From positions 62,001-126,000 of the forward strand of contig NZ_JACSPM010000004.1 in NCBI RefSeq assembly GCF_014837165.1: a stretch of DNA of 64,000 nt, read 5' to 3'. A program made the translations under genes and the position numbers. Source of the stretch: Microbacterium gallinarum. Its GTDB lineage: Bacteria; Actinomycetota; Actinomycetes; Actinomycetales; Microbacteriaceae. Under the pieces are notes generated by a model. That model was not told the origin of the DNA. It searched no databases and saw only the letters and a list, made by a program, of their open reading frames with translations. This document shows, piece by piece, positions 1-64,000 of this stretch; position 1 is the first letter of the stretch; every line of letters begins with the position of its first letter.

Positions 1-1
1 C

Positions 2-388
2 GTGACGACGGGCTGGGTGCAGGCCGACGCGATCGCGTCGCTGGTCATCGCCGCCATGATCATCCCGCGTGCGATCGGCCTGCTGCGCGAGGTCGTGTCG
101 GTGCTCGCGGAGTCGGCGCCCGCGGGCACGCACGTGCGCGACATCCGCGATCACATCCTGTCGACCCCCGGGGTCGTCGACGTGCACGACGTGCACGTGT
201 GGCAGCTCACGCGCGGAGCGCCCGTGTTCAGCGCGCATGTGGTGGTCGACGACGCCGCCATGCGCGATGGGCGGGCCTCCGGCATCCTGAGCACCCTCCA
301 GTCGTGCCTGTCGGAGCACTTCGACGTGGAGCACTCGACGTTCCAGCTCGAGCCCGCCGGCCACGTCGAGCACGACGCGCACGCCTAG
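2..388 (+). CDS. Cation diffusion facilitator (CDF) family transporter, C-terminal part
   Basis: The gene is cut by the left window edge; 128 residues are visible and the apparent GTG at base 2 is probably internal. The first ~35 residues look like the last transmembrane helix of a CDF exporter. The rest is the cytoplasmic ferredoxin-like domain, with the typical 'GVVDVHDVHVWQL' segment at about 57-69 and a histidine-rich end (HVEHDAHA). CDF proteins exchange Zn2+, Co2+, Cd2+ or similar ions for protons at the cytoplasmic membrane; the metal cannot be told from this fragment. Its TAG stop overlaps the TAG stop of convergent ligD inside one CTAG. Confidence 0.85.
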   Translation: MTTGWVQADAIASLVIAAMIIPRAIGLLREVVSVLAESAPAGTHVRDIRDHILSTPGVVDVHDVHVWQLTRGAPVFSAHVVVDDAAMRDGRASGILSTLQSCLSEHFDVEHSTFQLEPAGHVEHDAHA

Positions 389-2865
389 GGCGCGTCTTCG
401 CGGCGCACCTCGTCGGGACTCTTGTCGGGCCGCAGTCCGCGCCAGCGAGGGTGGCGCAGGATGCCGCCGGGAGTGAACTCGCCGTACTCCACTTCGCCGA
501 CCAGCTCGGGCCGCACCCACAGCGCGTCACGGGCGTCGAGCGCCGGGACGCCGACCAGCGGGTTCTCGTCGGTGCGCAGCGGTGTGAGCGTGCGCAGGAG
601 CTGGGTGAGCGTGCTGTCGCTGAACCCGGAGCCGACGCGCCCCGCGTACTGCAGGCCGCCGGGGCCGGGGATGCCGAGCAGAAGCGAGCCGAACGTGCCG
701 CTGCGCCCGCCCTTGCCCGGACGGATGCCCGCGATCACCACCTCCTGGGTGCTGGTGTGCTTCACCTTGAGCCAGGACTCCGAGCGCACCCCGCCGGTGT
801 AGCGGGATCGCGGATCCTTCACGACGATGCCCTCGAGCCGCAGCGCGCGGCTGGCGTCGAGCGCGGCGTCGACGTCGTCGAAGACGGGCGGCACAGAGAT
901 GAGCGGGATCGCGTCGGCGGCGAGGTCTTCGAGCAGGCGCCGCCGGACGCGCAGCGGCCGGCCTGTGACGTCGTCGCCGTCGGCGGACTGCACGTCGAAG
1001 AGGTAGTACCGCACCGGGGCGCGGCGCGCTTCGCGGGCGATCTCGGCGGGACGCTCGAGGTTCATGCGCCCCTGCAGCAGCGGGAAGCTCGGCCTGCCGT
1101 CGGGCTCGAGCGCGACGAGCTCACCGTCGACGATCGCCGGGGCGTCGCCGAGGCCCGCGTCCACGTCGGTCAGCTCGGGGTAGCGGTGGGTGATGTCGTT
1201 GCCGCTGCGCGCGTGGAGCCGCAGCCGCGAGCCGTCCCATACGCCGAGCGCGCGGATGCCGTCCCACTTGCCCTCCACCCACGGCTCGCCGCCCCAGCGG
1301 GCCGCGGACTGACGGGCGATGCCGGGGGTCGCGTTCGTCGAGAGCATCGCCGGAGGGACGGGCGGTGCTGCGGATGAGTCCTCGTCAGGTGCCGCGCGCC
1401 GTGCGGGAGGTCGTTCGTCGGTCTGCGCGCTGGGTCCGACGGGGATGCCGTCCGGCTGCGGCCGGCCCGCGGCATCCGTCTTCATCCGATGCAGCAGCCA
1501 GCTCGACTTCTCACCCTCGCCCTCGGTGCGGATGAGCGCGAGGCGCACCCGTCCGAGTGGACCGCCCGGGCGACCTTCAAGCGTTGCGATCACCTCGTCG
1601 TCGCGCCACTTCTCGAGCTCGTAGCGGCCGTCGTCCCAGATCGTGACGCTGCCGCCGCCGTACTCGCCGGCCGGAATGGTGCCCTCGAAGCTCGCATACT
1701 CCATCGGGTGGTCCTCGGTCATGATGGCGAGATTGTTCCGCTTGTACGAGTGCGGGACGCCGCGCGGCACCGCCCAGCTGACGAGCACGCCGTCGTGCTC
1801 GAGGCGGAAGTCCCAGTGCAGCGCCGTCGCGTGATGCTCCTGGATCACGAAGATCGGCTTCTCGCCGTGCGGGGTCGCGCCGAGAGGGTTTCCCGGCACC
1901 GGCTCGGGAGTGCGCGAGGCGCTGCGCTTGGAGATGTACGCCGAGAGCGGCCCGGTCTCGGCCTGTCGTCCGCCCGCGTGGAAGCCGAGCGCGGTCATCG
2001 GGTCGCCTATCGTCTCCGTGCGTTCGAGGACCTCCTCGAACAGCAGGTGCCGCAGTCCCGGGTCGTCGAGCTCGTCCCACGTGCGCGGGGCGGCCACCGT
2101 CGGATGCGTCCGGCCGCGCAGCGAGTACGGGGCGATCGTCGTCTTGGAGCCGTTGTTCTGGCTCCAGTCGATGAGCACCTTGCCGGGGCGCTCGGTCTTC
2201 TTCATCGAACTGACGACGAGGTCGGGGTGGTCCGCCTCGATCGCGCGGGCGAGCTCCTTGGCGATCATGGATGCCTGCTCGGTCGTCTGCCCGTCGGGCA
2301 GTGCTGCATACAGGTGGATGCCTTTGCTGCCGCTGGTCACGGGGTAGGGGTCGAGACCCATTCCCGACAGGATGCCGCGTGCCCAGCCCGCGACGACGGC
2401 GCACTCCGGCAGCCCAGCGCCCGGACCGGGGTCGAGGTCGAGGACGAGACGGTCGGCGAATCCGCGCTCGCCGTCGGGGGTGAAGCGCCACTGCGGCACG
2501 TGCAGTTCGAGACTCGCCACCTGGGCGAGGTAGACGAGCGTCGGCACGTCGCCGACCAGGGGGTAGTCCTTCGTGCCGGTGGAGTGGGGGATCGGCACCC
2601 GCCTCACCCAGGACGGCGCACCGCGCTCGAGGTCCTTCGCGAAGAAGACCATGCCGGGGTCGTCGTCGGTTCCCACACCGTCCGGCCAGCGCTTGCGGGT
2701 CACGGGTCGCCCGGCCACGTGCGGAATGAGCAGCGGGGCGATGCGCGTGTAGTAGTCGATGACCTCGCCCTTGGTGGTGCCCGTCTCGGGGTACAGCACC
2801 TTGTCGAGGTTCGTGACGCGCAGTCGCCGGCCGCCGATGCTCACCATGTTGGACGTGCCCGGCAT
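385..2865 (-). CDS. ligD: Multifunctional ATP-dependent DNA ligase LigD (POL-PE-LIG)
   Basis: This is the NHEJ ligase, 826 residues, in the mycobacterial domain order. The N-terminal primase-like polymerase domain (about 1-300) carries 'LDLDPGPGAG', typical of the metal-binding motif. The 3'-phosphoesterase domain (about 335-450) has the His-rich 'IQEHHATALHWDFRLEHDG' stretch. The ATP-dependent ligase domain (about 515-826) has motif I 'EGKWDGIR', with Lys533 as the predicted adenylated residue. The protein acts on double-strand breaks with Ku, encoded divergently 78 bp away. The first ATG (2865) lacks a clear ribosome-binding site; an alternative in-frame ATG lies at 2847. Confidence 0.95.
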   Translation of the reverse strand: MPGTSNMVSIGGRRLRVTNLDKVLYPETGTTKGEVIDYYTRIAPLLIPHVAGRPVTRKRWPDGVGTDDDPGMVFFAKDLERGAPSWVRRVPIPHSTGTKDYPLVGDVPTLVYLAQVASLELHVPQWRFTPDGERGFADRLVLDLDPGPGAGLPECAVVAGWARGILSGMGLDPYPVTSGSKGIHLYAALPDGQTTEQASMIAKELARAIEADHPDLVVSSMKKTERPGKVLIDWSQNNGSKTTIAPYSLRGRTHPTVAAPRTWDELDDPGLRHLLFEEVLERTETIGDPMTALGFHAGGRQAETGPLSAYISKRSASRTPEPVPGNPLGATPHGEKPIFVIQEHHATALHWDFRLEHDGVLVSWAVPRGVPHSYKRNNLAIMTEDHPMEYASFEGTIPAGEYGGGSVTIWDDGRYELEKWRDDEVIATLEGRPGGPLGRVRLALIRTEGEGEKSSWLLHRMKTDAAGRPQPDGIPVGPSAQTDERPPARRAAPDEDSSAAPPVPPAMLSTNATPGIARQSAARWGGEPWVEGKWDGIRALGVWDGSRLRLHARSGNDITHRYPELTDVDAGLGDAPAIVDGELVALEPDGRPSFPLLQGRMNLERPAEIAREARRAPVRYYLFDVQSADGDDVTGRPLRVRRRLLEDLAADAIPLISVPPVFDDVDAALDASRALRLEGIVVKDPRSRYTGGVRSESWLKVKHTSTQEVVIAGIRPGKGGRSGTFGSLLLGIPGPGGLQYAGRVGSGFSDSTLTQLLRTLTPLRTDENPLVGVPALDARDALWVRPELVGEVEYGEFTPGGILRHPRWRGLRPDKSPDEVRREDAP

Positions 2866-2872
2866 GCGTTCA

Positions 2873-2912
2873 GGCTAGCCGCGACATGTCAACACCTGCA
2901 TATGGGCTAGCC
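2873..2912. promoter_or_regulatory. Paired GGCTAGCC palindromes in the ligD/ku divergent promoter
   Basis: Two identical 8-bp palindromes, GGCTAGCC, occupy 2873-2880 and 2905-2912, 32 bp centre to centre or about three helical turns. Between them, on the minus strand, lies a consensus TTGACA (2892-2887) that could be the -35 of ligD. CTAG is uncommon in bacterial DNA, so a pair inside a 78-bp intergenic gap is suggestive of a shared operator. No binding protein is known from the sequence. Confidence 0.4.
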
Positions 2913-2943
2913 GTGGCACGTGCGACCGGTGTTCACTGGGGGG

Positions 2944-3900
2944 ATGAGGGCGATCTGGAAGGGCGCGCTGACCTTCGGTCTGGTCAATGTGCCGGTCAAG
3001 GTGTATTCGGCGACCGAGGACCACGACGTGTCGCTGCACCAGGTGCACAACAAGGACGGCGGCCGCATCCGCTACCAGCGCATCTGCGAGATCGACGGCG
3101 AGGTCGTGCCCTACCAGGACATCGACAAGGCCTACGACGACGGCGACAAGACGGTCGTGCTCACGAAGGAGGACTTCGCGGCGCTGCCGGCCGAGAAGAG
3201 CCGCGAGATCGACGTCGTCGAGTTCGTGCCGAGCGACCAGGTCGACCTGCTCACCCTCGACAAGGCGTACTACCTCGAGCCCGACAGCGCGTCGCCGAAG
3301 GCGTACGTGCTGCTGCGCAAGACGCTCGAGCAGACGGATCGGACCGCGATCGTGCGGTTCTCGCTGCGTCAGAAGACGCGGCTGGCGGCGCTGCGGGTGC
3401 GCGGCGACGTTCTGGTGCTCCAGACCCTGCTGTGGGCCGACGAGGTGCGCGAGGCCGCCTTCCCGGCGCTGGACGAGACCGTGCGCATCTCGGCGAAGGA
3501 GCTCGAGCTATCGGCATCCCTCGTCGAGAGCTTCGCGAGCGACTTCGACCCGTCGGAGTTCTCCGACGAGTACCAGGAGGAGCTGCGCATCCTGATCGAC
3601 GCGAAGCTCGAGAAGGGCGATGCCCTCGACACCTCGGAGACTTTCGGCGACCACGAGGAGGAGGACACCGGGGGAGAGGTCATCGACCTCATGGAGGCGC
3701 TGCGCGCGAGCGTCGAGAAGTCGCGGGCCGCGCGCGAGGGCGGCGCGACGTCGTCGAAGAAGGACGAGGCACCCGCGAAGAAGCCCGCCGCCAAGAAGTC
3801 GACGGCGAAGTCGTCCGCGGCGGCGAGCACGTCGAAGAGCGACGCGAAGAAGTCCACCGCGAAGAAGCCGGCGGCGAAGAAGACCGCGAAGGCCTCCTGA
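2944..3900 (+). CDS. ku: Non-homologous end-joining protein Ku
   Basis: The protein has 318 residues from the ATG preceded by a G-run; translation beginning 'MRAIWKGALTFGLVNVPVK' is the classic Ku N-terminus. The core beta-barrel ring domain spans about 1-250 and would homodimerise around DNA ends and recruit LigD. The last ~70 residues are a Lys/Ala-rich, low-complexity tail (repeated AKK and KKS units), as in actinobacterial Ku, where such tails bind DNA. The gene is divergent from ligD, and its stop is 12 bp from the convergent dedA-like gene. Confidence 0.96.
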   Translation: MRAIWKGALTFGLVNVPVKVYSATEDHDVSLHQVHNKDGGRIRYQRICEIDGEVVPYQDIDKAYDDGDKTVVLTKEDFAALPAEKSREIDVVEFVPSDQVDLLTLDKAYYLEPDSASPKAYVLLRKTLEQTDRTAIVRFSLRQKTRLAALRVRGDVLVLQTLLWADEVREAAFPALDETVRISAKELELSASLVESFASDFDPSEFSDEYQEELRILIDAKLEKGDALDTSETFGDHEEEDTGGEVIDLMEALRASVEKSRAAREGGATSSKKDEAPAKKPAAKKSTAKSSAAASTSKSDAKKSTAKKPAAKKTAKAS

Positions 3901-3912
3901 CCTCGGACGCGG

Positions 3913-4704
3913 TCAGCCGCGCGGCGCCTCGCCCTCGTGCTGCCCGTGCTCGGGGCCGCGGTCGAAGATGTCGGCGTCGAGCACGAGCGCCTCGGCCTCG
4001 TCGTGGTCGGTCACGACGTCCTCACCCGCCGCAGCGGCCTTCTTGGCCTTGCTGCGCTCGCGGAAGTAGTGCCACAGCGTCACGACGGCGGTGCCGCCGA
4101 CGGCGGCGAGCAGGATGAGATCGATGTAGTTCTCGACGAAGGTGGCCACCGGCGGGATGAAGCCGATCAGGTAGCCGAACATCGTCAGGCCGAAGCCCCA
4201 GATCACGGCGCCGATGAAGTTGTAGAGCGTGTACTTCCACTTGTTCATGTGACCGACGCCGGCGGCGACGGGCGCGAAGGTGCGCACGATCGGCACGAAG
4301 CGGGCGAGGATGATCGTGAGCCCGCCGAAGCGCTCGAAGAACGCGTTGGTGCGCTCGACGTTCTTGACGCTGAAGAGGCCGGACTCCTTCTTCTCGAAGA
4401 CCGAGGGTCCGCCCTTGTGGCCGATGTAGTAGCCGACCTCGCCGCCGATGAACGCGGAGAGACCGATCAGCAGGGCCACCCACCAGACGCTGAGGCCGAA
4501 CACGCCGTTCGGCGCGTAGTCCTGGGGGTGCGAGAGCAGGCCGGCGATGACGAGGAGCGTGTCGCCCGGCAGCAGGAAGCCGACGAGCAGGCCGGTCTCG
4601 GCGAACACGATGAAGCACACGACGACGAGCGCCCACGGGCCGGCCCAGTCGATGATCGCGGCCGGATCGAGCCAGGGGATGAGAGCAGTGGGCACGGCGT
4701 GCAC
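3913..4704 (-). CDS. DedA family integral membrane protein
   Basis: 263 residues with about five hydrophobic segments. DedA hallmarks are visible: 'FAETGLLVGFLLPGDTLL' near 33-51 and the basic signature 'RFVPIVRTFAPVAAG' near 138-152. The C-terminal ~45 residues are charged, with His/Asp/Glu-rich stretches, and probably cytoplasmic. DedA/VTT proteins are implicated in lipid-carrier or phospholipid flipping and proton-motive-force homeostasis; the exact substrate here is unknown. It is convergent with ku and starts 62 bp from the tRNA-Leu gene, on the same strand. Confidence 0.9.
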   Translation of the reverse strand: MHAVPTALIPWLDPAAIIDWAGPWALVVVCFIVFAETGLLVGFLLPGDTLLVIAGLLSHPQDYAPNGVFGLSVWWVALLIGLSAFIGGEVGYYIGHKGGPSVFEKKESGLFSVKNVERTNAFFERFGGLTIILARFVPIVRTFAPVAAGVGHMNKWKYTLYNFIGAVIWGFGLTMFGYLIGFIPPVATFVENYIDLILLAAVGGTAVVTLWHYFRERSKAKKAAAAGEDVVTDHDEAEALVLDADIFDRGPEHGQHEGEAPRG

Positions 4705-4766
4705 GATGTGGGGTTCCCGTCGGTCGGTGCGGTCGGCGGTGCAGCGCGGTCAGCGAAGCAGCTGCG

Positions 4767-4848
4767 TGCGGAAGGTGGGACTTGAACCCACACGCCCGGA
4801 GGCACAGGAACCTAAATCCTGCGTGTCTGCCAATTCCACCACTCCCGC
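4767..4848 (-). tRNA. tRNA-Leu (anticodon UAG)
   Basis: The complement folds as a class II tRNA. The acceptor stem is GCGGGAG paired with CTTCCGC, with discriminator A (4767). The anticodon stem CAGGA/TCCTG encloses loop TTTAGGT, giving anticodon TAG (codons CUA/CUN). A long variable arm is followed by a T-loop with GTTCAAGTC. CCA is not encoded. About 82 nt. Confidence 0.93.
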
Positions 4849-4917
4849 GAGCAGGTTCAGTCTACTGAGGCGCCTGGGCGCGGGCTGTGGGGCAGGCCCC
4901 CGGGTTCCGCCGGGCTT

Positions 4918-5130
4918 TCAGCGACGGATGCCGAAGAGGAAATAGCTCGCCGGGCCGATCCAATTGACCAGGATCGCGGGGATCCACGCGGGCTTCGGTC
5001 CGCGCACTTCGGACGCGTCGCGATGGGCGAGATCCCAGAACGCCAGGAAGGCGAACACGACTTGCACGAGCCCCACGAGGCCGAGGACGGCTCGGCCGGT
5101 CGGTGTCATCTCTTGCCGGCTCTTGGTCAT
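4918..5130 (-). CDS. Small two-helix membrane protein, PLD-nuclease N-terminal-like
   Basis: 70 residues from the ATG preceded by GGAGG (reverse strand); a longer in-frame start lacks this signal. Two hydrophobic segments, 'AVLGLVGLVQVVFAFLAFWDL' (with flanks) and 'ILVNWIGPASYFLFGI', surround a short polar loop. This resembles the PLDc_N family of short membrane proteins (W/D in the first helix, 'NWIGP..YFLFG' in the second). Function is unknown. A 16-bp palindrome lies 45 bp upstream of the start. Confidence 0.75.
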   Translation of the reverse strand: MTKSRQEMTPTGRAVLGLVGLVQVVFAFLAFWDLAHRDASEVRGPKPAWIPAILVNWIGPASYFLFGIRR

Positions 5131-5174
5131 CGTCGTGCCTCCGAATCGTTCGTCGGTGTCACCTCCATCCTGCA

Positions 5175-5190
5175 CCGTGACGCGTCACGG
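5175..5190. promoter_or_regulatory. Perfect 16-bp palindrome upstream of the small membrane protein gene
   Basis: CCGTGACGCGTCACGG reads identically on both strands. It lies 45 bp upstream of the start codon at 5130 and about 140 bp before tadA on the other strand. That position fits an operator for a dimeric repressor. No regulator gene is adjacent, so the binding protein is unknown. Confidence 0.4.
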
Positions 5191-5327
5191 CACGAGCGTG
5201 ATCCGGTTCATGGGCCCCGGCGCCACCGGTCCGGCGGAAGACCCGTCCGATCCGGTGATCACGGCGCGGTGTGGTCGGCACCTGTGGATAACTTCGGGAT
5301 GCCGCTTTCCTCCCTTGCGAGGATGCA

Positions 5328-6485
5328 GTGGTGCTCTCGTCCACCGCCTCTCCGCCGACGGCGACACTCGTCGCCGAGCGGGTGCGGGAACGGCTGCGCG
5401 CCGAGCGGACCGACCCGTCGCGCGATCCGGAGTTCGCGGCCCACATCGCGCGAGCCGAGGTGCGACGCCACAACGACTTCGCCCTCGCCCGCGGGCTGGC
5501 GCCTGTCGACGACGAGACGGCGTGCGTGCGCGAGGTGCTCGCCGCGGTCGCCGGCTACGGTCCGCTGCAGCCGTATCTCGACGACCCGACCGTCGAGGAA
5601 CTGTGGATCAATGCTCCCGACCGCATCTTCGTCGCCCGTGGCGGTGTGCCGGAGCGCACTCCGCTCGCGCTGACCGACTCGGCGGTGCGGGATCTCGTCG
5701 AGCGGATGCTGCAATCCTCGGGTCGCCGCGTCGACCTGAGCCAGCCCTTCGTCGACGCGTCGCTGCCCGACGGATCCCGCCTGCACGTCGTCATCCCCGA
5801 CATCACCCGGCGGCACTGGGCGGTCAACGTCCGCAAGTTCCTGCCCGCATTCCGCGACCTCGACCGGCTCGTGGCAGCACGCTCGATCACCGCCGACGGC
5901 GCAGAGCTGCTGCGGTCCGCGATGCATCGCGGGGCATCCGTGATCGTGTCGGGCGCGACGCACGCGGGAAAGACCACGCTCCTCGGCGCCATGATCGCCG
6001 CCTGCCCGCCCGGGCATCGCATCGTCACCGTCGAGGAGACCTTCGAGCTCGCCGTCGCCGCCCCTGACCTCGTCGCGCTCCAGGGTCGGCAGCCGAGTCT
6101 CGAGGGCACCGGCGAAGTCACGCTGCGACGCCTCGTCAAGGAGGCGCTGCGCATGCGTCCCGACCGCCTCGTCGTGGGGGAGGTGCGCGATGCCGAGGCT
6201 CTCGACCTCGTGCTGGCGCTCAACACGGGCGTCCCCGGCGCCGCCACGATCCACGCCAACTCGGCGCGCGAGGCGCTGGGCAAGCTCGCGGCGCTGCCGC
6301 TGCTGGCCGGGCGCAACATCGACGCCGCCTTCGTGCTGCCGGCGGTCGCGGCATCCGTCGATCTGGTCGTGCATTGCGAGCGGGATGCCGCAGGCCGGCG
6401 CCGCGTCGCCGAGATCGTCGAGCCCATCGGCGTGGACGAGGGCGTGATCGCCGCGCGGACGCTGTATCGAGGCGACGACGCATGA
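5328..6485 (+). CDS. tadA: TadA/CpaF-family secretion ATPase of the Tad pilus locus
   Basis: 385 residues from a GTG start. This is a type II/IV secretion hexameric ATPase. The N-terminal domain (about 1-185) holds 'AAVAGYGPLQPYL' and 'VEELWIN'. The ATPase core has Walker A 'GATHAGKTT' (about 209-217), an Asp box around 'VTVEETFEL', Walker B 'RLVVGEVRD' near 278-286 and 'ATIHANS' near 310. It would power assembly of a Flp-type pilus or pseudopilus at the inner face of the membrane. It is first in a tight operon; its stop overlaps tadB in ATGA. No TadZ/CpaE-like gene precedes it. Confidence 0.92.
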   Translation: MVLSSTASPPTATLVAERVRERLRAERTDPSRDPEFAAHIARAEVRRHNDFALARGLAPVDDETACVREVLAAVAGYGPLQPYLDDPTVEELWINAPDRIFVARGGVPERTPLALTDSAVRDLVERMLQSSGRRVDLSQPFVDASLPDGSRLHVVIPDITRRHWAVNVRKFLPAFRDLDRLVAARSITADGAELLRSAMHRGASVIVSGATHAGKTTLLGAMIAACPPGHRIVTVEETFELAVAAPDLVALQGRQPSLEGTGEVTLRRLVKEALRMRPDRLVVGEVRDAEALDLVLALNTGVPGAATIHANSAREALGKLAALPLLAGRNIDAAFVLPAVAASVDLVVHCERDAAGRRRVAEIVEPIGVDEGVIAARTLYRGDDA

Positions 6486-7339
6486 CGTTCGTCTGGGGCG
6501 CGGTGCTCGCCGCCGGGGTGCTGCTCACCCTCTCGCCCTGGCTGTGGCCGCTGGGCGAGCGGTCGGCGCCCGAGGCGTCGCGCGGCCGCATCGCGCGACT
6601 CCTCGAGGCGGCGGGGCTGGCGCGCCTGTCGCCCGGCTCGGTGATCGTCGTGGCCGGCTGCGCCGCGGTGGTCGGCGCTGCCACGTCGTGGATCGTCGCG
6701 CAGGTGCCGGCGCTGAGCCTCGTCGCCGCCGCCGCGTGCGCCGTCGCGCCGTTCTCGTGGCTGCGCGCGCGGCGGTCCCGGCTCGTGCGCGTGCGTCGCG
6801 GCCTCTGGCCCGACGTGTGCGACCTGCTCATCGCATCGGTGCGCGCCGGGATGTCGCTGCCCGACGCCGTCGCGAGCCTCGCGCGGTCCGCGCCCGTCGA
6901 GCTGCGGCCCGCATTCGCGGGGTTCGCGCGCGATGTTGCGGCATCCGGTCATTTCGACTCCAGCGCGCAGCGTCTGAAGGTGGCGCTCGCCGACCCGGTC
7001 GCCGATCGCATCATCGAGACGCTGCGGATGGCGCGCCAGGTGGGCGGCACCGAGGTGACTCCGGTGCTCCGCGCTCTCGCGGCGTCGGTGCGCGCCGACA
7101 CCGCGCTGCGCGCCGAGGTCGAATCGCGTCAGTCATGGATCCGCGGGGCCGCCGTGCTCGGCGTCGCCGCCCCCTGGATCATCCTCTCCCTGCTCGCGAT
7201 GCGGCCCGAGGGCGCCGAGGCGTACGGCAGCCCCGAAGGGGTCGCGCTCATCCTCGCCGGCGCTGCGGTGTCGTTCGTCGCGTTCCGCGTGATGCTCCGC
7301 CTCGGCCGTCTGCCGGAGCCGCGGAGGTGGTTCGGGTGA
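6482..7339 (+). CDS. tadB: TadB-like membrane protein (type II secretion system F domain)
   Basis: 285 residues; the ATG overlaps the tadA stop. Hydrophobic N-terminal segments (about 1-22, 50-95) precede a cytoplasmic T2SSF domain with 'VCDLLIASVRAGMSLPDAV' and 'METLRMARQVGGTEV'-like helices, then two C-terminal membrane segments. It would form the inner-membrane platform on which TadA acts, together with TadC. The protein ends with GTGA coupling to tadC. Confidence 0.85.
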   Translation: MTFVWGAVLAAGVLLTLSPWLWPLGERSAPEASRGRIARLLEAAGLARLSPGSVIVVAGCAAVVGAATSWIVAQVPALSLVAAAACAVAPFSWLRARRSRLVRVRRGLWPDVCDLLIASVRAGMSLPDAVASLARSAPVELRPAFAGFARDVAASGHFDSSAQRLKVALADPVADRIIETLRMARQVGGTEVTPVLRALAASVRADTALRAEVESRQSWIRGAAVLGVAAPWIILSLLAMRPEGAEAYGSPEGVALILAGAAVSFVAFRVMLRLGRLPEPRRWFG

Positions 7340-8274
7340 GCCTCCTCCCGATGGACGACGTGGCCTTCTCGATCGTGCTGGGCACGGCGCTCGGCGTCGG
7401 CGTGTGCCTTCTGCTGTCGCTCGCCCCGCGCGTCGGCGCGCCGAGTCTCGCGCGCCGCATCGCCCCGTACATCCGCGACGTCACCGATCCGCGGGGCGTC
7501 GGAGACGTCATCGGCGCGGCTGGTCCGATGCCGGCCCCGTCCCTCGCGTGGCGGGCACTGCAGCAGCGCTTCGCGCGATTCCTGGGCGGCGACGCGGCGC
7601 TCGGCCGCCGGCTTCACCAGGCGGGGCGATCGATGGATGCCGCGGCCTTCCGCGGCCGGCAGCTGGCGTGGTCGATCGCGGGGCTGGCGACGGGCGGTGC
7701 GATCGTGGTCGCCGCTGTGCTCCTCGGTCGCGGCTCGCCCTCGCTCGTGGTGCTGCCCCCGCTGTTCGCTGTGGGAGGGATGCTCGGGTATGACGCATGG
7801 CTGTCGCACTCGGCGAAGGCGCGCGTCGCCCGCATCCGCGAAGAGCTCCCGACGGTGCTCGAGTTCGTCGCACTCTGCCTCTCGGCGGGCGAGGGGATCC
7901 TCGACTCGCTGCGCCGCGTGAGCGAGGTCGGGGCGAGCGAGCTCACGACGGAGTTGCGCGGGGCCGTGGTGGCCGTCGGCACGGGTTCGCCGCTCCCGGA
8001 GGCGCTGGCGCGGATGTCGGACGGTCTGCAGATCCCCGCGCTGTCGCGCTCGGTCGACCAGCTCGTCGCCGCGATCGACCGCGGAGCACCTCTCGCGCAG
8101 GTGCTGCACGCCCAGGCGCTCGACGCCCGGGACGACGCCAAGCGCGACCTCATCGAGCGCGCCGGGCGCAAAGAGATCTACATGCTCGTGCCGCTGGTCT
8201 TCCTCATCCTCCCGCTCAGCGTGCTGTTCGCCGTGTTCCCGGGAGTGTTCATGCTCCGACTCGGTCTCGGCTGA
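7336..8274 (+). CDS. tadC: TadC-like membrane protein (type II secretion system F domain)
   Basis: 312 residues from a GTG overlapping the tadB stop; an ATG at 7351 is an alternative. Hydrophobic segments are seen near the N-terminus, about 115-150 and at the C-terminus ('VPLVFLILPLSVLFAVFPG'). The T2SSF core carries 'LPTVLEFVALCLSAGEGILDSL' (with flanks) and 'ALSRSVDQLVAAIDRGAPLA'. It probably pairs with TadB in the pilus assembly platform. Confidence 0.85.
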   Translation: MSLLPMDDVAFSIVLGTALGVGVCLLLSLAPRVGAPSLARRIAPYIRDVTDPRGVGDVIGAAGPMPAPSLAWRALQQRFARFLGGDAALGRRLHQAGRSMDAAAFRGRQLAWSIAGLATGGAIVVAAVLLGRGSPSLVVLPPLFAVGGMLGYDAWLSHSAKARVARIREELPTVLEFVALCLSAGEGILDSLRRVSEVGASELTTELRGAVVAVGTGSPLPEALARMSDGLQIPALSRSVDQLVAAIDRGAPLAQVLHAQALDARDDAKRDLIERAGRKEIYMLVPLVFLILPLSVLFAVFPGVFMLRLGLG

Positions 8275-8314
8275 GTCGCCGTCCACACCCGACCCCCCCC
8301 CTCGAAGGAGAGAC

Positions 8315-8518
8315 ATGATCCGCCACCGCCTTCAGAATCTGACCGCGCGCCTGCGGGCATCGTTCGCCGACGTCGCCGACGACGAGCGCGGCGATGTGCC
8401 CGGATGGGTGCTCATCACGCTGATGACCGCCGGCCTGGTCGTCGTCATCTGGGCGCTCGCGGGACCGGCGCTCGCCGGCCTGTTCGAGCAGGCGATCTCC
8501 CGCGTCTCCGGCTTCTGA
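8315..8518 (+). CDS. Small Flp-pilin-like single-helix protein
   Basis: 67 residues with a charged N-terminal leader (about 1-29, ending 'DDERGDVPGW') followed by one ~22-residue hydrophobic helix and a short tail. Size, position between tadC and tadE, and the leader-helix layout match a Flp-type pilin or the small DUF4244-like peptides found there in actinobacteria. The conserved Glu five residues after the prepilin cleavage glycine is not evident, so processing is uncertain. The start is preceded by GAAGGAGAG. Confidence 0.65.
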   Translation: MIRHRLQNLTARLRASFADVADDERGDVPGWVLITLMTAGLVVVIWALAGPALAGLFEQAISRVSGF

Positions 8519-8521
8519 CCC

Positions 8522-8914
8522 GTGCGGGTCCATCGTCCTCTCGACGAGGAGGGCTCCAGCCCGGTCGAGTTCGTGCTCGTCGGAGCGCTGCTCACGGTGC
8601 TGACACTGGGAGTCCTCCAGTTCGGCCTGGCGGTCTACGTGCGCAACGTCGTGCACGATGCCGCCGTCGAGGGGGCGTACCACGCGGCCCTTGCCGACAC
8701 CTCGCTCGAGGACGGGGCGCGGCGAACCCGCGAGATCGTGGCGCGCACGGTCGGCGAGGAGTACGCCGCCGACATCGATGTGCGCGAGACGGATGCGCTG
8801 GGCCACGCGTCCGTCGAGGTGACGGTGCGCGCGATGCTGCCGCTGGTCGGACTGCTGGGTGCTCCCCGCACGATGGAGGTGACGGCCCGTGCGCCCGTCG
8901 AGTCCTTCGGCTGA
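8522..8914 (+). CDS. TadE-like pseudopilin
   Basis: 130 residues from a GTG start 4 bases after the pilin-like gene. The N-terminal leader ends in 'EGSSPVEFVLVGALLT', the TadE signature: a small residue, then Pro-Val-Glu-Phe and a long hydrophobic helix. The C-terminal ~80 residues would be extracytoplasmic. It is thought to be a minor pilin needed for Flp pilus assembly. It overlaps the next gene by 26 bp. Confidence 0.82.
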   Translation: MRVHRPLDEEGSSPVEFVLVGALLTVLTLGVLQFGLAVYVRNVVHDAAVEGAYHAALADTSLEDGARRTREIVARTVGEEYAADIDVRETDALGHASVEVTVRAMLPLVGLLGAPRTMEVTARAPVESFG

Positions 8915-9386
8915 CCCGCTGCCGCTGCTGCACCCGCGGCCCGCGCCGCCTGACGACGGCGAGCGGGGATCCGCTGCCCTGGAGTTCATCCTCGTCGGCC
9001 TGCTGCTCCTCGTGCCGCTCGTTTACCTCGTCGGTGCGCTCGGTCTCGTCCAGGGGCAGTCGCTGGGCGCCGAAGCGGGCGCGCGCCACGTCGCGCGTGC
9101 CGTCGCGACCGCCACGGACGACGCCGACGCCGCGCACCGCGCCGACCTCGTGCTCGACTCCATCACGAGCGAGTACGGGCTCGACCCCGCATCCGTCGAC
9201 GTGGCGTTCGCGTGCCGTCCGGCCGGGGCCGTGTGCCCGCGCGCGGGCGCGACGCTCGTCGTGACCCTGCGGACGCGAGTCGCGCTTCCGCTCGTGCCGC
9301 CCGTGTTCGGGCTCGATCGCCTCGCGAGCATTCCGGTCGAGGCGTCGGCCGCGCAGAAGGTCTCGCGCTTCTGGGGGTCGCGATGA
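8889..9386 (+). CDS. TadE/TadF-like pseudopilin
   Basis: 165 residues from a GTG inside the end of the preceding gene. After a 27-residue Pro-rich leader, 'ERGSAALEFILVGLLLLVP' forms the TadE-type processing region and hydrophobic helix. Two Cys (in 'FACRPAGAVCPRAG') may form a disulfide outside the cell. It overlaps the following gene by ATGA. Together with its neighbours it provides three distinct TadE/G-like subunits. Confidence 0.78.
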   Translation: MRPSSPSADPLPLLHPRPAPPDDGERGSAALEFILVGLLLLVPLVYLVGALGLVQGQSLGAEAGARHVARAVATATDDADAAHRADLVLDSITSEYGLDPASVDVAFACRPAGAVCPRAGATLVVTLRTRVALPLVPPVFGLDRLASIPVEASAAQKVSRFWGSR

Positions 9387-9829
9387 GGGCGCGGCCCTTC
9401 GGCGACGCGCGCGCGCGGCGACGGGAACCCGATGACGAGGGCAGTGTGCTGCTGCTGACCCTCGGCTACGGCGCCCTCGCGCTCGTCGCCATCTTGCTGT
9501 GCGCGGACGCGACGAGTCTCTATCTGGCGCAGAAGCGGCTGGATTCGCTGGCGGATGCCGCGGCCCTCGCGGCCGCCGACGGCTTCGTGCTGTCCGTCGA
9601 GGACGGCGAGCCGGTCGCCCAGCTGACGGCGGCGCACGTCCGCGGCCAGGCTCAGGCGATGGTGGACGAGGTCGGTGCCGGCGCGACGCTCCTGTCGGCC
9701 GGCACGCCCGACGGGCTCTCGGCCCGGGTGACGGTCGCCGCGACGTGGCGGCCGCCTGTCCTGACGCTCTTCGTGCCGGACGGGGTGGCGTTGGAGGCCA
9801 CGGCGACCAGCCGGACCGCGCTGCGCTGA
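9383..9829 (+). CDS. TadG-like (helicase/secretion neighbourhood) pilus protein
   Basis: 148 residues; the ATG overlaps the previous stop. It carries 'EGSVLLLTLGYGALALVAIL', a hydrophobic N-terminal helix, then 'DSLADAAALAAADGF', the motif typical of the Rv3654c/TadG-like N-terminal Tad domain. It is predicted to be a membrane-anchored minor pilin. It is the last gene of the pilus operon and converges on the uricase gene with an 11-bp gap. Confidence 0.75.
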   Translation: MRARPFGDARARRREPDDEGSVLLLTLGYGALALVAILLCADATSLYLAQKRLDSLADAAALAAADGFVLSVEDGEPVAQLTAAHVRGQAQAMVDEVGAGATLLSAGTPDGLSARVTVAATWRPPVLTLFVPDGVALEATATSRTALR

Positions 9830-9840
9830 CCGAGCACGGT

Positions 9841-10734
9841 TCAGCAGAACGCCGTCGCGCCCTCCCATGCCGCGTCTGCCGGGTCGATGCCCTCCCGCGT
9901 GATCTGCGCCTCGATCAGGCCATAGGGGCGGTCGGCGGCGTAGAACACCTCGTTGGGGTTGTCGAGGCCGAACGGCGCGAGGTCGACGGCGAAGTGATGC
10001 TTGTTCGGCAGGGAGAACCGCATCTCGGCGATCTCGTCATGCGCCTCGAGCACCGCGGTGCCCAGTTCGAACATCGTCGTCTGGAGCGCCGCCGAGTACC
10101 GGCGCGTGAACTCCTCCAGCAGAATGCGCTTCACGTCGGCGTACACGGCGTTGTAGTCGACGTCCGCGCCGGGGAGGTACCGCCAGCGGGTCGCGACGTC
10201 GGTCGCGAGGATGCGGTCGCGGGTCTCGGGGAGCGTCGTGTAGCGGTCCTTGGGGTAGCCCTCGAACCCCGATCCGGTGGTCTTCAGCAGAGTCAGGCCG
10301 TGCAGTCCGCCGAGCACATGGCGCTCGCCGCCGTCGGCGACGACCACGGCGGTGCGGGTCTCCTGGCCCACCCGCACGAACGCGTGGTCGTGCGGGTCGC
10401 CGTCGACGTGGATCCGATGCCACGCGTAGCTCTCGGCGGTCCACCGGCCGCCCGTCACCCACTCGAACGAGCCGGTGAAGTGGTCGGCCAGGCGAAGCAG
10501 GAACTCCTCGGGCGACCCGATCCCGTCGCGCGCGAAGGCGAACACCGTGTTCTTCTGGGTGTCGGTCGGCACGACGTGTCGATTGTCGCCGGTGAGGTGG
10601 GCGGCCGCGAAGTCGCCGCGCAGCTGGGACGTGACGCTCAGGTCTTCGATCTCGTGCCGGGGGTCGTCGCGCGTCACCTTGACGACCCGCACCTCGGCCT
10701 TTCCGTACTGATTCGCTCCCAGGACGATGCTCAT
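9841..10734 (-). CDS. Urate oxidase (uricase)
   Basis: 297 residues; a cofactor-free cytosolic enzyme oxidising urate to 5-hydroxyisourate. The N-terminus 'VLGANQYGKAEVRVVKV' carries the catalytic Lys, 'VVPTDTQKNTVFAFARDG' the Thr/Asp site, and 'PNKHHFAVDLAPFGL' the conserved His region; tandem T-fold length is normal. It is last in a six-gene leftward operon, 6 bases after the hydroxyisourate hydrolase, so its product passes directly to the neighbouring enzymes. Confidence 0.95.
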   Translation of the reverse strand: MSIVLGANQYGKAEVRVVKVTRDDPRHEIEDLSVTSQLRGDFAAAHLTGDNRHVVPTDTQKNTVFAFARDGIGSPEEFLLRLADHFTGSFEWVTGGRWTAESYAWHRIHVDGDPHDHAFVRVGQETRTAVVVADGGERHVLGGLHGLTLLKTTGSGFEGYPKDRYTTLPETRDRILATDVATRWRYLPGADVDYNAVYADVKRILLEEFTRRYSAALQTTMFELGTAVLEAHDEIAEMRFSLPNKHHFAVDLAPFGLDNPNEVFYAADRPYGLIEAQITREGIDPADAAWEGATAFC

Positions 10735-10740
10735 CGATGC

Positions 10741-11076
10741 TCAGCTTCCTCGGTAGGTGGAGTAGGCGAACGGGCTCAGCAGCAGCGGCACGTGGCAGTG
10801 CTCCTCGTCGACGCGGAAGGTCAGCACCGCCTCGGGGTAGAACGTCGGCGTGCCCTGCGCGTGGAAGTACGCACCGGTGTCGAATCGCAGCCGGTAGTCG
10901 CCCGGGGCGAGTCGCTCGGGCCCGAGCTGCGACGCCCGGCCGTCGGCATCCGTCACCGCTTCTGCGATCTGCTGCCAGGCGTCGCCGTCGCGGGCGAGCA
11001 GCTGCACGGCGACCCCGCTCGCCGGCCCGCCCCGGGCCGCGTCGAGCACGTGCGTCGTGATGTGAGACACGCTCAT
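10741..11076 (-). CDS. 5-hydroxyisourate hydrolase (transthyretin-like)
   Basis: 111 residues, the usual length. The N-terminal 'ITTHVLDAARGGPA' and the C-terminal tetrapeptide 'YRGS' define the TRP/HIUase family and supply catalytic His, Arg and Ser. It hydrolyses 5-hydroxyisourate to OHCU. Its start overlaps the uraD stop by ATGA and it precedes uricase, forming consecutive urate-to-allantoin steps. Confidence 0.95.
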   Translation of the reverse strand: MSVSHITTHVLDAARGGPASGVAVQLLARDGDAWQQIAEAVTDADGRASQLGPERLAPGDYRLRFDTGAYFHAQGTPTFYPEAVLTFRVDEEHCHVPLLLSPFAYSTYRGS

Positions 11077-11570
11077 GGCTGCACCATCCCCTCCAGTCGC
11101 AGCAGCGCGATCTCACGCAGCTGTTCTCCCACGACCCGCGCTTCGGTGTCGGGGTCGTTCTCCAGTCGTCCGCGCAGCGCGGCCAGGATCTCGGGCGCAC
11201 CCCGGCCGGCGGCCCGGATGAGGAAGACCCGCCCGAACCGCTCCTCGTACGCGCGATTGCCGTCGCGCAGCGCACGGTGCACCTCGGCGTCGGCGGGGTC
11301 GACCGCCGCCTGCTCCGACCGCGACAGCGTCGCCTCGCGGCTGTCGCCCCGTGCGCGCTCACCGATGCGCGGATGGTGTGCGAGCGCCGCATCGACCTCG
11401 TGCGGCGTGAAGGGGTCGGCTGCGCTCGCCGCCTCCGCGAGAAGCTCTCCGACGGACGCGTACGGACGGCGGTCGGCCAGGTGCTCGCACCAGCGCGTCA
11501 CATCGGCGCACGTCCGCAGCGCGGCGATCGCCTCGGCGCGGTCGGCGCCGTTGAACTCCTCACGCCGCAT
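11073..11570 (-). CDS. uraD: OHCU decarboxylase
   Basis: 165 residues. Family motifs include 'HPRIGERARGD' and the 'SRSEQ' segment (about 65-87) plus 'YEERFGRVFLIRAAGR' near 108-123. It converts 2-oxo-4-hydroxy-4-carboxy-5-ureidoimidazoline stereospecifically to (S)-allantoin. It overlaps allB by 11 bases and the HIU hydrolase by 4, indicating translational coupling. Confidence 0.94.
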   Translation of the reverse strand: MRREEFNGADRAEAIAALRTCADVTRWCEHLADRRPYASVGELLAEAASAADPFTPHEVDAALAHHPRIGERARGDSREATLSRSEQAAVDPADAEVHRALRDGNRAYEERFGRVFLIRAAGRGAPEILAALRGRLENDPDTEARVVGEQLREIALLRLEGMVQP

Positions 11571-12909
11571 TGGCCACCTCCGTCCGCCGGGTGAGCAGGC
11601 GCCCGCGCGGCACCTCGCGGTCGATGCGTGCGCCGGCGAGGTAGGCGGCCCGGACGACGCCCGTCAGCTCGCGGCCGTCGTAGGGGCAGATCGGATGCCG
11701 GTGTTCGAGCGACCGCGCATCGACGACGAATGTCTCATCCGGTGCGAACACGGCGAAGTCCGCAGCGGCGCCGGCCGCGATCCGGCCCTTCCCGACCAGG
11801 CCCACCCGTGCGGCGGGCTTCGCGGCCATGAGATCGATGACGCGCCCCAGCCCGAGCCCGCGCCTCCGGGCCTCGGTCCACACGAGAGGCAGCCCGAGCT
11901 GCAGCGAGGCGATCCCGCCCCACGCGGCCTCGAAGTCGCCGTCACCGGCGTTCTTCAGGTCGGGCGTGCTCGGGGAGTGGTCCGAGACGATGACGTCGAT
12001 CGCACCGTCCGCCAGGCCCCGCCACAGCGCATCCCGGTTGGCGGCGTCGCGGATCGGCGGGCAGCATTTGCACACGGTGGCGCCGCCCGCGATCTCTTCC
12101 GCAGTGAGGGTGAGGTAGTGCGGGCAGGTCTCCACGGTCAGGTCGACGCCGCGCCGCCGCGCCTGGGCGATGCGGCCGAGCGAGCCCGCGTTGCTCAGGT
12201 GCAGGATGTGGGCTGCCGTCCCGGTCGCCTCGGCGAAGCGGATGACGTCGGCGATCGCGGTGTCTTCGGCCGCGCCCGGCCGCGATGCGAGGAAGTCGGC
12301 GTACTCGCTGCCACCCCGGTGCGGCGCCGTCTCGATCGTGTGCGCGTCTTCGGCGTGCACGATCAGCAACGATCCGAGCGAGGCGACGACCGTCATCGCC
12401 TCGCCCATCTCGACCGGGGTGACGGCAGGGAACTCATCGACGCCCGACGGCGTGAGGAAGCACTTGAAGCCGAAGACGCCGGCGTCGGCGAGCGGGCGCA
12501 GCTCGGCGAGATTGCCGGGGATGACACCGCCCCAGAATCCGACATCGACGTAGACGCCGCCCTCGGCGGCCGAGCGCTTCTCGGCGAGGGCGTCCACCGA
12601 CACCGTGGGCGGGATGCTGTTGAGCGGCATGTCGACGATCGTCGTCACGCCGCCGGCGGCTGCGGCGCGGGTGGCCGACTCGAAGCCCTCCCACTCGGTG
12701 CGGCCCGGTTCGTTCACGTGGACGTGCGTGTCCACGAGCCCGGGCAGCAGCACCTCGTCGTCGCGCAGTGCGATGAGGGACGCGGCATCCCGTCCCGTCC
12801 CGATCTCACCGATGTGCTCCACCACGCCGTCCCGCACGCCCACGTCGGCCGGCTGGAACGCGCCGTCGATGAGCACGCGCGCCGCGCGGAAGACGGTGTC
12901 GAACGCCAT
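11560..12909 (-). CDS. allB: Allantoinase
   Basis: 449 residues; a binuclear-metal amidohydrolase. Metal-binding 'HVHVNEPGRTEWEGF' (about 60-75), a carboxylated-Lys region 'FGFKCFLTP', 'VHAEDAHT', 'HILHLSNAGS' and 'SDHSPST' are all present in order. It opens the hydantoin ring of allantoin to give allantoate. It lies one base after allE and overlaps uraD. No allantoate amidohydrolase follows in this window. Confidence 0.95.
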   Translation of the reverse strand: MAFDTVFRAARVLIDGAFQPADVGVRDGVVEHIGEIGTGRDAASLIALRDDEVLLPGLVDTHVHVNEPGRTEWEGFESATRAAAAGGVTTIVDMPLNSIPPTVSVDALAEKRSAAEGGVYVDVGFWGGVIPGNLAELRPLADAGVFGFKCFLTPSGVDEFPAVTPVEMGEAMTVVASLGSLLIVHAEDAHTIETAPHRGGSEYADFLASRPGAAEDTAIADVIRFAEATGTAAHILHLSNAGSLGRIAQARRRGVDLTVETCPHYLTLTAEEIAGGATVCKCCPPIRDAANRDALWRGLADGAIDVIVSDHSPSTPDLKNAGDGDFEAAWGGIASLQLGLPLVWTEARRRGLGLGRVIDLMAAKPAARVGLVGKGRIAAGAAADFAVFAPDETFVVDARSLEHRHPICPYDGRELTGVVRAAYLAGARIDREVPRGRLLTRRTEVANAA

Positions 12910-12910
12910 G

Positions 12911-13726
12911 TCACGCCCCGGTCAGGCGGATCTGGCGGTTCACGTCCTTGTACAGCAGGTAGCGGAACGGCCCCGGTCCGCCGGCGTAGCAGGCCTGCGG
13001 GCAGAAGGCGCGCAACCACAGGAAGTCGCCGGCCTCGACCTCGACCCAGTCGCCGTTGAGCCGGTACACGCCCTTGCCCTCGAGCACGAACAGGCCGTGC
13101 TCCATCACGTGCGTCTCGGCGAAGGGGATCGATCCGCCCGGCTGGAACGTCACGATGTTCACGTGCATGTCGTGTGCGAGGTCGTCGGGGTCGACGAACC
13201 GTGTCGTCGCCCACGCGCCGTCCGTGTCGGGCATCGGCTCGGGTGCGACATCCTGATCGCGGGTGACGAAGGATGCCGCGGCATGGCCTTCTACCGGCTC
13301 GTACGCCTTGCGGATCCAGTGGAAGCTCGTCGGCTCGGATCCCTCGTTCGCGAGTGACCACGAATCGCCCGCCGCCAGGTACGCGTAGCCGCCGGGTGCG
13401 AGCACGTGCCGTTCGCCGGCGATGGTGAGGGCGAGGCTGCCCGAAGTGACGAACACCACACCCTCGACGCCCGACTCCTGCTCGGGGCGCTCGGCGCCGC
13501 CGCCCGCGCCGATCTCGACGATGAGCTGCGAGAACGTGGTCGAGAATCCCGTGATCGGCCGGGCGAGCAGCCAGGCGCGCGTCGCCGTGAAGCCGGGCAG
13601 GTTGCTCGTGACGATGTCGCGCAGCACCCCCTTGGGGATGACCGTGTAGGCCCCGGTGACGATCGCGCGATCGGTGAGCAGCTCGGTCTGGGCGGGCAGT
13701 CCGCCCGACGGGGTGTAGTAGGTCAT
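12911..13726 (-). CDS. allE: (S)-ureidoglycine aminohydrolase
   Basis: 271-residue bicupin. The C-terminal cupin has 'HDMHVNIVTFQPGGSI' and 'ETHVMEHGLFVLEGKG', which hold the Mn-binding His/Glu/His set. It converts (S)-ureidoglycine to (S)-ureidoglycolate and ammonia. The start codon overlaps the stop of the upstream aldolase-like gene. Its presence implies allantoate is cleaved to ureidoglycine, but the enzyme for that is not encoded here. Confidence 0.9.
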   Translation of the reverse strand: MTYYTPSGGLPAQTELLTDRAIVTGAYTVIPKGVLRDIVTSNLPGFTATRAWLLARPITGFSTTFSQLIVEIGAGGGAERPEQESGVEGVVFVTSGSLALTIAGERHVLAPGGYAYLAAGDSWSLANEGSEPTSFHWIRKAYEPVEGHAAASFVTRDQDVAPEPMPDTDGAWATTRFVDPDDLAHDMHVNIVTFQPGGSIPFAETHVMEHGLFVLEGKGVYRLNGDWVEVEAGDFLWLRAFCPQACYAGGPGPFRYLLYKDVNRQIRLTGA

Positions 13727-15006
13727 GCGGACTCCTCAGCCGGGGGAGCGGGACGGGCGGGATGCGCGAGCGCGGTGAGCGTGTCGATGCCGATGCCCAC
13801 GTCGGCGATGACCTCTTCTGTGTCGATCGCGCCGCACTGCACGCCGCGCTGCAGGAACCAGGCCAGCGCTCGTGCGGTCGCGGGCTCGTCGAGCACCGCG
13901 CCCGCACGGCTGTGCAGGTACCCGGCCAGGCGGGCCGCGGCATCCGGATATCCCTCGCGGAAGAACGCGTACGTGGCGAGATAGCGGGTCAGCAGCTGGT
14001 GGGGGTGGAGGTCCCAGCCTTGGAAGATCCCGCGCTCGAGGGCACGACGCACGAGGCGGGCGTGCAGGACCCACGCGTCGAGCGCGCCGTCGCCGACCGG
14101 CAGGATGTTGGTCGAGCCGTCGGACAGCCGGATGCCGGTGCCCGCGACCGCGAGCTGCATGAGGTCCTTCGCGAGGTCGGCGGCGGGGTGCTCGAGCGAC
14201 TGGTGGCGGGCCGGAATGCCGAGCGCGCCGGTGTAGTCGTAGGTGCCGAAGTGCAGCGAGGCGACCCGCCCGTCGCCGGCGGTGGCGAGCTGCGCCAGCG
14301 GCACGCGACCGTCCCGGCCGAGGACGATCTGCGGCGTCTCGATCTGCACCTCGAACCGCAATGCCCGCTCGGGCAGCCCATGCGCGCGCTCGAGTGCGTC
14401 GCTCACCGCGACCATCGCCTCGACCTGCGCGATGGTCGAGACCTTGGGGAGCGTCAGCATCAGCGTGGCGGGCAGTCCGCCCTGCTCGAGGATCGTGCCG
14501 AGGAACAGATCGAGGGTGCGCAGGCCGCGCATCCGGGTCGGCTGCTCGAGACTCTTGAAGCGGATGCCGACGAATGGCGGCGCCGCGCCGGATTCGAGCG
14601 CGTCGGCCACGAGCCGCGCGGCTTCGACGGCGTCCGCGTCTTCGGCGTCGTCGCCGCGGCCGCCGTAGCCGTCCTCGAAGTCCAGCCGCAGGTCTTCGAT
14701 CGGCTCACGCGTCAGCTTCGCGTGGGCCCGCGGGACGACATCGTCGGCGAGCGACGGCGGCAGGCCGATGCGTTTCGCCAGCACGGCCAGCCCGCCCGCG
14801 TCGGCGGAGGCGTAGAGCGCTGCGGCGCCCCATTGGGCACCCAGAGCCGGGGTCATGCGGTCCGCGGGAACGTACACGGTGTGCACGGGTTGACGCGAGC
14901 CGTCGTCACCCGGGTAGGCGGTGCGCAGCAGGTCGTCGGTGTCGCGCAGCGACGCGTCGACGTGATCGAGCACCGCAGGCGTGAGCGCGCGGCCGGACTG
15001 GCTCAT
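13723..15006 (-). CDS. HpcH/HpaI aldolase-citrate lyase superfamily protein (DUF6986-like), purine operon
   Basis: 427 residues with a strong AAAGGAGG site before the ATG. The fold family is suggested by 'LRLDFEDGYG' (acidic metal site near 105-115), 'GIRFKSLEQPTR', 'LTLPKVSTIAQVEAMV', 'FEVQIETPQ' and a late 'GWDLHPHQL'. Such TIM-barrel enzymes cleave or form C-C bonds of 2-oxo acids with a divalent metal. It is the first gene of the uricase/allantoinase operon, so it probably handles a purine-derived C2 or ureido product such as glyoxylate, but the reaction is unknown. Confidence 0.7.
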   Translation of the reverse strand: MSQSGRALTPAVLDHVDASLRDTDDLLRTAYPGDDGSRQPVHTVYVPADRMTPALGAQWGAAALYASADAGGLAVLAKRIGLPPSLADDVVPRAHAKLTREPIEDLRLDFEDGYGGRGDDAEDADAVEAARLVADALESGAAPPFVGIRFKSLEQPTRMRGLRTLDLFLGTILEQGGLPATLMLTLPKVSTIAQVEAMVAVSDALERAHGLPERALRFEVQIETPQIVLGRDGRVPLAQLATAGDGRVASLHFGTYDYTGALGIPARHQSLEHPAADLAKDLMQLAVAGTGIRLSDGSTNILPVGDGALDAWVLHARLVRRALERGIFQGWDLHPHQLLTRYLATYAFFREGYPDAAARLAGYLHSRAGAVLDEPATARALAWFLQRGVQCGAIDTEEVIADVGIGIDTLTALAHPARPAPPAEESA

Positions 15007-15076
15007 CGGCGGTGCCTCCTTTGGCGGCCGACCTTCGTGGTTCCCTCATCGTGGCGCACGCGCGGAGCGATCGCCA

Positions 15077-15109
15077 CAGTGCCGACGAACAACAGTGCCG
15101 ACGTACAAT
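15077..15109 (+). promoter_or_regulatory. Tandem 16-bp repeat and -10 box in the purine divergent promoter
   Basis: Two head-to-tail copies, cagtgccgacgaacaa (15077-15092) and cagtgccgacgtacaa (15093-15108), differ at one base. The second ends in TACAAT (15104-15109), a good -10 box for the xdh operon, 19 bp before its RBS/start region. The gap 15007-15127 serves both purine operons, so the repeat may be the operator for a purine-responsive regulator; none is encoded nearby. Confidence 0.5.
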
Positions 15110-15127
15110 CGCGCAAGAGGAGCTCAC

Positions 15128-16585
15128 TTGGCTGACAACGTCGTTACCGTGAATGGGATCCGCCGGCCGCTGGATGACGTGCCGGTGAATACGAACGCGC
15201 TCGATTGGCTGCGCTCCGTCGGACTGACGGGGAGCAAGGAAGGCTGCGCCGAGGGAGAGTGCGGCGCGTGCGCGATGCTCGTGCTCGGGCCGGACGGCGA
15301 CGATGCGTCGGCGTGGGTGCCGGTCAACTCGTGCCTCGTGCTCGTCCACGCGCTGGAGGGCCAGGAGATCGTGACAGCCGAGGGCCTCGGCTCGCCGGAG
15401 GCGCTGCACCCCGTGCAGGCGAGCCTCGCCGAGGCGGGCGGATCGCAGTGCGGCTACTGCACTCCGGGGTTCGTGTGCAGCATGGCGGCGGAGTTCTATC
15501 GCGCCGGTCGTGTACCGCCGGAGGAGCCGGACGGCGGGCACCGCGAGCACGGTCCGAACGGCTTCGATCTGCACGCCCTGAGCGGCAACCTCTGCCGCTG
15601 CACGGGCTACCGGCCGATTCGCGACGCCGCCTACGCGCTCGGGATGCCGGATCCCGCCGACGCGTTGGCGGAGCGACGCTTCCGTTCTGCGCCGGGACCC
15701 GCTCCCGCCGACCGCGTCGTCGACGGCTCACGCTTCGTGCGTCCCGCCGGGCTCGACGAGACGCTCCGGCTGCTGCGCGATGAGCCCGAGGCGACCGTGA
15801 TCGCCGGGGCGACCGACTGGGGAGTGGAAGTGAACCTGCGGGGCCGTCGGGCCGCGCTGGCCGTCATGATCGACCGGCTCCCCGAACTTCGCGCCCTCGC
15901 GTTCCGCGAGGACGTGATCGAGATCGGCGCGGCGCTGACGCTGTCCGAGATCGAAGGCAGGCTCGCCGGGCGGGTTCCGCTGCTGGCCGAGCTCGTCCCG
16001 CAGTTCGCATCGCGCCTCATCCGCAACAGCGCCACGATCGGCGGCAATCTCGGCACGGCATCGCCGATCGGCGACGCGGCACCCGCGCTCCTCGCGCTCG
16101 ATGCGCGTGTCGTGCTGACGTCGCTCGACGGCGATCGCGAGGTCGAGCTGGCCGAGTACTTCAGCGGCTATCGCGAGACGGTGCGGCGCACGGACGAGCT
16201 CATCCGCGCCGTGCGCATCCCGCTCCCGCTCGCGTCGGTGACCGCCTTCCACAAGATCGCGAAGCGGCGGTTCGACGACATCTCCAGCGTGGCGATCGCC
16301 TTCGCCCTCGACCTCGACGGCGGTGTCGTCACGGATGCCCGCATCGGCCTGGGCGGCGTGGCGGCGACGCCGTTGCGCGCACGCGCGACGGAGCAGCGGC
16401 TCATCGGCGAGCCGTGGGACATCGCCACCGTGCGCGCCGCCTCGGCTGTGCTCGGGTCGGAGGGCACACCGATGTCGGACCACCGGGCGAGCGCGGACTA
16501 CCGGGCCCTGATGCTGAGCAACTCGCTCCTGAAGCTCTACAGCGCCGGGGCGGGCGCGGCCGAGCGGAAGGTGGTCACGGCATGA
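15128..16585 (+). CDS. xdhA: Xanthine dehydrogenase small subunit (2Fe-2S and FAD domains)
   Basis: 485 residues. The start is a TTG, chosen because AGAGGAG sits 7 bases upstream and translation begins 'ADNVVTVNGIRR', the ferredoxin-fold N-terminus. Cluster ligands are in 'CAEGECGACAML' (about 38-49), 'QCGYCTPGF' near 108 and 'LCRCTGY' near 156. The FAD domain (about 200-480) has 'VIAGATDWGVE' and 'IRNSATIGGNLGTASPIGD'. It carries electrons from the Mo site to NAD+ via Fe-S and FAD. The stop overlaps xdhB by ATGA. Confidence 0.94.
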   Translation: MADNVVTVNGIRRPLDDVPVNTNALDWLRSVGLTGSKEGCAEGECGACAMLVLGPDGDDASAWVPVNSCLVLVHALEGQEIVTAEGLGSPEALHPVQASLAEAGGSQCGYCTPGFVCSMAAEFYRAGRVPPEEPDGGHREHGPNGFDLHALSGNLCRCTGYRPIRDAAYALGMPDPADALAERRFRSAPGPAPADRVVDGSRFVRPAGLDETLRLLRDEPEATVIAGATDWGVEVNLRGRRAALAVMIDRLPELRALAFREDVIEIGAALTLSEIEGRLAGRVPLLAELVPQFASRLIRNSATIGGNLGTASPIGDAAPALLALDARVVLTSLDGDREVELAEYFSGYRETVRRTDELIRAVRIPLPLASVTAFHKIAKRRFDDISSVAIAFALDLDGGVVTDARIGLGGVAATPLRARATEQRLIGEPWDIATVRAASAVLGSEGTPMSDHRASADYRALMLSNSLLKLYSAGAGAAERKVVTA

Positions 16586-18957
16586 GCGAGCTTTCCCGCC
16601 GCCCCGGCGACGGGGTCGTCGGCATCCCGGTTCCGCACGAGAGTGCGACGCTGCACGTGACCGGTGCCGCCGCCTACACCGACGACCTCTCGGTCTCGGC
16701 CGCGGGCGTGCTCACGGCCTGGCCTGTGCAGTCCACCCACGCCCACGCGCTCGTCGACGTCGACACCTCGGGCGCCTACCGGGTGCCGGGTGTCGTGCGC
16801 GTGCTCACGGCGCAGGACGTGCCGGGCGTCAACGACGCCGGCGTGAAGGAGGACGAGCCGCTCTTCCCTCGCGAGGCGATGTACCACGGGCACGCCGTGG
16901 CCTGGGTGCTCGGAGAGACGCCCGAGGCGGCGCGCCTGGGAGCCGCCGCGGTCGCGGTCCAGTACCGCCCGCTGCCGAGCATCCTCACCCTCCCCGAGGC
17001 GATCGCGACGGGCTCGTTCCAGGGCGTGCAGCGCACGGTCGAGCGAGGCGATGCCATGGCGGCGCTCGCCGGGGCCCGGTTCGTGTTCGAGGGTGTGACA
17101 GAGCTCGGCGGCCAGGAGCACTTCTACCTCGAGACGCAGGCCGCGCTCGCGCTGCGCGACTCCGAGGGTCAGTACTTCGTGCAGTCGTCGACGCAGCATC
17201 CCAGCGAGACGCAGGAGATCGTCGCGCACGTGCTGGGCGTGCCGTCGAGTCAGGTGACGGTGCAGACGCTGCGGATGGGCGGGGGGTTCGGCGGCAAGGA
17301 GATGCAGCCGCACGGCCTGGCCGCGATCGCCGCACTCGGCGCGAAGCTCACGGGTCGCCCGGTGCGGCTGCGGCTGAACCGCACGCAGGACATGACGATG
17401 ACCGGGAAGCGGCATCCGTTCCACATCTCGTGGCGCGCCGGCTTCGACGAGGACGGCGGACTGCTGGCGCTCGACGCGACGCTCACGTCCGACGGCGGGT
17501 GGTGCCTCGACCTGTCGGAACCGGTCATGAGCCGGGCTCTCTGCCACATCGACAACGCCTACTGGATCCCGCACGTGCGCGCTCTCGGACGCATCGCCCG
17601 TACGAACAAGCCGTCGAACACCGCCTTCCGCGGCTTCGGCGGCCCCCAGGGCGTCTTCCTGATCGAAGACATACTCGGTCGCGTCGCGCCTCTGCTCGGG
17701 AAGGACCCGATCGACCTCCGGCGGCAGAACCTCTACGGCGAGGGGCAGCTCACGCCCTACGGGCAGCCGGTGAAGGATGCCGCGCGTATGCCTGCCATCT
17801 GGGATCAGCTGCGCGCCGAGAGCGATGTCGACATCCGCCGGGAGCAGGTGTGCGCGTTCAACGACAGCCACGCGCACGTCAAGAGGGCGATCGCGATCAC
17901 GCCGATCAAGTTCGGCATCTCATTCAACTTCACCGCGTTCAACCAGGCCGGCGCTCTCGTGCACGTCTACAAGGACGGCTCGGTGCTCGTGAACCACGGC
18001 GGCACCGAGATGGGCCAGGGGCTCCACACGAAGATGCTGCAGGTCGCCGCGACCGCGCTGGGCCTGCGGCTCGATCAGGTGCGCCTGGCGCCCACACGCA
18101 CCGACAAGGTGCCGAACACCTCCGCGACGGCGGCGTCGGCCGGAGCGGACCTCAACGGCGGTGCCGTCAAGGACGCGTGCGACCAGTTGCGGGCGCGTAT
18201 GACGCCGGTCGCGGCGGGAATGCTGGGAGCGGATGCCGGCGCCGTGCGCTTCGCACAGGGATGGGTCTCCGCGGCGGGCGTCGACACGCGGCTCGCATTC
18301 GCCGAGGTCGCCCGCGAGGCCTACCTGCAACGGGTTCAGCTGTTCGCCGCGGGCTACTACCGCACCGAAGGACTCCACTGGGACGGCGTGCGCATGCAGG
18401 GGTCGCCGTTCAAGTACTTCGCTTACGGAGCGGCCGCCGCCGAAGTCGAGGTGGACGGGTTCACCGGGGCGACGCGGCTGCGCAGGGTCGACATCGTGCA
18501 CGACGTCGGCGACTCGCTCTCGCGCATGATCGACATCGGCCAGATCGAGGGCGGCTTCGTGCAGGGCGTCGGATGGCTGACCCTCGAGGAGCTGCGGTGG
18601 GACACCGGCGACGGTCCGAGCCGCGGACGGCTGCAGACGCAGGCCGCGAGCACGTACAAGCTGCCGAGCTTCTCGGAGATGCCCGAGGAGTTCCACGTGC
18701 GGCTCTTCGAAGACGCCCGCGAAGACGGAGCCGTGTACGGCTCGAAGGCGGTGGGAGAGCCGCCGCTCATGCTGGCGTTCAGCGTCCGGGAGGCGATCCG
18801 CGAAGCTGTGGCCGCGTTCGGGCCGGCCGGGCGCAGCGTGGAGCTCGCGTCGCCGGCGACCCCCGAGGCGGTGTTCTGGGCGATCCGGTCCGCGCAGGCG
18901 GCGGGCGACGCCGTGGAGCCGGGCGCGGCATCGGTCCTCGCCGACGCGCGGCGCTGA
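16582..18957 (+). CDS. xdhB: Xanthine dehydrogenase molybdopterin-binding subunit
   Basis: 791 residues. N-terminal 'HVTGAAAYTDDL' begins the a/b hammerhead domain. Molybdopterin-binding signatures follow: 'QEHFYLETQAAL' near 175, 'MGGGFGGKE' near 232, 'NTAFRGFGGPQG' near 345, and 'GGTEMGQGLHTK' near 474. The C-terminal 'GSKAVGEPPLML' contains the catalytic Glu of xanthine oxidase family enzymes. It hydroxylates hypoxanthine/xanthine to urate with XdhA, feeding the divergent uricase operon. Confidence 0.95.
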   Translation: MSELSRRPGDGVVGIPVPHESATLHVTGAAAYTDDLSVSAAGVLTAWPVQSTHAHALVDVDTSGAYRVPGVVRVLTAQDVPGVNDAGVKEDEPLFPREAMYHGHAVAWVLGETPEAARLGAAAVAVQYRPLPSILTLPEAIATGSFQGVQRTVERGDAMAALAGARFVFEGVTELGGQEHFYLETQAALALRDSEGQYFVQSSTQHPSETQEIVAHVLGVPSSQVTVQTLRMGGGFGGKEMQPHGLAAIAALGAKLTGRPVRLRLNRTQDMTMTGKRHPFHISWRAGFDEDGGLLALDATLTSDGGWCLDLSEPVMSRALCHIDNAYWIPHVRALGRIARTNKPSNTAFRGFGGPQGVFLIEDILGRVAPLLGKDPIDLRRQNLYGEGQLTPYGQPVKDAARMPAIWDQLRAESDVDIRREQVCAFNDSHAHVKRAIAITPIKFGISFNFTAFNQAGALVHVYKDGSVLVNHGGTEMGQGLHTKMLQVAATALGLRLDQVRLAPTRTDKVPNTSATAASAGADLNGGAVKDACDQLRARMTPVAAGMLGADAGAVRFAQGWVSAAGVDTRLAFAEVAREAYLQRVQLFAAGYYRTEGLHWDGVRMQGSPFKYFAYGAAAAEVEVDGFTGATRLRRVDIVHDVGDSLSRMIDIGQIEGGFVQGVGWLTLEELRWDTGDGPSRGRLQTQAASTYKLPSFSEMPEEFHVRLFEDAREDGAVYGSKAVGEPPLMLAFSVREAIREAVAAFGPAGRSVELASPATPEAVFWAIRSAQAAGDAVEPGAASVLADARR

Positions 18958-18969
18958 GGACACTCGGCC

Positions 18970-19803
18970 GTGGACTGGGTCGACGCGCTGCAGCGGCTGC
19001 GTGAATCGCGCACGCCGGCGGTGATCGTGACCCTCGCGATGGTCCGTGGGCACGCGCCTCGCAACGGCGGCGCGAAGCTCATCGTGTCGCCCGATGCCCT
19101 CTTCGGCACCGTCGGCGGTGGGAATCTGGAGGCCACGGCCATCGCGCAGGCGCGCGAGATGCTCGTGACCGGCACCGACGAGCCGCGCCTGCTCACGCTG
19201 ACGCTGAGCGACAGGACGACGACCGAGTACGGCATCCAGTGCTGCGGAGGAGAGGTGACCATGCTGCTCGAACCGGTCCGCGCCACGCCGACGGTGGCGA
19301 TCTTCGGTCTCGGCCACGTCGGGATCGAGCTGGCGCGCATCCTCGGTCGGCACGAACTGGAGCTCGTGCTCGTCGACGCGCGCGCCGAGATGCTGGATCC
19401 GGCGCGCCTGGGTGTGCCCGGCGCGTCGGGCATCCTCGCCGACGCCGTGGCGACCGTGCGCGTGCGGCACGCACCGGTGCCGGAGACGGCCATCGCCGAC
19501 CTGCCGCCGGGCGCGCACGTGCTGGTCATGACCCACGACCACGGCGAGGATCTCGCGATCACGGACCAGGCGCTGCGACGCGACGACCTCGGACCGATCG
19601 GGCTGATCGGCTCGTCGTCCAAGTGGGCGCGCTTCCGCAGCAAGCTCTCCGAGCTCGGCCACACCGAGGCGGATCTCGCCCGAGTGACCACACCGATCGG
19701 CATCCCCGGGATCCGGGGCAAGGCGCCCGCGTCGATCGCCGTCAGCGTCGCGGCGCGCACCCTGCAGCTCATCGAGGCCGCGGCGGTGACCGCGAACCCG
19801 TGA
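18970..19803 (+). CDS. xdhC: XdhC-type molybdenum cofactor insertion/maturation protein
   Basis: 277 residues from a GTG 12 bases after xdhB. The N-terminal XdhC/CoxI domain shows 'VRGHAPRNGGAKLIV' and 'GTVGGGNLEA', with 'GIQCCGGEV' near 95-103. The C-terminal Rossmann domain begins 'VAIFGLGHVGIELARIL'. XdhC binds sulfurated Moco and inserts it into XdhB. It is the last gene of the xdh operon and convergent with the deaminase gene. Confidence 0.93.
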   Translation: MDWVDALQRLRESRTPAVIVTLAMVRGHAPRNGGAKLIVSPDALFGTVGGGNLEATAIAQAREMLVTGTDEPRLLTLTLSDRTTTEYGIQCCGGEVTMLLEPVRATPTVAIFGLGHVGIELARILGRHELELVLVDARAEMLDPARLGVPGASGILADAVATVRVRHAPVPETAIADLPPGAHVLVMTHDHGEDLAITDQALRRDDLGPIGLIGSSSKWARFRSKLSELGHTEADLARVTTPIGIPGIRGKAPASIAVSVAARTLQLIEAAAVTANP

Positions 19804-19813
19804 GCGCGGGCCG

Positions 19814-20332
19814 TCAGTACTCGATGCGCCGGTCGTTGCGACCCCACGCGACGAACGGCGCGGTGTGCCCGTCGGCGGGCAGCCCGATGCGCTCGACCGG
19901 GAGGATCGCCCGGTCGTCTGGCATGCCGTCGAAGTACCGGTAGAAGCGGGCGTCGTCGAACCCGGCCGCAGCGGCGTCGTTGCGGTCGGCGGCGAAGTAC
20001 ACCCGGTCGATGCGCGCCCACAGCGCCGTCGCGAGACACATCGGGCAGGGCTCGCAGCTCGCGTACAGGGTCGCTCCGGAGAGGTCGAACGTGCCGAGCC
20101 CCTGACAGGCGCGACGGATCGCGACGACCTCGGCATGCGCCGACGGGTCGAGGTCGGCCGTCACCCGGTTGACGCCTTCGAAAGCCTGGCCGCCGCGGGC
20201 GACGACGACGGCTCCGAACGGACCCCCGGACTCGCCGGCGTTGGCGGTTGCGATGTCGACGGCGCGCGCCAGGAGGTCAGCGGCCTCCGGCGACGGCCCT
20301 ATGGGCGAAGGCATGCCTCGACCGTACGCCAC
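19814..20332 (-). CDS. Guanine deaminase-like nucleoside/nucleobase deaminase
   Basis: 172 residues; cytidine-deaminase-superfamily zinc enzyme. The active site is 'HAEVVAIRRAC' (zinc His and proton-shuttling Glu) and 'CEPCPMCLATALW' (two zinc Cys). The C-terminal 'ARFYRYF' region and the purine context fit a GuaD-type enzyme making xanthine from guanine, which would feed XdhAB. The start is uncertain: GTG 20332 or ATG 20314, neither with a clear RBS. It is convergent with xdhC. Confidence 0.82.
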   Translation of the reverse strand: MAYGRGMPSPIGPSPEAADLLARAVDIATANAGESGGPFGAVVVARGGQAFEGVNRVTADLDPSAHAEVVAIRRACQGLGTFDLSGATLYASCEPCPMCLATALWARIDRVYFAADRNDAAAAGFDDARFYRYFDGMPDDRAILPVERIGLPADGHTAPFVAWGRNDRRIEY

Positions 20333-20376
20333 ACGGCGGGAATGCGGCGCGACCGCACGCCGACGTCCCGCGACGA

Positions 20377-20414
20377 CGCAGGGTCCCGCCGGCCGAAGCG
20401 GACGAGACCCTGCG
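20377..20414 (-). terminator. Hairpin after the subtilase gene
   Basis: CGCAGGGTC (20377-20385) pairs perfectly with GACCCTGCG (20406-20414), and the inner arms CCGC/GCGG can pair further. It lies just beyond the subtilase stop at 20429. There is no clear T-run, so efficiency is unknown. Confidence 0.5.
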
Positions 20415-20428
20415 TGTGCTGTCGGGCG

Positions 20429-23400
20429 TCAGCGACCCTTGGCCGGCGTCGCCTGGAACGCCTTCACGATCTCCTGCGAGAAGGTGTTGCCCGCGGCATC
20501 CGTCGCCGTCACCCGAAGGTCGACCCAGCCGCCCTTGTCGGACACCGGAACCTGCGCGGCGTAGCCGCTGACCCACGCGCGTGAATCGACGAAGATGCCG
20601 CCGCTGTGCTCGACCGCACCCGCGGGGGCATCGGTCTCGGCCGGCTTCAGCACGACCGGCTTCCACTCACCGTCTGCCGTGCGGTACTCGAGCGTCGCCG
20701 TGGTGATCGCGCCCGAGGGAGCGCTGCCCGCGACGTGACCGAGCTCGAGACCAAGCGAGACGCCCGCTCCCTTGCGCCGGCCTTCGCCCACCATGTTGTC
20801 CTCGTTGACGTCGACGTCGTAGAACGCCTGGATCATCGGCAGCAGTCGGTAGTCCCAGTCGCCGAGCTTGCCTGCGGAACGGAACGTCCAGTCGCTGACC
20901 GTCTTGGTGGAGCCCGCGAGGTGGGTGCCGGGGTGGGTCGCGGTGCTCACCACGCGCCACTCCTGCTCACCGTCGGGGAGGTCGAACAGGTTCGCTCCCT
21001 GGTGCTCGGTCTGCCTGACCAGCTCGCCGTCGATGTAGACGTCGGTGAGCTGCTGGACCGTCGAGTCGGGCATCCAGGTGTCGAAGGTGCCGGTGTGATC
21101 GGCGTTGCCGCCGTCGGCCCAGCTCGGCACATTGATCTGCACGTAGTCCGACACGCGGTAGGGGACCCAGAAGCCGGTGGCGACGTACGGGCGGACGATT
21201 CCGCCGAAGTACTCCTCCGTCGAACGCTGGCCTCCGTCGTAGGTGCGCAGCTTGTCGCGGATCTCCCACATCACCGACGTGACGGCCACCCACTGGTTCC
21301 ACCGCAGGTTGTCGGTGTTGATCCACTCCTCGCGGTCCGTGCCGCGCTTGGCGCGGAACGGGAACCCGTTGCCGTACTCGGCGCCGGGGACGAAGTCGTA
21401 GCGGAACTCGGCGACCTCCTCCTCCTGGCCGTGGTAGCGGGTGTCGATGCGGGCGAGGTCCTTCGACGAGTGCGTGTAGGCGAGGTCCGTGGGGATCTCT
21501 CCGTCGCCCCACTCGGCGATGTCGTAGACCACGTCGGTGTCGGGTACGCCGACCGCCGACAGCGTGATCTTCTTCTTGCCGCCGAGCTGCTCGATGAGCT
21601 TGCGTCCCTCGACGCCGCTGATGCCCGCGACCGGGATCGTGGCATCCGAGTAGTCGGTCTCTGAGCCGGCCCACGCGTTGAACTCGCGGTCCTCGTTGTT
21701 CGCCACGATGATGAGCTTGGCCCCGGCCTGGGTCGCGTTGGCCACCTGCTGCGACACGGAGAGATCAGTCCCGCGGGTCACGACGGCGATCTTGCCCTTC
21801 ACGCCCGCCGCGGCGAGCTCGCCCGGCGTTCCCGATCCCGCGTCGACGGCGGTCGCGGTGAACGAGCCGTCGAGGAGCTTCGAGCCACCCAGCACGATGA
21901 GATCGAGGGGGTTCTTCTTCCCCTGGCTCAGCGTGAGCAGCGGGGTCTGCAGCCGCCAGCGCACGGTGAAGTCGAAGTCGGCGTCGTCGACCTTCATGGG
22001 CTGGGCCCACATCTCGTCGGTCCACACCGGCATCATCGCGCTGACGAAGAAGTCGTCGACCTTCATCTCGAGGCGCTGGAACACCGGCTCCAGGCCCTTC
22101 ACTCCGACGTCGACCGAGACCTTCTCCGCGGTGCGGGCGTCGAGCTCGACGGTCGTGTCCTGCTCCAGCGTGAGCGTCGGCTCGCCCACCATCACGGTGG
22201 CGAGCGTGTCGGGCGTGCGGAGGATGTCGAGGTACGAGACGACCGAGTAGTCGCCCTTCATCAGGCGCAGCGTGGTCTCGCCGCTCACGAAGATGGGCTC
22301 GGCGAACCTCGTCGCGGGGTTCCACAGGTACGCGTACGTGTCCATCGGGTTGCCGTCGAAGTCCTTCGCCGACAGCGTGAGGTTGTAGCGCTCGGCCTCG
22401 GCGATCGTGCCCAGAGCGGTGCGCACGACGGGCTCGCCGTCCACGGAGCCGATGAGCGCCCCGGACAGCTGCCGGCCCGCCGGCACCTTCGCGGGGTCGA
22501 CGGTCATCGTCACCGAGGCCGTGCCGCCCGCGGGAATGGTGAGTGTCTGCGCGTCGATCGTGAGCGCGTCGAGGGCGGCGCGGGCCGACAACGGGCCGGG
22601 ACCCACCTCACCACCGGGCGTGGTGTCGGCGAGCGTCGGCTCGAGGGTCACGACCATCTCGGCGTCGGTGCGGTTGGTGTACTCGACCGTGCGCTCGACC
22701 GGAGTCGGCTCCTCGCCCCAGGCGAGCATGCCGAAGTCACCCGAACCGGAGGCGACGATCGGCGCGTTGAGCGCGGCGTCGATGTCGATGACGCCCGAGC
22801 CGCCGGCGTACGCCGAGAACCCGAAGTCGCGCGCGGTGCTCGCGAGCGCCGCCTTGAGCTGCTCGGTCGTGTACTCCGGGTGCGCGCCGAGCAGGATCGC
22901 CGCGGCGCCGGCGACGTGCGGCGTCGCCATCGACGTGCCGCTCATCGCGACGTACGCGCCCTCGCCGCCGCTGTCGGCCGAGCGAGCGGCCGTGACGTCG
23001 GCGCCCGGTCCGGACACGTTGGGCTTGAGAGCGCCCGACCGAGAGAGCGGACCTTGGCTCGAGAAGTACGACATCCCGCCGCTCGGGTCGTCGACCGACC
23101 CCACGGTGAACGCCTGCTCGGCTGAGCCGGGGGCGCCGATCGTCTCGGGTGCGCCGTTGTTGCCCGCAGCGACCACGAACAGCGCGCCGGTCTCCTGGGC
23201 GATGCGGTTGAGCGACTCGGCCATGAGGTCTTTGCCGTCGGAGGCCTCCATCGACCCCAGGCTCATCGAGACGATCGGGGCGTTCTGACCGGCCCATTCC
23301 ATCGCCTCGATGATCCACGAGTCCTGGCCGTAGCCGTCGGCGCCGAGCACCTTGCCCACGAGCAGGTCCGCGCCGTCGGCGACGCCGCGGTGCAGGCCGT

Positions 23401-24280
23401 CGCTCGCGGCGCCCGTGCCGGCGATCGTCGACGCGACATGCGTGCCGTGGCCGTTCGGGTCGCTGTCGACCTCCTCGCCCGGCACGAAGCTCCGCGAGCC
23501 GGAGAGCACGCGTCCCTGCAGGTCGGGGTGCGTGTCGTCGTAGCCGGTGTCGAGCACGGCCACCGTCGCGCCCTCGCCGGTGTGACCGGCCGCCCACGCG
23601 GACGGTGCGCCGACGAAGGGCACGCTCGAGTCGAGCGTCGCCTCGACCTTGCCGTCGAGGTGAATGGCCTCGATGCCGCCCGCGAGCTGGGGAGTCGCGG
23701 AGAAGGCGCGCGCGGTCGGCGCCGTCAGCGTCTTCCACGCGGCGGCGGTCGACTCGTGGCCGAGCGTGGCCGCGGCACCGCCGATGCTGGCGAGCTCGGT
23801 CTGCACCTCCAGCCCGGGGAGCGGCGCGGCGAAGGTGCGCGGGGATGCGGCATCCTGTTCCACGATGATCGGGGTCGCGTCGACCGAGGCGTCGTCGTAC
23901 CCGAAGTCGATCAGCTTCGTGACGTTGAAGAGGTCCTGGTCGAGCGCGCCCGAGGCCAGGTACGGGAGCGCGGCGTCGGGGACGACGTGGAGCTCTCCGC
24001 CCGCATCGTAGGTGCGCACACCTGCGCCATCGACGGCGGTGTCGATGCTGACGGTGTGCGTGCCGTCGCTGAGGTCGGTCACGGTCACGCGGTCACCGGT
24101 GATCAGCGTGACGGTGGACGAGCTGCCGGCGACCGCGTCAGGGGTGGGGGGACCGTCGACGTTCGAGGTCGCGGTCGCCGGCAGAGTGGCGAGGCCGATG
24201 CCGGCGATGCCGATCGCCAGACCGCTTGTGGCGGCGACGATCGGACGCAGACGGCGGCCGATGGGTGGGGGATTGGACAT
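20429..24280 (-). CDS. Large secreted S8 subtilisin-like serine protease with PA domain
   Basis: 1283 residues. The ATG at 24280 is preceded by GAGAGG at good spacing; a further in-frame ATG upstream lacks it. A signal peptide (about 1-45) and an inhibitor-like propeptide precede the S8 domain. The catalytic triad is in 'AVLDTGYDDTHPDL' (Asp near 242), 'GHGTHVASTIAG' (His near 278) and 'GTSMATPHVAG' (Ser near 448). A PA-like domain (about 790-895; 'GKIAVVTRGTDLSVSQQV') lies well after the catalytic domain. The rest looks like beta-sandwich domains. It is predicted to be an exported protease; substrates are unknown. It is divergent from a regulator gene 79 bp away. Confidence 0.93.
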   Translation of the reverse strand: MSNPPPIGRRLRPIVAATSGLAIGIAGIGLATLPATATSNVDGPPTPDAVAGSSSTVTLITGDRVTVTDLSDGTHTVSIDTAVDGAGVRTYDAGGELHVVPDAALPYLASGALDQDLFNVTKLIDFGYDDASVDATPIIVEQDAASPRTFAAPLPGLEVQTELASIGGAAATLGHESTAAAWKTLTAPTARAFSATPQLAGGIEAIHLDGKVEATLDSSVPFVGAPSAWAAGHTGEGATVAVLDTGYDDTHPDLQGRVLSGSRSFVPGEEVDSDPNGHGTHVASTIAGTGAASDGLHRGVADGADLLVGKVLGADGYGQDSWIIEAMEWAGQNAPIVSMSLGSMEASDGKDLMAESLNRIAQETGALFVVAAGNNGAPETIGAPGSAEQAFTVGSVDDPSGGMSYFSSQGPLSRSGALKPNVSGPGADVTAARSADSGGEGAYVAMSGTSMATPHVAGAAAILLGAHPEYTTEQLKAALASTARDFGFSAYAGGSGVIDIDAALNAPIVASGSGDFGMLAWGEEPTPVERTVEYTNRTDAEMVVTLEPTLADTTPGGEVGPGPLSARAALDALTIDAQTLTIPAGGTASVTMTVDPAKVPAGRQLSGALIGSVDGEPVVRTALGTIAEAERYNLTLSAKDFDGNPMDTYAYLWNPATRFAEPIFVSGETTLRLMKGDYSVVSYLDILRTPDTLATVMVGEPTLTLEQDTTVELDARTAEKVSVDVGVKGLEPVFQRLEMKVDDFFVSAMMPVWTDEMWAQPMKVDDADFDFTVRWRLQTPLLTLSQGKKNPLDLIVLGGSKLLDGSFTATAVDAGSGTPGELAAAGVKGKIAVVTRGTDLSVSQQVANATQAGAKLIIVANNEDREFNAWAGSETDYSDATIPVAGISGVEGRKLIEQLGGKKKITLSAVGVPDTDVVYDIAEWGDGEIPTDLAYTHSSKDLARIDTRYHGQEEEVAEFRYDFVPGAEYGNGFPFRAKRGTDREEWINTDNLRWNQWVAVTSVMWEIRDKLRTYDGGQRSTEEYFGGIVRPYVATGFWVPYRVSDYVQINVPSWADGGNADHTGTFDTWMPDSTVQQLTDVYIDGELVRQTEHQGANLFDLPDGEQEWRVVSTATHPGTHLAGSTKTVSDWTFRSAGKLGDWDYRLLPMIQAFYDVDVNEDNMVGEGRRKGAGVSLGLELGHVAGSAPSGAITTATLEYRTADGEWKPVVLKPAETDAPAGAVEHSGGIFVDSRAWVSGYAAQVPVSDKGGWVDLRVTATDAAGNTFSQEIVKAFQATPAKGR

Positions 24281-24359
24281 GCGTGAACCTCTCGGGGGGT
24301 AGGGGATCTGCAAACGAAGCTCTCATGCGCGGCGCGTACAGTGGTGGCGGAGAAATGCC

Positions 24360-25376
24360 ATGGCCACCATCCGCCACAGCCGGTGGGTGAAGATGGCCGG
24401 TGTGGAGAAGGTGACCGTGCTCGACGCACTGGGTCTCGATGAGGAGCACACCGCCGTCTACCGGTGGATCCTTCAGCAGACGTCGGCCTCTGCGCCCGAA
24501 GTCGCCGAGGCGCTGGGCATGTCGCTGCCGCGCGTTCGTCCGATCGTGGCCCAGCTCGAGCGGCTGGGTCTGGTGGCACGCAAGGCCGCGCGCAGCGACC
24601 GGTACGTCGCCTCACCGCCGACGACGGCGTTGCGTCCGCTGCTGCTCGAGCGCGAGCGCGGGTTGACGCGTGCGCACGAAGCGCTCATCGAGCTGAGCGA
24701 CCTGTACCGCCGCTCGGCCGAGCAGCGCAGCGTCGCCGATGTCGTCGACGTCGTGATCGGCGACGACGCCGTGCGGCAGCGCGTCGCGCAGCTGCAGGCG
24801 GCGTCGACCGAGCAGGTGCGTGTGCTCGTCCTGCATGAGGTCGCGCTCGTCAGCGGCGAGGAGAACATCGAGGAGGATCGCGCCCTCGCGCGCGGGGTGC
24901 GGTACCGCGTGATCGTCGAGAGCGCCGTGCTCGAGCGGCCCGGATTCCTCACCGCCGCGCGAGAGATGGCGCAGATCGGCGAGGAGATCCGGGTGCTCCC
25001 GACCCTTCCGACGCGCATGTTCATCGTCGACGATCAGATGGCCCTCGTGCCCATGCACGCGCAGGGCGACGACGAGGGCTTCGGCGCTCTGCTCATCCAT
25101 CCGAGCGGGCTCCTCGATCTCGTGATCGCGATCTTCGAGGAGTACTGGAGCCACGCCACCGCGTTCCTCCCCGTCGCCGAGGTGCCCACCACCGAGGAGG
25201 TCGACCGAGACCTGCTGCGGCTGCTCCTGTTGGGGGTGACGGATGCCGCGGCCGCGACGCAGCTCGGAATCTCGCTGCGCACGGTCCAGCGCCGGGTGTC
25301 GGACCTCATGGAGATCGCGGGTGTGACGACCCGCATGCAGCTCGGCGCGGAGGCCGTGCGCAGGTCATGGGTCTGA
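24360..25376 (+). CDS. TrmB-like N-terminal, LuxR-like C-terminal HTH transcriptional regulator
   Basis: 338 residues. The N-terminal winged helix (about 20-85, 'SAPEVAEALGMSLPRVRPIV') resembles TrmB/MarR-type domains. A central ~150-residue region ('IGDDAVRQRVAQLQ', 'MFIVDDQMALVPM') resembles the PLD-like effector part of TrmB proteins. A second HTH sits at the C-terminus ('AAATQLGISLRTVQRRVSDL'). It therefore has two DNA-binding domains around a sensor domain. It is divergent from the subtilase gene and is the obvious candidate to control it. The ligand is unknown; an ATG at 24393 is an alternative start. Confidence 0.75.
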   Translation: MATIRHSRWVKMAGVEKVTVLDALGLDEEHTAVYRWILQQTSASAPEVAEALGMSLPRVRPIVAQLERLGLVARKAARSDRYVASPPTTALRPLLLERERGLTRAHEALIELSDLYRRSAEQRSVADVVDVVIGDDAVRQRVAQLQAASTEQVRVLVLHEVALVSGEENIEEDRALARGVRYRVIVESAVLERPGFLTAAREMAQIGEEIRVLPTLPTRMFIVDDQMALVPMHAQGDDEGFGALLIHPSGLLDLVIAIFEEYWSHATAFLPVAEVPTTEEVDRDLLRLLLLGVTDAAAATQLGISLRTVQRRVSDLMEIAGVTTRMQLGAEAVRRSWV

Positions 25377-25405
25377 GCGCTGTGCGGGCTGGGTCGCTTG
25401 CGGGG

Positions 25406-25732
25406 TCAGTCCGCGTGCGTGTTGAACCAGGTCCGGCGCTGTGCGGCCTCGCTGTCGCTCTCGGCCGGGTCTGACGTGTCGTGCTCGACGAGCCGGCCGT
25501 CCTCGTCGAGGGGCACGAACCGCAGGCACGTCGGGCACAGGGCGCGGCCGTCGGGGAACCCGTCGGGAAGGGTCGCGGCGGGCACGCCGGGCGCGCCCGA
25601 CCCTGAGCAGCGTGGCGGGTCGGCCGCGGCATCCGCCCACATGATCGTCCGGTGGCGATGCAGCCCCGGATGGTCCAGGTGACGCGTGCAGCGACGACCC
25701 TGGTTGCGGCTCGTGCAGAACCGCACCGTCAC
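25406..25732 (-). CDS. Small Cys/His-containing protein, unknown function
   Basis: 108 residues from a GTG that overlaps the MFS transporter stop (GTGA), so the two are probably co-translated. Cys and His are spread along the chain: 'FCTSRNQGRRCTRHLDH', 'RCSGSG' and 'LCPTCLRFV', compatible with one or two zinc sites. The C-terminus is acidic/polar ('SDSEAAQRRTWFNTHAD'). I do not recognise a family. Support comes from the coupled start, codon pattern and clean frame. Confidence 0.6.
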   Translation of the reverse strand: MTVRFCTSRNQGRRCTRHLDHPGLHRHRTIMWADAAADPPRCSGSGAPGVPAATLPDGFPDGRALCPTCLRFVPLDEDGRLVEHDTSDPAESDSEAAQRRTWFNTHAD

Positions 25733-27003
25733 GGCTTCGGCCTCGGCACGAACCGCGGAACCCAGCGGACGAACGCGGCGGCGCCGACGAGGCCGATCAC
25801 GCCGACGACGCCCGTCGCCAGGGCGAGGGTGGAGGCGGCCGCGATCGCCGACACGAGCAGCGGCGACACCGCACCTCCGGCGTCGGTCAGGGTCCGCCAG
25901 GATCCGAGGAACGGCGCCGGGTCGTCCTTGGGGGCGATGTCGGCGCCCAGCGTGAGAAGGATGCCGCTCGACAGGCCGTTGCCGACGCCGAGGACCGCGG
26001 CGAACATCGCGAACCACATCGCCGACTGCTCGAGGTCGTGGGTGAACGAGAGCGCGAGGAAGCCCATACCCATCAGGAGCATGGCGGGGAGGGCCGCCCA
26101 CAGGCGCCCGAAGCGGTCCATGACCTGTCCGCTGGCGTAGAAGAGCGCGAAGTCGATGGCACCGGAGATCCCGACGACGAGCGCGATGGTCTGTGCGTCG
26201 AGCCCGAGCGAGACGCCCCACAGCGGCAGGACGACCTGTCGGGCGGAGCGGACGGCGGAGAGGGATGCCGCGGCCAGGCCGAGTCGCGACAGCACACGTC
26301 GATACGCCCACATCGTCCGGAAGACGCCGGTGCGCTCGGTCGTGGGGATCGAGCCCGTGACGGGCTCGCCGGTGTCTTCGGCCAGCGTCGAGTCGTCGCG
26401 CGAGCGCACGGGCGCCGCGACGGCCTGCTCCGGATCGGGACCCACCAGCACGAGCAGGATCGTGGCGACGAGGCAGGCACCGAAGAACCAGATGGTCGCA
26501 TGCTCGTCTCCGAACAGGGCGAGCAGCGCGGCCGCCACGAACGGTCCGATGAACATGCCCAGGCGGAAGGTGCCGCCGAGAAGGGAGAGCGAGCGGGCGC
26601 GGAACGCCAGCGGCACGCGCGTCGTCATGAACGAATGCCGGGCCAGGCCGAACGCCGCAGCGCAGAATCCGATGACGAACACGGCCAGGGCGAAGACGCC
26701 GAGCGACGGGGCGAGGGCGAGACCGACCACCGCGGCGAGACAGAGCCCGCCCGCGATGACCATGGTGAAGCGCTCCCCGACGCGGGCGACCGCCCAGCCG
26801 GCGGGGATGTTGCCGCACAGCTGACCCACCACCAGCGCCGAGGCGACGAGGGCGGCCGTGGCGAGGTCGGCCCCGAGCTGTGCCGCGATCACCGGGATCA
26901 GCGGGATGACGGCACCCTCGCCGAGCGCGAAGAGCACGGTCGGGCCGTAGATCATCGGCGCGAATCGGACGAGAACATCCCGCGGGCGATCGGTCACGTG
27001 CAT
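25729..27003 (-). CDS. Major facilitator superfamily transporter
   Basis: 424 residues with about 12 hydrophobic segments. The loop 2-3 motif '[18 protein letters not shown]' and the equivalent '[19 protein letters not shown]' in the second half are typical of MFS proteins. A charged central loop (about 190-235) separates the halves. It is probably a drug or metabolite efflux carrier, with an unknown substrate. It is divergent from prfB with a 20-bp gap and coupled to the small Cys/His protein downstream. Confidence 0.88.
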
Positions 27004-27023
27004 CCACGTTAGTCTGGACTGTC

Positions 27024-28136
27024 ATGCTCGACTTCGATCCCTCCGCCGATATCCAGGCCCTGCGCTCCACGTTCTCCGACATCAAGGCCGTGGTCGACGT
27101 CGACGCACTCACGGCCGAGATCGCGCAGCTGAGCGAGGCGGCCGGGGCACCCGACCTGTGGGATGACGTCGAGCAGGCGCAGAAGGTCACGAGCGCCCTG
27201 AGCCACCGTCAGTCGGAGCTCAAGCGCGTCACCGACGTCGAGCAGCGACTCGACGACCTCGAGGTGCTGGTCGAGCTCGCCAACGAGATGGACGACGAAG
27301 ACTCCGCCGAGGAAGCGCGCCACGAGATCGCGGAGCTCGAAGACATCATCGGCCAGCTCGAGGTGCAGACGCTCCTCGACGGCGAGTACGACGATCGCGC
27401 GGCCGTCGTGACGATCCGCTCCGGCGCGGGCGGCGACGACGCCACGGACTTCGCCGAGATGCTGCTGCGCATGTACCTGCGCTGGGCCGAGCGTCACAGG
27501 TATCCGGTGAAGGTCATGGACACGTCCTACGCCGAGGGGGCCGGCATCAAGTCGGCGACGTTCGAGGTCGACGCGCCCTACGCCTACGGCACCCTCTCGG
27601 TCGAGGCCGGCACGCACCGCCTCGCGCGCATCAGCCCCTTCGGCTCGGCCGACAAGCGGCAGACCAGCTTCGCCGCCGTCGAGGTCATCCCCGTCATGGA
27701 GGAGGCCCAGGAGGTCGAGGTGCCGGAGAACGACATCCGCGTCGACGTCTTCCGCTCGTCCGGCCCCGGCGGGCAGTCGGTCAACACCACCGACTCGGCC
27801 GTGCGCATCACGCATATCCCCACGGGTCTCGTCGTGTCGATGCAGAACGAGAAGTCGCAGATCCAGAACCGTGCCGCCGCGATGCGGGTGCTGCAGACGC
27901 GCCTGATGCTCCTCCAGCGCGAAGAGGAAGCCGCGAAGAAGAAGGAGCTCGCCGGTGTCATCACCGCGAGCTGGGGCGACCAGATGCGGTCCTACTTCCT
28001 CTACGGCCAGCAGCTCGTGAAGGACCTGCGCACTGGGCACGAGGTCGGCAACCCGGCGGTCGTGTTCGACGGAGATCTCGACGGCTTCATCTCGGCGGGC
28101 ATCCGGTGGCGCAAGCGCAAGGACGACGACGACTGA
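27024..28136 (+). CDS. prfB: Peptide chain release factor 2
   Basis: 370 residues in one uninterrupted frame, so the autoregulatory +1 frameshift of many RF2 genes is absent. Stop-codon recognition tripeptide SPF sits in '[16 protein letters not shown]'. The peptidyl-tRNA hydrolysis motif GGQ is in '[16 protein letters not shown]', and '[15 protein letters not shown]' is also conserved. RF2 releases chains at UAA and UGA. In many actinobacteria prfB is followed by ftsE-ftsX-smpB; here two other genes intervene. Confidence 0.97.
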
Positions 28137-28166
28137 CGTCCTTGCCGGCTGGTCCCCTCAGCGGTC

Positions 28167-28513
28167 TCAGGCCCCGTCGAGCGACTCCTGGATCATGACC
28201 GGGGATGCGTGGATGCACACGATCCGCAGCCGTCCCTCACCTGTGTTCGTGAAGCCATGCCACATGTCGGCGGCGACCACCGCCGTGTCGCCCGCGTGTG
28301 CGATGACGGTGTCGTCGCCCATCTGGATCGTGGCCTCGCCCTCGATCACGAGCCACGTCTCGGTGTACGGGTGGCGGTGGAGACCCGGCCCATGCCGGGC
28401 TCGTTGTCGACGTAGAAGAACGAGATGCCTGAGCCGTACTGTTCGCCCTCGAAGCGCAGCGTGCGTGACGCGCCGATGAGCAGCTCGGATGCTGGAATGG
28501 GGGATGAGGTCAT
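28167..28513 (-). pseudogene. Frameshifted single-domain cupin gene
   Basis: The reading frame starts at 28513 (MTSSPIPASELLIG...), runs to '...FFYVDNEPGMG' and then shifts. Downstream, another frame continues with 'LVIEGEATIQMGDDTVIAHAG', 'DMWHGFTNTGEGRLRIVCIHAS' to the stop at 28167. Adding one C to the GGGCCGGG run (plus strand about 28383-28391) restores a continuous ~115-residue cupin with the expected 'HRHPYTETW' metal-binding segment. So this is a one-base deletion or a sequencing error in a G/C run. An intact version would be a small metal-binding cupin. Confidence 0.8.
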
Positions 28514-28570
28514 TCGTCCATCGTGGTTGTCGTCGGTGGGCGCGTCCAGTCTCAGCTTGCCCGCGTGCGG

Positions 28571-29911
28571 TCAGAAAGGTGCGGGGGCGGTGTCTGTGAG
28601 GGTCGGACGAAATACGGGTACTGGTCGTTCAGGCTCGACGAGGTAGCGGCGTCCGGCGGGTGAGGTCCATTGCAGAGCGCCGCCGGCGTCGGCGACGTGT
28701 TCGACCTGCCAGCCACCGTGGTGCTTGACGGTGTGGTGGCCTTTGCAGAGTGGGGCGAGGTTGTCGAGGCTGGTGGCCCCGCCGTGTTCCCACGCGACGG
28801 TGTGATCGATCTCGCACCGGTCGGCGGGGATGCCGCATCCCGGTGCCATGCACCGGTCGGCGCGCCACCTGATCAGCTTGCGGAGGGCCGGCGGCGGCCG
28901 GTACTGGGCGCGGCCGACGGAGAGCACGATTCCGGTCTCCGGGTGGGTGAGAACCCGGGTCCACCCGTCCGCCCCGCCGGTGAGCTCGCGCGCCCGGTCG
29001 GCGGGGATCGGTCCCACTCCTTCCACCACTGCCGGTTCCACGACCGCACCGGGACCGTCACCATGGAGGAGGGTGAGCACAGGGACGGTGACCATCACGG
29101 TGGCGCGGATGCCCGCTGCTTCTGGCGGCAAGGCGGCGGTCTCGCCGTCGATGAGCAGGTCTCCGAACACGTCGGCGCGCCGCTGATCCATCGTCCGCGC
29201 GTCTTCCCCGCCTGAGGCGTCGTGATCCCCGCCGCTCGCAACGCTGCGGTCGAGGGTCTTGGCGATCGCGGTGAGCCGGCCTTGGATGGCGCGGGCCTCC
29301 ACCGCGGGCAGGAACGCATGCAGCCAGGCCATGCCGTCGTCGGCCGGCTCCACGATCACCCTACGATCCCGCACCGCCCATGCATGCCGCTCCGCGAGGG
29401 TCGCCGCCCGCTCACGTTCGAGCAGCGCCCGCAACCGCCGGCGGAACGCGCCCACCGGAAACTGCACCGCGAGCTCCACCGCCGTCGTGGTGACCCGCTC
29501 CCTCACGTCGGGCTCGACCGCATCCAGCAGGTCCACCAGGATCTCGGCGTGCCGTTCGGTGATCGCCGCTCGCCCGAGCGCGTCCAACGCGGCCGGGTAC
29601 CGGTGCACCAGCGCCTGCGCGAAGCCGAGCAGTCCGGCGGCGGCGTGCTCGGTGACCCTCAGAGCGGCCGCCAGCTCCAACCGCACGGATCGTTCCACGA
29701 CACCCGCGACCGCCCCGCCATACGGGGCCGCATCGGCCAACGCGTTGCGGCGCAGCTGATCCACCCGCAGCGCACGCTGGGCGGCGAAGACCGACATCAT
29801 GGCGGCGACCTCGGTCACCAGGCCGACATCATCCGGAGCCTCGAACCCGTCCCACGGCTCATCCCACACGTCGCGCTCATCAGGAGGGGGGAACGGATCA
29901 TCGTCGGCCAT
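28571..29911 (-). CDS. DUF222 and HNH endonuclease domain protein
   Basis: 446 residues. The N-terminal ~300 residues form the DUF222 domain, rich in Ala/Arg helices. The C-terminal HNH nuclease motif is 'CEIDHTVAWEHGGATSL' then 'LAPLCKGHHTVKHHGGW', with zinc-site Cys in 'CMAPGC'. These proteins are multi-copy in many actinobacteria and are suspected to be selfish or mobile-element derived; substrate and role are unknown. The gene lies antisense to, and interrupts, the usual prfB-ftsE neighbourhood. Start chosen at the ATG after GGGG; an upstream extension is possible. Confidence 0.9.
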   Translation of the reverse strand: MADDDPFPPPDERDVWDEPWDGFEAPDDVGLVTEVAAMMSVFAAQRALRVDQLRRNALADAAPYGGAVAGVVERSVRLELAAALRVTEHAAAGLLGFAQALVHRYPAALDALGRAAITERHAEILVDLLDAVEPDVRERVTTTAVELAVQFPVGAFRRRLRALLERERAATLAERHAWAVRDRRVIVEPADDGMAWLHAFLPAVEARAIQGRLTAIAKTLDRSVASGGDHDASGGEDARTMDQRRADVFGDLLIDGETAALPPEAAGIRATVMVTVPVLTLLHGDGPGAVVEPAVVEGVGPIPADRARELTGGADGWTRVLTHPETGIVLSVGRAQYRPPPALRKLIRWRADRCMAPGCGIPADRCEIDHTVAWEHGGATSLDNLAPLCKGHHTVKHHGGWQVEHVADAGGALQWTSPAGRRYLVEPERPVPVFRPTLTDTAPAPF

Positions 29912-30056
29912 ACCCCGACAGTAGAACATACCTACGACAATCGATCTCGAGTCGGCCACCCCCAGCGCGCACACAGGCAACCGCCGCCAAACCGATGCGG
30001 CGCCTGAGGGTGTCGCGGGAGCGGGGGCGGAGGCATCCGCTTAGGCTCGTTAGGCC

Positions 30057-31199
30057 ATGATCCGGTTCGAAAACGTCACGAAGCGCTACAAGGGCACGTC
30101 GAAGCCTGCCTTGAGCAATGTCGACTTCGAGGTGCTGCGCGGCGAGTTCGTGTTCCTCGTCGGCGCATCCGGCTCGGGCAAGTCGTCGTGTCTGCGCATG
30201 ATCCTCCGCGAAGAGACGCCCAGCGACGGGCGGGTGGTCGTGCTCGGGCGCGACCTGCGCACGCTGTCGAACCGCAAGGTGCCGTACTTCCGGCGACACA
30301 TCGGGGCGGTGTTCCAGGACTTCCGCCTGCTGCCGACAAAGACCGTCTTCCAGAACGTCGCGTTCACGCTGCAGGTCATCGGGTCGTCGCGCGGATTCAT
30401 CCAGCAGACCGTTCCCGAAGTGCTCGCGCTCGTGGGACTCTCCGGCAAGGAGAAGCGGTTCCCGCACGAGCTGTCGGGCGGCGAGCAGCAGCGCGTCGCG
30501 ATCGCCCGCGCGCTGGTGAATCGCCCGCAGGTGCTGCTGGCCGACGAGCCCACCGGAAACCTCGACCCCGCGACATCCGTCGACATCATGCAGCTACTCG
30601 CGCGCATCAACGCCGGCGGCACGACCGTCGTCATGGCGACGCACGAGGCGGGATTCGTCGACCAGATGCAGCGCCGCGTGATCGAGCTCGTGCACGGCGA
30701 GATCGTGCGCGACGAGCGCCACGGTGGGTACGGCGACACGTCGAGCCTGCCGAGCCTCGCCCCCGAGCAGGAACGCGGCGCGGCCGCCGTCGCCGCCCTC
30801 ACCGCGGTGCTCGAGGTGCAGCGCGAAGCCGCCGCGGCCGCCGAGGCCGGTCTGGATCCGACTCTCGCCAATGAGGAGGAGCGGACGGATGCCGCGCCCC
30901 GGCCGGCGTCGCGGTCGACCGCGCCCGACCCGAAGCGCGATGCGCCTGCTCCGGCCGCTGAGGCTGAGCCCGCAGCATCCGCTCCCGCAGCGCCCGCCGA
31001 CCACGGCGACCGCCCCGAGCCCGACACGGTCGAGGAGCCCGCTCCCGGGCGGCCGGCCTCTCCAGCGCCGCGCGCACCGCAGACCGCGCCGATCCCGGTG
31101 GCCGACATCCCCGAGGTGGACGTCGCCGAGCTCGGCCTCGCCGATCGGCTCGGTCTGGGCGAGAAAGCGCCCGACGACGAAGTGGGGCCCACGTCATGA
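30057..31199 (+). CDS. ftsE: Cell-division ABC ATPase FtsE with a long C-terminal extension
   Basis: 380 residues; FtsE is usually ~225-230. The ATPase core (1-~228) has Walker A '[10 protein letters not shown]' near 36, signature '[15 protein letters not shown]' near 138 and Walker B '[13 protein letters not shown]' near 160. The extra ~150 residues are Ala/Pro/Glu-rich and probably disordered, ending in an ordered-looking '[17 protein letters not shown]'. FtsEX senses or drives septal peptidoglycan hydrolysis. The stop overlaps ftsX by ATGA. Confidence 0.95.
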
Positions 31200-32110
31200 G
31201 GATCGGTCTCATCCTCGGCGAGGCATTCACGGGCCTGCGCCGCAACGCGTCGATGGTGATCTCCGTCGTGCTCGTCACGTTCGTGTCGCTGACGTTCGTC
31301 GGCGCGGCGATGCTCATGCAGATGCAGATCGGCATCATGAAGGACTTCTGGGTCGACCGCGCCCAGGTGGCCATCTACATGTGCACCGCGATCTCGCAGG
31401 CGCCGACGTGCACCGGCGGTGTGGCCACCGAGGAGCAGCTCGCGGCGGTGGAGGAGAAGCTCGACGGCCCCGCCCTCTCGCCACTCGTCCGCGATGTGCG
31501 GTTCGAGGACAGCGAAGAGGCGTACCAGAACGTCATCGACCTCCTCGGCGAGGACTACGCCAGTGTCATCACGCCCGATCAGCTCAACGAGACGTTCTGG
31601 ATCAACCTGGTCGATCAGAACCAGTCCGACGTGATCATCGAGGCGTTCGCCGGCACCGAGGGCGTGGAGGAGGTGCAGGACCAGCTGCAGTACCTCGAGC
31701 CGCTGTTCTCAGCTCTCACCGTCGCGACCTACATCGCGGTCGGCATCGCCGCGCTGATGCTGGTGGCCGCCGTGCTGCTGATCGCCACGACGATCCGGCT
31801 GTCGGCCTACGCCCGACGGCGCGAACTCGGCATCATGCGCCTGGTCGGAGCATCCAATCGATTCATCCAGACGCCCTTCGTGCTGGAAGGCGTGTTCGCG
31901 GCGCTCATCGGGTCGCTGCTCGCCAGCGGCGCCGTGATCGCCGGCGTGCACTTCGGCGTCGACCAGTATCTGCGCGGGCGCGTGGAGTTCGTGACCACGT
32001 GGGTCGGGCTGGACGACGCGTGGATCGTCGTGCCTGTGCTCATCCTCATCGGCATCGTGCTCGCGGCGCTGTCGGCGAGCTTCGCGATCCGCCGCTGGCT
32101 GCGGGCCTGA
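31196..32110 (+). CDS. ftsX: Cell-division protein FtsX
   Basis: 304 residues with the FtsX topology: an N-terminal membrane segment (about 20-45), a large extracytoplasmic loop (about 55-170, with a Cys pair in '[14 protein letters not shown]'), then three C-terminal segments. The FtsX/MacB-like core signature '[19 protein letters not shown]' is at about 203-221. It forms the membrane part of FtsEX and its loop would contact cell-wall hydrolase partners. It is translationally coupled to ftsE. Confidence 0.95.
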
Positions 32111-32139
32111 CTCTCGCGAGAGTCGTCCGGGGGTAGACT
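32109..32139 (+). promoter_or_regulatory. smpB promoter region: 16-bp palindrome and -10 box
   Basis: GACTCTCGCGAGAGTC (32109-32124) is a perfect palindrome that overlaps the end of the ftsX stop codon. TAGACT (32134-32139) is a good -10 box 44 bases before the smpB ATG. The palindrome falls where the -35 would be. It could be an operator, or form a short hairpin ending ftsX messages; no T-run follows. Confidence 0.5.
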
Positions 32140-32183
32140 GAACGGCTGCCGTGCGCCCGCACGGCTTCGATCGAGGAGTCACC

Positions 32184-32660
32184 ATGCCCAGGGAACGCGG
32201 TGAGACGGTCGTCGCGACCAATCGTCGCGCGCGCCACGAGTACACCATCGAGAAGACGTATGAGGCGGGTCTGGTGCTCACCGGCACCGAGGTCAAGTCG
32301 CTGCGTCAGGGGCGTGCCAACATCTCCGACGGCTACGCCTTCATCAACAACGGTGAGGCGTTCCTCGACGCGGTGCACATTCCCGAGTACTCACAGGGGC
32401 ACTGGACGAACCACGCGTCGAAGCGCGTGCGAAAGCTGCTCCTCCACAAGGACGAGATCATCAAGCTGTCGCACGCGATCAGCGCGGGCGGCTACACGCT
32501 GGTGCCGCTGAAGCTGTACTTCTCGGACGGCCGCGCCAAGGTCGAGATCGCCGTCGCGAAGGGCAAGCGCGAGTACGAGAAGCGCCAGACCATCCGCGAG
32601 CGCGAAGACAAGCGCGAGGCCGAGCGGGCCATGCGCAGTCGCAACCGCCTGGGCGAGTAG
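32184..32660 (+). CDS. smpB: SsrA-binding protein SmpB
   Basis: 158 residues; the start is set by GAGGAG 7-8 bases upstream. Conserved features are '[20 protein letters not shown]', '[19 protein letters not shown]' and the basic C-terminal tail ('[18 protein letters not shown]'). It binds tmRNA and positions it in stalled ribosomes for trans-translation. Its RNA partner ssrA is encoded 2.4 kb downstream on the same strand. Confidence 0.97.
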
Positions 32661-32693
32661 ACCGGATGCCGCGCCCGCCCCGTTCGGGGCAGG

Positions 32694-33371
32694 TCAGCGT
32701 GCGCCGAACCGCGCCTCGACGGCGGCCGTGATGACGATGTCCTCCGGCTGCAGCTGGACGGTCGGCGCCGCACCTGCGCCGTCTGCGGCGAAGGATGCCT
32801 TGGCCATCAGCATCCGCTCCTGCCGCGGAGCGGCGGGGGAGTCGTTGCGCGTGAGCAGTCCGAGATCGGCGATCTCGAGCGGCGTCACGGTCGACAGGCC
32901 GATCGCGCCGGCGTAGGCGTTCGCCCGGGCGACGGCGACGCCGACCGCGCCCGATGCGACGTCGCGCTCCATCGCGGCGCGCGTCTCCGGGGTGAGCTGC
33001 CACTCGATCCAGCCGAGCTGCACGCCTTCGCGCTCGACGACCTCGCCCGCCCAGAACGACAGCACGGCGAAGTCGGTGAACGTCGCGCTGAAGTCGACGG
33101 TGGCGTAGTGCACGGGCGCCAGGCGTCGCCCGTCGGGGCTCCACGGGCGCTCCGACCAGACCGAGACGCGCTGGCTCGTCCACTCGACGACCGTGCCCGC
33201 GGAGGTGCGCGAAGCGAGGTCCTCCCGCACCGGCTCGCTGAACGCGGCCATGCGCTCGACGACGGCGCCCCGCTCTGCACCCTCGGCGCGGATCGTGAGA
33301 TGGGCCACCGCCCGCTCGGGCGCGATGCGCGCCTCGTGCTCACCCCGGACCGTGATGACGACGTCGCTCAT
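32694..33371 (-). CDS. SIMPL domain (DUF541) protein
   Basis: 225 residues from the ATG at 33371 (MSDVVITVRGEHEARIAPERA). It has the SIMPL-family pattern: an N-terminal 'V.G......P..A' strand, central 'VVEWTSQRVSVWSERPW', and a C-terminal 'RANAYAGAIG' helix. No signal peptide is evident, unlike many periplasmic family members. Function is not established. It is antisense between smpB and the DUF4397 gene. Confidence 0.8.
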   Translation of the reverse strand: MSDVVITVRGEHEARIAPERAVAHLTIRAEGAERGAVVERMAAFSEPVREDLASRTSAGTVVEWTSQRVSVWSERPWSPDGRRLAPVHYATVDFSATFTDFAVLSFWAGEVVEREGVQLGWIEWQLTPETRAAMERDVASGAVGVAVARANAYAGAIGLSTVTPLEIADLGLLTRNDSPAAPRQERMLMAKASFAADGAGAAPTVQLQPEDIVITAAVEARFGAR

Positions 33372-33494
33372 GCGGCAGAGCCTACTGCGTGGCGGCGAAG
33401 GAATTTTCATTCAAGTGCATCCAAACCCGCCCCGTCGCGGGGAATGACTTGTCGAGGGGCGACGGATGATCGCCCCTGACGAAGGAGGACCATC

Positions 33495-34319
33495 ATGCGA
33501 ACAAAGATCTTCGCGGGCATAGCCGTCGGCGCCATCGCCGCAGTCAGTCTGCTCGCCCCCGCCAGTGCTGCCACCGCCGGCAACGCCGCCCTTTCGGTGC
33601 TGCACGGCATCCCCGACACGCCCGTGGACGTCTACGTCAACGGCGAACTCACACTCGACGACTTCCAGCCCGGCGACCTCGCCGGACCGCTCGATCTGCC
33701 CGCGGGCGACTACGAGGTGGCCCTCACCGCGCCGGACGCGACCGACGCCAGCGAACCGGTCCTCGGACCGGTGACCGTCACGCTGGAGGCCGACACCAAC
33801 TACACCGCTGTCGCCCACCTCGACGAGGCCGGCGCGCCGACGGTGACCCCGTACGTCAACGACACGTCGCCGACCGCCGCGGGCGAAGGTCGGCTCACGG
33901 TGCGCCACGACGCCGCGGCACCGGCCGTCGACGTGCTCGCGGGCGGGACGCCGGTGATCGAGGGCCTCGCCAATCCGGACGAAGCCTCCCTGGATCTCCC
34001 GGCAGGCACCATCGAGGCGTCCGTCGCCGCCGCCGGCACGACCGACCCGGTGATCGGCCCGGCGCCCGTCGAGGTGCAGGAGGGCGTGCTCACCATCGTC
34101 TACGCGTGGGGCAGCCTCGAGGACGACAACCTCGACCTCGCGGTTCAGACGATCACCGGTCTGCACTCCGCGCCGGACGGGGTCAACTCGGGCACCGGTG
34201 GCCAGCTGGCGCAGCGTGACATGACGATGCAGCTGCTGATGCTCCTCGGTGGCGTCGCCATCGCCGCCGCGGTCGCGACCTCCGCCGTCGCCGTGGCACG
34301 CGCGCGGGCTCAGCGCTGA
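33495..34319 (+). CDS. Secreted, membrane-anchored DUF4397 domain protein
   Basis: 274 residues; a strong GAAGGAGGA precedes the ATG. Signal peptide 1-~26 (cleavage near ASAATA). DUF4397 beta domains follow: 'ALSVLHGIPDTPVDVYVNGE' (about 32-51) and a second unit 'RLTVRHDAAAPAVDVLAGG'. The C-terminus has a hydrophobic helix ('LLMLLGGVAIAAAVATSAVA') and a basic end, like a sorting/anchor tail, but no LPxTG-type motif is seen. It is paired with a sortase gene 11 bases downstream, so a cell-surface role is likely. Confidence 0.85.
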   Translation: MRTKIFAGIAVGAIAAVSLLAPASAATAGNAALSVLHGIPDTPVDVYVNGELTLDDFQPGDLAGPLDLPAGDYEVALTAPDATDASEPVLGPVTVTLEADTNYTAVAHLDEAGAPTVTPYVNDTSPTAAGEGRLTVRHDAAAPAVDVLAGGTPVIEGLANPDEASLDLPAGTIEASVAAAGTTDPVIGPAPVEVQEGVLTIVYAWGSLEDDNLDLAVQTITGLHSAPDGVNSGTGGQLAQRDMTMQLLMLLGGVAIAAAVATSAVAVARARAQR

Positions 34320-34330
34320 GGGCGGACAGC

Positions 34331-34969
34331 ATGACGAGGACGACCGCGGGCCTGGCGACCGCCCTGCTCGCGGTCGTCGTCGCGCTGGCGGGATGCAGCT
34401 CGCCCCCAGGAGCAGCCCCGTCGGCGACGGCACCGACACCGACGACGACCGTGCTCCCGACGCCCGTCGTCGAGGTGCCGATCGTGACGGCCACCCCGCC
34501 ACCGGCGCGCCGCTCCGCGCCGCCGGTGCGGGTGGTCGTCACGACCATCGGTGCCGATGTCCCGGTGATTCCCGTCGGGGTCGAAGCCGGGGGGTTCATG
34601 GAGCTGCCCGTCGACCCGGCCGTCGCGGGCTGGTACCGCTACGGCGCTGATCCGTCGAGCGCCGAGGGGAACATCGTGATCTCCGCCCATGTCGACGCGC
34701 CGCAGTACCCGATCGGACCGTTCAGCAGGCTGCGCGAGCTGCCGGCGGGTGCGTCGATCGAAGTGACGGATGCCTCGTCCGCGGTGCATGGCTACACCGT
34801 GGAGAGCGTCACGTACTACCCGAAGACCGAACTTCCCGTGGACGAGCTGTTCGCGCGCGACGGCACGCGCAACCTGGTGCTGATCACCTGCGGCGGCGAC
34901 TTCGACGCCCGCACCGGCCGGTACGCCGACAACGTCGTCGTCATAGCGACCCCGCGGAATGGCCCGTGA
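34331..34969 (+). CDS. Class F-like sortase, predicted lipoprotein
   Basis: 212 residues. The signal peptide ends in the lipobox 'ALAGC' (Cys near 22), then a Pro/Thr-rich spacer to ~60. The sortase core carries catalytic His in 'VISAHVD' (about 115), Cys in 'LITCGGDFD' (about 183) and Arg in 'TGRYADNVVV'. Sortases transpeptidate surface proteins to the wall. The likely substrate or partner is the DUF4397 protein encoded just upstream. Lipid anchoring rather than a transmembrane anchor is unusual. Confidence 0.87.
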   Translation: MTRTTAGLATALLAVVVALAGCSSPPGAAPSATAPTPTTTVLPTPVVEVPIVTATPPPARRSAPPVRVVVTTIGADVPVIPVGVEAGGFMELPVDPAVAGWYRYGADPSSAEGNIVISAHVDAPQYPIGPFSRLRELPAGASIEVTDASSAVHGYTVESVTYYPKTELPVDELFARDGTRNLVLITCGGDFDARTGRYADNVVVIATPRNGP

Positions 34970-34982
34970 TGTGATGACGTTG

Positions 34983-34988
34983 TAGACT
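34983..34988 (+). promoter_or_regulatory. -10 box (TAGACT) of the tmRNA promoter
   Basis: TAGACT at 34983-34988 followed by GA matches the -10 seen before smpB. It lies about 76 bases before the mature tmRNA 5' end, with a perfect GGATGCC-TC-GGCATCC hairpin (34998-35013) in the leader. No consensus -35 was recognised. Confidence 0.4.
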
Positions 34989-35064
34989 GATGTGCTCGGA
35001 TGCCTCGGCATCCGGATATTGGAAACTCCACAGCGTGACAGCGGCCCTTCGCACGAAGGCTCAT

Positions 35065-35433
35065 GGGGATGATCGGTTTCGACATCGCCTGTGACTCTGC
35101 GGGAAGCGGGCCGAGGATGCAGGGTTATCTCGTAAACGACCTCTGCAAACCAATAATTGCCGATGCAAATCGCAATGAGTTCGCCCTCGCTGCCTAAGCG
35201 AGCCTGAACTCCGTGAGACCGTAGGCGTTCCCGCTACGGACCCTCGCGTCATCTAGGGGACTTGCTGCGTGATGGCGTCTGGACGTCACGTGGGACTCTT
35301 CCCAGGCTGGGCTTGTCGACTTAGGTGTCTGTGACAAAGGTCGGAGCCGAGCAGAACGTCTTCACAGACTGCGCCCGGAGAAGACGCAGTATCTCAGCGA
35401 TGGACGGGGGTTCGATTCCCCCCATCTCCACCA
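35065..35433 (+). ncRNA. ssrA: Transfer-messenger RNA (tmRNA)
   Basis: Acceptor GGGGATG (35065-35071) pairs with CATCTCC (35423-35429), followed by A and encoded CCA. The tRNA-like domain has GGTTTCGAC at the 5' side and GGTTCGATTCC in the T arm. The tag frame runs from GCC at 35159 to TAA at 35195-35197 and encodes ADANRNEFALAA, ending in the proteolysis signal ALAA. Length 369 nt. It works with SmpB to rescue stalled ribosomes and tag the product. Confidence 0.96.
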
Positions 35434-35452
35434 ATGCCGCTGTCACAGAGGA

Positions 35453-35495
35453 GGGCCCAGGAGTCGCGCGAACGCGCGGATCCTGGGCCCTTCTT
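35453..35495 (+). terminator. Intrinsic terminator of ssrA
   Basis: GGGCCCAGGA (35453-35462) pairs with TCCTGGGCCC (35481-35490); the loop has a nested GCGC stem. TTCTTC follows. It lies 20 bases after the tmRNA 3' end. Confidence 0.8.
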
Positions 35496-35559
35496 CGTGT
35501 GTCCGCCGTGCAGGGAGGCTTCGGTCCCCGCCGAAGTTTCCCGGTCGTAGCTTGGCAGC

Positions 35560-36012
35560 ATGAACGCTCACGTCTACGAGTCAACAGTGAACTGGTCCGG
35601 GTCGACCGGCGCCGGGTACGCCGCCTACAGTCGCCGGCACCAGGTGACCGCCGGTCGGGCCGGTTTGGCTGTCAGCGCCGATCGGGCATTCCTCGGGGAC
35701 GCCGCGCTTCCCAATCCGGAGCAGCTGCTCCTGGCAGCGGCCAGTTCCTGCCAGTTGCTCTCGTTCCTCGCCGTCGCTGCGCGGGCAGGCGTGAACGTGG
35801 TCGGCTACCGCGACGACGCGACCGCGATCATGCCCTCGGACGCGCGTCCGGTGCGCATCACGCACATCGTCCTCAGCCCGACCGTCACGGTCAGCCAGAG
35901 CGACCCTGAGACGGTCGTCCGGCTGATGCGCGAAGCGCATGCCGGATGCTTCATCGCACACTCGCTCACGGCGTCCCTCGAGATGGACATCACCGTGGAG
36001 GTCACCGAGTGA
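35560..36012 (+). CDS. OsmC family protein
   Basis: 150 residues. The two family cysteines lie in 'LLLAAASSCQLLSFLAVAAR' (long helix, Cys near 67) and 'EAHAGCFIAHSL' (Cys near 128), consistent with a thiol peroxidase that reduces organic hydroperoxides. It overlaps the downstream ACT gene (GTGA), which overlaps the ArsR gene, giving a three-gene operon likely responsive to thiol or peroxide stress. Confidence 0.88.
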   Translation: MNAHVYESTVNWSGSTGAGYAAYSRRHQVTAGRAGLAVSADRAFLGDAALPNPEQLLLAAASSCQLLSFLAVAARAGVNVVGYRDDATAIMPSDARPVRITHIVLSPTVTVSQSDPETVVRLMREAHAGCFIAHSLTASLEMDITVEVTE

Positions 36013-36368
36013 ACGACATCAGCATCCCGGTCCGGGACATCGCCTCGGACGTCGCCCGCATCGGCCGAGTCCTCGGGTCCGCCGACGTCGGGCTCGAAGG
36101 CGGTGGAGTATGGGGAGACGCCGCCCACTACCTCGTCGAGGACGGCGAAGCGGCGCTGCGGGCGCTGACGACCGCGGGCATCCTCGGGGCGGAGAGTCGC
36201 GGGGTCGTGCTCGCTGCCCTGCCGGCTGACCGACCGGGGGCGCTGGGGAGGATGATGACCGCCCTGGCAACGGCGCGCATCCGCATCCATGCTCAGTACA
36301 GTGACCATGACAATCGGAAGGTGTTCGTCGTTGACGACATCGAGGGTGCACGGAGGGCGCTGGCATGA
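36009..36368 (+). CDS. Small ACT-domain protein
   Basis: 119 residues from a GTG overlapping the OsmC gene stop. Two babb-type ACT-like halves are suggested; the second is clearer: 'GVVLAALPADRPGALGRMM' followed by 'RIRIHAQYSD' and 'VFVVDDIEGARRAL'. There is no catalytic domain, so it is a stand-alone ligand-binding (amino-acid-type) module. Being coupled to both OsmC and ArsR suggests it senses a ligand for this operon, but this is inference. Confidence 0.75.
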   Translation: MNDISIPVRDIASDVARIGRVLGSADVGLEGGGVWGDAAHYLVEDGEAALRALTTAGILGAESRGVVLAALPADRPGALGRMMTALATARIRIHAQYSDHDNRKVFVVDDIEGARRALA

Positions 36369-37054
36369 CCGACCCTGTGCGGCCGTCGCTCGACGAGCTC
36401 GGCCGGGTACTCGCCGAACCGATGCGGCTGCGCGTACTCCGAGAACTGCTCGGCGGCACACCACTGCCCGCGGGCGCACTGGCGGCCCGCATCGGCGTCG
36501 CCCCGTCTACCGTGAGCTCGCACCTGGCACGACTGGCCGCCGCGGGGTTGATCGAGATCGAGAAGGTGGGCCGCACGCGTGAAGCGCGACTGGCCGATCC
36601 GAGCGTGGCGGACGCCATCGAGAGCCTCCTCCGGCTCTCCGGCGAGGATCCCGTCTCCTCCCTCTCCGCCCACGACCGGCGCACTGCACTGCGCAGGGCG
36701 CGCCGCTGCTACGACCATCTCGCCGGCGACCTGGGGATCGCGATCGCTGACCGCGCGATCGCGGAGGAGTGGATCGTCGACCACGACGGCTCATGGACGT
36801 TCGCCGCGGAGGCAGGCACGGTCGGTTCCGCGCTCGGCATACCCGTCACGCTCACGTCCTCATCCCGCCCGCTCGTGCGTCCGTGCCTGGACTGGACGGA
36901 AAGGCGCCCGCACGTCGCCGGGCAGCTCGGTGCCGCCATCCTCGCCGGCATGCTCCACGCCGGATGGCTGCGCCGTCGGCGCGACGATCGCGCGTTGACG
37001 ATCACCCCTCGGGGCCGCGACCACTTCGCCGGCCTCGGACTTGCTTCGCCGTGA
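36365..37054 (+). CDS. ArsR-family transcriptional regulator
   Basis: 229 residues; ATGA overlap with the ACT gene. The winged helix at about 8-85 includes 'LAEPMRLRVLRELLGG' and 'IGVAPSTVSSHLARLAAAG'. The extended C-terminal part has two notable Cys, 'RRCYDHLAGDLG' near 118 and 'RPCLDWTERRPHVAG' near 177, possible metal or thiol sensors. It probably autoregulates the OsmC-ACT-ArsR operon. Confidence 0.87.
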   Translation: MTDPVRPSLDELGRVLAEPMRLRVLRELLGGTPLPAGALAARIGVAPSTVSSHLARLAAAGLIEIEKVGRTREARLADPSVADAIESLLRLSGEDPVSSLSAHDRRTALRRARRCYDHLAGDLGIAIADRAIAEEWIVDHDGSWTFAAEAGTVGSALGIPVTLTSSSRPLVRPCLDWTERRPHVAGQLGAAILAGMLHAGWLRRRRDDRALTITPRGRDHFAGLGLASP

Positions 37055-37091
37055 CCGGCGCTGAAACAGTCGGGGTTGTCTGACCCCTGAA

Positions 37092-37111
37092 GGCCGGCCC
37101 GTTCGCCGGCC
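37092..37111 (+). terminator. Possible terminator after the ArsR gene
   Basis: GGCCGGC (37092-37098) and GCCGGCC (37105-37111) form a 7-bp GC stem with a 6-nt loop, 38 bases after the arsR-like stop. No T-run follows, so this is tentative. Confidence 0.4.
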
Positions 37112-37194
37112 GCCATCCTCAATACCCTGGCCGATCCGGCGAGCCTGGGGACTGCTGTCGATCGCCGCCTCGAGCGAGCACCACGCGGCCGGAG

Positions 37195-37632
37195 TCAGCT
37201 CTTCCGCAAATCCTGGGCGAGCATCACGAGGATCCCGCTCGGGCCGCGGACGTACGTGAGCTTGTAGGCGTCCTCGTACGTCGCGACGCCGCGGAGCGGC
37301 TGGCAGCCGTGGCGCGCCGCGATGGCCAGCGCCTCGTCGATGTCGTCGACCGAGAAGGCGACGCGATGCATCCCGATCTCGTGGGGGAGCGTCGGCTCCG
37401 TCTCGATCGCGTCGGGGTGGATGTACTCGAACAGTTCGAGCCGGCCGTGGCCGTCGGGCGTTCCGAGCATCGCGAGCTTGACGTGGTTGCCGTCGAGTCC
37501 CACGGCGGTATCGGCCCACTCGCCGCTGACGGTGTCGCGACCCAGCACGGTGAGTCCGAGATCCGTGAAGAACGCGACCGCCGCGTCCAGGTCGCGCACC
37601 GCGATCGCCACGTTCTCGAGCTTGATCGGCAT
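37195..37632 (-). CDS. VOC (glyoxalase/bleomycin resistance) superfamily protein
   Basis: 145 residues from the ATG at 37632. Paired babbb modules: 'LENVAIAVRDLDAAVAFFTDLGL' (split here as LENVAIAVRDL and AVAFFTDLGL) and 'MHRVAFSVDDIDEALAIAARHG', with metal-ligand positions in 'RLELFEY' and the late Tyr/Gly segment. These are metal-dependent lyases, dioxygenases or binding proteins; the substrate is unknown. Its start lies 10 bp beyond the stop of the amine oxidase gene on the same strand, so it is probably co-transcribed downstream of it. Confidence 0.82.
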   Translation of the reverse strand: MPIKLENVAIAVRDLDAAVAFFTDLGLTVLGRDTVSGEWADTAVGLDGNHVKLAMLGTPDGHGRLELFEYIHPDAIETEPTLPHEIGMHRVAFSVDDIDEALAIAARHGCQPLRGVATYEDAYKLTYVRGPSGILVMLAQDLRKS

Positions 37633-37642
37633 AGGCGGGACT

Positions 37643-38965
37643 CTAGACCCAGGCCGTCTCGATCGCGACCGGCCGTCCGAGCACGTTCTCCGCGGCGCGA
37701 TGGCCCGACAGCATGGCGGCCGGCACCGTCGCCGGGTCATCGGTCCAGGTCGCCTCGCCGGCAAGATGCAGGACTCCGCCGATCGGGACGGCGAGGTCGT
37801 CGTGGTCGGATGTCGTCGAGCCGACCCGCATGTATGCGTATGAGCCGTAGGCGAAGGGGTCGTCCTGCCAGTCGGTCACGTGCACGGCGCGGGGCTTCGG
37901 CACGCGATCGCCGTAGAGACGGCGCAGCTGCGCGAGCACGGACTCGACGATCTCGTCCTCGCTCCAGTCGAGCGTCGCGATCGCAGCCGGGCCGGCGGCG
38001 AACGTGAGCAGCGTGGGCCGATCGTGGAGAGCGCTGAGGTCGTACCAGGAGTGCCACCACCGCGACTCGGGACCCTGCTGGCGAATGGCGTAGACGTCGT
38101 CCTCCCAGAACTTCGTCGGGAAGCCGAGCACGACCTTCTCGAACGCGTTCATGCGAAGGCGGCTGAGCGGGGCGGCGTGCGAGCCGGGCAACGGCGGCTC
38201 GATGACGAAGTCGTCGGACTGCAGCACGCCGACCGGCACGGTCACCACGACGCTCGCCGCCCGGAAGGCGCCGAAGTCGGTCGAGACCACGACGCCGTCC
38301 GCGCTCCACCGCACGTGGGACACGACGTGGGTCAACCGGATGTCGAGTCCCTCTGCAAGACGGCGCGGGAGCCGGTCGTATCCGTCGGGGAACACCACCT
38401 CGTCGCCCACCACGACGTCGTCGTCGAGGCCGTGGGCGGCGAGATCCTCGATCCACACGCCGTACTGCTCCTCCGACCGGTGCTCGAGGAACTCGCGCAC
38501 GCGCTGGGTTCGCTCGTCGTCCCAGCCCTGAGCTGCGAGCGCAGCCTCGGTCACGTCTCGGTACGTGGCATCCGGAGCCGACTCGGCGACCACACCGAGC
38601 AAGGTCTCGTCGACCGTCTCGATGTCAGCGACGAACCGGCGCGTGTCCGCGTCGGACAGTCTTTGGCCATCCGGCCCGTAGTACGCGATCGGCCGGCTGT
38701 CGGGCTGGTAGCTGCCGACGGTGAACTCGACCGTGCGCATGCCGAACGCTTCGGCGGCCGCGGCGACGGGGGAGTCGGTGATCCCGTGGATCCACGAGGC
38801 GCCAAGATCGGTGGCGGAGCCGTAGCGGTGATCGGAGACGACCCGGCCGCCGACCCGGTCGCGCGCCTCCAGCACGACGACTCGCCGCCCCTCCGACCGC
38901 AGCAGCCGCGCGGCGGTCAGCCCGCACACCCCGGCACCGATCACGATCGTGTCGAACTGGTCCAT
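37643..38965 (-). CDS. Flavin monoamine oxidase family protein
   Basis: 440 residues; AAGAAGG precedes the ATG. The FAD Rossmann motif '[15 protein letters not shown]' lies near 8-22, with Glu at '[12 protein letters not shown]', and 'DLGASWIHG' near 53. The C-terminal FAD segment is '[20 protein letters not shown]'. This layout fits monoamine/polyamine/L-amino-acid oxidases. No signal peptide, so cytosolic. The true amine substrate is not shown by context. Confidence 0.87.
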
Positions 38966-39180
38966 CGGTGACCTTCTTCCCGCGGCGCGCGCCGCCCTCC
39001 GACGCTATCGAGTGCGCGCGTCGCGCGTGAACCCGGTGACGCCCATGTTCGGGACACACGGCCACCGGCGGAAGACCTGCCCGCGGTCGGTGGGCGGCGA
39101 AGATCGCGACGGCGTGCCAGTGCGCGCAGGAACTGCGGGAGTCCAGCTCGCACCGATTCCTGACCGTCGGAGGCGGCGAC

Positions 39181-39687
39181 TCAGCGGAAGCCTTCGCTCT
39201 GCGTCATCTCGTCCGCCACGCGGACGCCGTAGTGATAGGCGAGCTTTCCGCCTAGCCAGCCCGAGGCGCCCAATGCGGCGAGCCCGAGCAGACTGAGGAT
39301 GAAGCCGACGATGCTGACCTCGTCGTCGTCGGCGGACCACCGGATCAGTAGGTTCACCAGGAACAGCACCGTGACGACCAGGTTGATCGCCATGTGGATG
39401 GTCGCTGTCCGGTGGGCGGGCGTGCCGCGCTGCAGCTGGGTGTAGTCGAGGAATCCGACGACGGCGGCGAGCAGAGCGCCGATGATGCCGATGAGGATGA
39501 GGACGCGGGCGCCGACGACGTACGGCGTCGGGTCTTCGGCCACGAAGCCGATGACGTCGAACACGATGCTCGCCACCCAGGTGCCGATCGGGATCGTCAC
39601 GAGGATCGGGTGGAAGGGGTGCCCGTACGGGCCGGCGACGATCGAGCGGGGGCGCTTCGCGCGTTCCTGTGCAGTGCGGTCGGTCAT
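39181..39687 (-). CDS. DUF2231 family four-helix membrane protein
   Basis: 168 residues from the ATG at 39687 with AGGAGAAGG upstream. 'GHPFHPILVTIPIGTWVASI' is the hallmark DUF2231 first helix, followed by three further hydrophobic segments and a short cytoplasmic tail. Family members occur with redox and haem proteins; function unknown. It is divergent from the NhaA-thioredoxin gene. Confidence 0.82.
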   Translation of the reverse strand: MTDRTAQERAKRPRSIVAGPYGHPFHPILVTIPIGTWVASIVFDVIGFVAEDPTPYVVGARVLILIGIIGALLAAVVGFLDYTQLQRGTPAHRTATIHMAINLVVTVLFLVNLLIRWSADDDEVSIVGFILSLLGLAALGASGWLGGKLAYHYGVRVADEMTQSEGFR

Positions 39688-39853
39688 GATGCCTTCTCCT
39701 GCTCTCGGGCGGGCGTGCGGCCCGCGACGCGGTCTTCCTGCCCACAGTGAATACCGAACGGCCGCGTTGCGCTCGGGGCTTGCGTAGCCGGTGGTGCTGT
39801 GGCATCCGGATTCCGGCCCTCCCGCCCGTGGAGACGTGCAAGAATCACGTCCG

Positions 39854-41749
39854 ATGACGAATCTGACGATCATCCAGCAGTCGCCCGATCCCGAACAGGT
39901 CGCGGAGCGTTCGCGCACGCGCCGTTCGATCGCGGACAAGATCCGCGGCATGGGCCAGAACCGCATCGGGGCTCTGCTCCTCCTGCTCGCCACGGTGGTC
40001 GCGATCCTGTGGGCGAACTTCGCCACGGCCTCGTACGAGGCGTTCTGGGAGACCCATCTGACGATCGGCGTCGGCGATCTGCAGCTCGACTTCACATTGC
40101 ACGCGATCGTGAACGACGCGCTCATGGCGATCTTCTTCTTCACCGTCGGTCTCGAGGTGCGGCGGGAGTTCGCCATCGGCGAGCTGACGAGCTGGTCACG
40201 CGCCCTGGTGCCGGTGATCGCCGCTGTGGCGGGACTGGCGCTGCCCGCGCTGCTGTTCGTGCTGGTCGCGATGGGATCGGGGTACAAGAACGCGTGGGGA
40301 ATCGTGATCTCGACCGACACGGCGTTCCTCGTCGGCGCGCTCGCGCTCATCGGCCCGCGGGTGCCCGGGAGGTTGCGCGTCTTCCTCCTCGCCCTCGCGG
40401 TGGTCGACGATATCGGGGCGCTGTCGATCATCGCGATCGTCTACACGGCGAACTTCACACCGCTGCCGCTCGCGGTCGCCGCAGTCGGCCTGGTGGGCGT
40501 GTACTTCACGCGCTACCTGCCCAGCGGTCGGGGGCCGGTCTACGCGACGCTGTCGATCATCGTGTGGCTCGCCTTCCTGGCATCGGGCGTGCATCCGACG
40601 TTGGCCGGCGTCGCGATCGCGCTGCTCGTGCCCGTCTACCGTCCCGACCGTCGCGACGTGGAGCACGCGCTCGAGCTGGCCCGGACCTTCCGGCAGTCGC
40701 CGAACAGCGAATACGCGCGCGCGGCGGCCAACAGCCTGCGCGAGTCCATCTCGATCAACGAGCGCCTGCAGTCCGCGTACGCGCCCTATGTCGCCTACGT
40801 CATCCTGCCGCTGTTTGCACTGGCCAATGCGGGCGTGGTGCTCAGCCCCGAAGTGCTCCAGGGCGCCGTGGTGTCCTCGCTCACCTGGGGCATCGTGGCA
40901 GGCCTCGTCGCGGGCAAGCTCATCGGGGTGTTCGGCTCCGCCGCGCTCATGAAGATCACCGGCATGGGTGAGTTCGGCCCCGGCCTGACTCTCGACCGGA
41001 TCGCCGGGGGCGCGGCGCTGTGCGGCATCGGCTTCACCATCTCGCTCTTCATCGTCGACCTGGCCATCGACGACCCGCTCGCGCAGAACGAGGCGAGGGT
41101 CGGCGTGCTCGCGGCATCCGTCATCGCATTCATCCTCGCGACGATCATCTTCCGCATCTCCGACGCGATGCACACCGACGTCGACCCCGGCCAGACGCTG
41201 CTGCGCCCGGTGGACCCGAAGCGCGACCACATCTTCGGCTCGCCCGATGCCCCGTTCACGATCGTCGAGTACGGCGATTTCCAGTGCGGGTTCTGTCTCA
41301 AGGCGTCGGGGTCGATCCACGAGGTGTACGAGGAGCTCGGCGACCGCCTGCGCTACGTGTGGCGACATGCGCCGCTCACGCAGTACCACCCGAATGCGCT
41401 CGCCGGGGCCGAGGCCTCGGAGGCGGCCTCGCTGCAGGGCAGGTTCTTCGAGTTCGAGCGCGGGCTGTTCACCGATCAGGAGCATCAGCGGCCGTCCGAC
41501 ATCGTGCGCCTCGCCCGCGACCTGGGCCTCGACGTCGACAGGTTCGAGCGGGATCTCACAGCACCGGAAGTGACCGGTCGAGTGCAGGACGACATGCTGG
41601 ATGCCGAGGCCATGGGCATCACGTCCGTGCCGACGCTCTTCGTGAACGGCCGTCGTCACACCGGTCCGTACGACGCGCAGTCGCTCATCCGCGCCCTGTC
41701 CGAAGGCCCGCCGGAGGCGACCCCCGAACCGCAGCACCCCGGAGGGTGA
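39854..41749 (+). CDS. NhaA Na+/H+ antiporter fused to a DsbA-like thioredoxin domain
   Basis: 631 residues from the ATG at 39854. The N-terminal NhaA part (about 1-430, about 12 helices) has 'NDALMAIFFFTVGLEVRREF' and 'VISTDTAFLVGALAL', and 'ALAVVDDIGALSIIA', whose Asp pair matches the ion-binding Asp163/164 of E. coli NhaA. The C-terminal part (about 445-631) is a DsbA/thioredoxin domain with 'YGDFQCGFCLKAS' (CxxC near 477-480) and cis-Pro in 'SVPTLFVNG'. It would couple Na+/H+ exchange to a thiol redox site. The stop overlaps a GTG of the next gene; the operon continues with two more redox genes. Confidence 0.92.
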   Translation: MTNLTIIQQSPDPEQVAERSRTRRSIADKIRGMGQNRIGALLLLLATVVAILWANFATASYEAFWETHLTIGVGDLQLDFTLHAIVNDALMAIFFFTVGLEVRREFAIGELTSWSRALVPVIAAVAGLALPALLFVLVAMGSGYKNAWGIVISTDTAFLVGALALIGPRVPGRLRVFLLALAVVDDIGALSIIAIVYTANFTPLPLAVAAVGLVGVYFTRYLPSGRGPVYATLSIIVWLAFLASGVHPTLAGVAIALLVPVYRPDRRDVEHALELARTFRQSPNSEYARAAANSLRESISINERLQSAYAPYVAYVILPLFALANAGVVLSPEVLQGAVVSSLTWGIVAGLVAGKLIGVFGSAALMKITGMGEFGPGLTLDRIAGGAALCGIGFTISLFIVDLAIDDPLAQNEARVGVLAASVIAFILATIIFRISDAMHTDVDPGQTLLRPVDPKRDHIFGSPDAPFTIVEYGDFQCGFCLKASGSIHEVYEELGDRLRYVWRHAPLTQYHPNALAGAEASEAASLQGRFFEFERGLFTDQEHQRPSDIVRLARDLGLDVDRFERDLTAPEVTGRVQDDMLDAEAMGITSVPTLFVNGRRHTGPYDAQSLIRALSEGPPEATPEPQHPGG

Positions 41750-41751
41750 CG

Positions 41752-43380
41752 ATGGCAGATGTGGATCCGGTGCTCAGCCCCATCTTGACGGACGCACAGT
41801 GGGAGCGTCTGCGCCGGTTCGGCGTGCCCGAGCAGGTGCAGTCGGGAGATTACGTCTTCCGCTCCGGTGATCGCGAGTACGACCTGATCCTCGTGGACGA
41901 GGGCCAGATCGAGGTCGTGCGCGACTCGCTGTTCTGGATAGAAGAGGCGGTGATCGCGCACCTGGGGCCGCGCACGTTCGTCGGCGAACTCGGCCTGCTC
42001 AACGGGCAGGGTGCGTTCCTGTCCGCGCGGGCGACGACTCCGGCCCGCGTGCTGCGAGTGCCGCGACCCGAGCTGCGGCGGCTCATGGCCGAGGACGACG
42101 AGCTGTGCGACCTCGTCCTGCATGAACTGTGGGCGCGCCGGGAGTCCCTGCGTCGCGGCCCCGCCTCGCTGACGTTGAAGTTCGTCGGCCAGAGCACCTC
42201 GAGCGACTTCCTCGCCCTGCAGCGTTTCGCCGAGCGTCTCGATCTCGTGCACAAGAGCGTCGCTCTCGCGCCCGGCGAATTCGGTGTGCACGAGAACCTC
42301 GGGGTGACCGAGGACGACCTCCCGATCGCGTACATCCAGGGCGAGCCGATTCCACGGGCGACGCCGGGGATGGTCGCCGAGCGACTCGGGCTGAGCTACC
42401 AGGCCGCCAGTGATGAGGTCGTCGACCTCGTCGTGATCGGCGGCGGCCCGGCGGGCCTGGCCGCCGCGATCTACGGCGCGTCGGAGGGACTCAGCACCGT
42501 GTTGCTCGACGCCGTGGCGCCCGGCGGCCAGGCGGCCTCGACGTCGCGCATCGAGAACTTCCTCGGCTTTCCTTTCGGCGTGAGCGGCGGCGACCTCATC
42601 GGCCAGGCGAGCCTGCAGGCGCTGAAGTTCGGTGTGCGCGTATACGCCCCCTGCGAGGCTGTGAAGCTCGACCCTGTCGAGGATCGCCAGCTCGACGTGA
42701 CTCTCGCCGACGGCCGTGTGATCCGAGCCCGCAGTGCCATCGTGACCTCGGGAGCGGCGTATCGACGGCTGAACCTCGAGCGCTGGACCGACTTCGAACG
42801 CTCCGGCATCTATTACGCGGCGACGCAGCTCGAGCTGCGTCAGGTGATGGACTCGCCGGTCGTGGTCGTCGGCGGCGCGAATTCGGCCGGACAGGCATCC
42901 CTCTATCTGGCAGCGAATGGATGCCCCGTCCACCTGGTCGTGCGCGGCCCCGAACTCGGCACCCGCATGTCGTCGTATCTCGTGGACCGGTTGACGGAGG
43001 AGCCGCGCGTGCAGGTGCACACCGGGGCGAACGTCGTCGGACTGGACGGGGGAGCCGGTCTCGAGCGCGTGCACATCGACAGCGTGGGCGATGTCGACGC
43101 GCGCGGGCTGTTCTGCTTCATCGGCGCAGACCCCGCGACGTCCTGGCTGCCGACGCTCGACCGCGACGCCGACGGGTTTCTGCGCACCGGCACCGACATC
43201 GCTGCGCAGTCCCTCGCCCAATGGCAGCTTCTCGGGCGCGAGCCGCTGCCGTTCGAGACGGCCGTTCCGCGGGTGTTCGCCGCCGGCGACGTGCGGCGCG
43301 GATCGATGAAGCGCGTGGCCGCTGCCGTCGGCGAGGGGTCGAGCGCCGTGGCATCCGTGCATCGCGCGCTCGCCTTCTGA
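41752..43380 (+). CDS. Cyclic nucleotide-binding domain fused to thioredoxin-reductase-like flavoprotein, no CxxC
   Basis: 542 residues; the ATG has GGAGGG 6 bases upstream. An N-terminal CAP_ED-like cNMP-binding domain (about 10-130, 'GDYVFRSGDREYDLILVDEGQIEVV' region) is followed by a ~90-residue linker domain. A TrxR-like module follows (about 225-542): FAD motif 'VVIGGGPAGLAAAIYGASEG', NADPH motif 'VVVGGANSAGQAS', and 'VFAAGDVRRGS'. Where TrxR has CATC, this protein reads 'GIYYAATQLELRQ', with no cysteine, so it cannot use the usual dithiol relay; a ferredoxin/flavodoxin reductase-type role or an electron donor via another site is possible. It sits between the NhaA-thioredoxin and UBP genes. 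Confidence 0.88.
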   Translation: MADVDPVLSPILTDAQWERLRRFGVPEQVQSGDYVFRSGDREYDLILVDEGQIEVVRDSLFWIEEAVIAHLGPRTFVGELGLLNGQGAFLSARATTPARVLRVPRPELRRLMAEDDELCDLVLHELWARRESLRRGPASLTLKFVGQSTSSDFLALQRFAERLDLVHKSVALAPGEFGVHENLGVTEDDLPIAYIQGEPIPRATPGMVAERLGLSYQAASDEVVDLVVIGGGPAGLAAAIYGASEGLSTVLLDAVAPGGQAASTSRIENFLGFPFGVSGGDLIGQASLQALKFGVRVYAPCEAVKLDPVEDRQLDVTLADGRVIRARSAIVTSGAAYRRLNLERWTDFERSGIYYAATQLELRQVMDSPVVVVGGANSAGQASLYLAANGCPVHLVVRGPELGTRMSSYLVDRLTEEPRVQVHTGANVVGLDGGAGLERVHIDSVGDVDARGLFCFIGADPATSWLPTLDRDADGFLRTGTDIAAQSLAQWQLLGREPLPFETAVPRVFAAGDVRRGSMKRVAAAVGEGSSAVASVHRALAF

Positions 43381-43406
43381 TCCGCCCCTCGATGACAGGA
43401 GAGCCC

Positions 43407-43760
43407 GTGTCGGACAACGTCGATGTGACCGCCGCGCCGAGCGGCACGGGATGCGCGGAGTGCGAAGAAGCGGGGAGCTGGTGGTTCCACCTGCGGCGCT
43501 GTGCTGCGTGCGGACATGTCGGATGCTGCGACTCGTCGCTCGGCCAGCACGCCTCGGCGCATGCCCGGGAGACGGGCCACCGGCTCGTGCAGAGCTTCGA
43601 GCCCGGCGAGGACTGGTGGTGGGACTACGAAGCGGCGGGGTGGGCCGACGGCCCGGAACTGGCGCCGCCCCGGAGCCGGCCCGACACGCAGCCGTCGCCG
43701 GGACCCGACGGGCGGGTGCCGCGGGACTGGCGGGATGCGCTGCGCGCCGCCGGGCGCTGA
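43407..43760 (+). CDS. UBP-type zinc-finger protein
   Basis: 117 residues from a GTG with AGGAGAG upstream; an ATG at 43392 is the alternative. Zinc ligands follow the ZnF-UBP pattern: 'GCAECEEAG', 'LRRCAACGHVGCCD', 'GQHASAHARETGHRL'. In eukaryotes this fold binds the free C-terminus of ubiquitin; its bacterial ligand is unknown. The C-terminal half is Trp/Pro-rich and ends 'VPRDWRDALRAAGR'. It is 26 bases after the cNMP-flavoprotein and completes a compact three-gene module. Confidence 0.85.
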   Translation: MSDNVDVTAAPSGTGCAECEEAGSWWFHLRRCAACGHVGCCDSSLGQHASAHARETGHRLVQSFEPGEDWWWDYEAAGWADGPELAPPRSRPDTQPSPGPDGRVPRDWRDALRAAGR

Positions 43761-43873
43761 CACGCTGCGCCGGGGGATGCGCTCTCCCCATCTGCGGGAA
43801 CGCTCGACGGTCACCTGAGGAAACGTTGAGCCTCTCGAAAGAATTACCTGAGCGGAGCCGCCTCTGATGGCTT

Positions 43874-46099
43874 ATGTTGACAGCCATGGTTGGGGATTCC
43901 ACGCGGGTACGTCATTGGTCTCGGAAGAAGCGGGTGGCGGTGACCGCCGTGGTCATCGCGGCGTGGCTTCTCATCCTCCTTGTGGGCGGGCGCATGTTCA
44001 GCCAGCTCAACGACCTGGGCACGAACGATCGGGTGCAGTTCCTGCCGAGCTCCTCCGAGTCGACGCAGGTCAACGAGGTGCAGGACAAGTTCCGGCAGCA
44101 GGGTTTCATCTACGCGGTCGCGGTGTTCACGTTCGACGAGCCGCTCGGCGAGCGTGACCCGGCGCTCATCGAACGCGCCGTCCGGCGCATCGACCCCATC
44201 GAGGGCGTCTTCACCTTCAACGCGACGCCACTGATCGTCGCCGAAGACCGGGTTGCCGCCGAGATGGTGATCCCACTCGACTCCGCAGGGGAGCTCGACG
44301 AGTCGGTGGCCGCGCTGCGCGCTGAACTGGGCGGCGCCGTGTCGCAGGCCTCCGGCGTCTACGTCACCGGCCCCGCCGGATTCGCCGCCGACATCATCGA
44401 CGCCTTCTCGGGTATCGACGGGATGCTGCTGCTGGTCGCGCTCGGAGCGGTCTTCTTGATCCTCGTCGTCGTCTACCGATCGCCGCTCCTGCCGGTGCTC
44501 GTGCTCGCGACGAGCCTCGCCGCGCTGTGCGGGTCGGTGATCATCGTCTCCGGGCTTGCGCGATCGGGCGCGATACTGCTCGCCGGGCAGACCCAGGGCA
44601 TCCTGCTGATCCTCGTCGTGGGCGCGACGACGAACTACGCGCTGCTGTACATCTCCCGGTACGTCGAGGAGCTCAGGCGACGCGAGTCGAAGTGGGAGGC
44701 CACCTGGGCGGCGCTCAAGCGCTCATGGCAGCCCATCCTCGCCTCGGGTCTCACGGTCATCGTCGCTCTGATGGTGCTGCTCGTGAGCCAACTCGATTCG
44801 AACCGAACCCTCGGTCCCATCGCTTCCATCGGGATCGTCTTCGCGCTGCTCGCCTCCTTCACCCTTCTGCCGGCGCTGCTGCTCTGGGCCGGACGCGCGG
44901 CGTTCTGGCCGCGGAAGGTGGCCGCGTTCTCAGGTGCCGATGTCACCCGAGCCGACGTGCTCACCGGCGATGGCCTCTGGGCGCGACTCGCACGCCTGGT
45001 CGCGAAGCGGCATCGGACGGTGTGGATCGTCACCACGCTGGCCCTTGTAGTGATGGCGCTGGGGCTGACGCAGCTGAAAGCCGACGGCTCACCGTCGAGC
45101 GAGTACGTGATGGGCGAGTCGCAGGCCCGGGAGGGACTCCATGTTCTCGCCGAGCACTATCCCGCAGGGGCGGGCACGCCGGCCATCGTCCTCGTGGACA
45201 CCGAACGGATGCTCGCGACCACCGAAGCGATCCTCGCGGTGCCGGGGGTGGACTCCGCCCGGATCACCACGCTGGCCGGGCCGGCGCCGATCACAGCGGC
45301 CGGGGTGCAGACGTTCGCACCCGGGGTGGGCATCCCGCCGGCTCCGCTCGTGATCGATGATCAGGTGCTCCTCGAGGTGACGCTCGACGATGCGGCTGAC
45401 ACGCTCGCAGCCGAGAAGACCGTGCGAGAACTGCGCAGCGCGCTCGATGACGTGGGCGACGACATCCTCGTCGGTGGGCAGACGGCGATCGACGTCGATG
45501 CGAATGCCGCGGCCATCGTCGACCGCTCACTGATCGTCCCCCTCGTGCTGCTGTGCATTCTCGGGTTGCTGGTGCTCCTGCTGCGCTCCGTGGTGGCACC
45601 GCTTCTCGTCGTCGGCAGCGTCGCGTTGTCGTACGCGGCCGCGCTGGGGGTGTCGGCGATCGTCTTCAACGTCGTGTTCGGATTCGGCGGTGCCGACCCG
45701 ACGGTGCCTCTGTTCGCGTTCGTCTTCCTCATCGCGCTGGGCGTGGACTACAACATCTTCTTGATGACACGTGCGAGGGAGGAGTCCGTCATCCACGGCG
45801 CGCGCGAAGGCGTGCTGCGAAGCCTGGTGTTCACCGGCGGCGTGATCACATCGGCGGGCATCGTCCTGGCTGCGACCTTCGCCGCTCTGGGTGTCCTGCC
45901 GCTGCTGTTCATGGCGCAGATCGCCTTCATCGTCGCGTTCGGGGTGCTGCTCGACACCTTCGTCGTGCGCACTCTGCTCGTCCCTGCACTCGCGTACGAC
46001 CTCGGACGACGCACGTGGTGGCCGAGCGCCCTTTCGCGGTCGGAGTCGCCAGCGCCGTCCCCCGAGGCCGTCCGGCCGCGTGAGCGCGTCTCCGCCTGA
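43874..46099 (+). CDS. MMPL-family RND transporter
   Basis: 741 residues (ATG 43874; an ATG at 43886 is possible). It has the two-fold RND layout: a helix, an extracytoplasmic domain (about 35-170), five helices (about 175-345), a second pair of domain (about 395-545) and helices. The second repeat includes 'FVFLIALGVDYNIFLMTRA', the MMPL signature with the proton-relay Asp. Such pumps export lipids, glycolipids or drugs. No lipid-synthesis neighbour is present, so the cargo is unknown. It ends in a strong terminator. Confidence 0.9.
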   Translation: MLTAMVGDSTRVRHWSRKKRVAVTAVVIAAWLLILLVGGRMFSQLNDLGTNDRVQFLPSSSESTQVNEVQDKFRQQGFIYAVAVFTFDEPLGERDPALIERAVRRIDPIEGVFTFNATPLIVAEDRVAAEMVIPLDSAGELDESVAALRAELGGAVSQASGVYVTGPAGFAADIIDAFSGIDGMLLLVALGAVFLILVVVYRSPLLPVLVLATSLAALCGSVIIVSGLARSGAILLAGQTQGILLILVVGATTNYALLYISRYVEELRRRESKWEATWAALKRSWQPILASGLTVIVALMVLLVSQLDSNRTLGPIASIGIVFALLASFTLLPALLLWAGRAAFWPRKVAAFSGADVTRADVLTGDGLWARLARLVAKRHRTVWIVTTLALVVMALGLTQLKADGSPSSEYVMGESQAREGLHVLAEHYPAGAGTPAIVLVDTERMLATTEAILAVPGVDSARITTLAGPAPITAAGVQTFAPGVGIPPAPLVIDDQVLLEVTLDDAADTLAAEKTVRELRSALDDVGDDILVGGQTAIDVDANAAAIVDRSLIVPLVLLCILGLLVLLLRSVVAPLLVVGSVALSYAAALGVSAIVFNVVFGFGGADPTVPLFAFVFLIALGVDYNIFLMTRAREESVIHGAREGVLRSLVFTGGVITSAGIVLAATFAALGVLPLLFMAQIAFIVAFGVLLDTFVVRTLLVPALAYDLGRRTWWPSALSRSESPAPSPEAVRPRERVSA

Positions 46100-46108
46100 C
46101 TCCGACTG

Positions 46109-46142
46109 AGAGGACCCCCGAGCGCATCGGGGGTCCTCTTTG
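46109..46142 (+). terminator. Strong intrinsic terminator after the MMPL gene
   Basis: A perfect 13-bp stem, AGAGGACCCCCGA (46109-46121) with TCGGGGGTCCTCT (46127-46139), a 5-nt loop and trailing T's, 9 bases after the stop codon. Confidence 0.9.
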
Positions 46143-46185
46143 CGCAGTCGGCATGAAGCCGCCTGGAAATTGACTGAATCTTAAC

Positions 46186-46242
46186 TTGACGATCCCTGGA
46201 CGGCAGGAGTAGACAAGCGCTGTAACCGCTTGCCAGGCGGTT
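46186..46242 (+). promoter_or_regulatory. Promoter and leader hairpin of the haem peroxidase gene
   Basis: TTGACG (46186-46191) and TAGACA (46210-46215) form -35/-10 elements with an 18-bp spacer. A leader hairpin follows, AACCGC (46224-46229) with GCGGTT (46237-46242). The ATG is at 46320 after GGAGG, giving a ~100-nt leader. Confidence 0.55.
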
Positions 46243-46319
46243 GCGGCGGGGCGATCAAATGGGGAACGTCACCGTCATGGACTGGGGATGCGGGCGCACG
46301 TCCGCATGGAGGCTGGGGC

Positions 46320-49300
46320 ATGAACGCTCACGCACGTTCAATCGTCGGATCAACTGGGGAAGGGCGATCAGCGCGCGCCATCGTCGTTGCGCTGATCGCC
46401 GCCGTCGCCATGGTGGCGACACTGATACTCGCGCCACCACCGACACCAGCGGTGGCGGCGACTGACGAGGATCCCTCGTTCGTTCTCACGCAGAACGACC
46501 TGGAGTTCATCCTGCGTCAGATCCAGATCTCGGAAGCGCACGCCGCCGACCAGACGAACCCGTCGAACTACACGCTGTACTGCCCCGACCAGCCGCGCGT
46601 CGCGCAGAACTGCGTCAACCACGTGAAGCGCCCCGCCGGCGTCCGCACGGTCGACGGCAGCTACAACAACCTGATCGATACGCACTTCGGCGCAACCGAC
46701 CACCCGTTCCCGCGTCTGCTCGAGCCCGAGTGGCGACAGGCCGAGCCCGAGGTCGCCACCCTCGAGTTCACGCCGAACACTCCGGAGCAGACCGAAATCT
46801 GCGACCCGGGTCTGACCTGCTATGAGCAGACGCAGGGCATCGTGTACGACAGCCACCCGCGTGAGATCAGCAACCTCATCGTCGACCAGACGATGAACAA
46901 CCCGGCGGTGGCGAACCAGTGGGAGGCGGGTACCGGCATCCAGGTGCCGGGAACGAACCGGGTGAACATCCCGAACACCGCCCCCGATGAAGAGCTGTCA
47001 GCGCCGTTCAACACCTTCATGGGCTTCTTCGGCCAGTTCTTCGACCACGGTCTCGACCTGGTCGGCAAGGCGGGCAACGGCAGCATGGTCGTTCCGCTGA
47101 AGGCCGACGACCCCCTCTACTGCCCGACGAGTGGGCAGCGTCCGAACGTCAACGACCCCGAGGAGCTCGTCGACTGCAACCCTGACGCGAACTACATCAC
47201 GCTCTCGCGCGCGACGCGCGTCGCCAACGGCACGGAGCACCAGAACCTCACGTCGCCGTTCATCGACCAGAACCAGACCTACTCGTCGCACCCGGCACAC
47301 CAGGTGTTCCTGCGTGAGTACATCGAAGGCCCAGACGGCCGCCCGCAGGCAACCGGTCGGCTGATCGAGGGCGAGAACGGCGGAATGGCGAAGTGGCGTG
47401 ATGTCAAGGCGCAGGCCACGAACATCCTCGGGCTGAGGCTGACGGACGCCGACCTGCTCGACGTTCCGCAGGTGCTCGTCGACCCGTACGGCAACTTCAT
47501 CCCCGGTGTGAACGGCTACCCGCAGTTCATCGTCGAGGGCGGCGGCTTCGTCGCCGGCGGAGCCGAGGGCGGAACGCCCGTGCCCGACAACGTGCTCGGC
47601 ACCGGTCACGCCTTCCTCGACGACATCGCACACGGCGCGACTCCGGTCGTGACCGAGGGCGGCGAACTGCTTCCGCGCTTCGACGAGGACGGCAGCCCGC
47701 TGCCTGACCCGGACGGCGAGCTCGCACTCTCCGGCTACGACAATGCGACGCTCGACGAGCACTACATCGCGGGCGATGGTCGAGTGAACGAGAACATCGG
47801 TCTGACGGCAGTGCACTCGGTGTTCCACGCCGAGCACAACCGCATGGTCGGCCAGATCGAGCGCCTGCTCGCCGGCGCCCAGGGTACCGAGTACCTGGTG
47901 GCGCAGGATTCCGAGGAGCGCGGCGGCCTCGCCGAGTTCGCCAAGGCCTTCCGTGGTGAGACCCACTCCTACAAGTCGGACGTGGACATCGACGACCTTC
48001 CCGGGTACGTGCCGAACCCCAACCCGGACAACGTGCAGCCGGTCGCCGGCACCGCGGACGACTGGTCGTACCAGGAGCGGCTCTTCCAGGCGGCGAAGTT
48101 CGCAACCGAGATGCAGTACCAGCACCTCGTGTTCGAGGAGTTCGCACGCAAGGTCGTTCCGACGATCGACGCGGTGGTGTTCAACGAGAACAGCTACGAC
48201 CCGAAGATCGATGCGTCGATCACCGCCGAGTTCGCGCACGTGGTCTACCGCTTCGGTCACTCGATGATGACCGAGGAGATCGGCCGCGAGCCGGTGCAGA
48301 ACACCGAGAACAACCTGATCGCGCCGAACGGCGCCGGCGATGTGTCGCTGCTGGACGGATTCCTCGCGCCTGACCTGTTCGACATGGGCGGCCAGCTGAG
48401 CCCCGAAGAGGCGGCCGGATCGCTCATCAACGGCATGACGTCGCGGGTGGGCAGCCAGATCGACGAGCACGTGGTGGACGTCCTTCGCAACAACCTGCTG
48501 GGACTCCCGCTCGACCTGCCGACGTTCAACCTGCTGCGCGGCCGCGATGTCGGCGTCCCGCCGCTGCAGGAAGCGCGTCGCTCGTTCTTCGCGGCAACGA
48601 AGGAGCCGAGTCTGGCCCCCTACGCCAACTGGGACGACTTCGGCCGGAACATCAAGAACGGCAACAACTTCGGTCGGGCGGGCGAGCGCGCCTCGCTGGT
48701 GAACTTCGTGGCGGCCTACGGCACGCACGAGACGATCCTCGACGCCGACACGATCGAAGAGAAGCGCAACGCGGCGGCACTGCTCGTCAACGGTGCACCG
48801 TTGGGTGAGGAGTTCGTGGTTCGCCTCGCCGGCTCGGATCGCTTCGAGACGGCCATGTCGATCGCGGAACGGCACTTCCAGGCACCGGTCCCGGTGGCGT
48901 ACATCTCGCGCGGGAACAACTTCCCCGACGCGCTGGCGGGCGGCCCGCTCGCGGCGGAGACGGGAGGCCCGATCCTGCTGGCGGCGCCCAACGACACGGG
49001 TGAGATCCCGCTGGCCACGAGAATCGCGCTCTCGAACCTCCAGCCGGAGCGGATCGTGATCCTCGGTGGGACGAGCGTCGTCGGTCCGCGTGCGTTCGCG
49101 TCCTACAACGAGATCGCGCCGACCTCGCGCATCGCCGGCGTGAACCGGTTCGAGACCGCAGCGAAGATCTCGCAGCAGCTCGAGCCCGGGCGCCGGGTGT
49201 TCATCGCCAACGGCATGAACTTCCCCGACGCACTCGCCGGTGCTGCCGTCGCAGCCGACCAGAGTGCAGCGATGCTCCTGGTTCAGCCCAACTCCATCCC

Positions 49301-52106
49301 GGCGGTGACGCGCACTGCTCTCGCAGCGCTCGACCCGACCGAGATCGTGGTGCTGGGTGGTACCGGGGCTGTGTCGGCGCAGGTGGCAGCGCAGCTGCGC
49401 ACCTACACCGACGGGCAGGTGGTCCGCCTCGGCGGTGCGAACCGGTACGAGACGGCACTGCAGATCGTGAACCACTTCTTCCCGAACGGCTCGGACACGC
49501 TGTACCTCGCGACCGGGGCGAACTTCCCCGACGCGCTGACGGCGACTCCGGCGGCCGGGATCAACGGTGCTCCGCTTCTGCTCGTCCCGCCGACCGGTCT
49601 CACGCCGGCGCTTCGCCAGAAGATCGCCGCGCTCAGCCCCGGGCGGATCTTCATCCTGGGTGGCAAGGGTGTCGTGAGCCTCGCAGTGGAGGAAGCGCTC
49701 CAGGCGTTCGCGCCGGCGCCTCTGTCCGCGCCTGAAGACCGTCTGGACTTCATGTTCAGCACGGGCACGTGGGCGAACACCGAGACGGGTCTCGACACGG
49801 TGGACTTCTGGATGGGCGGACTCGCAGAACGGCTCGATCCGTTCGGCGGCATGCTCGGCTCGACGTTCAACTTCGTGTTCGAGACGCAGCTCGAGAAGCT
49901 CCAGTTCGGTGACCGGTTCTACTACCTGTTCCGCAACCAGGGTGAGCAGCTGTTCGCTGCACTCGAGGGCAACACGTTCTCGGATCTCATCCAGCGCAAC
50001 ACGGATGCGTCCCACCTGCCGGCGGACATCTTCGCACTGCAGGATCCCGTGATCGACATCGCTGAGCAGGCTGCTCTCCCGGTGGGCCAGCGCGAGCCGG
50101 GTCTCAGCCTGGTCAACGGGCAGTGGCGCTGGCAGGGTGACGAGCACATCGCAATGCACGGCACCCCGGCGAACGACAACCTCCGGGGTGACGAGGGCGA
50201 CGACGCGATCTGGGGTTACGACGGCAACGACCGCATCGAGGGCGGGTCGGGCAACGACGCGCTCGTCGGCGGCAAGGGCGACGACATCATCACGGACTCG
50301 TTCGGTGATGACAACCTCAAGGGAAAGCAGGGTAACGACGCGATGCACACCGGACCCGGTGTCGACCTCGCGATCGGCGGCAGCGGCGACGACTTCATCA
50401 TGAACGGTGGTGGAGACGCCACGAGCATCTTCGCCGGCCTGGGTGATGACATCGTGCTCGGCACCTCCGGTCGCACCACGGTGTTCGGCGGTGAGCACGA
50501 CGACTGGGTCGAAGGATCCAGCCACGCCGACCTGCTGCAGGGCGACAACGCCGATCAGGCCCAGAATGACACTCTGGGTGGCAACGACGTGGTCGCAGGA
50601 CGCCTCGGAGACGACGACATCGAAGGCGAGGGTGGCGACGACATCCTCATCGGTGAGCGCTTCGGCACCGACCGTCACCTGGGCAACCTCGGGTTCGACT
50701 GGCTGACCTACTACGGTCAGACGCAGGGTGTCGAGTCGGACTGGGCCTTCAACCGGATCTACGAGACGCAGGAGCAGCTGCGGTCTCGCTACGACCTGCT
50801 CGAGGCGCTGTCGGGTGGAGCCGGCAACGACGTCCTGCGCGGTCCGCTCGTTGAGCCGGATGACCTCACCACGGTGGCTGAGGCTCCGCTCAACAAGGCA
50901 ACGCAGGCCACGCTCGACCTGGTCGAGGGATTCGAGGCCATGCTCAAGCCGGTCGTGAACGGCGTGGCAATCGGGGACTTCACGCTCCCGATCATGCGCG
51001 ACGCTCCTGAGATCGACGCGGACGGTGTCCACAAGGTGATGATCGGCGGCCCCGGTGCCGACACGATCGAAGGACGCGGTGGCAACGACTACCTCGACGG
51101 CGACGCGATGCTCCGCGTGCGCCTCCGGACGGGTACCCCGGGCAACTACACGTACTACGACAGTGCGGCGGAGTTGCAGGAAGCCGTGTTCTCCGGTGCC
51201 ATCAACCCGGGCGCGATCGACATCGCTCGCGACATCGTCTACGACGACTCGGACGCGATCGACATCGCACAGTACAACGACGTGTTCGATGCCTACACGG
51301 TGAGTGAGCTGGGCTTCGCAGGCTCGGGGTACTGGCGAGTGGAGCACACGGCGGTGCAGGAAGCCGAGGAGAGCGACGGAGTCGACGTGATCCGCGGGTT
51401 CGAGCGTCTGCAGTTCGCAGACGGCTGCGCCAACATCGTCGACGGTCAGCTGGTCTCGTGTGCCCAGACGGCCTTCGCGACGATGTCTCCGACCGAGCCG
51501 ATCGAGGGCCAGCCGGTGACGGCCATGCTCTGGAACGACGCGGCACGCACCGTCCCGTTCAACGAGCCGGGTGCCACCAACCTCCGCTTCACGTGGTGGG
51601 CCGGCGAGGGCGACACGGCGGACACCGTCGGCGAGTGGGAGGTGCTGGCACTGAACCAGGTGTCTCCGACGTACACCCCGACGCAGGAGGCGGTCGGCCA
51701 GTTCCTGAGGGTCACGGTGAGCTACCTCGCCGCGAACGGTGAGTTCCGCACCGCGGAGCGGGCCGTGTCGACAGCTCAGGTGCAGGATGTCCAGTTCCCG
51801 GGTGCATTGACCTTCACGGTCGCTGCCCCCTCGGTCGGAGATCCGATCGCCGCGGGGATCCCGACGGACCCCGACGGGCTGTTCGACGAGGGCGCTCTCA
51901 CCTACGTGTGGTCCTCCTCGGGAGTCGATCCGGCCGTCGCTACCGAGGCGGACTGGGTGGCGTACAACCCGGCCCAGACCGGGGCGATCTACGCTCCGAC
52001 TGCCGACGACATCGGTCGCTGGATCCGGGTGACGATCACCTACCAGGATGGATCGGAGGCGCAGCAGACCGTCAGCGCGAACAGCACGTTCGCGGTGGTC
52101 GAGTAG
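46320..52106 (+). CDS. Secreted animal-type haem peroxidase with inserted CWB2 repeats and RTX repeats
   Basis: 1928 residues; GGAGG upstream sets the ATG. A signal peptide (~1-48) leads to a peroxidase domain with 'FFGQFFDHGLD' (distal His near 243), 'HSVFHAEHNRMV' and 'FAHVVYRFGHSMMTEEI' (proximal His near 646), then 'FNLLRGRDVGVPPL'. Three cell-wall-binding repeat 2 units follow (about 833-1127; each with 'RFETA/RYETA' and 'NFPDAL'). The peroxidase fold then resumes with 'FWMGGLAERLDPFGG' and 'FGDRFYYLFRNQG' (about 1141-1200). RTX-like GGxGxDxx repeats occupy ~1280-1460, and two Ig-like domains ~1717-1928. It is predicted to be wall-bound or secreted, Ca2+-stabilised, and to oxidise halides or phenols with H2O2. 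Confidence 0.9.
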   Translation: MNAHARSIVGSTGEGRSARAIVVALIAAVAMVATLILAPPPTPAVAATDEDPSFVLTQNDLEFILRQIQISEAHAADQTNPSNYTLYCPDQPRVAQNCVNHVKRPAGVRTVDGSYNNLIDTHFGATDHPFPRLLEPEWRQAEPEVATLEFTPNTPEQTEICDPGLTCYEQTQGIVYDSHPREISNLIVDQTMNNPAVANQWEAGTGIQVPGTNRVNIPNTAPDEELSAPFNTFMGFFGQFFDHGLDLVGKAGNGSMVVPLKADDPLYCPTSGQRPNVNDPEELVDCNPDANYITLSRATRVANGTEHQNLTSPFIDQNQTYSSHPAHQVFLREYIEGPDGRPQATGRLIEGENGGMAKWRDVKAQATNILGLRLTDADLLDVPQVLVDPYGNFIPGVNGYPQFIVEGGGFVAGGAEGGTPVPDNVLGTGHAFLDDIAHGATPVVTEGGELLPRFDEDGSPLPDPDGELALSGYDNATLDEHYIAGDGRVNENIGLTAVHSVFHAEHNRMVGQIERLLAGAQGTEYLVAQDSEERGGLAEFAKAFRGETHSYKSDVDIDDLPGYVPNPNPDNVQPVAGTADDWSYQERLFQAAKFATEMQYQHLVFEEFARKVVPTIDAVVFNENSYDPKIDASITAEFAHVVYRFGHSMMTEEIGREPVQNTENNLIAPNGAGDVSLLDGFLAPDLFDMGGQLSPEEAAGSLINGMTSRVGSQIDEHVVDVLRNNLLGLPLDLPTFNLLRGRDVGVPPLQEARRSFFAATKEPSLAPYANWDDFGRNIKNGNNFGRAGERASLVNFVAAYGTHETILDADTIEEKRNAAALLVNGAPLGEEFVVRLAGSDRFETAMSIAERHFQAPVPVAYISRGNNFPDALAGGPLAAETGGPILLAAPNDTGEIPLATRIALSNLQPERIVILGGTSVVGPRAFASYNEIAPTSRIAGVNRFETAAKISQQLEPGRRVFIANGMNFPDALAGAAVAADQSAAMLLVQPNSIPAVTRTALAALDPTEIVVLGGTGAVSAQVAAQLRTYTDGQVVRLGGANRYETALQIVNHFFPNGSDTLYLATGANFPDALTATPAAGINGAPLLLVPPTGLTPALRQKIAALSPGRIFILGGKGVVSLAVEEALQAFAPAPLSAPEDRLDFMFSTGTWANTETGLDTVDFWMGGLAERLDPFGGMLGSTFNFVFETQLEKLQFGDRFYYLFRNQGEQLFAALEGNTFSDLIQRNTDASHLPADIFALQDPVIDIAEQAALPVGQREPGLSLVNGQWRWQGDEHIAMHGTPANDNLRGDEGDDAIWGYDGNDRIEGGSGNDALVGGKGDDIITDSFGDDNLKGKQGNDAMHTGPGVDLAIGGSGDDFIMNGGGDATSIFAGLGDDIVLGTSGRTTVFGGEHDDWVEGSSHADLLQGDNADQAQNDTLGGNDVVAGRLGDDDIEGEGGDDILIGERFGTDRHLGNLGFDWLTYYGQTQGVESDWAFNRIYETQEQLRSRYDLLEALSGGAGNDVLRGPLVEPDDLTTVAEAPLNKATQATLDLVEGFEAMLKPVVNGVAIGDFTLPIMRDAPEIDADGVHKVMIGGPGADTIEGRGGNDYLDGDAMLRVRLRTGTPGNYTYYDSAAELQEAVFSGAINPGAIDIARDIVYDDSDAIDIAQYNDVFDAYTVSELGFAGSGYWRVEHTAVQEAEESDGVDVIRGFERLQFADGCANIVDGQLVSCAQTAFATMSPTEPIEGQPVTAMLWNDAARTVPFNEPGATNLRFTWWAGEGDTADTVGEWEVLALNQVSPTYTPTQEAVGQFLRVTVSYLAANGEFRTAERAVSTAQVQDVQFPGALTFTVAAPSVGDPIAAGIPTDPDGLFDEGALTYVWSSSGVDPAVATEADWVAYNPAQTGAIYAPTADDIGRWIRVTITYQDGSEAQQTVSANSTFAVVE

Positions 52107-52115
52107 CAAGACCGT

Positions 52116-52156
52116 CCGTTGCCTCCGGGTTCCCTCGGGACCCGGAGGCAACGGGC
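52116..52156 (+). terminator. Long hairpin after the haem peroxidase gene
   Basis: CCGTTGCCTCCGGGT (52117-52131) pairs with ACCCGGAGGCAACGG (52141-52155) around a 9-nt loop, with a further wobble pair outside. It starts 10 bases after the stop. No T-run follows. Confidence 0.7.
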
Positions 52157-52389
52157 ACATCCCGAAACTCTCTTCACCCGATTACCCGACTCATGACCGC
52201 AGCCGATGTCCTGATACATCGAGCTGTCACCGACAGGCCAGGGCCTGATCAGCGGCGATTGGCGAAACCGCTGATCTGCTACCCCCAGGCACCGGACCAA
52301 CCGCCACCCCCACGGTGGCGTCCGGAGGTCCGACATACGTACCTCTCCCAGAGGGCCCAACCCCCGCGTGTGACGACCCGTCGGTGAAG

Positions 52390-52426
52390 GAGGCGGAGGG
52401 CGATCTTCGGATCAGCCCTCCGCCTC
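52390..52426. terminator. UUCG-capped GC-rich hairpin, terminator of the lipoprotein gene side
   Basis: GAGGCGGAGGGC (52390-52401) pairs with GCCCTCCGCCTC (52415-52426). Inside, GATC-TTCG-GATC adds a 4-bp stem with a TTCG tetraloop on the plus strand and one bulged A. It lies 24 bases beyond the stop of the leftward lipoprotein gene and could stop transcription from both sides. Confidence 0.65.
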
Positions 52427-52449
52427 TTCCGCTGTCGGCGTGTTCGCCG

Positions 52450-53034
52450 TCAGGACTTCGGCCACTCGATGAGCAGCAGTCCCTGCTTGGTGTCGGCGAG
52501 CTTCACCCAGCCGGACGCGTACAGATAGGTCATTCCGTAGCCCTCGTCGTCGGTGGTGATCGTCGTGGCGGGGCTCTCGGTGATGTACACGCCCTCCGGG
52601 CCCTCTTCGCGGATCCACCCCTGCGACACGAGCTCGGACTGCGTCGCCGAGGCGTCCTCGTCGGAGATGCGGGCCCAGCCGAACATCTGTCCGTGGTCGC
52701 CCGCTGGGCCGTCGAAGTCGGCCCAGACGCACTGGATGCCCTCGGCGACTTCGAAGCTGCCGATGTAGAACGGCTCCGTCTGCGAGGTCCACCCCAGGCT
52801 CGCGAAGTCTTCGACGACGGTCTCGCCGATGAGCGTCTCGCAGGTCGGCTCGTCCGAGGCCGCCGGCTCCGGCTCGGGCGTCGTCGAGGGCTCCGGAGCG
52901 GGCTCGGTCGCCACCGGCGTCGGCGTGGCATCGGGCGCCGCCGACGGGGGGCTCGCCGCGCACGAGGCGAGCAGCGCCGCGGCCGCCAGGATGACGACGG
53001 CGCGAGTGGCGAAGCGGTGACGTGGGGGGATCAT
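52450..53034 (-). CDS. Predicted lipoprotein, unknown function
   Basis: 194 residues. The signal peptide ends in lipobox 'ALLASC' (Cys near 25), followed by a Pro/Thr/Glu-rich linker to ~60. The globular part has two Cys ('EPTCETLIG', 'GIQCVWADF') that could form a disulfide and ends 'KQGLLLIEWPKS'. I do not recognise the domain. It starts 27 bases after the hisN-like stop and is probably its downstream operon partner. Confidence 0.75.
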   Translation of the reverse strand: MIPPRHRFATRAVVILAAAALLASCAASPPSAAPDATPTPVATEPAPEPSTTPEPEPAASDEPTCETLIGETVVEDFASLGWTSQTEPFYIGSFEVAEGIQCVWADFDGPAGDHGQMFGWARISDEDASATQSELVSQGWIREEGPEGVYITESPATTITTDDEGYGMTYLYASGWVKLADTKQGLLLIEWPKS

Positions 53035-53061
53035 CGTGCGGTCTCCGGGGGAGCGGATCGG

Positions 53062-53901
53062 TCAGTGGAAGGATCGGGCGGAGTGCAGGAGGCGGAGGTA
53101 GTCGTCGTGCAGCACGCCGTTGGTCGCGAGCGAGGAGCGCTCGGAGAGCGAGTCGTTGCCGTCGAACGACGTGAAACGGCCACCCGCCTCGGTCACGATG
53201 GGCACGAGCGCGGCGATGTCGTACTCCTTCACCCCGAACTCCGCGACGAGCTCGAGCCGCCCCTCGGCCAGGAGCATGTAGGGCCACGCGTCGCCGTAGC
53301 CGCGGTCGCGCCACACGGAGGCCGTCAGCCGCTCGAGAGCGTCGAGCTTGCCGGCATCCCGCCACTGTCCGATGCTCTGGAAGCTGACGCTCGAGGTGGC
53401 GATCGAGTCGACGGACGAGACCGCCAGCCGACGCGGCTCGCTGCCGGGCACATCGGTCCACGCGCCGTGACCGGTGGCGGCCCACCAGCGGCGTCCGATC
53501 GCGGGCTGGCTGGCCACCCCGACACGGGGGACGCCGTCGACCGCGAGCGCGATCAGCGTCGTCCACATGGGGATGCCCTTGAGGTAGTTGGCGGTGCCGT
53601 CGATCGGGTCGATGATCCACTGCCGGCGCGTGTCGCCGGTGACGCCGTACTCCTCGCCGAAGACGCCGTCGGCCGGCCGTTCCGTCTCGAGCATGGCGCG
53701 GATCGCGCGCTCGGTGGCGAGGTCGGCTTCGGTCACGTGGCTGGCGTCGGCCTTCAGGCTCACCTCGAGATCGGCGGCATCGAAACGGCTCATGGATGCC
53801 GCGTCCGCAGCATCCGCCAGCCGGAGAGCGAGTGCGAGATCGGCCTCCAGCTCGCCCTCGAAGGGCGCGTCGAAGCGCGTCGGCGAGGTGGGGGAGGTCA
53901 C
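53062..53901 (-). CDS. hisN: Inositol monophosphatase family phosphatase, probably histidinol-phosphatase
   Basis: 279 residues. Mg2+-site motifs are in order: 'GEEYG' (about 91-95), 'WIIDPIDGTANYLKGIP' (about 103-119) and 'GYGDAWPYMLLAEGRLEL' with the third Asp. Actinobacterial HisN proteins share this pattern, notably the GDAW segment; an inositol- or fructose-phosphatase is the alternative. If HisN, it dephosphorylates histidinol phosphate in histidine synthesis. It is upstream of the lipoprotein gene. Confidence 0.82.
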   Translation of the reverse strand: MTSPTSPTRFDAPFEGELEADLALALRLADAADAASMSRFDAADLEVSLKADASHVTEADLATERAIRAMLETERPADGVFGEEYGVTGDTRRQWIIDPIDGTANYLKGIPMWTTLIALAVDGVPRVGVASQPAIGRRWWAATGHGAWTDVPGSEPRRLAVSSVDSIATSSVSFQSIGQWRDAGKLDALERLTASVWRDRGYGDAWPYMLLAEGRLELVAEFGVKEYDIAALVPIVTEAGGRFTSFDGNDSLSERSSLATNGVLHDDYLRLLHSARSFH

Positions 53902-53994
53902 GTCGACCAGGATAACGGCCTCGTCTCGACCTCGATTTCCGGTGACGCAATCGTGATGCTAATGTTGACCCTCGGTTCGCCTCGTGCGAATCAC

Positions 53995-54070
53995 GCACCT
54001 CTAGCTCAATCGGCAGAGCAACTGACTCTTAATCAGTGGGTTCAGGGTTCAAGTCCCTGGGGGTGCACCA
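53995..54070 (+). tRNA. tRNA-Lys (anticodon CUU)
   Basis: Acceptor GCACCTC pairs with GGGGTGC, followed by A and encoded CCA. The anticodon stem ACTGA/TCAGT encloses CTCTTAA, giving anticodon CTT. The T-loop has GTTCAAGTC. 76 nt including CCA. Confidence 0.96.
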
Positions 54071-54074
54071 CCTC

Positions 54075-54108
54075 AGAAGAGCGGTCCCGAACGGGCCGCT
54101 CTTCTTCG
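54075..54108 (+). terminator. Terminator of tRNA-Lys
   Basis: AGAAGAGCGG (54075-54084) pairs with CCGCTCTTCT (54096-54105), extended by three inner pairs, followed by TTCGTT. It begins 5 bases after the tRNA. Confidence 0.8.
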
Positions 54109-54162
54109 TTCACCGGGGCCATCGTCACGCCGGTGGGGGAGGTCCGCGCTATCGTGCCGGGC

Positions 54163-54999
54163 ATGCCGGAGCGGGTCGAACTGTGGTGGGCCAGGCGCCA
54201 GTTCTCGCGCGGCGCCGACGTGCCGTACCCGGTCGGCACCTACCGCGAAGCCTGGGCGCCGTACCCGGCACTCATCCGGCAGTACCACCCCGAGTTGAAC
54301 GCCGGGATCACGCTCACGCAGATCCCGCCGGCGGCCGACGTGCTGCTGCTGTGGCAGTGCGAGGCGGGGCACTCGTTCGCCGCGACGCCGGCCGAGCAGC
54401 GCAACCGTCCGGGGCGGGAGCGCCGGCGTTCCGCGTGGTGCCCCGACTGCTCGACGTCGGCGCGTGCGCCCGTCGCGATCCTGGGCGAGCCCGTCGCGCG
54501 GCCGAAGCGCGCCCGCCCGCCGCGGCCTCCACGCACGCTCTGCCCCAAGACGCCCGGTCTTCCGGCGGGCGAGTCCTTCGTCAGCGTGTGCGCTCCGCGC
54601 CCGGCATCCGCCGTCGAGGCGCAGCTGCGCGCCGACGTGTTCGCGCGGCTCGGGGTGACGTCCGGCAGGAATGCCGTGCGGGTGTCGCGCCCGTTCTTCG
54701 ACCACGTCGAGGTGTGGCCCGACATCCTCCTGCCCGAGCTGCGCATCGCGATCGAGTACGACAGCACCGGCCGCCACGGGCTCGAGCACGTGGGTAAGCG
54801 GGAGGACGCCGATCGCCGCAAAGACCGCACACTGCGCGCGACCGGATGGGAGGTCGTGCGGATCCGCACCGGCCGGCTCGAGCCGATCGGTCCCTACGAC
54901 GTGCAGCTCTCGTCGGTCGGACGCCGAGGCGTCGACCGGCTCATCGACGTGCTGCGCGACATCCGCGGGTCGCTGCTCGTCGATGCCTATCTCGTCTGA
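54163..54999 (+). CDS. Zinc-ribbon (DUF4379-like) plus PD-(D/E)XK/Vsr-like nuclease domain protein
   Basis: 278 residues from ATG 54163 (a GTG at 54154 is possible). The N-terminal half has a treble-clef/zinc-ribbon pattern, 'LLLWQCEAGHSFAA' and 'SAWCPDCS' (about 60-98). A basic Pro/Arg linker follows. The C-terminal half (about 150-278) resembles a Vsr/DUF559-like fold: 'VWPDILLPELRIAIEYDSTG' with acidic residues, then 'KDRTLRATGWEVVRIRTG'. It is likely a DNA-acting protein, possibly a nuclease; the target is unknown. It stands alone between tRNA-Lys and the ABC operon. Confidence 0.7.
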   Translation: MPERVELWWARRQFSRGADVPYPVGTYREAWAPYPALIRQYHPELNAGITLTQIPPAADVLLLWQCEAGHSFAATPAEQRNRPGRERRRSAWCPDCSTSARAPVAILGEPVARPKRARPPRPPRTLCPKTPGLPAGESFVSVCAPRPASAVEAQLRADVFARLGVTSGRNAVRVSRPFFDHVEVWPDILLPELRIAIEYDSTGRHGLEHVGKREDADRRKDRTLRATGWEVVRIRTGRLEPIGPYDVQLSSVGRRGVDRLIDVLRDIRGSLLVDAYLV

Positions 55000-55083
55000 G
55001 TGCGTGTCGTCTCGCTCCGCTGCTCGACCACCACGCACTCCATCGCGATTCGATAACGACAGCCGCCCGGACACCACCTCGAC

Positions 55084-55112
55084 TTGACCGGACGGGCTGG
55101 ACTTCCTACATT
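55084..55112 (+). promoter_or_regulatory. Near-consensus promoter of the livK operon
   Basis: -35 TTGACC (55084-55089) and -10 TACATT (55107-55112) with exactly 17 bp between. The expected start of transcription, about 55119, falls on the first base of the inverted repeat described next. Confidence 0.75.
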
Positions 55113-55117
55113 TGCGA

Positions 55118-55141
55118 ATACCTGAATCGGATTTCAGGTAT
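55118..55141. promoter_or_regulatory. Operator-like inverted repeat over the livK transcription start
   Basis: ATACCTGAA-N6-TTCAGGTAT (55118-55126 and 55133-55141), perfect 9-bp arms. Its position over +1 is typical of a repressor operator. The operon's TetR-family gene (61516) is the natural candidate for the binding protein. Confidence 0.65.
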
Positions 55142-55186
55142 GCCCGATCCGGGCACCCGAACCTTCCAACGGCGAAAGGCACGCAC

Positions 55187-56392
55187 ATGCGGGTTTCGAA
55201 GAAGTTGCTCATGGGGTCCGTGGTCGCCACGGCCGCGATCTTCCTGGCGGCCTGCGCGCCGCAGGCCCAGCCCGGAGGCGCGCCCGCTGACGGCGACGAC
55301 CGCCCGGCCGAGATCACGGTCGGCGTCGTCACGAGCGAGTCCGGCCCTCTCGCCGGCTACGGCAAGCAGTACCTCGACGCGTTCAAGGCGGGCCTCGACT
55401 ACGCCACCGACGGCACGGGCGAGGTCGACGGCACGACGATCGACGTCGAGTACAAGGACGACGCGGGCGACCCCGACAAGGCGGTCACGGTCGTGAAGGA
55501 GCTCATCGGCGAAGGCGTGAACATCATCGCGGGCACGGCGTCCTCAGGCGTCGCACTGGCGGTCGCCGAGCAGGCCGAGCAGAACAAGGTCCTCTACATC
55601 TCGGGCCCGGCAGCAGCCGACGCACTGACGGGCGTCAACGACTACACGTTCCGCTCGGGCCGCCAGAGCGCCCAGGACGTCGCCACCGCCGGGACGTTCC
55701 TCGATGACATCGAGGGCAAGACGGTCACCGTGTTCGCCCAGGACAACGCCTTCGGTCAGGGCAACGTCGCGGCGGTCGACGCGATCCTGGGCGGCCAGGG
55801 CGCCACGGTCACCTCGGTGCTCGTCGCCGAGGACGCGACCGAGTTCACACCGTTCGCTCAGCAGATCCTCACGGGCGCGCCCGACCTCGTCTTCGTGGCG
55901 TGGGCAGGTGCGACCTCGGGCGCGATGTGGCAGGCGCTCAGCCAGCAGGGCGTGCTCGATGAGATCCCCGTCGTCACCGGTCTCGGCGACGCCGCCACCT
56001 TCGGGGCGTACGGCGAGGCCTCCGAGAAGATCAACTTCCTGAACCACTACTTCCCGGGAGCGCCCGACAACGAGGTGAACGCGGCGATGGTCGACGCCAT
56101 CGAGTCGGCGGGCGGTACGCCCGACCTCTTCAGCCCCGACGGCTTCAACGCCGCCATCATGATCGTCCAGGCGATCAAGGAGGGCGCCGGAGACGTCGAC
56201 GCCATGGTCGAGGCGCTGGAAGGCTTCGAGTTCGAGGGTCCCAAGGGCACGATGACCGTGCGTGCGAGCGACCACGCGCTCATCCAGGAGATGTACCAGG
56301 TCAAGCTCGTCGCCGACGGCGGCGCGTTCGTGCCCGAGCTCGTCGACACGGCCGCAGCCGACGCCGTCGCGCCGGCCGAAGCCGCCGAGTGA
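55187..56392 (+). CDS. livK: ABC transporter substrate-binding lipoprotein, branched-chain amino acid type
   Basis: 401 residues; the ATG follows GAAAGG. Lipobox 'IFLAAC' (Cys near 21). The periplasmic-binding-protein type I fold shows 'ITVGVVTSESGPLAGYGKQY' near 44-63, 'YKDDAGDPDKAVTVVKEL' and 'GTASSGVALAVAEQAEQ'. It delivers its ligand to the LivHM-LivGF importer encoded next. The ligand may be an amino acid, or an organic or aromatic acid; the downstream acyl-CoA genes suggest a carboxylic acid. Confidence 0.9.
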   Translation: MRVSKKLLMGSVVATAAIFLAACAPQAQPGGAPADGDDRPAEITVGVVTSESGPLAGYGKQYLDAFKAGLDYATDGTGEVDGTTIDVEYKDDAGDPDKAVTVVKELIGEGVNIIAGTASSGVALAVAEQAEQNKVLYISGPAAADALTGVNDYTFRSGRQSAQDVATAGTFLDDIEGKTVTVFAQDNAFGQGNVAAVDAILGGQGATVTSVLVAEDATEFTPFAQQILTGAPDLVFVAWAGATSGAMWQALSQQGVLDEIPVVTGLGDAATFGAYGEASEKINFLNHYFPGAPDNEVNAAMVDAIESAGGTPDLFSPDGFNAAIMIVQAIKEGAGDVDAMVEALEGFEFEGPKGTMTVRASDHALIQEMYQVKLVADGGAFVPELVDTAAADAVAPAEAAE

Positions 56393-56411
56393 TCGGGAGC
56401 CTCACCGAACG

Positions 56412-57206
56412 ATGAGCACCCCAGTTCCGTCCGCGCCGCCCGCGACTCGCGGCTCACGGCTGCAGGTCGCAGGCCTCGGCTTGCAGATCGGCGGCGCGAC
56501 GATCCTCACAGATGTCGACCTCGACGTCGCCGCGGGCTCGCTCGTGGGCGTCATCGGCCCGAACGGAGCCGGCAAGACCACACTGTTCAACGTGGTCTCC
56601 GGCCTCCTGAAGCCGACCGCCGGGCAGGTTCTGCTCGACGGCGACGACATCACCACGGCGTCTGTGCCCGCCCGGGCGCGGGCGGGACTGGGGCGCACCT
56701 TCCAGACGTCGAGCCTCTTCCCGCGGCTCTCCGTGCTCGAGAACGTGCGTCTCGCGGCCCAGGTTTCGCTGGGCGGCTCAGGGTCGCTGCTGCGATTCCC
56801 GAGGCGATCGGATGCCGCGACCGAGCTCGCCCTCGAGAAGCTCGAGGCCGTCGGGCTCAGCCACAAGCGGGACTCGGCCGCAGGCGACATCTCGCACGGC
56901 GACAAGCGCAAGCTCGAGATCGCGGTGCTGCTGGCCACCGAGACGAGCATCGTGCTGCTCGACGAGCCGATGGCCGGAGTCGGCTCGGGAGACGTCGACG
57001 GGCTCGTCGGCAACATCCGTGACCTGCATCGCGAGAAGGGGTGCACCGTCCTCATGGTCGAGCACCACATCGACGTGCTGATGGGCCTCGTCGACAAGGT
57101 CGCGGTGATGTACTTCGGCACGATCATCGCCTACGACACCCCGCAGGCCGTCATGGACAACCGGCTCGTGCAGAGCGCCTACCTCGGGACGGGGGCCGCC
57201 GGATGA
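56412..57206 (+). CDS. livG: ABC transporter ATP-binding protein LivG-like
   Basis: 264 residues. Walker A 'GPNGAGKTTLFNVV' near 49-62, signature 'DISHGDKRKLEIAVLLA' near 160-176 (H replaces the usual second residue of LSGGQ, normal in LivG), Walker B 'SIVLLDEPMAGV'. It energises import with LivF. Starts 20 bases after livK; overlaps livF by ATGA. Confidence 0.93.
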   Translation: MSTPVPSAPPATRGSRLQVAGLGLQIGGATILTDVDLDVAAGSLVGVIGPNGAGKTTLFNVVSGLLKPTAGQVLLDGDDITTASVPARARAGLGRTFQTSSLFPRLSVLENVRLAAQVSLGGSGSLLRFPRRSDAATELALEKLEAVGLSHKRDSAAGDISHGDKRKLEIAVLLATETSIVLLDEPMAGVGSGDVDGLVGNIRDLHREKGCTVLMVEHHIDVLMGLVDKVAVMYFGTIIAYDTPQAVMDNRLVQSAYLGTGAAG

Positions 57207-57937
57207 ACGCCATCCTCACCGTCTCCGGACTGCGGTGCTCGATCGCCGGCCAGCAGGTCGTCGAGGACGTCACCTTCGAGATGCCGCCTGTCGGCATCAC
57301 GGCGGTCCTCGGCCGCAACGGCGTGGGCAAGACGTCGACGCTGCGCGGCATCCTGGGTCTGATCCACCGCCGTGGCGAGGTGCGCCTCGCGGGCGAGCGC
57401 ATCGACACCCTCCCCACCCACAAGATCGTCCGCAAGGGTGTCGGGTACGTGCCGGAAGACCGCGAGATCTTCTCGTCGCTCACCGTCGCCGAGAACCTGG
57501 CGCTGGCTGAGCGACAGCGCGCACCGCGCCGCGAGTTCGTGGCCGAGCTCTTCCCTGACCTGGTCGCCCGGCGGGACCAGCCGGCGGGCACGCTCTCGGG
57601 CGGACAGCAGCAGATGGTGTCCGTTGCGCGGGCGCTCATCAACGACAACCGACTCCTGCTCGTCGACGAGCCGACCAAGGGCCTCGCGCCCAAGATCGTC
57701 ACCGAGGTGGCGGATGCCCTCGAGGAAGCGGCGAAGACCGTGCCGATCCTCCTCGTCGAACAGAACCTCGAGGTGGTGCGCCGCCTCGCCGACACGGCCG
57801 TCGTCATCGGCGGCGGACGCGTCGTGCACATCGGAAAGGCCCGCGAGATCCTCGACGACGACGACCTCACCCGGCGGCTGCTGGGCGTGCACGCAGAGCC
57901 CACTCACGCACACGGGACGGAGGGCGACCGCGCATGA
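57203..57937 (+). CDS. livF: ABC transporter ATP-binding protein LivF-like
   Basis: 244 residues. Walker A 'GRNGVGKTSTLRG', signature 'LSGGQQQMVSVARAL' and Walker B 'RLLLVDEPTKGLAP' are intact. The 'GYVPEDREIFSSLTVAENL' segment is typical of LivF. Coupled by ATGA overlaps to livG and livH. Confidence 0.93.
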   Translation: MNAILTVSGLRCSIAGQQVVEDVTFEMPPVGITAVLGRNGVGKTSTLRGILGLIHRRGEVRLAGERIDTLPTHKIVRKGVGYVPEDREIFSSLTVAENLALAERQRAPRREFVAELFPDLVARRDQPAGTLSGGQQQMVSVARALINDNRLLLVDEPTKGLAPKIVTEVADALEEAAKTVPILLVEQNLEVVRRLADTAVVIGGGRVVHIGKAREILDDDDLTRRLLGVHAEPTHAHGTEGDRA

Positions 57938-58809
57938 GCACGCTCGTCCTCACCCTCATCACCGGCGTCGGCCTCGGCGCCCTCTACTTCCTCGTCGCGA
58001 GCGGGCTGAGCCTCATCTACGGGCTCATGCACGTGCTCAACTTCGCGCACGGCGCCTTCCTCACCCTCAGCGCCTTCATGGGCTGGATGGTCGCGCAGGC
58101 GCTCGGCACGGACTCGTGGGGCTCCTTCCTGCTGTCGGTGCTCGTCGGAGCGGGGGTCGGCGCCGTGTTCGCGACGCTCACCGAGCTCGTGCTGATCCGT
58201 CCGCTGTACGAGCGGCACATCGAGCAGGTGCTCGTGACGGTCGGACTCTCGTTCGCCGCCGTCGCCCTGTTCGAAGGCATCTGGGGCACCGATCCGATCC
58301 ACATCTCGGGCCCGGCGTGGCTGCGCCAGACGACCGACGTGCTCGGCGCCCGCATCCCGAACACCTACTGGGTGCTCATGATCGCCGCCGCCCTCGTGCT
58401 CGGCGCCCTCGTGCTGTTCCTCAAGCGCACGCGCTACGGCATGATCATCCGCGCCGGCGTGGAGAACCGCTCCATGGTCACGGCCCTCGGGATCGACGTG
58501 CGACGGTCGTTCACCCTCGTCTTCGCGATCGGAGGTGCGGCCGCCGGCATCGGGGGAGTGCTCGCGATGCACTACTCCACCTTCGTCTCCGCACATCTCG
58601 GGGCGACGCTGCTGATCTTCGCGTTCATCGTCACCGTGGTGGGCGGTCTCGGGTCGCTGACGGGTGCGGCCGTGGCATCCGTCCTCGTCGCGGTTCTGCA
58701 GCAGTTCGCGAACTTCTATCTCGGAGGAACCGGCGACTTCATCGTCGTCATCCTCCTCGCCGTGGTGCTGCTGGTGCGCCCGGCCGGACTCCTGGGGAAG
58801 AAGGCATGA
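57934..58809 (+). CDS. livH: Branched-chain amino acid-type ABC permease LivH-like
   Basis: 291 residues, about eight hydrophobic segments. Signature 'GVGLGALYFLVASGLSLIYG' then 'NFAHGAFLTLSAFMG' marks LivH; the 'GVENRSMVTALGIDVRR' loop is the ATPase-contact EAA-like region. ATGA coupling on both sides. Confidence 0.93.
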   Translation: MSTLVLTLITGVGLGALYFLVASGLSLIYGLMHVLNFAHGAFLTLSAFMGWMVAQALGTDSWGSFLLSVLVGAGVGAVFATLTELVLIRPLYERHIEQVLVTVGLSFAAVALFEGIWGTDPIHISGPAWLRQTTDVLGARIPNTYWVLMIAAALVLGALVLFLKRTRYGMIIRAGVENRSMVTALGIDVRRSFTLVFAIGGAAAGIGGVLAMHYSTFVSAHLGATLLIFAFIVTVVGGLGSLTGAAVASVLVAVLQQFANFYLGGTGDFIVVILLAVVLLVRPAGLLGKKA

Positions 58810-59933
58810 GCGCCCAATCGACCGTCACCGCCGGCGGCGTCCGCCGCCTCGTGCCCGCTGTCTTCGGCGTCGCCCTCGTCGGGTTCATGGCGCTGCTGCC
58901 GATGCTGAACCTGTCGCTTCCCGGCATCCTTCCCACTCCCACATACATGCCGGGCACCCTCGCGCTGCTGTCCCTCTGCATGGTGTTCGCCGCGCTCGCG
59001 CTGTCGTACAACCTGCTGCTCGGATCGGGCGGGATGCTGTCGTTCGGTCACGCCCTGTACTTCGGCGCCGGCGCGTACGGGCTCGGCATCGCACTCGAGC
59101 ACTTCGGCGTGCCCTTGTGGCCGGGTGTGTTCATCGCCCTGATCGGCGGGATGGTCATCGCCTTCGTCACGGGCGCCGTCTCGATGCGCGTCTCGGGCAT
59201 CCCGTTCGCGATGGTCACCCTCGCGTTCGCGCAGGCCGGCTCGGTGCTGGTCCGGCGCAACTCGCAGATCACCGGAGGTGAGGAAGGGCTTGGGCTCGAG
59301 ACCGATCAGGTGCCCGACTTCCTCATCGGCGTGATCAACACCCGCAACCTCTACTGGTTCACGCTCACGGTGCTGGTGGTCGTGTATCTGGTGACGCTGT
59401 GGGTCGACACCTCGCGCCTCGGCCATCTCGCCCGGGCGACGCGCGAGAACGAGCAGCGGGTGCGCGTGCTCGGGCTCTCGCCGTACCGCGTGCGACTGCT
59501 CGTGTTCGTGATCGCCGCGGTCCTCGCGAGCCTCGCCGGCGTGGCGTACATGCTGCTGCAGTCGGGCACCGTGCCCCGCGCGGTGTCGGCCGACCTCACG
59601 ATCACGATCCTCGTGATGGTCGTGCTCGGTGGCGTCGGGTTCCGGTGGGGTGCCATCGTTGGCGGTGTGCTGTACACGCTCCTCGACCAGCGACTGACGG
59701 TCCTCGCCGGATCGGACGCCATCGCCGGCCTGCCCGACGTGCTGCGCGTGCCGCTGTCGGAGCCGCTGTTCATCCTCGGGGTGCTGTTCATCCTCGTGGT
59801 CATGTTCCTGCCCGGCGGCATCGCCGGCACGATCGACAGCGCGATGCGGCGCCGCCGCGGCGAGAAGGTCCGCGGCACCCTGCAGACCCTCGACGACGAG
59901 GCGGCGGAGGCTCCGGCGGAGGTGCGCGCGTGA
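58806..59933 (+). CDS. livM: Branched-chain amino acid-type ABC permease LivM-like
   Basis: 375 residues with about nine hydrophobic segments. 'LLGSGGMLSFGHALYFGAGAY' and 'RATRENEQRVRVLGLSPYRVR' (ATPase-contact loop) are LivM features. The C-terminus is a short charged cytoplasmic tail. It overlaps the acyl-CoA synthetase gene through GTGA. Confidence 0.92.
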   Translation: MSAQSTVTAGGVRRLVPAVFGVALVGFMALLPMLNLSLPGILPTPTYMPGTLALLSLCMVFAALALSYNLLLGSGGMLSFGHALYFGAGAYGLGIALEHFGVPLWPGVFIALIGGMVIAFVTGAVSMRVSGIPFAMVTLAFAQAGSVLVRRNSQITGGEEGLGLETDQVPDFLIGVINTRNLYWFTLTVLVVVYLVTLWVDTSRLGHLARATRENEQRVRVLGLSPYRVRLLVFVIAAVLASLAGVAYMLLQSGTVPRAVSADLTITILVMVVLGGVGFRWGAIVGGVLYTLLDQRLTVLAGSDAIAGLPDVLRVPLSEPLFILGVLFILVVMFLPGGIAGTIDSAMRRRRGEKVRGTLQTLDDEAAEAPAEVRA

Positions 59934-61519
59934 CCTGGCCTGCCGAGTCCGACGACGGCGCCCACACGATCGGGCGCTGGCTCATCGATCGCGCGTCCCG
60001 CTCGCCGCAGCGCACCGCCGTCGACGACCGCGGCGTGACGACCGACTACGCCACGTTGGCGGCACGCGCCGTCGCCCTCGCCGAGTCACTGCGGCGCGCC
60101 GGCCACGGCGCGGGCGACCGCATCGCCACGGTGTCGGGCAACTCCACCGACCACGTCGTCGCCTTCTTCGCGTGCGCTCTCGGCGGCATCGCGTTCGTGC
60201 CGCTGTCGTGGCGGCTGACTCCGCGCGAGCTCGCCGACCAGCTCCACCGTGCCGACCCGGTGCTGCTGCTCGTCGAGGACGAGCACGCGGCCCTCGCGGG
60301 CGAGGCCCTGCGCGGCCTGGACCGGGCGCTGCCCGTGGCCGTGCTCGGCACAACCGGGGTCGAAGCCGCCGTCGCGGCATCCGCCTCGCCGCGGCCACGC
60401 CGTCCCGTGCAGGACGACGACCCGCTGCTGGTGGTCTTCACCTCGGGCAGCGAGGCCGCACCGAAGGGTGTCGTGCTCACGCACGCCAACTGCTTCTGGA
60501 ACAACCTCGCGCTCGCCCAGGCGCTGCCCCTCACGCAGGACGATGTCGTGCTCGCGATGCTGCCGCAGTTCCACATCGCGGCATGGAACTGCCAGCCGCT
60601 GCTCGCATGGTGGGTCGGTGCGACCGTCGTGCTGGAGCGCTCGTTCCAGCCCGCGCGTGTCCTGCAGCTGATCGCCGAACGCGGCGTGACGGCGATGATG
60701 GGCGTGCCGACGCAGTATGCGCTCCTCGCGGCAGACCGGGAGTGGCCGACCACGGATGTCTCGTCCCTCCGCCTGGCACTCGTGGGAGGCGCCACGATGC
60801 CGGCCCCGCTGCACGAGCAGTGGACGGACCGCGGCGTCGCGCTCACCCAGGGTTACGGCCTGACCGAGGCGGCGCCCAACGTGCTGCACCTGTCGTCTGA
60901 GGAGGCGGCGGCCCACCCGGGCGCGGTCGGGCGGCCCTATCCGCACGTCTCGGTGCGGATCGTCGACCCCGAGACGGGTCTTCCGCTGGACGGCGACGCC
61001 ACCGGCGAGCTGTGGGTGCGCGGCCCCAGCGTGTTCGCGGGTTACCTCGGCGACGGCGCGGCGACCGCGCGCACGATGAGCGGCGAGTGGCTGCGCACGG
61101 GTGACCTCGTGCACCGCGACGCCGACGGCGTGTTCCGCATCGTCGACCGCATCAAGGACATCTTCATCTCGGGCGGCGAGAACGTCGCACCCGCCGAGGT
61201 CGAGCACGCGCTCACCCGGCACCCCCTCATCGAGGCCGCCGCCGTCGTGGGCGTGCCGGATCCGGTGTGGGGCGAGCGGGGCGTGGCATTCGTGGTCGCG
61301 ACGCCCGGCGCGGCATTGTCGACCGACGAGGTGCTCGCGCACGCACGGCGGGATCTCGCGGGGTTCAAGGTGCCGACGCATGTGGAGTTCGTCGACGCGC
61401 TGCCGCGCGCGACGATCGAGAAGCTCGCCCGCTCGCGGCTGCGCGACCGGGCACGACGGCTCATCGCGGGGGATCGGGTGGCGACGCCCGATCATGAGAC
61501 GGAAGGGGTGGGGCCATGA
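59930..61519 (+). CDS. Acyl-CoA synthetase (AMP-forming), FadD-like
   Basis: 529 residues from a GTG overlapping livM. ANL-superfamily motifs: A3 'VFTSGSEAAPKGVVLTH' near 166-182, A5 'QGYGLTEAAPNVLHL' near 307, A7 'GEWLRTGDLVHRDADG' near 386, A8 'RIKDIFISGGENVAPAEVE' near 406. A10 has 'ATIEKLAR' with the catalytic Lys. It activates an acid to its CoA thioester, probably the imported compound. The chain length or ring specificity cannot be told. Confidence 0.92.
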   Translation: MTWPAESDDGAHTIGRWLIDRASRSPQRTAVDDRGVTTDYATLAARAVALAESLRRAGHGAGDRIATVSGNSTDHVVAFFACALGGIAFVPLSWRLTPRELADQLHRADPVLLLVEDEHAALAGEALRGLDRALPVAVLGTTGVEAAVAASASPRPRRPVQDDDPLLVVFTSGSEAAPKGVVLTHANCFWNNLALAQALPLTQDDVVLAMLPQFHIAAWNCQPLLAWWVGATVVLERSFQPARVLQLIAERGVTAMMGVPTQYALLAADREWPTTDVSSLRLALVGGATMPAPLHEQWTDRGVALTQGYGLTEAAPNVLHLSSEEAAAHPGAVGRPYPHVSVRIVDPETGLPLDGDATGELWVRGPSVFAGYLGDGAATARTMSGEWLRTGDLVHRDADGVFRIVDRIKDIFISGGENVAPAEVEHALTRHPLIEAAAVVGVPDPVWGERGVAFVVATPGAALSTDEVLAHARRDLAGFKVPTHVEFVDALPRATIEKLARSRLRDRARRLIAGDRVATPDHETEGVGP

Positions 61520-62202
61520 CGCTTCCCGACGGAATGGTCGACGACGACGCGGAGCTCATCTCCCCGGCGACGGGCCGCCCGCTGACAAAGCGCGGCGAGG
61601 CCACGCGTCGGCGACTGCTCGAAGCCGCCGAGGTCGTGTTCGCCGAGCAGGGCTACCACGAGGCATCCATCGTCAAGATCACCGAGCGCGCGGGCATCGG
61701 GCTCGGCACGTTCTATCTGTACTTCGACAGCAAGCAGTCGATCTTCGAGGCGCTGGTCATCGACCTCAACCGCCGCGTGCGGCACTCGATGTCGGAAGCC
61801 ATGGAAGGCGCCACGTCGCGCCTCGACGCCGAGCGGGCAGGCTTCGCGGGATTCTTCCGCTTCACGGCGGAGCATCCCGCCCTCTACCGGGTGGTGCGCG
61901 AAGCGGAGTTCGTCTCGCCCGAGGTGCTGCGCCTGCACTACACCCGGATCGTCGAGGGATACGAGGCCGGCCTGCGCCAGGCGCAGGAGGTGGGCGACGT
62001 CGACCGCGCCCTCGATCCCGAGACCACCGCATGGGCGCTGATGGGCATGGGCGAGCTCATCGGCATGCGCTTCCTGCTGTGGGAGCGCGACGCCGATGGA
62101 CGCCCGCCCGCACAGCTCGATCCCGTCGTGTTCGACGGGATGACCCGACTCATCGACAACGCGCTGGCGCCGAGGACGACGCAGCCGGAAGGACCGAAGT
62201 GA
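61516..62202 (+). CDS. TetR-family transcriptional regulator
   Basis: 228 residues, ATG coupled to the synthetase stop. The HTH (about 25-75) has 'RRRLLEAAEVVFAEQGYHEA' and 'IGLGTFYLYFDSKQSIFEAL', standard TetR features. The C-terminal ligand domain (about 85-200) is helical. As the only regulator in the operon, it likely binds the inverted repeat at 55118-55141 and responds to a CoA thioester or the imported substrate. Confidence 0.9.
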   Translation: MTLPDGMVDDDAELISPATGRPLTKRGEATRRRLLEAAEVVFAEQGYHEASIVKITERAGIGLGTFYLYFDSKQSIFEALVIDLNRRVRHSMSEAMEGATSRLDAERAGFAGFFRFTAEHPALYRVVREAEFVSPEVLRLHYTRIVEGYEAGLRQAQEVGDVDRALDPETTAWALMGMGELIGMRFLLWERDADGRPPAQLDPVVFDGMTRLIDNALAPRTTQPEGPK

Positions 62203-62954
62203 TGGCCGAGCAGGACCTGGCGGGCAAGCGAGCCCTCGTCACCGGCGGAGCGAGCGGCATCGGGCTCGCGTGCGCCCACGAGTTCGCGGGGCGCGGTGCA
62301 CACGTGATCATCGCGGATCTGAATGCGGATGCCGCGGCCGCCGCGGCGGCGCAGGTCGGCGGCGAGGCGTGGGTGGTGGATCTCTCCGACACGGCCGCGC
62401 TCGACGATCTGACTCTCGACGTCGACATCCTCGTCAACAACGCCGGCATCCAGCGCGTCAGCCCGATCCCGGATTTCGACCCCGACGCGTTCCGGCTGCT
62501 CCTGCGGCTGATGCTCGAGTCGCCCTTCCTGCTGGTGCGCGCGGCGCTCCCCGGCATGTACGAGAAGGGCTGGGGGCGCGTCATCAACATCTCGAGCGCT
62601 CACGGCCTGCGCGCGAGCGCGTTCAAGTCGGCCTACGTCGCCGCCAAGCACGGCCTCGAAGGACTCTCGAAGGTGACCGCGCTCGAGGGTGCCGCCCACG
62701 GCGTGACGAGCAACTGCATCAACCCGGCGTACGTGCGCACACCGCTCGTCGAGAAGCAGATCACCGATCAGGCGAAGGTGCACGGCATCCCCGAGAGTGA
62801 GGTCGTCGAGAAGATCATGCTCACCGAGACCGCCGTGAAGCGTCTCGTCGAGGCCGACGAGGTCGCCTCCCTCGCCGGCTGGCTCGTGTCGGACAAGTCG
62901 GGCATGGTCACCGGCGCGTCCTACACGATGGACGGCGGGTGGACGGCGCGATGA
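62202..62954 (+). CDS. 3-hydroxybutyrate dehydrogenase-like SDR
   Basis: 250 residues; the ATG shares a base with the tetR stop (TGATG). NAD-binding 'TGGASGIGLACAHEF' near 14-28, 'NNAGIQRV', and the Ser-Tyr-Lys catalytic set in 'NISSAHGL' and 'SAYVAAKHG'. 'NCINPAYVRTPLVEKQI' is distinctive of (R)-3-hydroxybutyrate dehydrogenases. It would oxidise 3-hydroxybutyrate to acetoacetate, or a related hydroxyacid. Confidence 0.9.
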   Translation: MAEQDLAGKRALVTGGASGIGLACAHEFAGRGAHVIIADLNADAAAAAAAQVGGEAWVVDLSDTAALDDLTLDVDILVNNAGIQRVSPIPDFDPDAFRLLLRLMLESPFLLVRAALPGMYEKGWGRVINISSAHGLRASAFKSAYVAAKHGLEGLSKVTALEGAAHGVTSNCINPAYVRTPLVEKQITDQAKVHGIPESEVVEKIMLTETAVKRLVEADEVASLAGWLVSDKSGMVTGASYTMDGGWTAR

Positions 62955-63880
62955 CCTCGACGCAGACCCGCATCGGGCACACCTACCGCACTCTCGATGT
63001 GCCGGTCGCCGGGGGCGACCTGCGCGTGGCGGTGTGGGATCCGGCCCCGGCCAAGGCCGCCGCGCCGGACGTCCTCCTGATCCACGGCGTGACGTCCTCC
63101 CACCTCGCCTGGCCGTTCGTCGTCGACCGGCTCCCCGGCGTGCGGGCCGTCGCGCCTGACCTGCGCGGACGCGGTGCGAGCAACGACGTCTCTGGGCCGG
63201 CAGGCATGCGCGCCCACGCCGAAGACCTCGCGGCGGCGCTGGACGCGCTGGGCATCGCCCGCACCGTGGTCGTCGGCCACTCGATGGGCGCCTTCGTCGC
63301 CGTCGTCTTCGCCCACCTCTATCCCGAGCGCGTGTCGCGCCTCGTGCTCGTCGACGGGGGTCTGCCGCTCGACGTCCCCGCCGGGCTCGACACCGACGCT
63401 CTCGTTGCGGGCATCCTCGGTCCCACCGCCGCCCGGCTCTCGATGCGCTTCGCCGACGTGCAGGAGTACCTGGACTTCTGGCGGGGGCACCCCGCCTTCC
63501 GGGGCGACTGGACACCCGAGCTCGAGGACTATCTCGCCTACGATCTCGTCGACGACGGGGCGGGAGCGCTGCGCCCCGCGACGAGCTATCGCACGACCGC
63601 CGACGACACGCGTGACATGAACACCGGAACCGGCCTGACCGACGCGCTGGCCGGGCTGCGGCATCCCGTCCGGCTGGTGACCGTGCCGCGCGGTCTGCAG
63701 GACGAGGAACCGGGGCTGTACGCGCCGGAGCACCTCGCTCGCGTGCTCGCGGCGACGCCCTCGGTGCGCCACGAGAGGCTCGACCGGTTCAACCACTACA
63801 CGATCGTGATGTCGCCGGGTGGCGCTGATGTCGTCGCCGCCGCCGTGCGCGAGGAGCTCGCCGCGGCCCCGACCCCCTGA
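62951..63880 (+). CDS. Alpha/beta-fold hydrolase
   Basis: 309 residues from ATG 62951, overlapping the SDR stop. Oxyanion-hole 'LLIHGVTSSHL', Asp region 'APDLRGRGAS' and nucleophile elbow 'VVGHSMGAFVAVV' (Ser near 111) are visible; a late 'DRFNHYTIV' supplies the His. It likely cleaves an ester or lactone. In this operon it could release the acid that is then activated and oxidised, for instance from 3-hydroxybutyrate esters. No signal peptide, so cytosolic. Confidence 0.88.
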   Translation: MTSTQTRIGHTYRTLDVPVAGGDLRVAVWDPAPAKAAAPDVLLIHGVTSSHLAWPFVVDRLPGVRAVAPDLRGRGASNDVSGPAGMRAHAEDLAAALDALGIARTVVVGHSMGAFVAVVFAHLYPERVSRLVLVDGGLPLDVPAGLDTDALVAGILGPTAARLSMRFADVQEYLDFWRGHPAFRGDWTPELEDYLAYDLVDDGAGALRPATSYRTTADDTRDMNTGTGLTDALAGLRHPVRLVTVPRGLQDEEPGLYAPEHLARVLAATPSVRHERLDRFNHYTIVMSPGGADVVAAAVREELAAAPTP

Positions 63881-63888
63881 TGCTCGTC

Positions 63889-63926
63889 TGTCACGTAGTG
63901 CCCCCCCGCCGCGGCACATCGTGACA
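63889..63926. terminator. Imperfect inverted repeat after the operon
   Basis: tgtcacgtagtgcc (63889-63902) and ggcacatcgtgaca (63913-63926) pair over 12 of 14 positions around a C-rich loop, 9 bases after the last stop. It could end the nine-gene operon or be a protein site. The following bases to 64000 are G-rich and hold no visible gene. Confidence 0.5.
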
Positions 63927-64000
63927 GGTGAGCGAAGGAGGGTGGCGGCGGGCGACGGTGGCGGGCTACGGGCGACGGGGACCGGGCGGCGGGGAGCGGG

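Follow-up and report, generated by a model that had tools for sequence, protein, structure and literature searches.

The conserved core of the locus, as read from its sequence, is a flavoprotein of thioredoxin reductase (TrxR) fold that binds FAD and NAD(P)H, has no redox disulfide, carries an exchangeable input domain and is paired with a ubiquitin-type zinc-finger (zf-UBP) protein. The unit conserved across phyla is the flavoprotein with the zinc finger, and an NhaA antiporter with a thioredoxin-type tail (NhaA-Trx) joins it only inside the genus. The locus is tentatively read, at rather less than even confidence, as a small stress-tolerance operon in which a signal-gated NAD(P)H flavoprotein and a zinc-finger adaptor would tune the redox-tailed antiporter in a KefF-like manner. 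Two input wirings of the flavoprotein and the position of the pair at the end of heat-shock operons are new here; among open-licence PMC papers, none was found that treats the trio, the zf-UBP/TrxR pair, or CNB-TrxR or receiver-TrxR fusions.

Organisation of the locus

Three closely spaced genes were present on the + strand of the window (the whole 64-kb stretch of DNA analysed) at the positions given in a preliminary description, whose domain calls agreed with the Pfam and TIGR scores. Gene 1 (39854..41749) encodes the NhaA Na+/H+ antiporter with a DsbA-like thioredoxin domain (631 aa). Gene 2 (41752..43380), which starts 2 nt past the NhaA-Trx stop codon, encodes the flavoprotein (542 aa), and gene 3 (43407..43760) encodes the zf-UBP protein, starting at ATG 43392 or, more likely, at GTG 43407 with AGGAG upstream. 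A terminator scan found no intrinsic terminator between the genes of the trio, and a promoter/terminator scan of the locus gave no signal above chance. The three genes probably form a single operon. An anti-phage defence role of the trio was rejected because PADLOC gave no match to any of the three products.

The NhaA-thioredoxin antiporter

Gene 1 was assigned to the NhaA type by its TIGR00773 score (277 bits, above the cut-off of 254) and by the motifs STDTAF (from residue 153) and VVDDIGAL (from residue 183); Pfam Na_H_antiport_1 matched residues 35-432 at 402.6 bits. The tail domain (41222..41698, + strand) matched Thioredoxin_4 at residues 457-615 and DSBA at residues 469-606. Its active site is CGFC (41285-41296), and the CxxC was retained in every NhaA-Trx fusion examined. 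The C-terminus of E. coli NhaA is cytoplasmic, and the tail is therefore presumed to be cytoplasmic as well. This NhaA-Trx ends in Gly-Gly, an ending that is not conserved across the fusions of the genus.

Domains and input site of the flavoprotein

The flavoprotein matched Pfam cNMP_binding at 51 bits (cut-off 27.5) and Pyr_redox_2 at 106 bits. Between them lies a third domain of predicted glutaredoxin-type fold (glutaredoxin/GST-N; residues 134-222; 42151..42417, + strand), absent from the preliminary description, which matched glutaredoxins with a Foldseek probability of 1.00 and 7c12 with Z 9.6 and rmsd 2.3 (71 aligned); it contains no cysteine, and the active-site cysteines are missing. 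The TrxR-like FAD/NAD(P)H domains span residues 221-542 (42412..43377, + strand), and their FAD- and NAD(P)H-binding motifs and residues were invariant in the family alignment. The AlphaFold2 model (pLDDT 86.9, pTM 0.85) aligned to 3r9u with Z 34.9 and rmsd 2.0, and was closer to flavin-reducing (FR) conformers (rmsd 2.0-2.7) than to FO conformers (about 7). Homologues are annotated as 'cyclic nucleotide-binding domain-containing thioredoxin-disulfide reductase' or 'FAD-dependent oxidoreductase'.

In PKA and CRP, the phosphate-binding cassette carries a Glu followed by an Arg 9-10 residues on. The cNMP-type (CNB) input domain of the flavoprotein (residues 27-115; 41830..42096, + strand) keeps the Gly-Glu, with Glu79, and has Ala-Phe at positions 88-89, so that the PKA/CRP-type Arg is absent; Arg was not among the common residues at the phosphate-Arg columns in 38 CNB-type rows. 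This speaks against a cyclic nucleotide as the ligand, as had been suggested, and cAMP sensing by the flavoprotein was rejected despite the one class III cyclase encoded in the genome.

The flavoprotein is not a standard thioredoxin reductase

The Rossmann cofactor motifs and TrxR fold that mark TrxB are both present in the flavoprotein. Its TIGR01292 score was 167.7 bits, below the curated cut-off of 343.45, and a separate true TrxB is encoded elsewhere in the genome (400.7 bits). By alignment, the site equivalent to the TrxR CxxC is SGIYYAATQLELRQV (residues 351-365; 42802..42846, + strand). No Cys was present at positions 354-359, the CxxC site, in any of 139 aligned rows (66 from the phylum and 73 from named organisms), so the flavoprotein cannot pass electrons in the manner of a thioredoxin reductase. 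Such chemistry, proposed earlier for electron transfer to the NhaA-linked thioredoxin domain, was rejected on sequence grounds, as the CxxC is gone across the family. In place of the disulfide, flavoproteins with either type of input domain share the aromatic motif G[VI]YYxAxxxE. The lone conserved Cys of the family (position 365, in most members) is Val here and was lost in the genus, so family members may differ in chemistry.

The flavoprotein resembles TrxB and AhpF in fold (Z 34.9 to 3r9u) and in its FAD and NAD(P)H motifs and, like AhpF, has a thioredoxin-fold domain N-terminal to the reductase domain. It differs from both in lacking the CxxC, in the absence of a cysteine pair from the glutaredoxin-fold domain, and in the added CNB or receiver domain. 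FNR2 (TrxR-like ferredoxin/flavodoxin-NADP+ reductase, e.g., 8c16) and YpdA are TrxR-superfamily members that do not use a CxxC. FNR2 has the TrxR fold in common with the flavoprotein (Z 28.4), but scores to FNR2 and YpdA were below those to TrxB, and the input domains and gene context are different. The 'thioredoxin reductase' of the Sphingomonas EcfG regulon (PMC6599016) could be a relative.

The zinc-finger protein

The zf-UBP protein scored 45.9 bits against ZnF-UBP (PF02148; cut-off 22.7), with the zinc finger at about 43452-43631, and is the sole zf-UBP in the genome. Seventeen residues were invariant across 18 zf-UBP sequences, nine of them Cys/His, besides His33. The closest solved relative was 2ida (E 2.3e-35), which we take to be RPA1320 of Rhodopseudomonas palustris; it has the same subfamily pattern (C..C, W.HLR.C..CG...CCD.S, H...H) and was deposited as a hypothetical protein with no function assigned. 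Fold family and zinc ligands are common to the zf-UBP protein and the eukaryotic ZnF-UBP domains of HDAC6, USP5 and USP33.

In HDAC6, the ubiquitin C-terminus is anchored in a di-glycine pocket by an Arg-Tyr pair, R1155/Y1156, which is needed for binding (PMC12000391). The equivalent residues were of Asp-Ser type (D47/S48) in every bacterial zf-UBP sequence aligned. This replacement of the HDAC6 key residues leaves the proposal that the zinc finger detects free C-termini unsupported, and reading of the Gly-Gly end of NhaA-Trx by the finger was rejected, the end being unconserved in the genus and the pocket Arg/Tyr missing.

Conservation within the genus and the phylum

Among 119 congeneric genomes, the zf-UBP gene was present in all 36 that carry the flavoprotein gene (expected 16, p 8.5e-18) and adjacent to it in 29 of these 36. 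Both occurred together in 59 cases in the phylum (19.3 expected), and on the gyrB tree 6.1 independent pairs were concordant and 0 opposite (median p 0.03). The pair was found again, without the antiporter, in many phyla.

NhaA-Trx lay directly upstream of the flavoprotein gene on the same strand, with a gap of 6-82 bp, in 16 of the 119 genomes (16 of the 36 with the flavoprotein); identity among the flavoproteins of these 16 falls to about 75%. Twelve of the 119 had all three genes contiguous in the order seen in the window, and in 2 further genomes the zf-UBP gene was divergent, on the far side of NhaA-Trx. The arrangement in the genus is not due to chance. Flavoprotein and NhaA-Trx genes occurred together in 25 genomes where 9.1 were expected (uncorrected p 1.4e-12); they were neighbours in 16 of these and lay apart in 9. 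On the gyrB tree, this link was in the right direction (3.5 pairs versus 0) and not significant (median p 0.25), the test being underpowered. NhaA or Trx-tail genes were found near none of 80 flavoprotein loci from other organisms (0/80). The trio, similar sets of which had been mentioned for other actinobacteria, held together within the genus and not at the loci from elsewhere. Pfam tallies gave no recurrent neighbours beyond UBP, kinase and chaperones.

Input wirings and stress neighbourhoods

Among the 80 loci, 38 flavoproteins were CNB-type (class A) and 35 carried a phosphorelay receiver (class B); a histidine kinase with a CNB domain was encoded beside 30 of the 35 receiver-type loci. 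In the tree, CNB-type flavoproteins formed a near-complete clade nested inside the receiver-type ones. By its domain architecture, the flavoprotein carries one of two alternative inputs, a fused CNB-type domain (as in the window) or a receiver with an adjacent CNB-kinase. This exchange of input domains supports the earlier idea that the flavoprotein is gated. In one case (L082), the zf-UBP protein was fused to the CNB-domain kinase.

On actinobacterial plasmids, the pair closes heat-shock operons of the order dnaK-grpE-dnaJ-cbpM-clpB-trxA-zf-UBP-flavoprotein. Chromosomal heat-shock loci with the pair were L075 and L078, and chaperone genes were present at the plasmid and chromosomal relatives L075, L078, L261, L262, L266, L267 and L270; in Burkholderiaceae the neighbourhood was flavoprotein-zf-UBP-ClpB-Hsp20. 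The pair had a trxA neighbour in heat-shock operons and at L121; in L056 and L006, a DsbA-like gene was next to or close to the UBP gene. No chaperone genes were found within the 64-kb window, so the stress role of its operon is carried over from relatives.

Interpretation

In the tentatively favoured reading, ligand on the CNB-type domain, equivalent to receiver phosphorylation in the other class, would switch the flavoprotein, which would then reduce a non-disulfide acceptor with NAD(P)H or sense the NAD(P)H state. The zf-UBP protein would act as its adaptor and contact a protein surface instead of a free C-terminus. This core would serve heat-shock islands beside trxA elsewhere and would have been recruited in the genus to an antiporter with a cytoplasmic Trx-type domain. 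Once activated, the flavoprotein may dock on that domain together with the zinc finger and tune Na+/H+ exchange under redox or heat stress, the disulfide not being reduced TrxR-style. It is unlikely that the full form of this scheme applies, in which a widespread two-component signalling module (CNB-kinase to receiver-flavoprotein) became a one-component module (CNB-flavoprotein), its parts being a TrxR-derived flavoenzyme stripped of its disulfide and gated by receiver or ligand, and a zinc finger whose target is not a ubiquitin C-terminus, and which in the genus directly regulates a Na+/H+ antiporter through its Trx-type tail.

By analogy, KefF-like tuning of the antiporter would be the likeliest action in the genus. 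KefC-KefF combines, in one operon, a K+/H+ antiporter bearing a redox-related regulatory domain with a soluble NAD(P)H oxidoreductase (PMC10224563, PMC11150392), and the window operon likewise joins an antiporter with a redox-type tail to a putative NAD(P)H oxidoreductase. The likeness is one of analogy only, since KefC is a CPA2 protein with RCK/KTN and KefF has a flavodoxin fold resembling FMN quinone reductases, whereas the window has NhaA, Trx and a TrxR fold. Mobile heat-resistance islands of Enterobacteriaceae (LHR/tLST) carry Clp, sHsp and Na+/H+ antiporter genes (PMC4563881); actinobacterial plasmids have similar DnaK/ClpB/TrxA islands that contain the pair, but the window lacks chaperones, and gene families and order are unlike LHR.

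The locus may instead be an ordinary stress neighbourhood, in which a ligand-gated flavoprotein, regulated by the zf-UBP protein, uses NAD(P)H to reduce a small electrophile, quinone or O2, and NhaA-Trx is co-regulated with no physical contact; this is a real possibility, which we still hold to be well short of probable. It accounts for a pair that lacks NhaA nearly everywhere, for the separation of the flavoprotein and antiporter genes in 9 of the 25 genomes holding both, for an association that is non-significant after phylogenetic correction, and for the lack of recurring neighbours besides UBP, kinase and chaperones. It sits less well with the placement of NhaA-Trx 6-82 bp upstream in 16 genomes despite about 75% flavoprotein identity, and with the independent recurrence of a Trx-fold gene beside the pair (trxA in heat-shock operons and L121, DsbA-like in L056 and L006).

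The flavoprotein might also be a pure sensor, its FAD/NAD(P)H domains reading redox state, its input domain a second signal, and its output being protein contact made by way of the zf-UBP adaptor and not catalysis. Replacement of the catalytic disulfide by G[VI]YYxAxxxE in both classes, the zf-UBP-kinase fusion in L082, which fits a signalling part, and KefF mutations that lower KefF activity and keep KefC activation are all consistent with this; the invariant cofactor residues and a modelled conformer in which NADPH would reach the flavin both suggest hydride transfer. We hold this reading to be quite improbable. The model proposed in the preliminary description, with a thioredoxin reductase that reduces the NhaA-linked domain and so gates antiport while the zinc finger detects free C-termini, draws on the conserved TrxR fold and cofactor motifs, the intact CGFC, the recurrent Trx-fold partners and the Gly-Gly end of this NhaA-Trx. 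It is very improbable given a family without the catalytic CxxC, a cysteine-free glutaredoxin-fold domain, the replaced HDAC6 R1155/Y1156 and the unconserved Gly-Gly.

The 'thioredoxin-disulfide reductase' label carried in many genomes misleads, as the family is without the residues for that reaction. The pairing gives bacterial zf-UBP proteins their first consistent partner, and the operon with the antiporter could serve as a test case of a redox-tailed Na+/H+ exchanger with a putative accessory flavoprotein, to be compared with KefC-KefF. Conserved in many phyla, coupled to either a phosphorelay or a CNB-type sensor and located at the end of heat-shock operons, the pair marks an unstudied line of stress signalling in bacteria.

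Gene organization

The locus was resolved into three consecutive genes on the + strand: N, in which NhaA is fused to a DsbA/Thioredoxin_4 domain (window positions 39854-41749, +); F, in which a CNB-type domain is joined to a thioredoxin reductase (TrxR)-like flavoprotein (41752-43380, +); and U, which encodes a zf-UBP protein (start 43407 or 43392, end 43760, +). This anatomy is near certain, and the close spacing and domains named in the preliminary description were confirmed by coordinates and domain matches. Because N and F are separated by 2 nt and F and U by 11-26 nt, the genes are likely transcribed as one unit. The locus was scanned for promoters and terminators; no terminators were found between the three genes, and no sigma-70-like promoter candidate was prominent. 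The operon promoter should lie in the intergenic region common to N and a divergent DUF2231 membrane protein gene (39181-39687, -). Encoded at 46320-52106 (+) is a very large secreted-type protein that has a haem peroxidase domain of the animal type, CWB2 cell-wall-binding repeats (three) and calcium-binding repeats of the RTX kind.

Co-occurrence of the three families

Genomes were drawn across Actinomycetota (n = 296) and from Microbacterium (n = 119). Gene calls in relatives came from a simple script; for some short UBP genes, a profile was the sole means of detection. In the phylum sample, zf-UBP was present in 76/296 genomes, F in 75/296, and both in 59 (19.3 expected). F was present in 36/119 Microbacterium genomes, all 36 of which carried U (16 expected, p 8.5e-18, phylogeny ignored). 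In 29 genomes the two genes were neighbours on one strand: U followed F in 18 and preceded it in 11, one of these 11 having a copy of each kind. N was found in 30/119 genomes, of which 25 also had F (9.1 expected, p 1.4e-12 without correction); N directly preceded F in 16 genomes, and N-F-U was contiguous in 12. These p-values are from genome counts and ignore phylogeny, which was corrected for with a gyrB tree built from 54 Microbacterium genomes picked at random. The F-U association held on this tree, with 6.1 independent pairs in favour and 0 against (median p 0.03); for F-N, at the low power of 54 genomes, 3.5 pairs went the same way and none opposite (median p 0.25). Adjacency of N required 5 changes on the F tree, so much of the genus has retained it, apart from losses or relocations.

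Outside the genus, 80 F loci of named organisms were taken from the matches listed by a pattern scan, and proportions within this set are therefore not frequencies. UBP lay within 2.5 kb of F in 22/80, and no NhaA or thioredoxin-tail gene was within reach of F, among the matches listed. Conserved co-occurrence of all three families, proposed earlier as a check, thus extends to genus and phylum for F and U and, among the matches listed, is confined to the genus for N. The F of Arthrobacter sp. zg-Y238 (L117) branches within the Microbacterium F proteins and is 67% identical to the window's F protein (P0002), which suggests transfer; neither UBP nor NhaA-Trx was found near it. In another Microbacteriaceae genome (L071, 3137-4050), a zf-UBP gene overlaps the gene of a membrane protein of the EXPERA/EBP family; an NhaA-Trx gene lies 12 kb away.

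Input domains and chemistry of the flavoprotein

The 80 loci were from Actinomycetota, Pseudomonadota, Acidobacteriota, Bacteroidota, Cyanobacteriota, Verrucomicrobiota, Gemmatimonadota, Myxococcota and Fibrobacterota, and among the matches listed comprised 38 class A (CNB + glutaredoxin fold + TrxR-like), 35 class B (receiver + glutaredoxin fold + TrxR-like) and 7 others. In 30/35 class B loci, among the matches listed, F had the gene of a CNB-type histidine kinase as its neighbour. In the reductase-domain tree, class A formed a clade of 51 rows (SH-aLRT 99), bar two outlying CNB rows, nested within class B; given a long outgroup branch, the root is unsure. The simplest reading is that a two-component system's sensor domain became attached to the flavoenzyme itself. 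Judged from this exchange of inputs and the nesting, F output is likely regulated. The gating proposed earlier is supported in this altered form, with either a CNB-type or a receiver input. A cyclic nucleotide as the gate is not supported: the CNB phosphate cassette is expected to carry an Arg 9-10 residues after its Glu, as in PKA/CRP, and in the alignment F kept the Gly-Glu and lacked this Arg, so a classical cyclic nucleotide ligand is doubtful (the earlier wording also allowed a similar ligand).

In one class B locus (L082), a zf-UBP finger was fused to the C-terminus of the CNB-HATPase histidine kinase (5274-6941, -), beside F and a second zf-UBP gene; the CNB-type domain of this kinase (residues 6-139) resembled its counterpart in encapsulin shell proteins of family 2B (52 bits, less than the model cut-off). 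Four shorter F proteins (~420 aa; L157, L158, L166, L155) had the glutaredoxin-fold and TrxR-like parts without an input domain; UBP followed directly in 3/4, and ClpB/Hsp20 were nearby in two.

A third domain lies between the CNB-type and FAD parts of F and, predicted alone, had the fold of glutaredoxin or a GST N-terminal domain (Foldseek probability 1.00; VIA Z 9.6, rmsd 2.3, 71 aligned); no active-site cysteine pair was present in it in the aligned sequences. Electron transfer by F as a thioredoxin reductase, as first suggested, would agree with FAD/NAD(P)H cofactor motifs that are invariant in the aligned rows, and is rejected because CxxC is absent from all aligned rows. At these positions F carries G[VI]YYxAxxxE, with Cys in 0/66 phylum rows and in 0/73 rows of named organisms, among the matches listed. 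The window F scored 168 bits on the TrxB model (cut-off 343), and a separate true TrxB (401 bits) is encoded elsewhere in the genome. A single Cys at position 365 was kept in 33/37 class A and 30/35 class B rows (among the matches listed) and is Val in Microbacterium. The predicted model lay at rmsd 2.0-2.6 from flavin-reducing structures (1f6m, 5mh4, 3r9u) versus about 7 from FO structures, a conformer that would fit an enzyme needing only to bring NAD(P)H to flavin. In two receiver-type F proteins (L175 and L169; 2/73, among the matches listed), a CRVC motif aligned with P0002 residue ~326; this place is distinct from that of the TrxR CxxC and may be a new thiol site.

The zinc finger

Seventeen residues, including the presumed zinc-holding Cys and His, were invariant in 18 bacterial zf-UBP sequences from several phyla. 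The closest solved relative of U was 2ida (E 2.3e-35), followed by HDAC6 and USP domains (E 1e-5 to 1e-2). In HDAC6, binding of the ubiquitin RLRGG end depends on R1155 and Y1156 (PMC12000391); bacterial members have Asp/Asn-x-Ser at these positions. The Gly-Gly end of the window NhaA-Trx is a tempting ligand, rejected for its lack of conservation: it is common to the closest relative only and absent in other orthologues. Of the two roles first offered for U, C-terminus sensor is disfavored on both counts, and an adaptor for a folded surface is more likely.

Stress-gene neighbourhoods and proposed mechanism

Several Rhodococcus plasmids, and plasmids of Nocardia farcinica and Streptomyces, carried a dnaK-grpE-dnaJ-cbpM-clpB-trxA-UBP-flavoprotein operon with the U-F pair at its end, often followed by a DUF1931 gene; one Streptomyces record listed trxA and the flavoprotein without an intervening UBP gene. 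Two genomes of the class also had this operon on contigs (L075, L078). DnaK/GrpE/DnaJ/ClpB genes were divergent beside F in a Solirubrobacterales MAG (L119), F-UBP adjoined ClpB and Hsp20 genes in Caballeronia and Paraburkholderia (L158, L166), trxA preceded F in L121, and a DsbA-like gene overlapped UBP in L056. A thioredoxin-fold partner thus recurs next to F-U in several forms: trxA, the DsbA-like gene and, in Microbacterium, the NhaA tail. The LHR heat-resistance island of Enterobacteriaceae likewise carries a sodium/hydrogen antiporter gene (PMC4563881). No chaperone genes were found in the 64-kb window.

A soluble oxidoreductase subunit activates KefC and does not need its enzymatic activity to do so (PMC10224563). 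In the mechanism proposed here, an input signal would switch F, which, with NAD(P)H and FAD, would either sense redox state or act on an acceptor other than a disulfide. The zf-UBP protein would couple F to its target, in Microbacterium perhaps the cytoplasmic thioredoxin-type tail of NhaA. Taken whole, we put forward this chain tentatively, as possible rather than probable; through it, antiport by NhaA would be tuned KefF-style.
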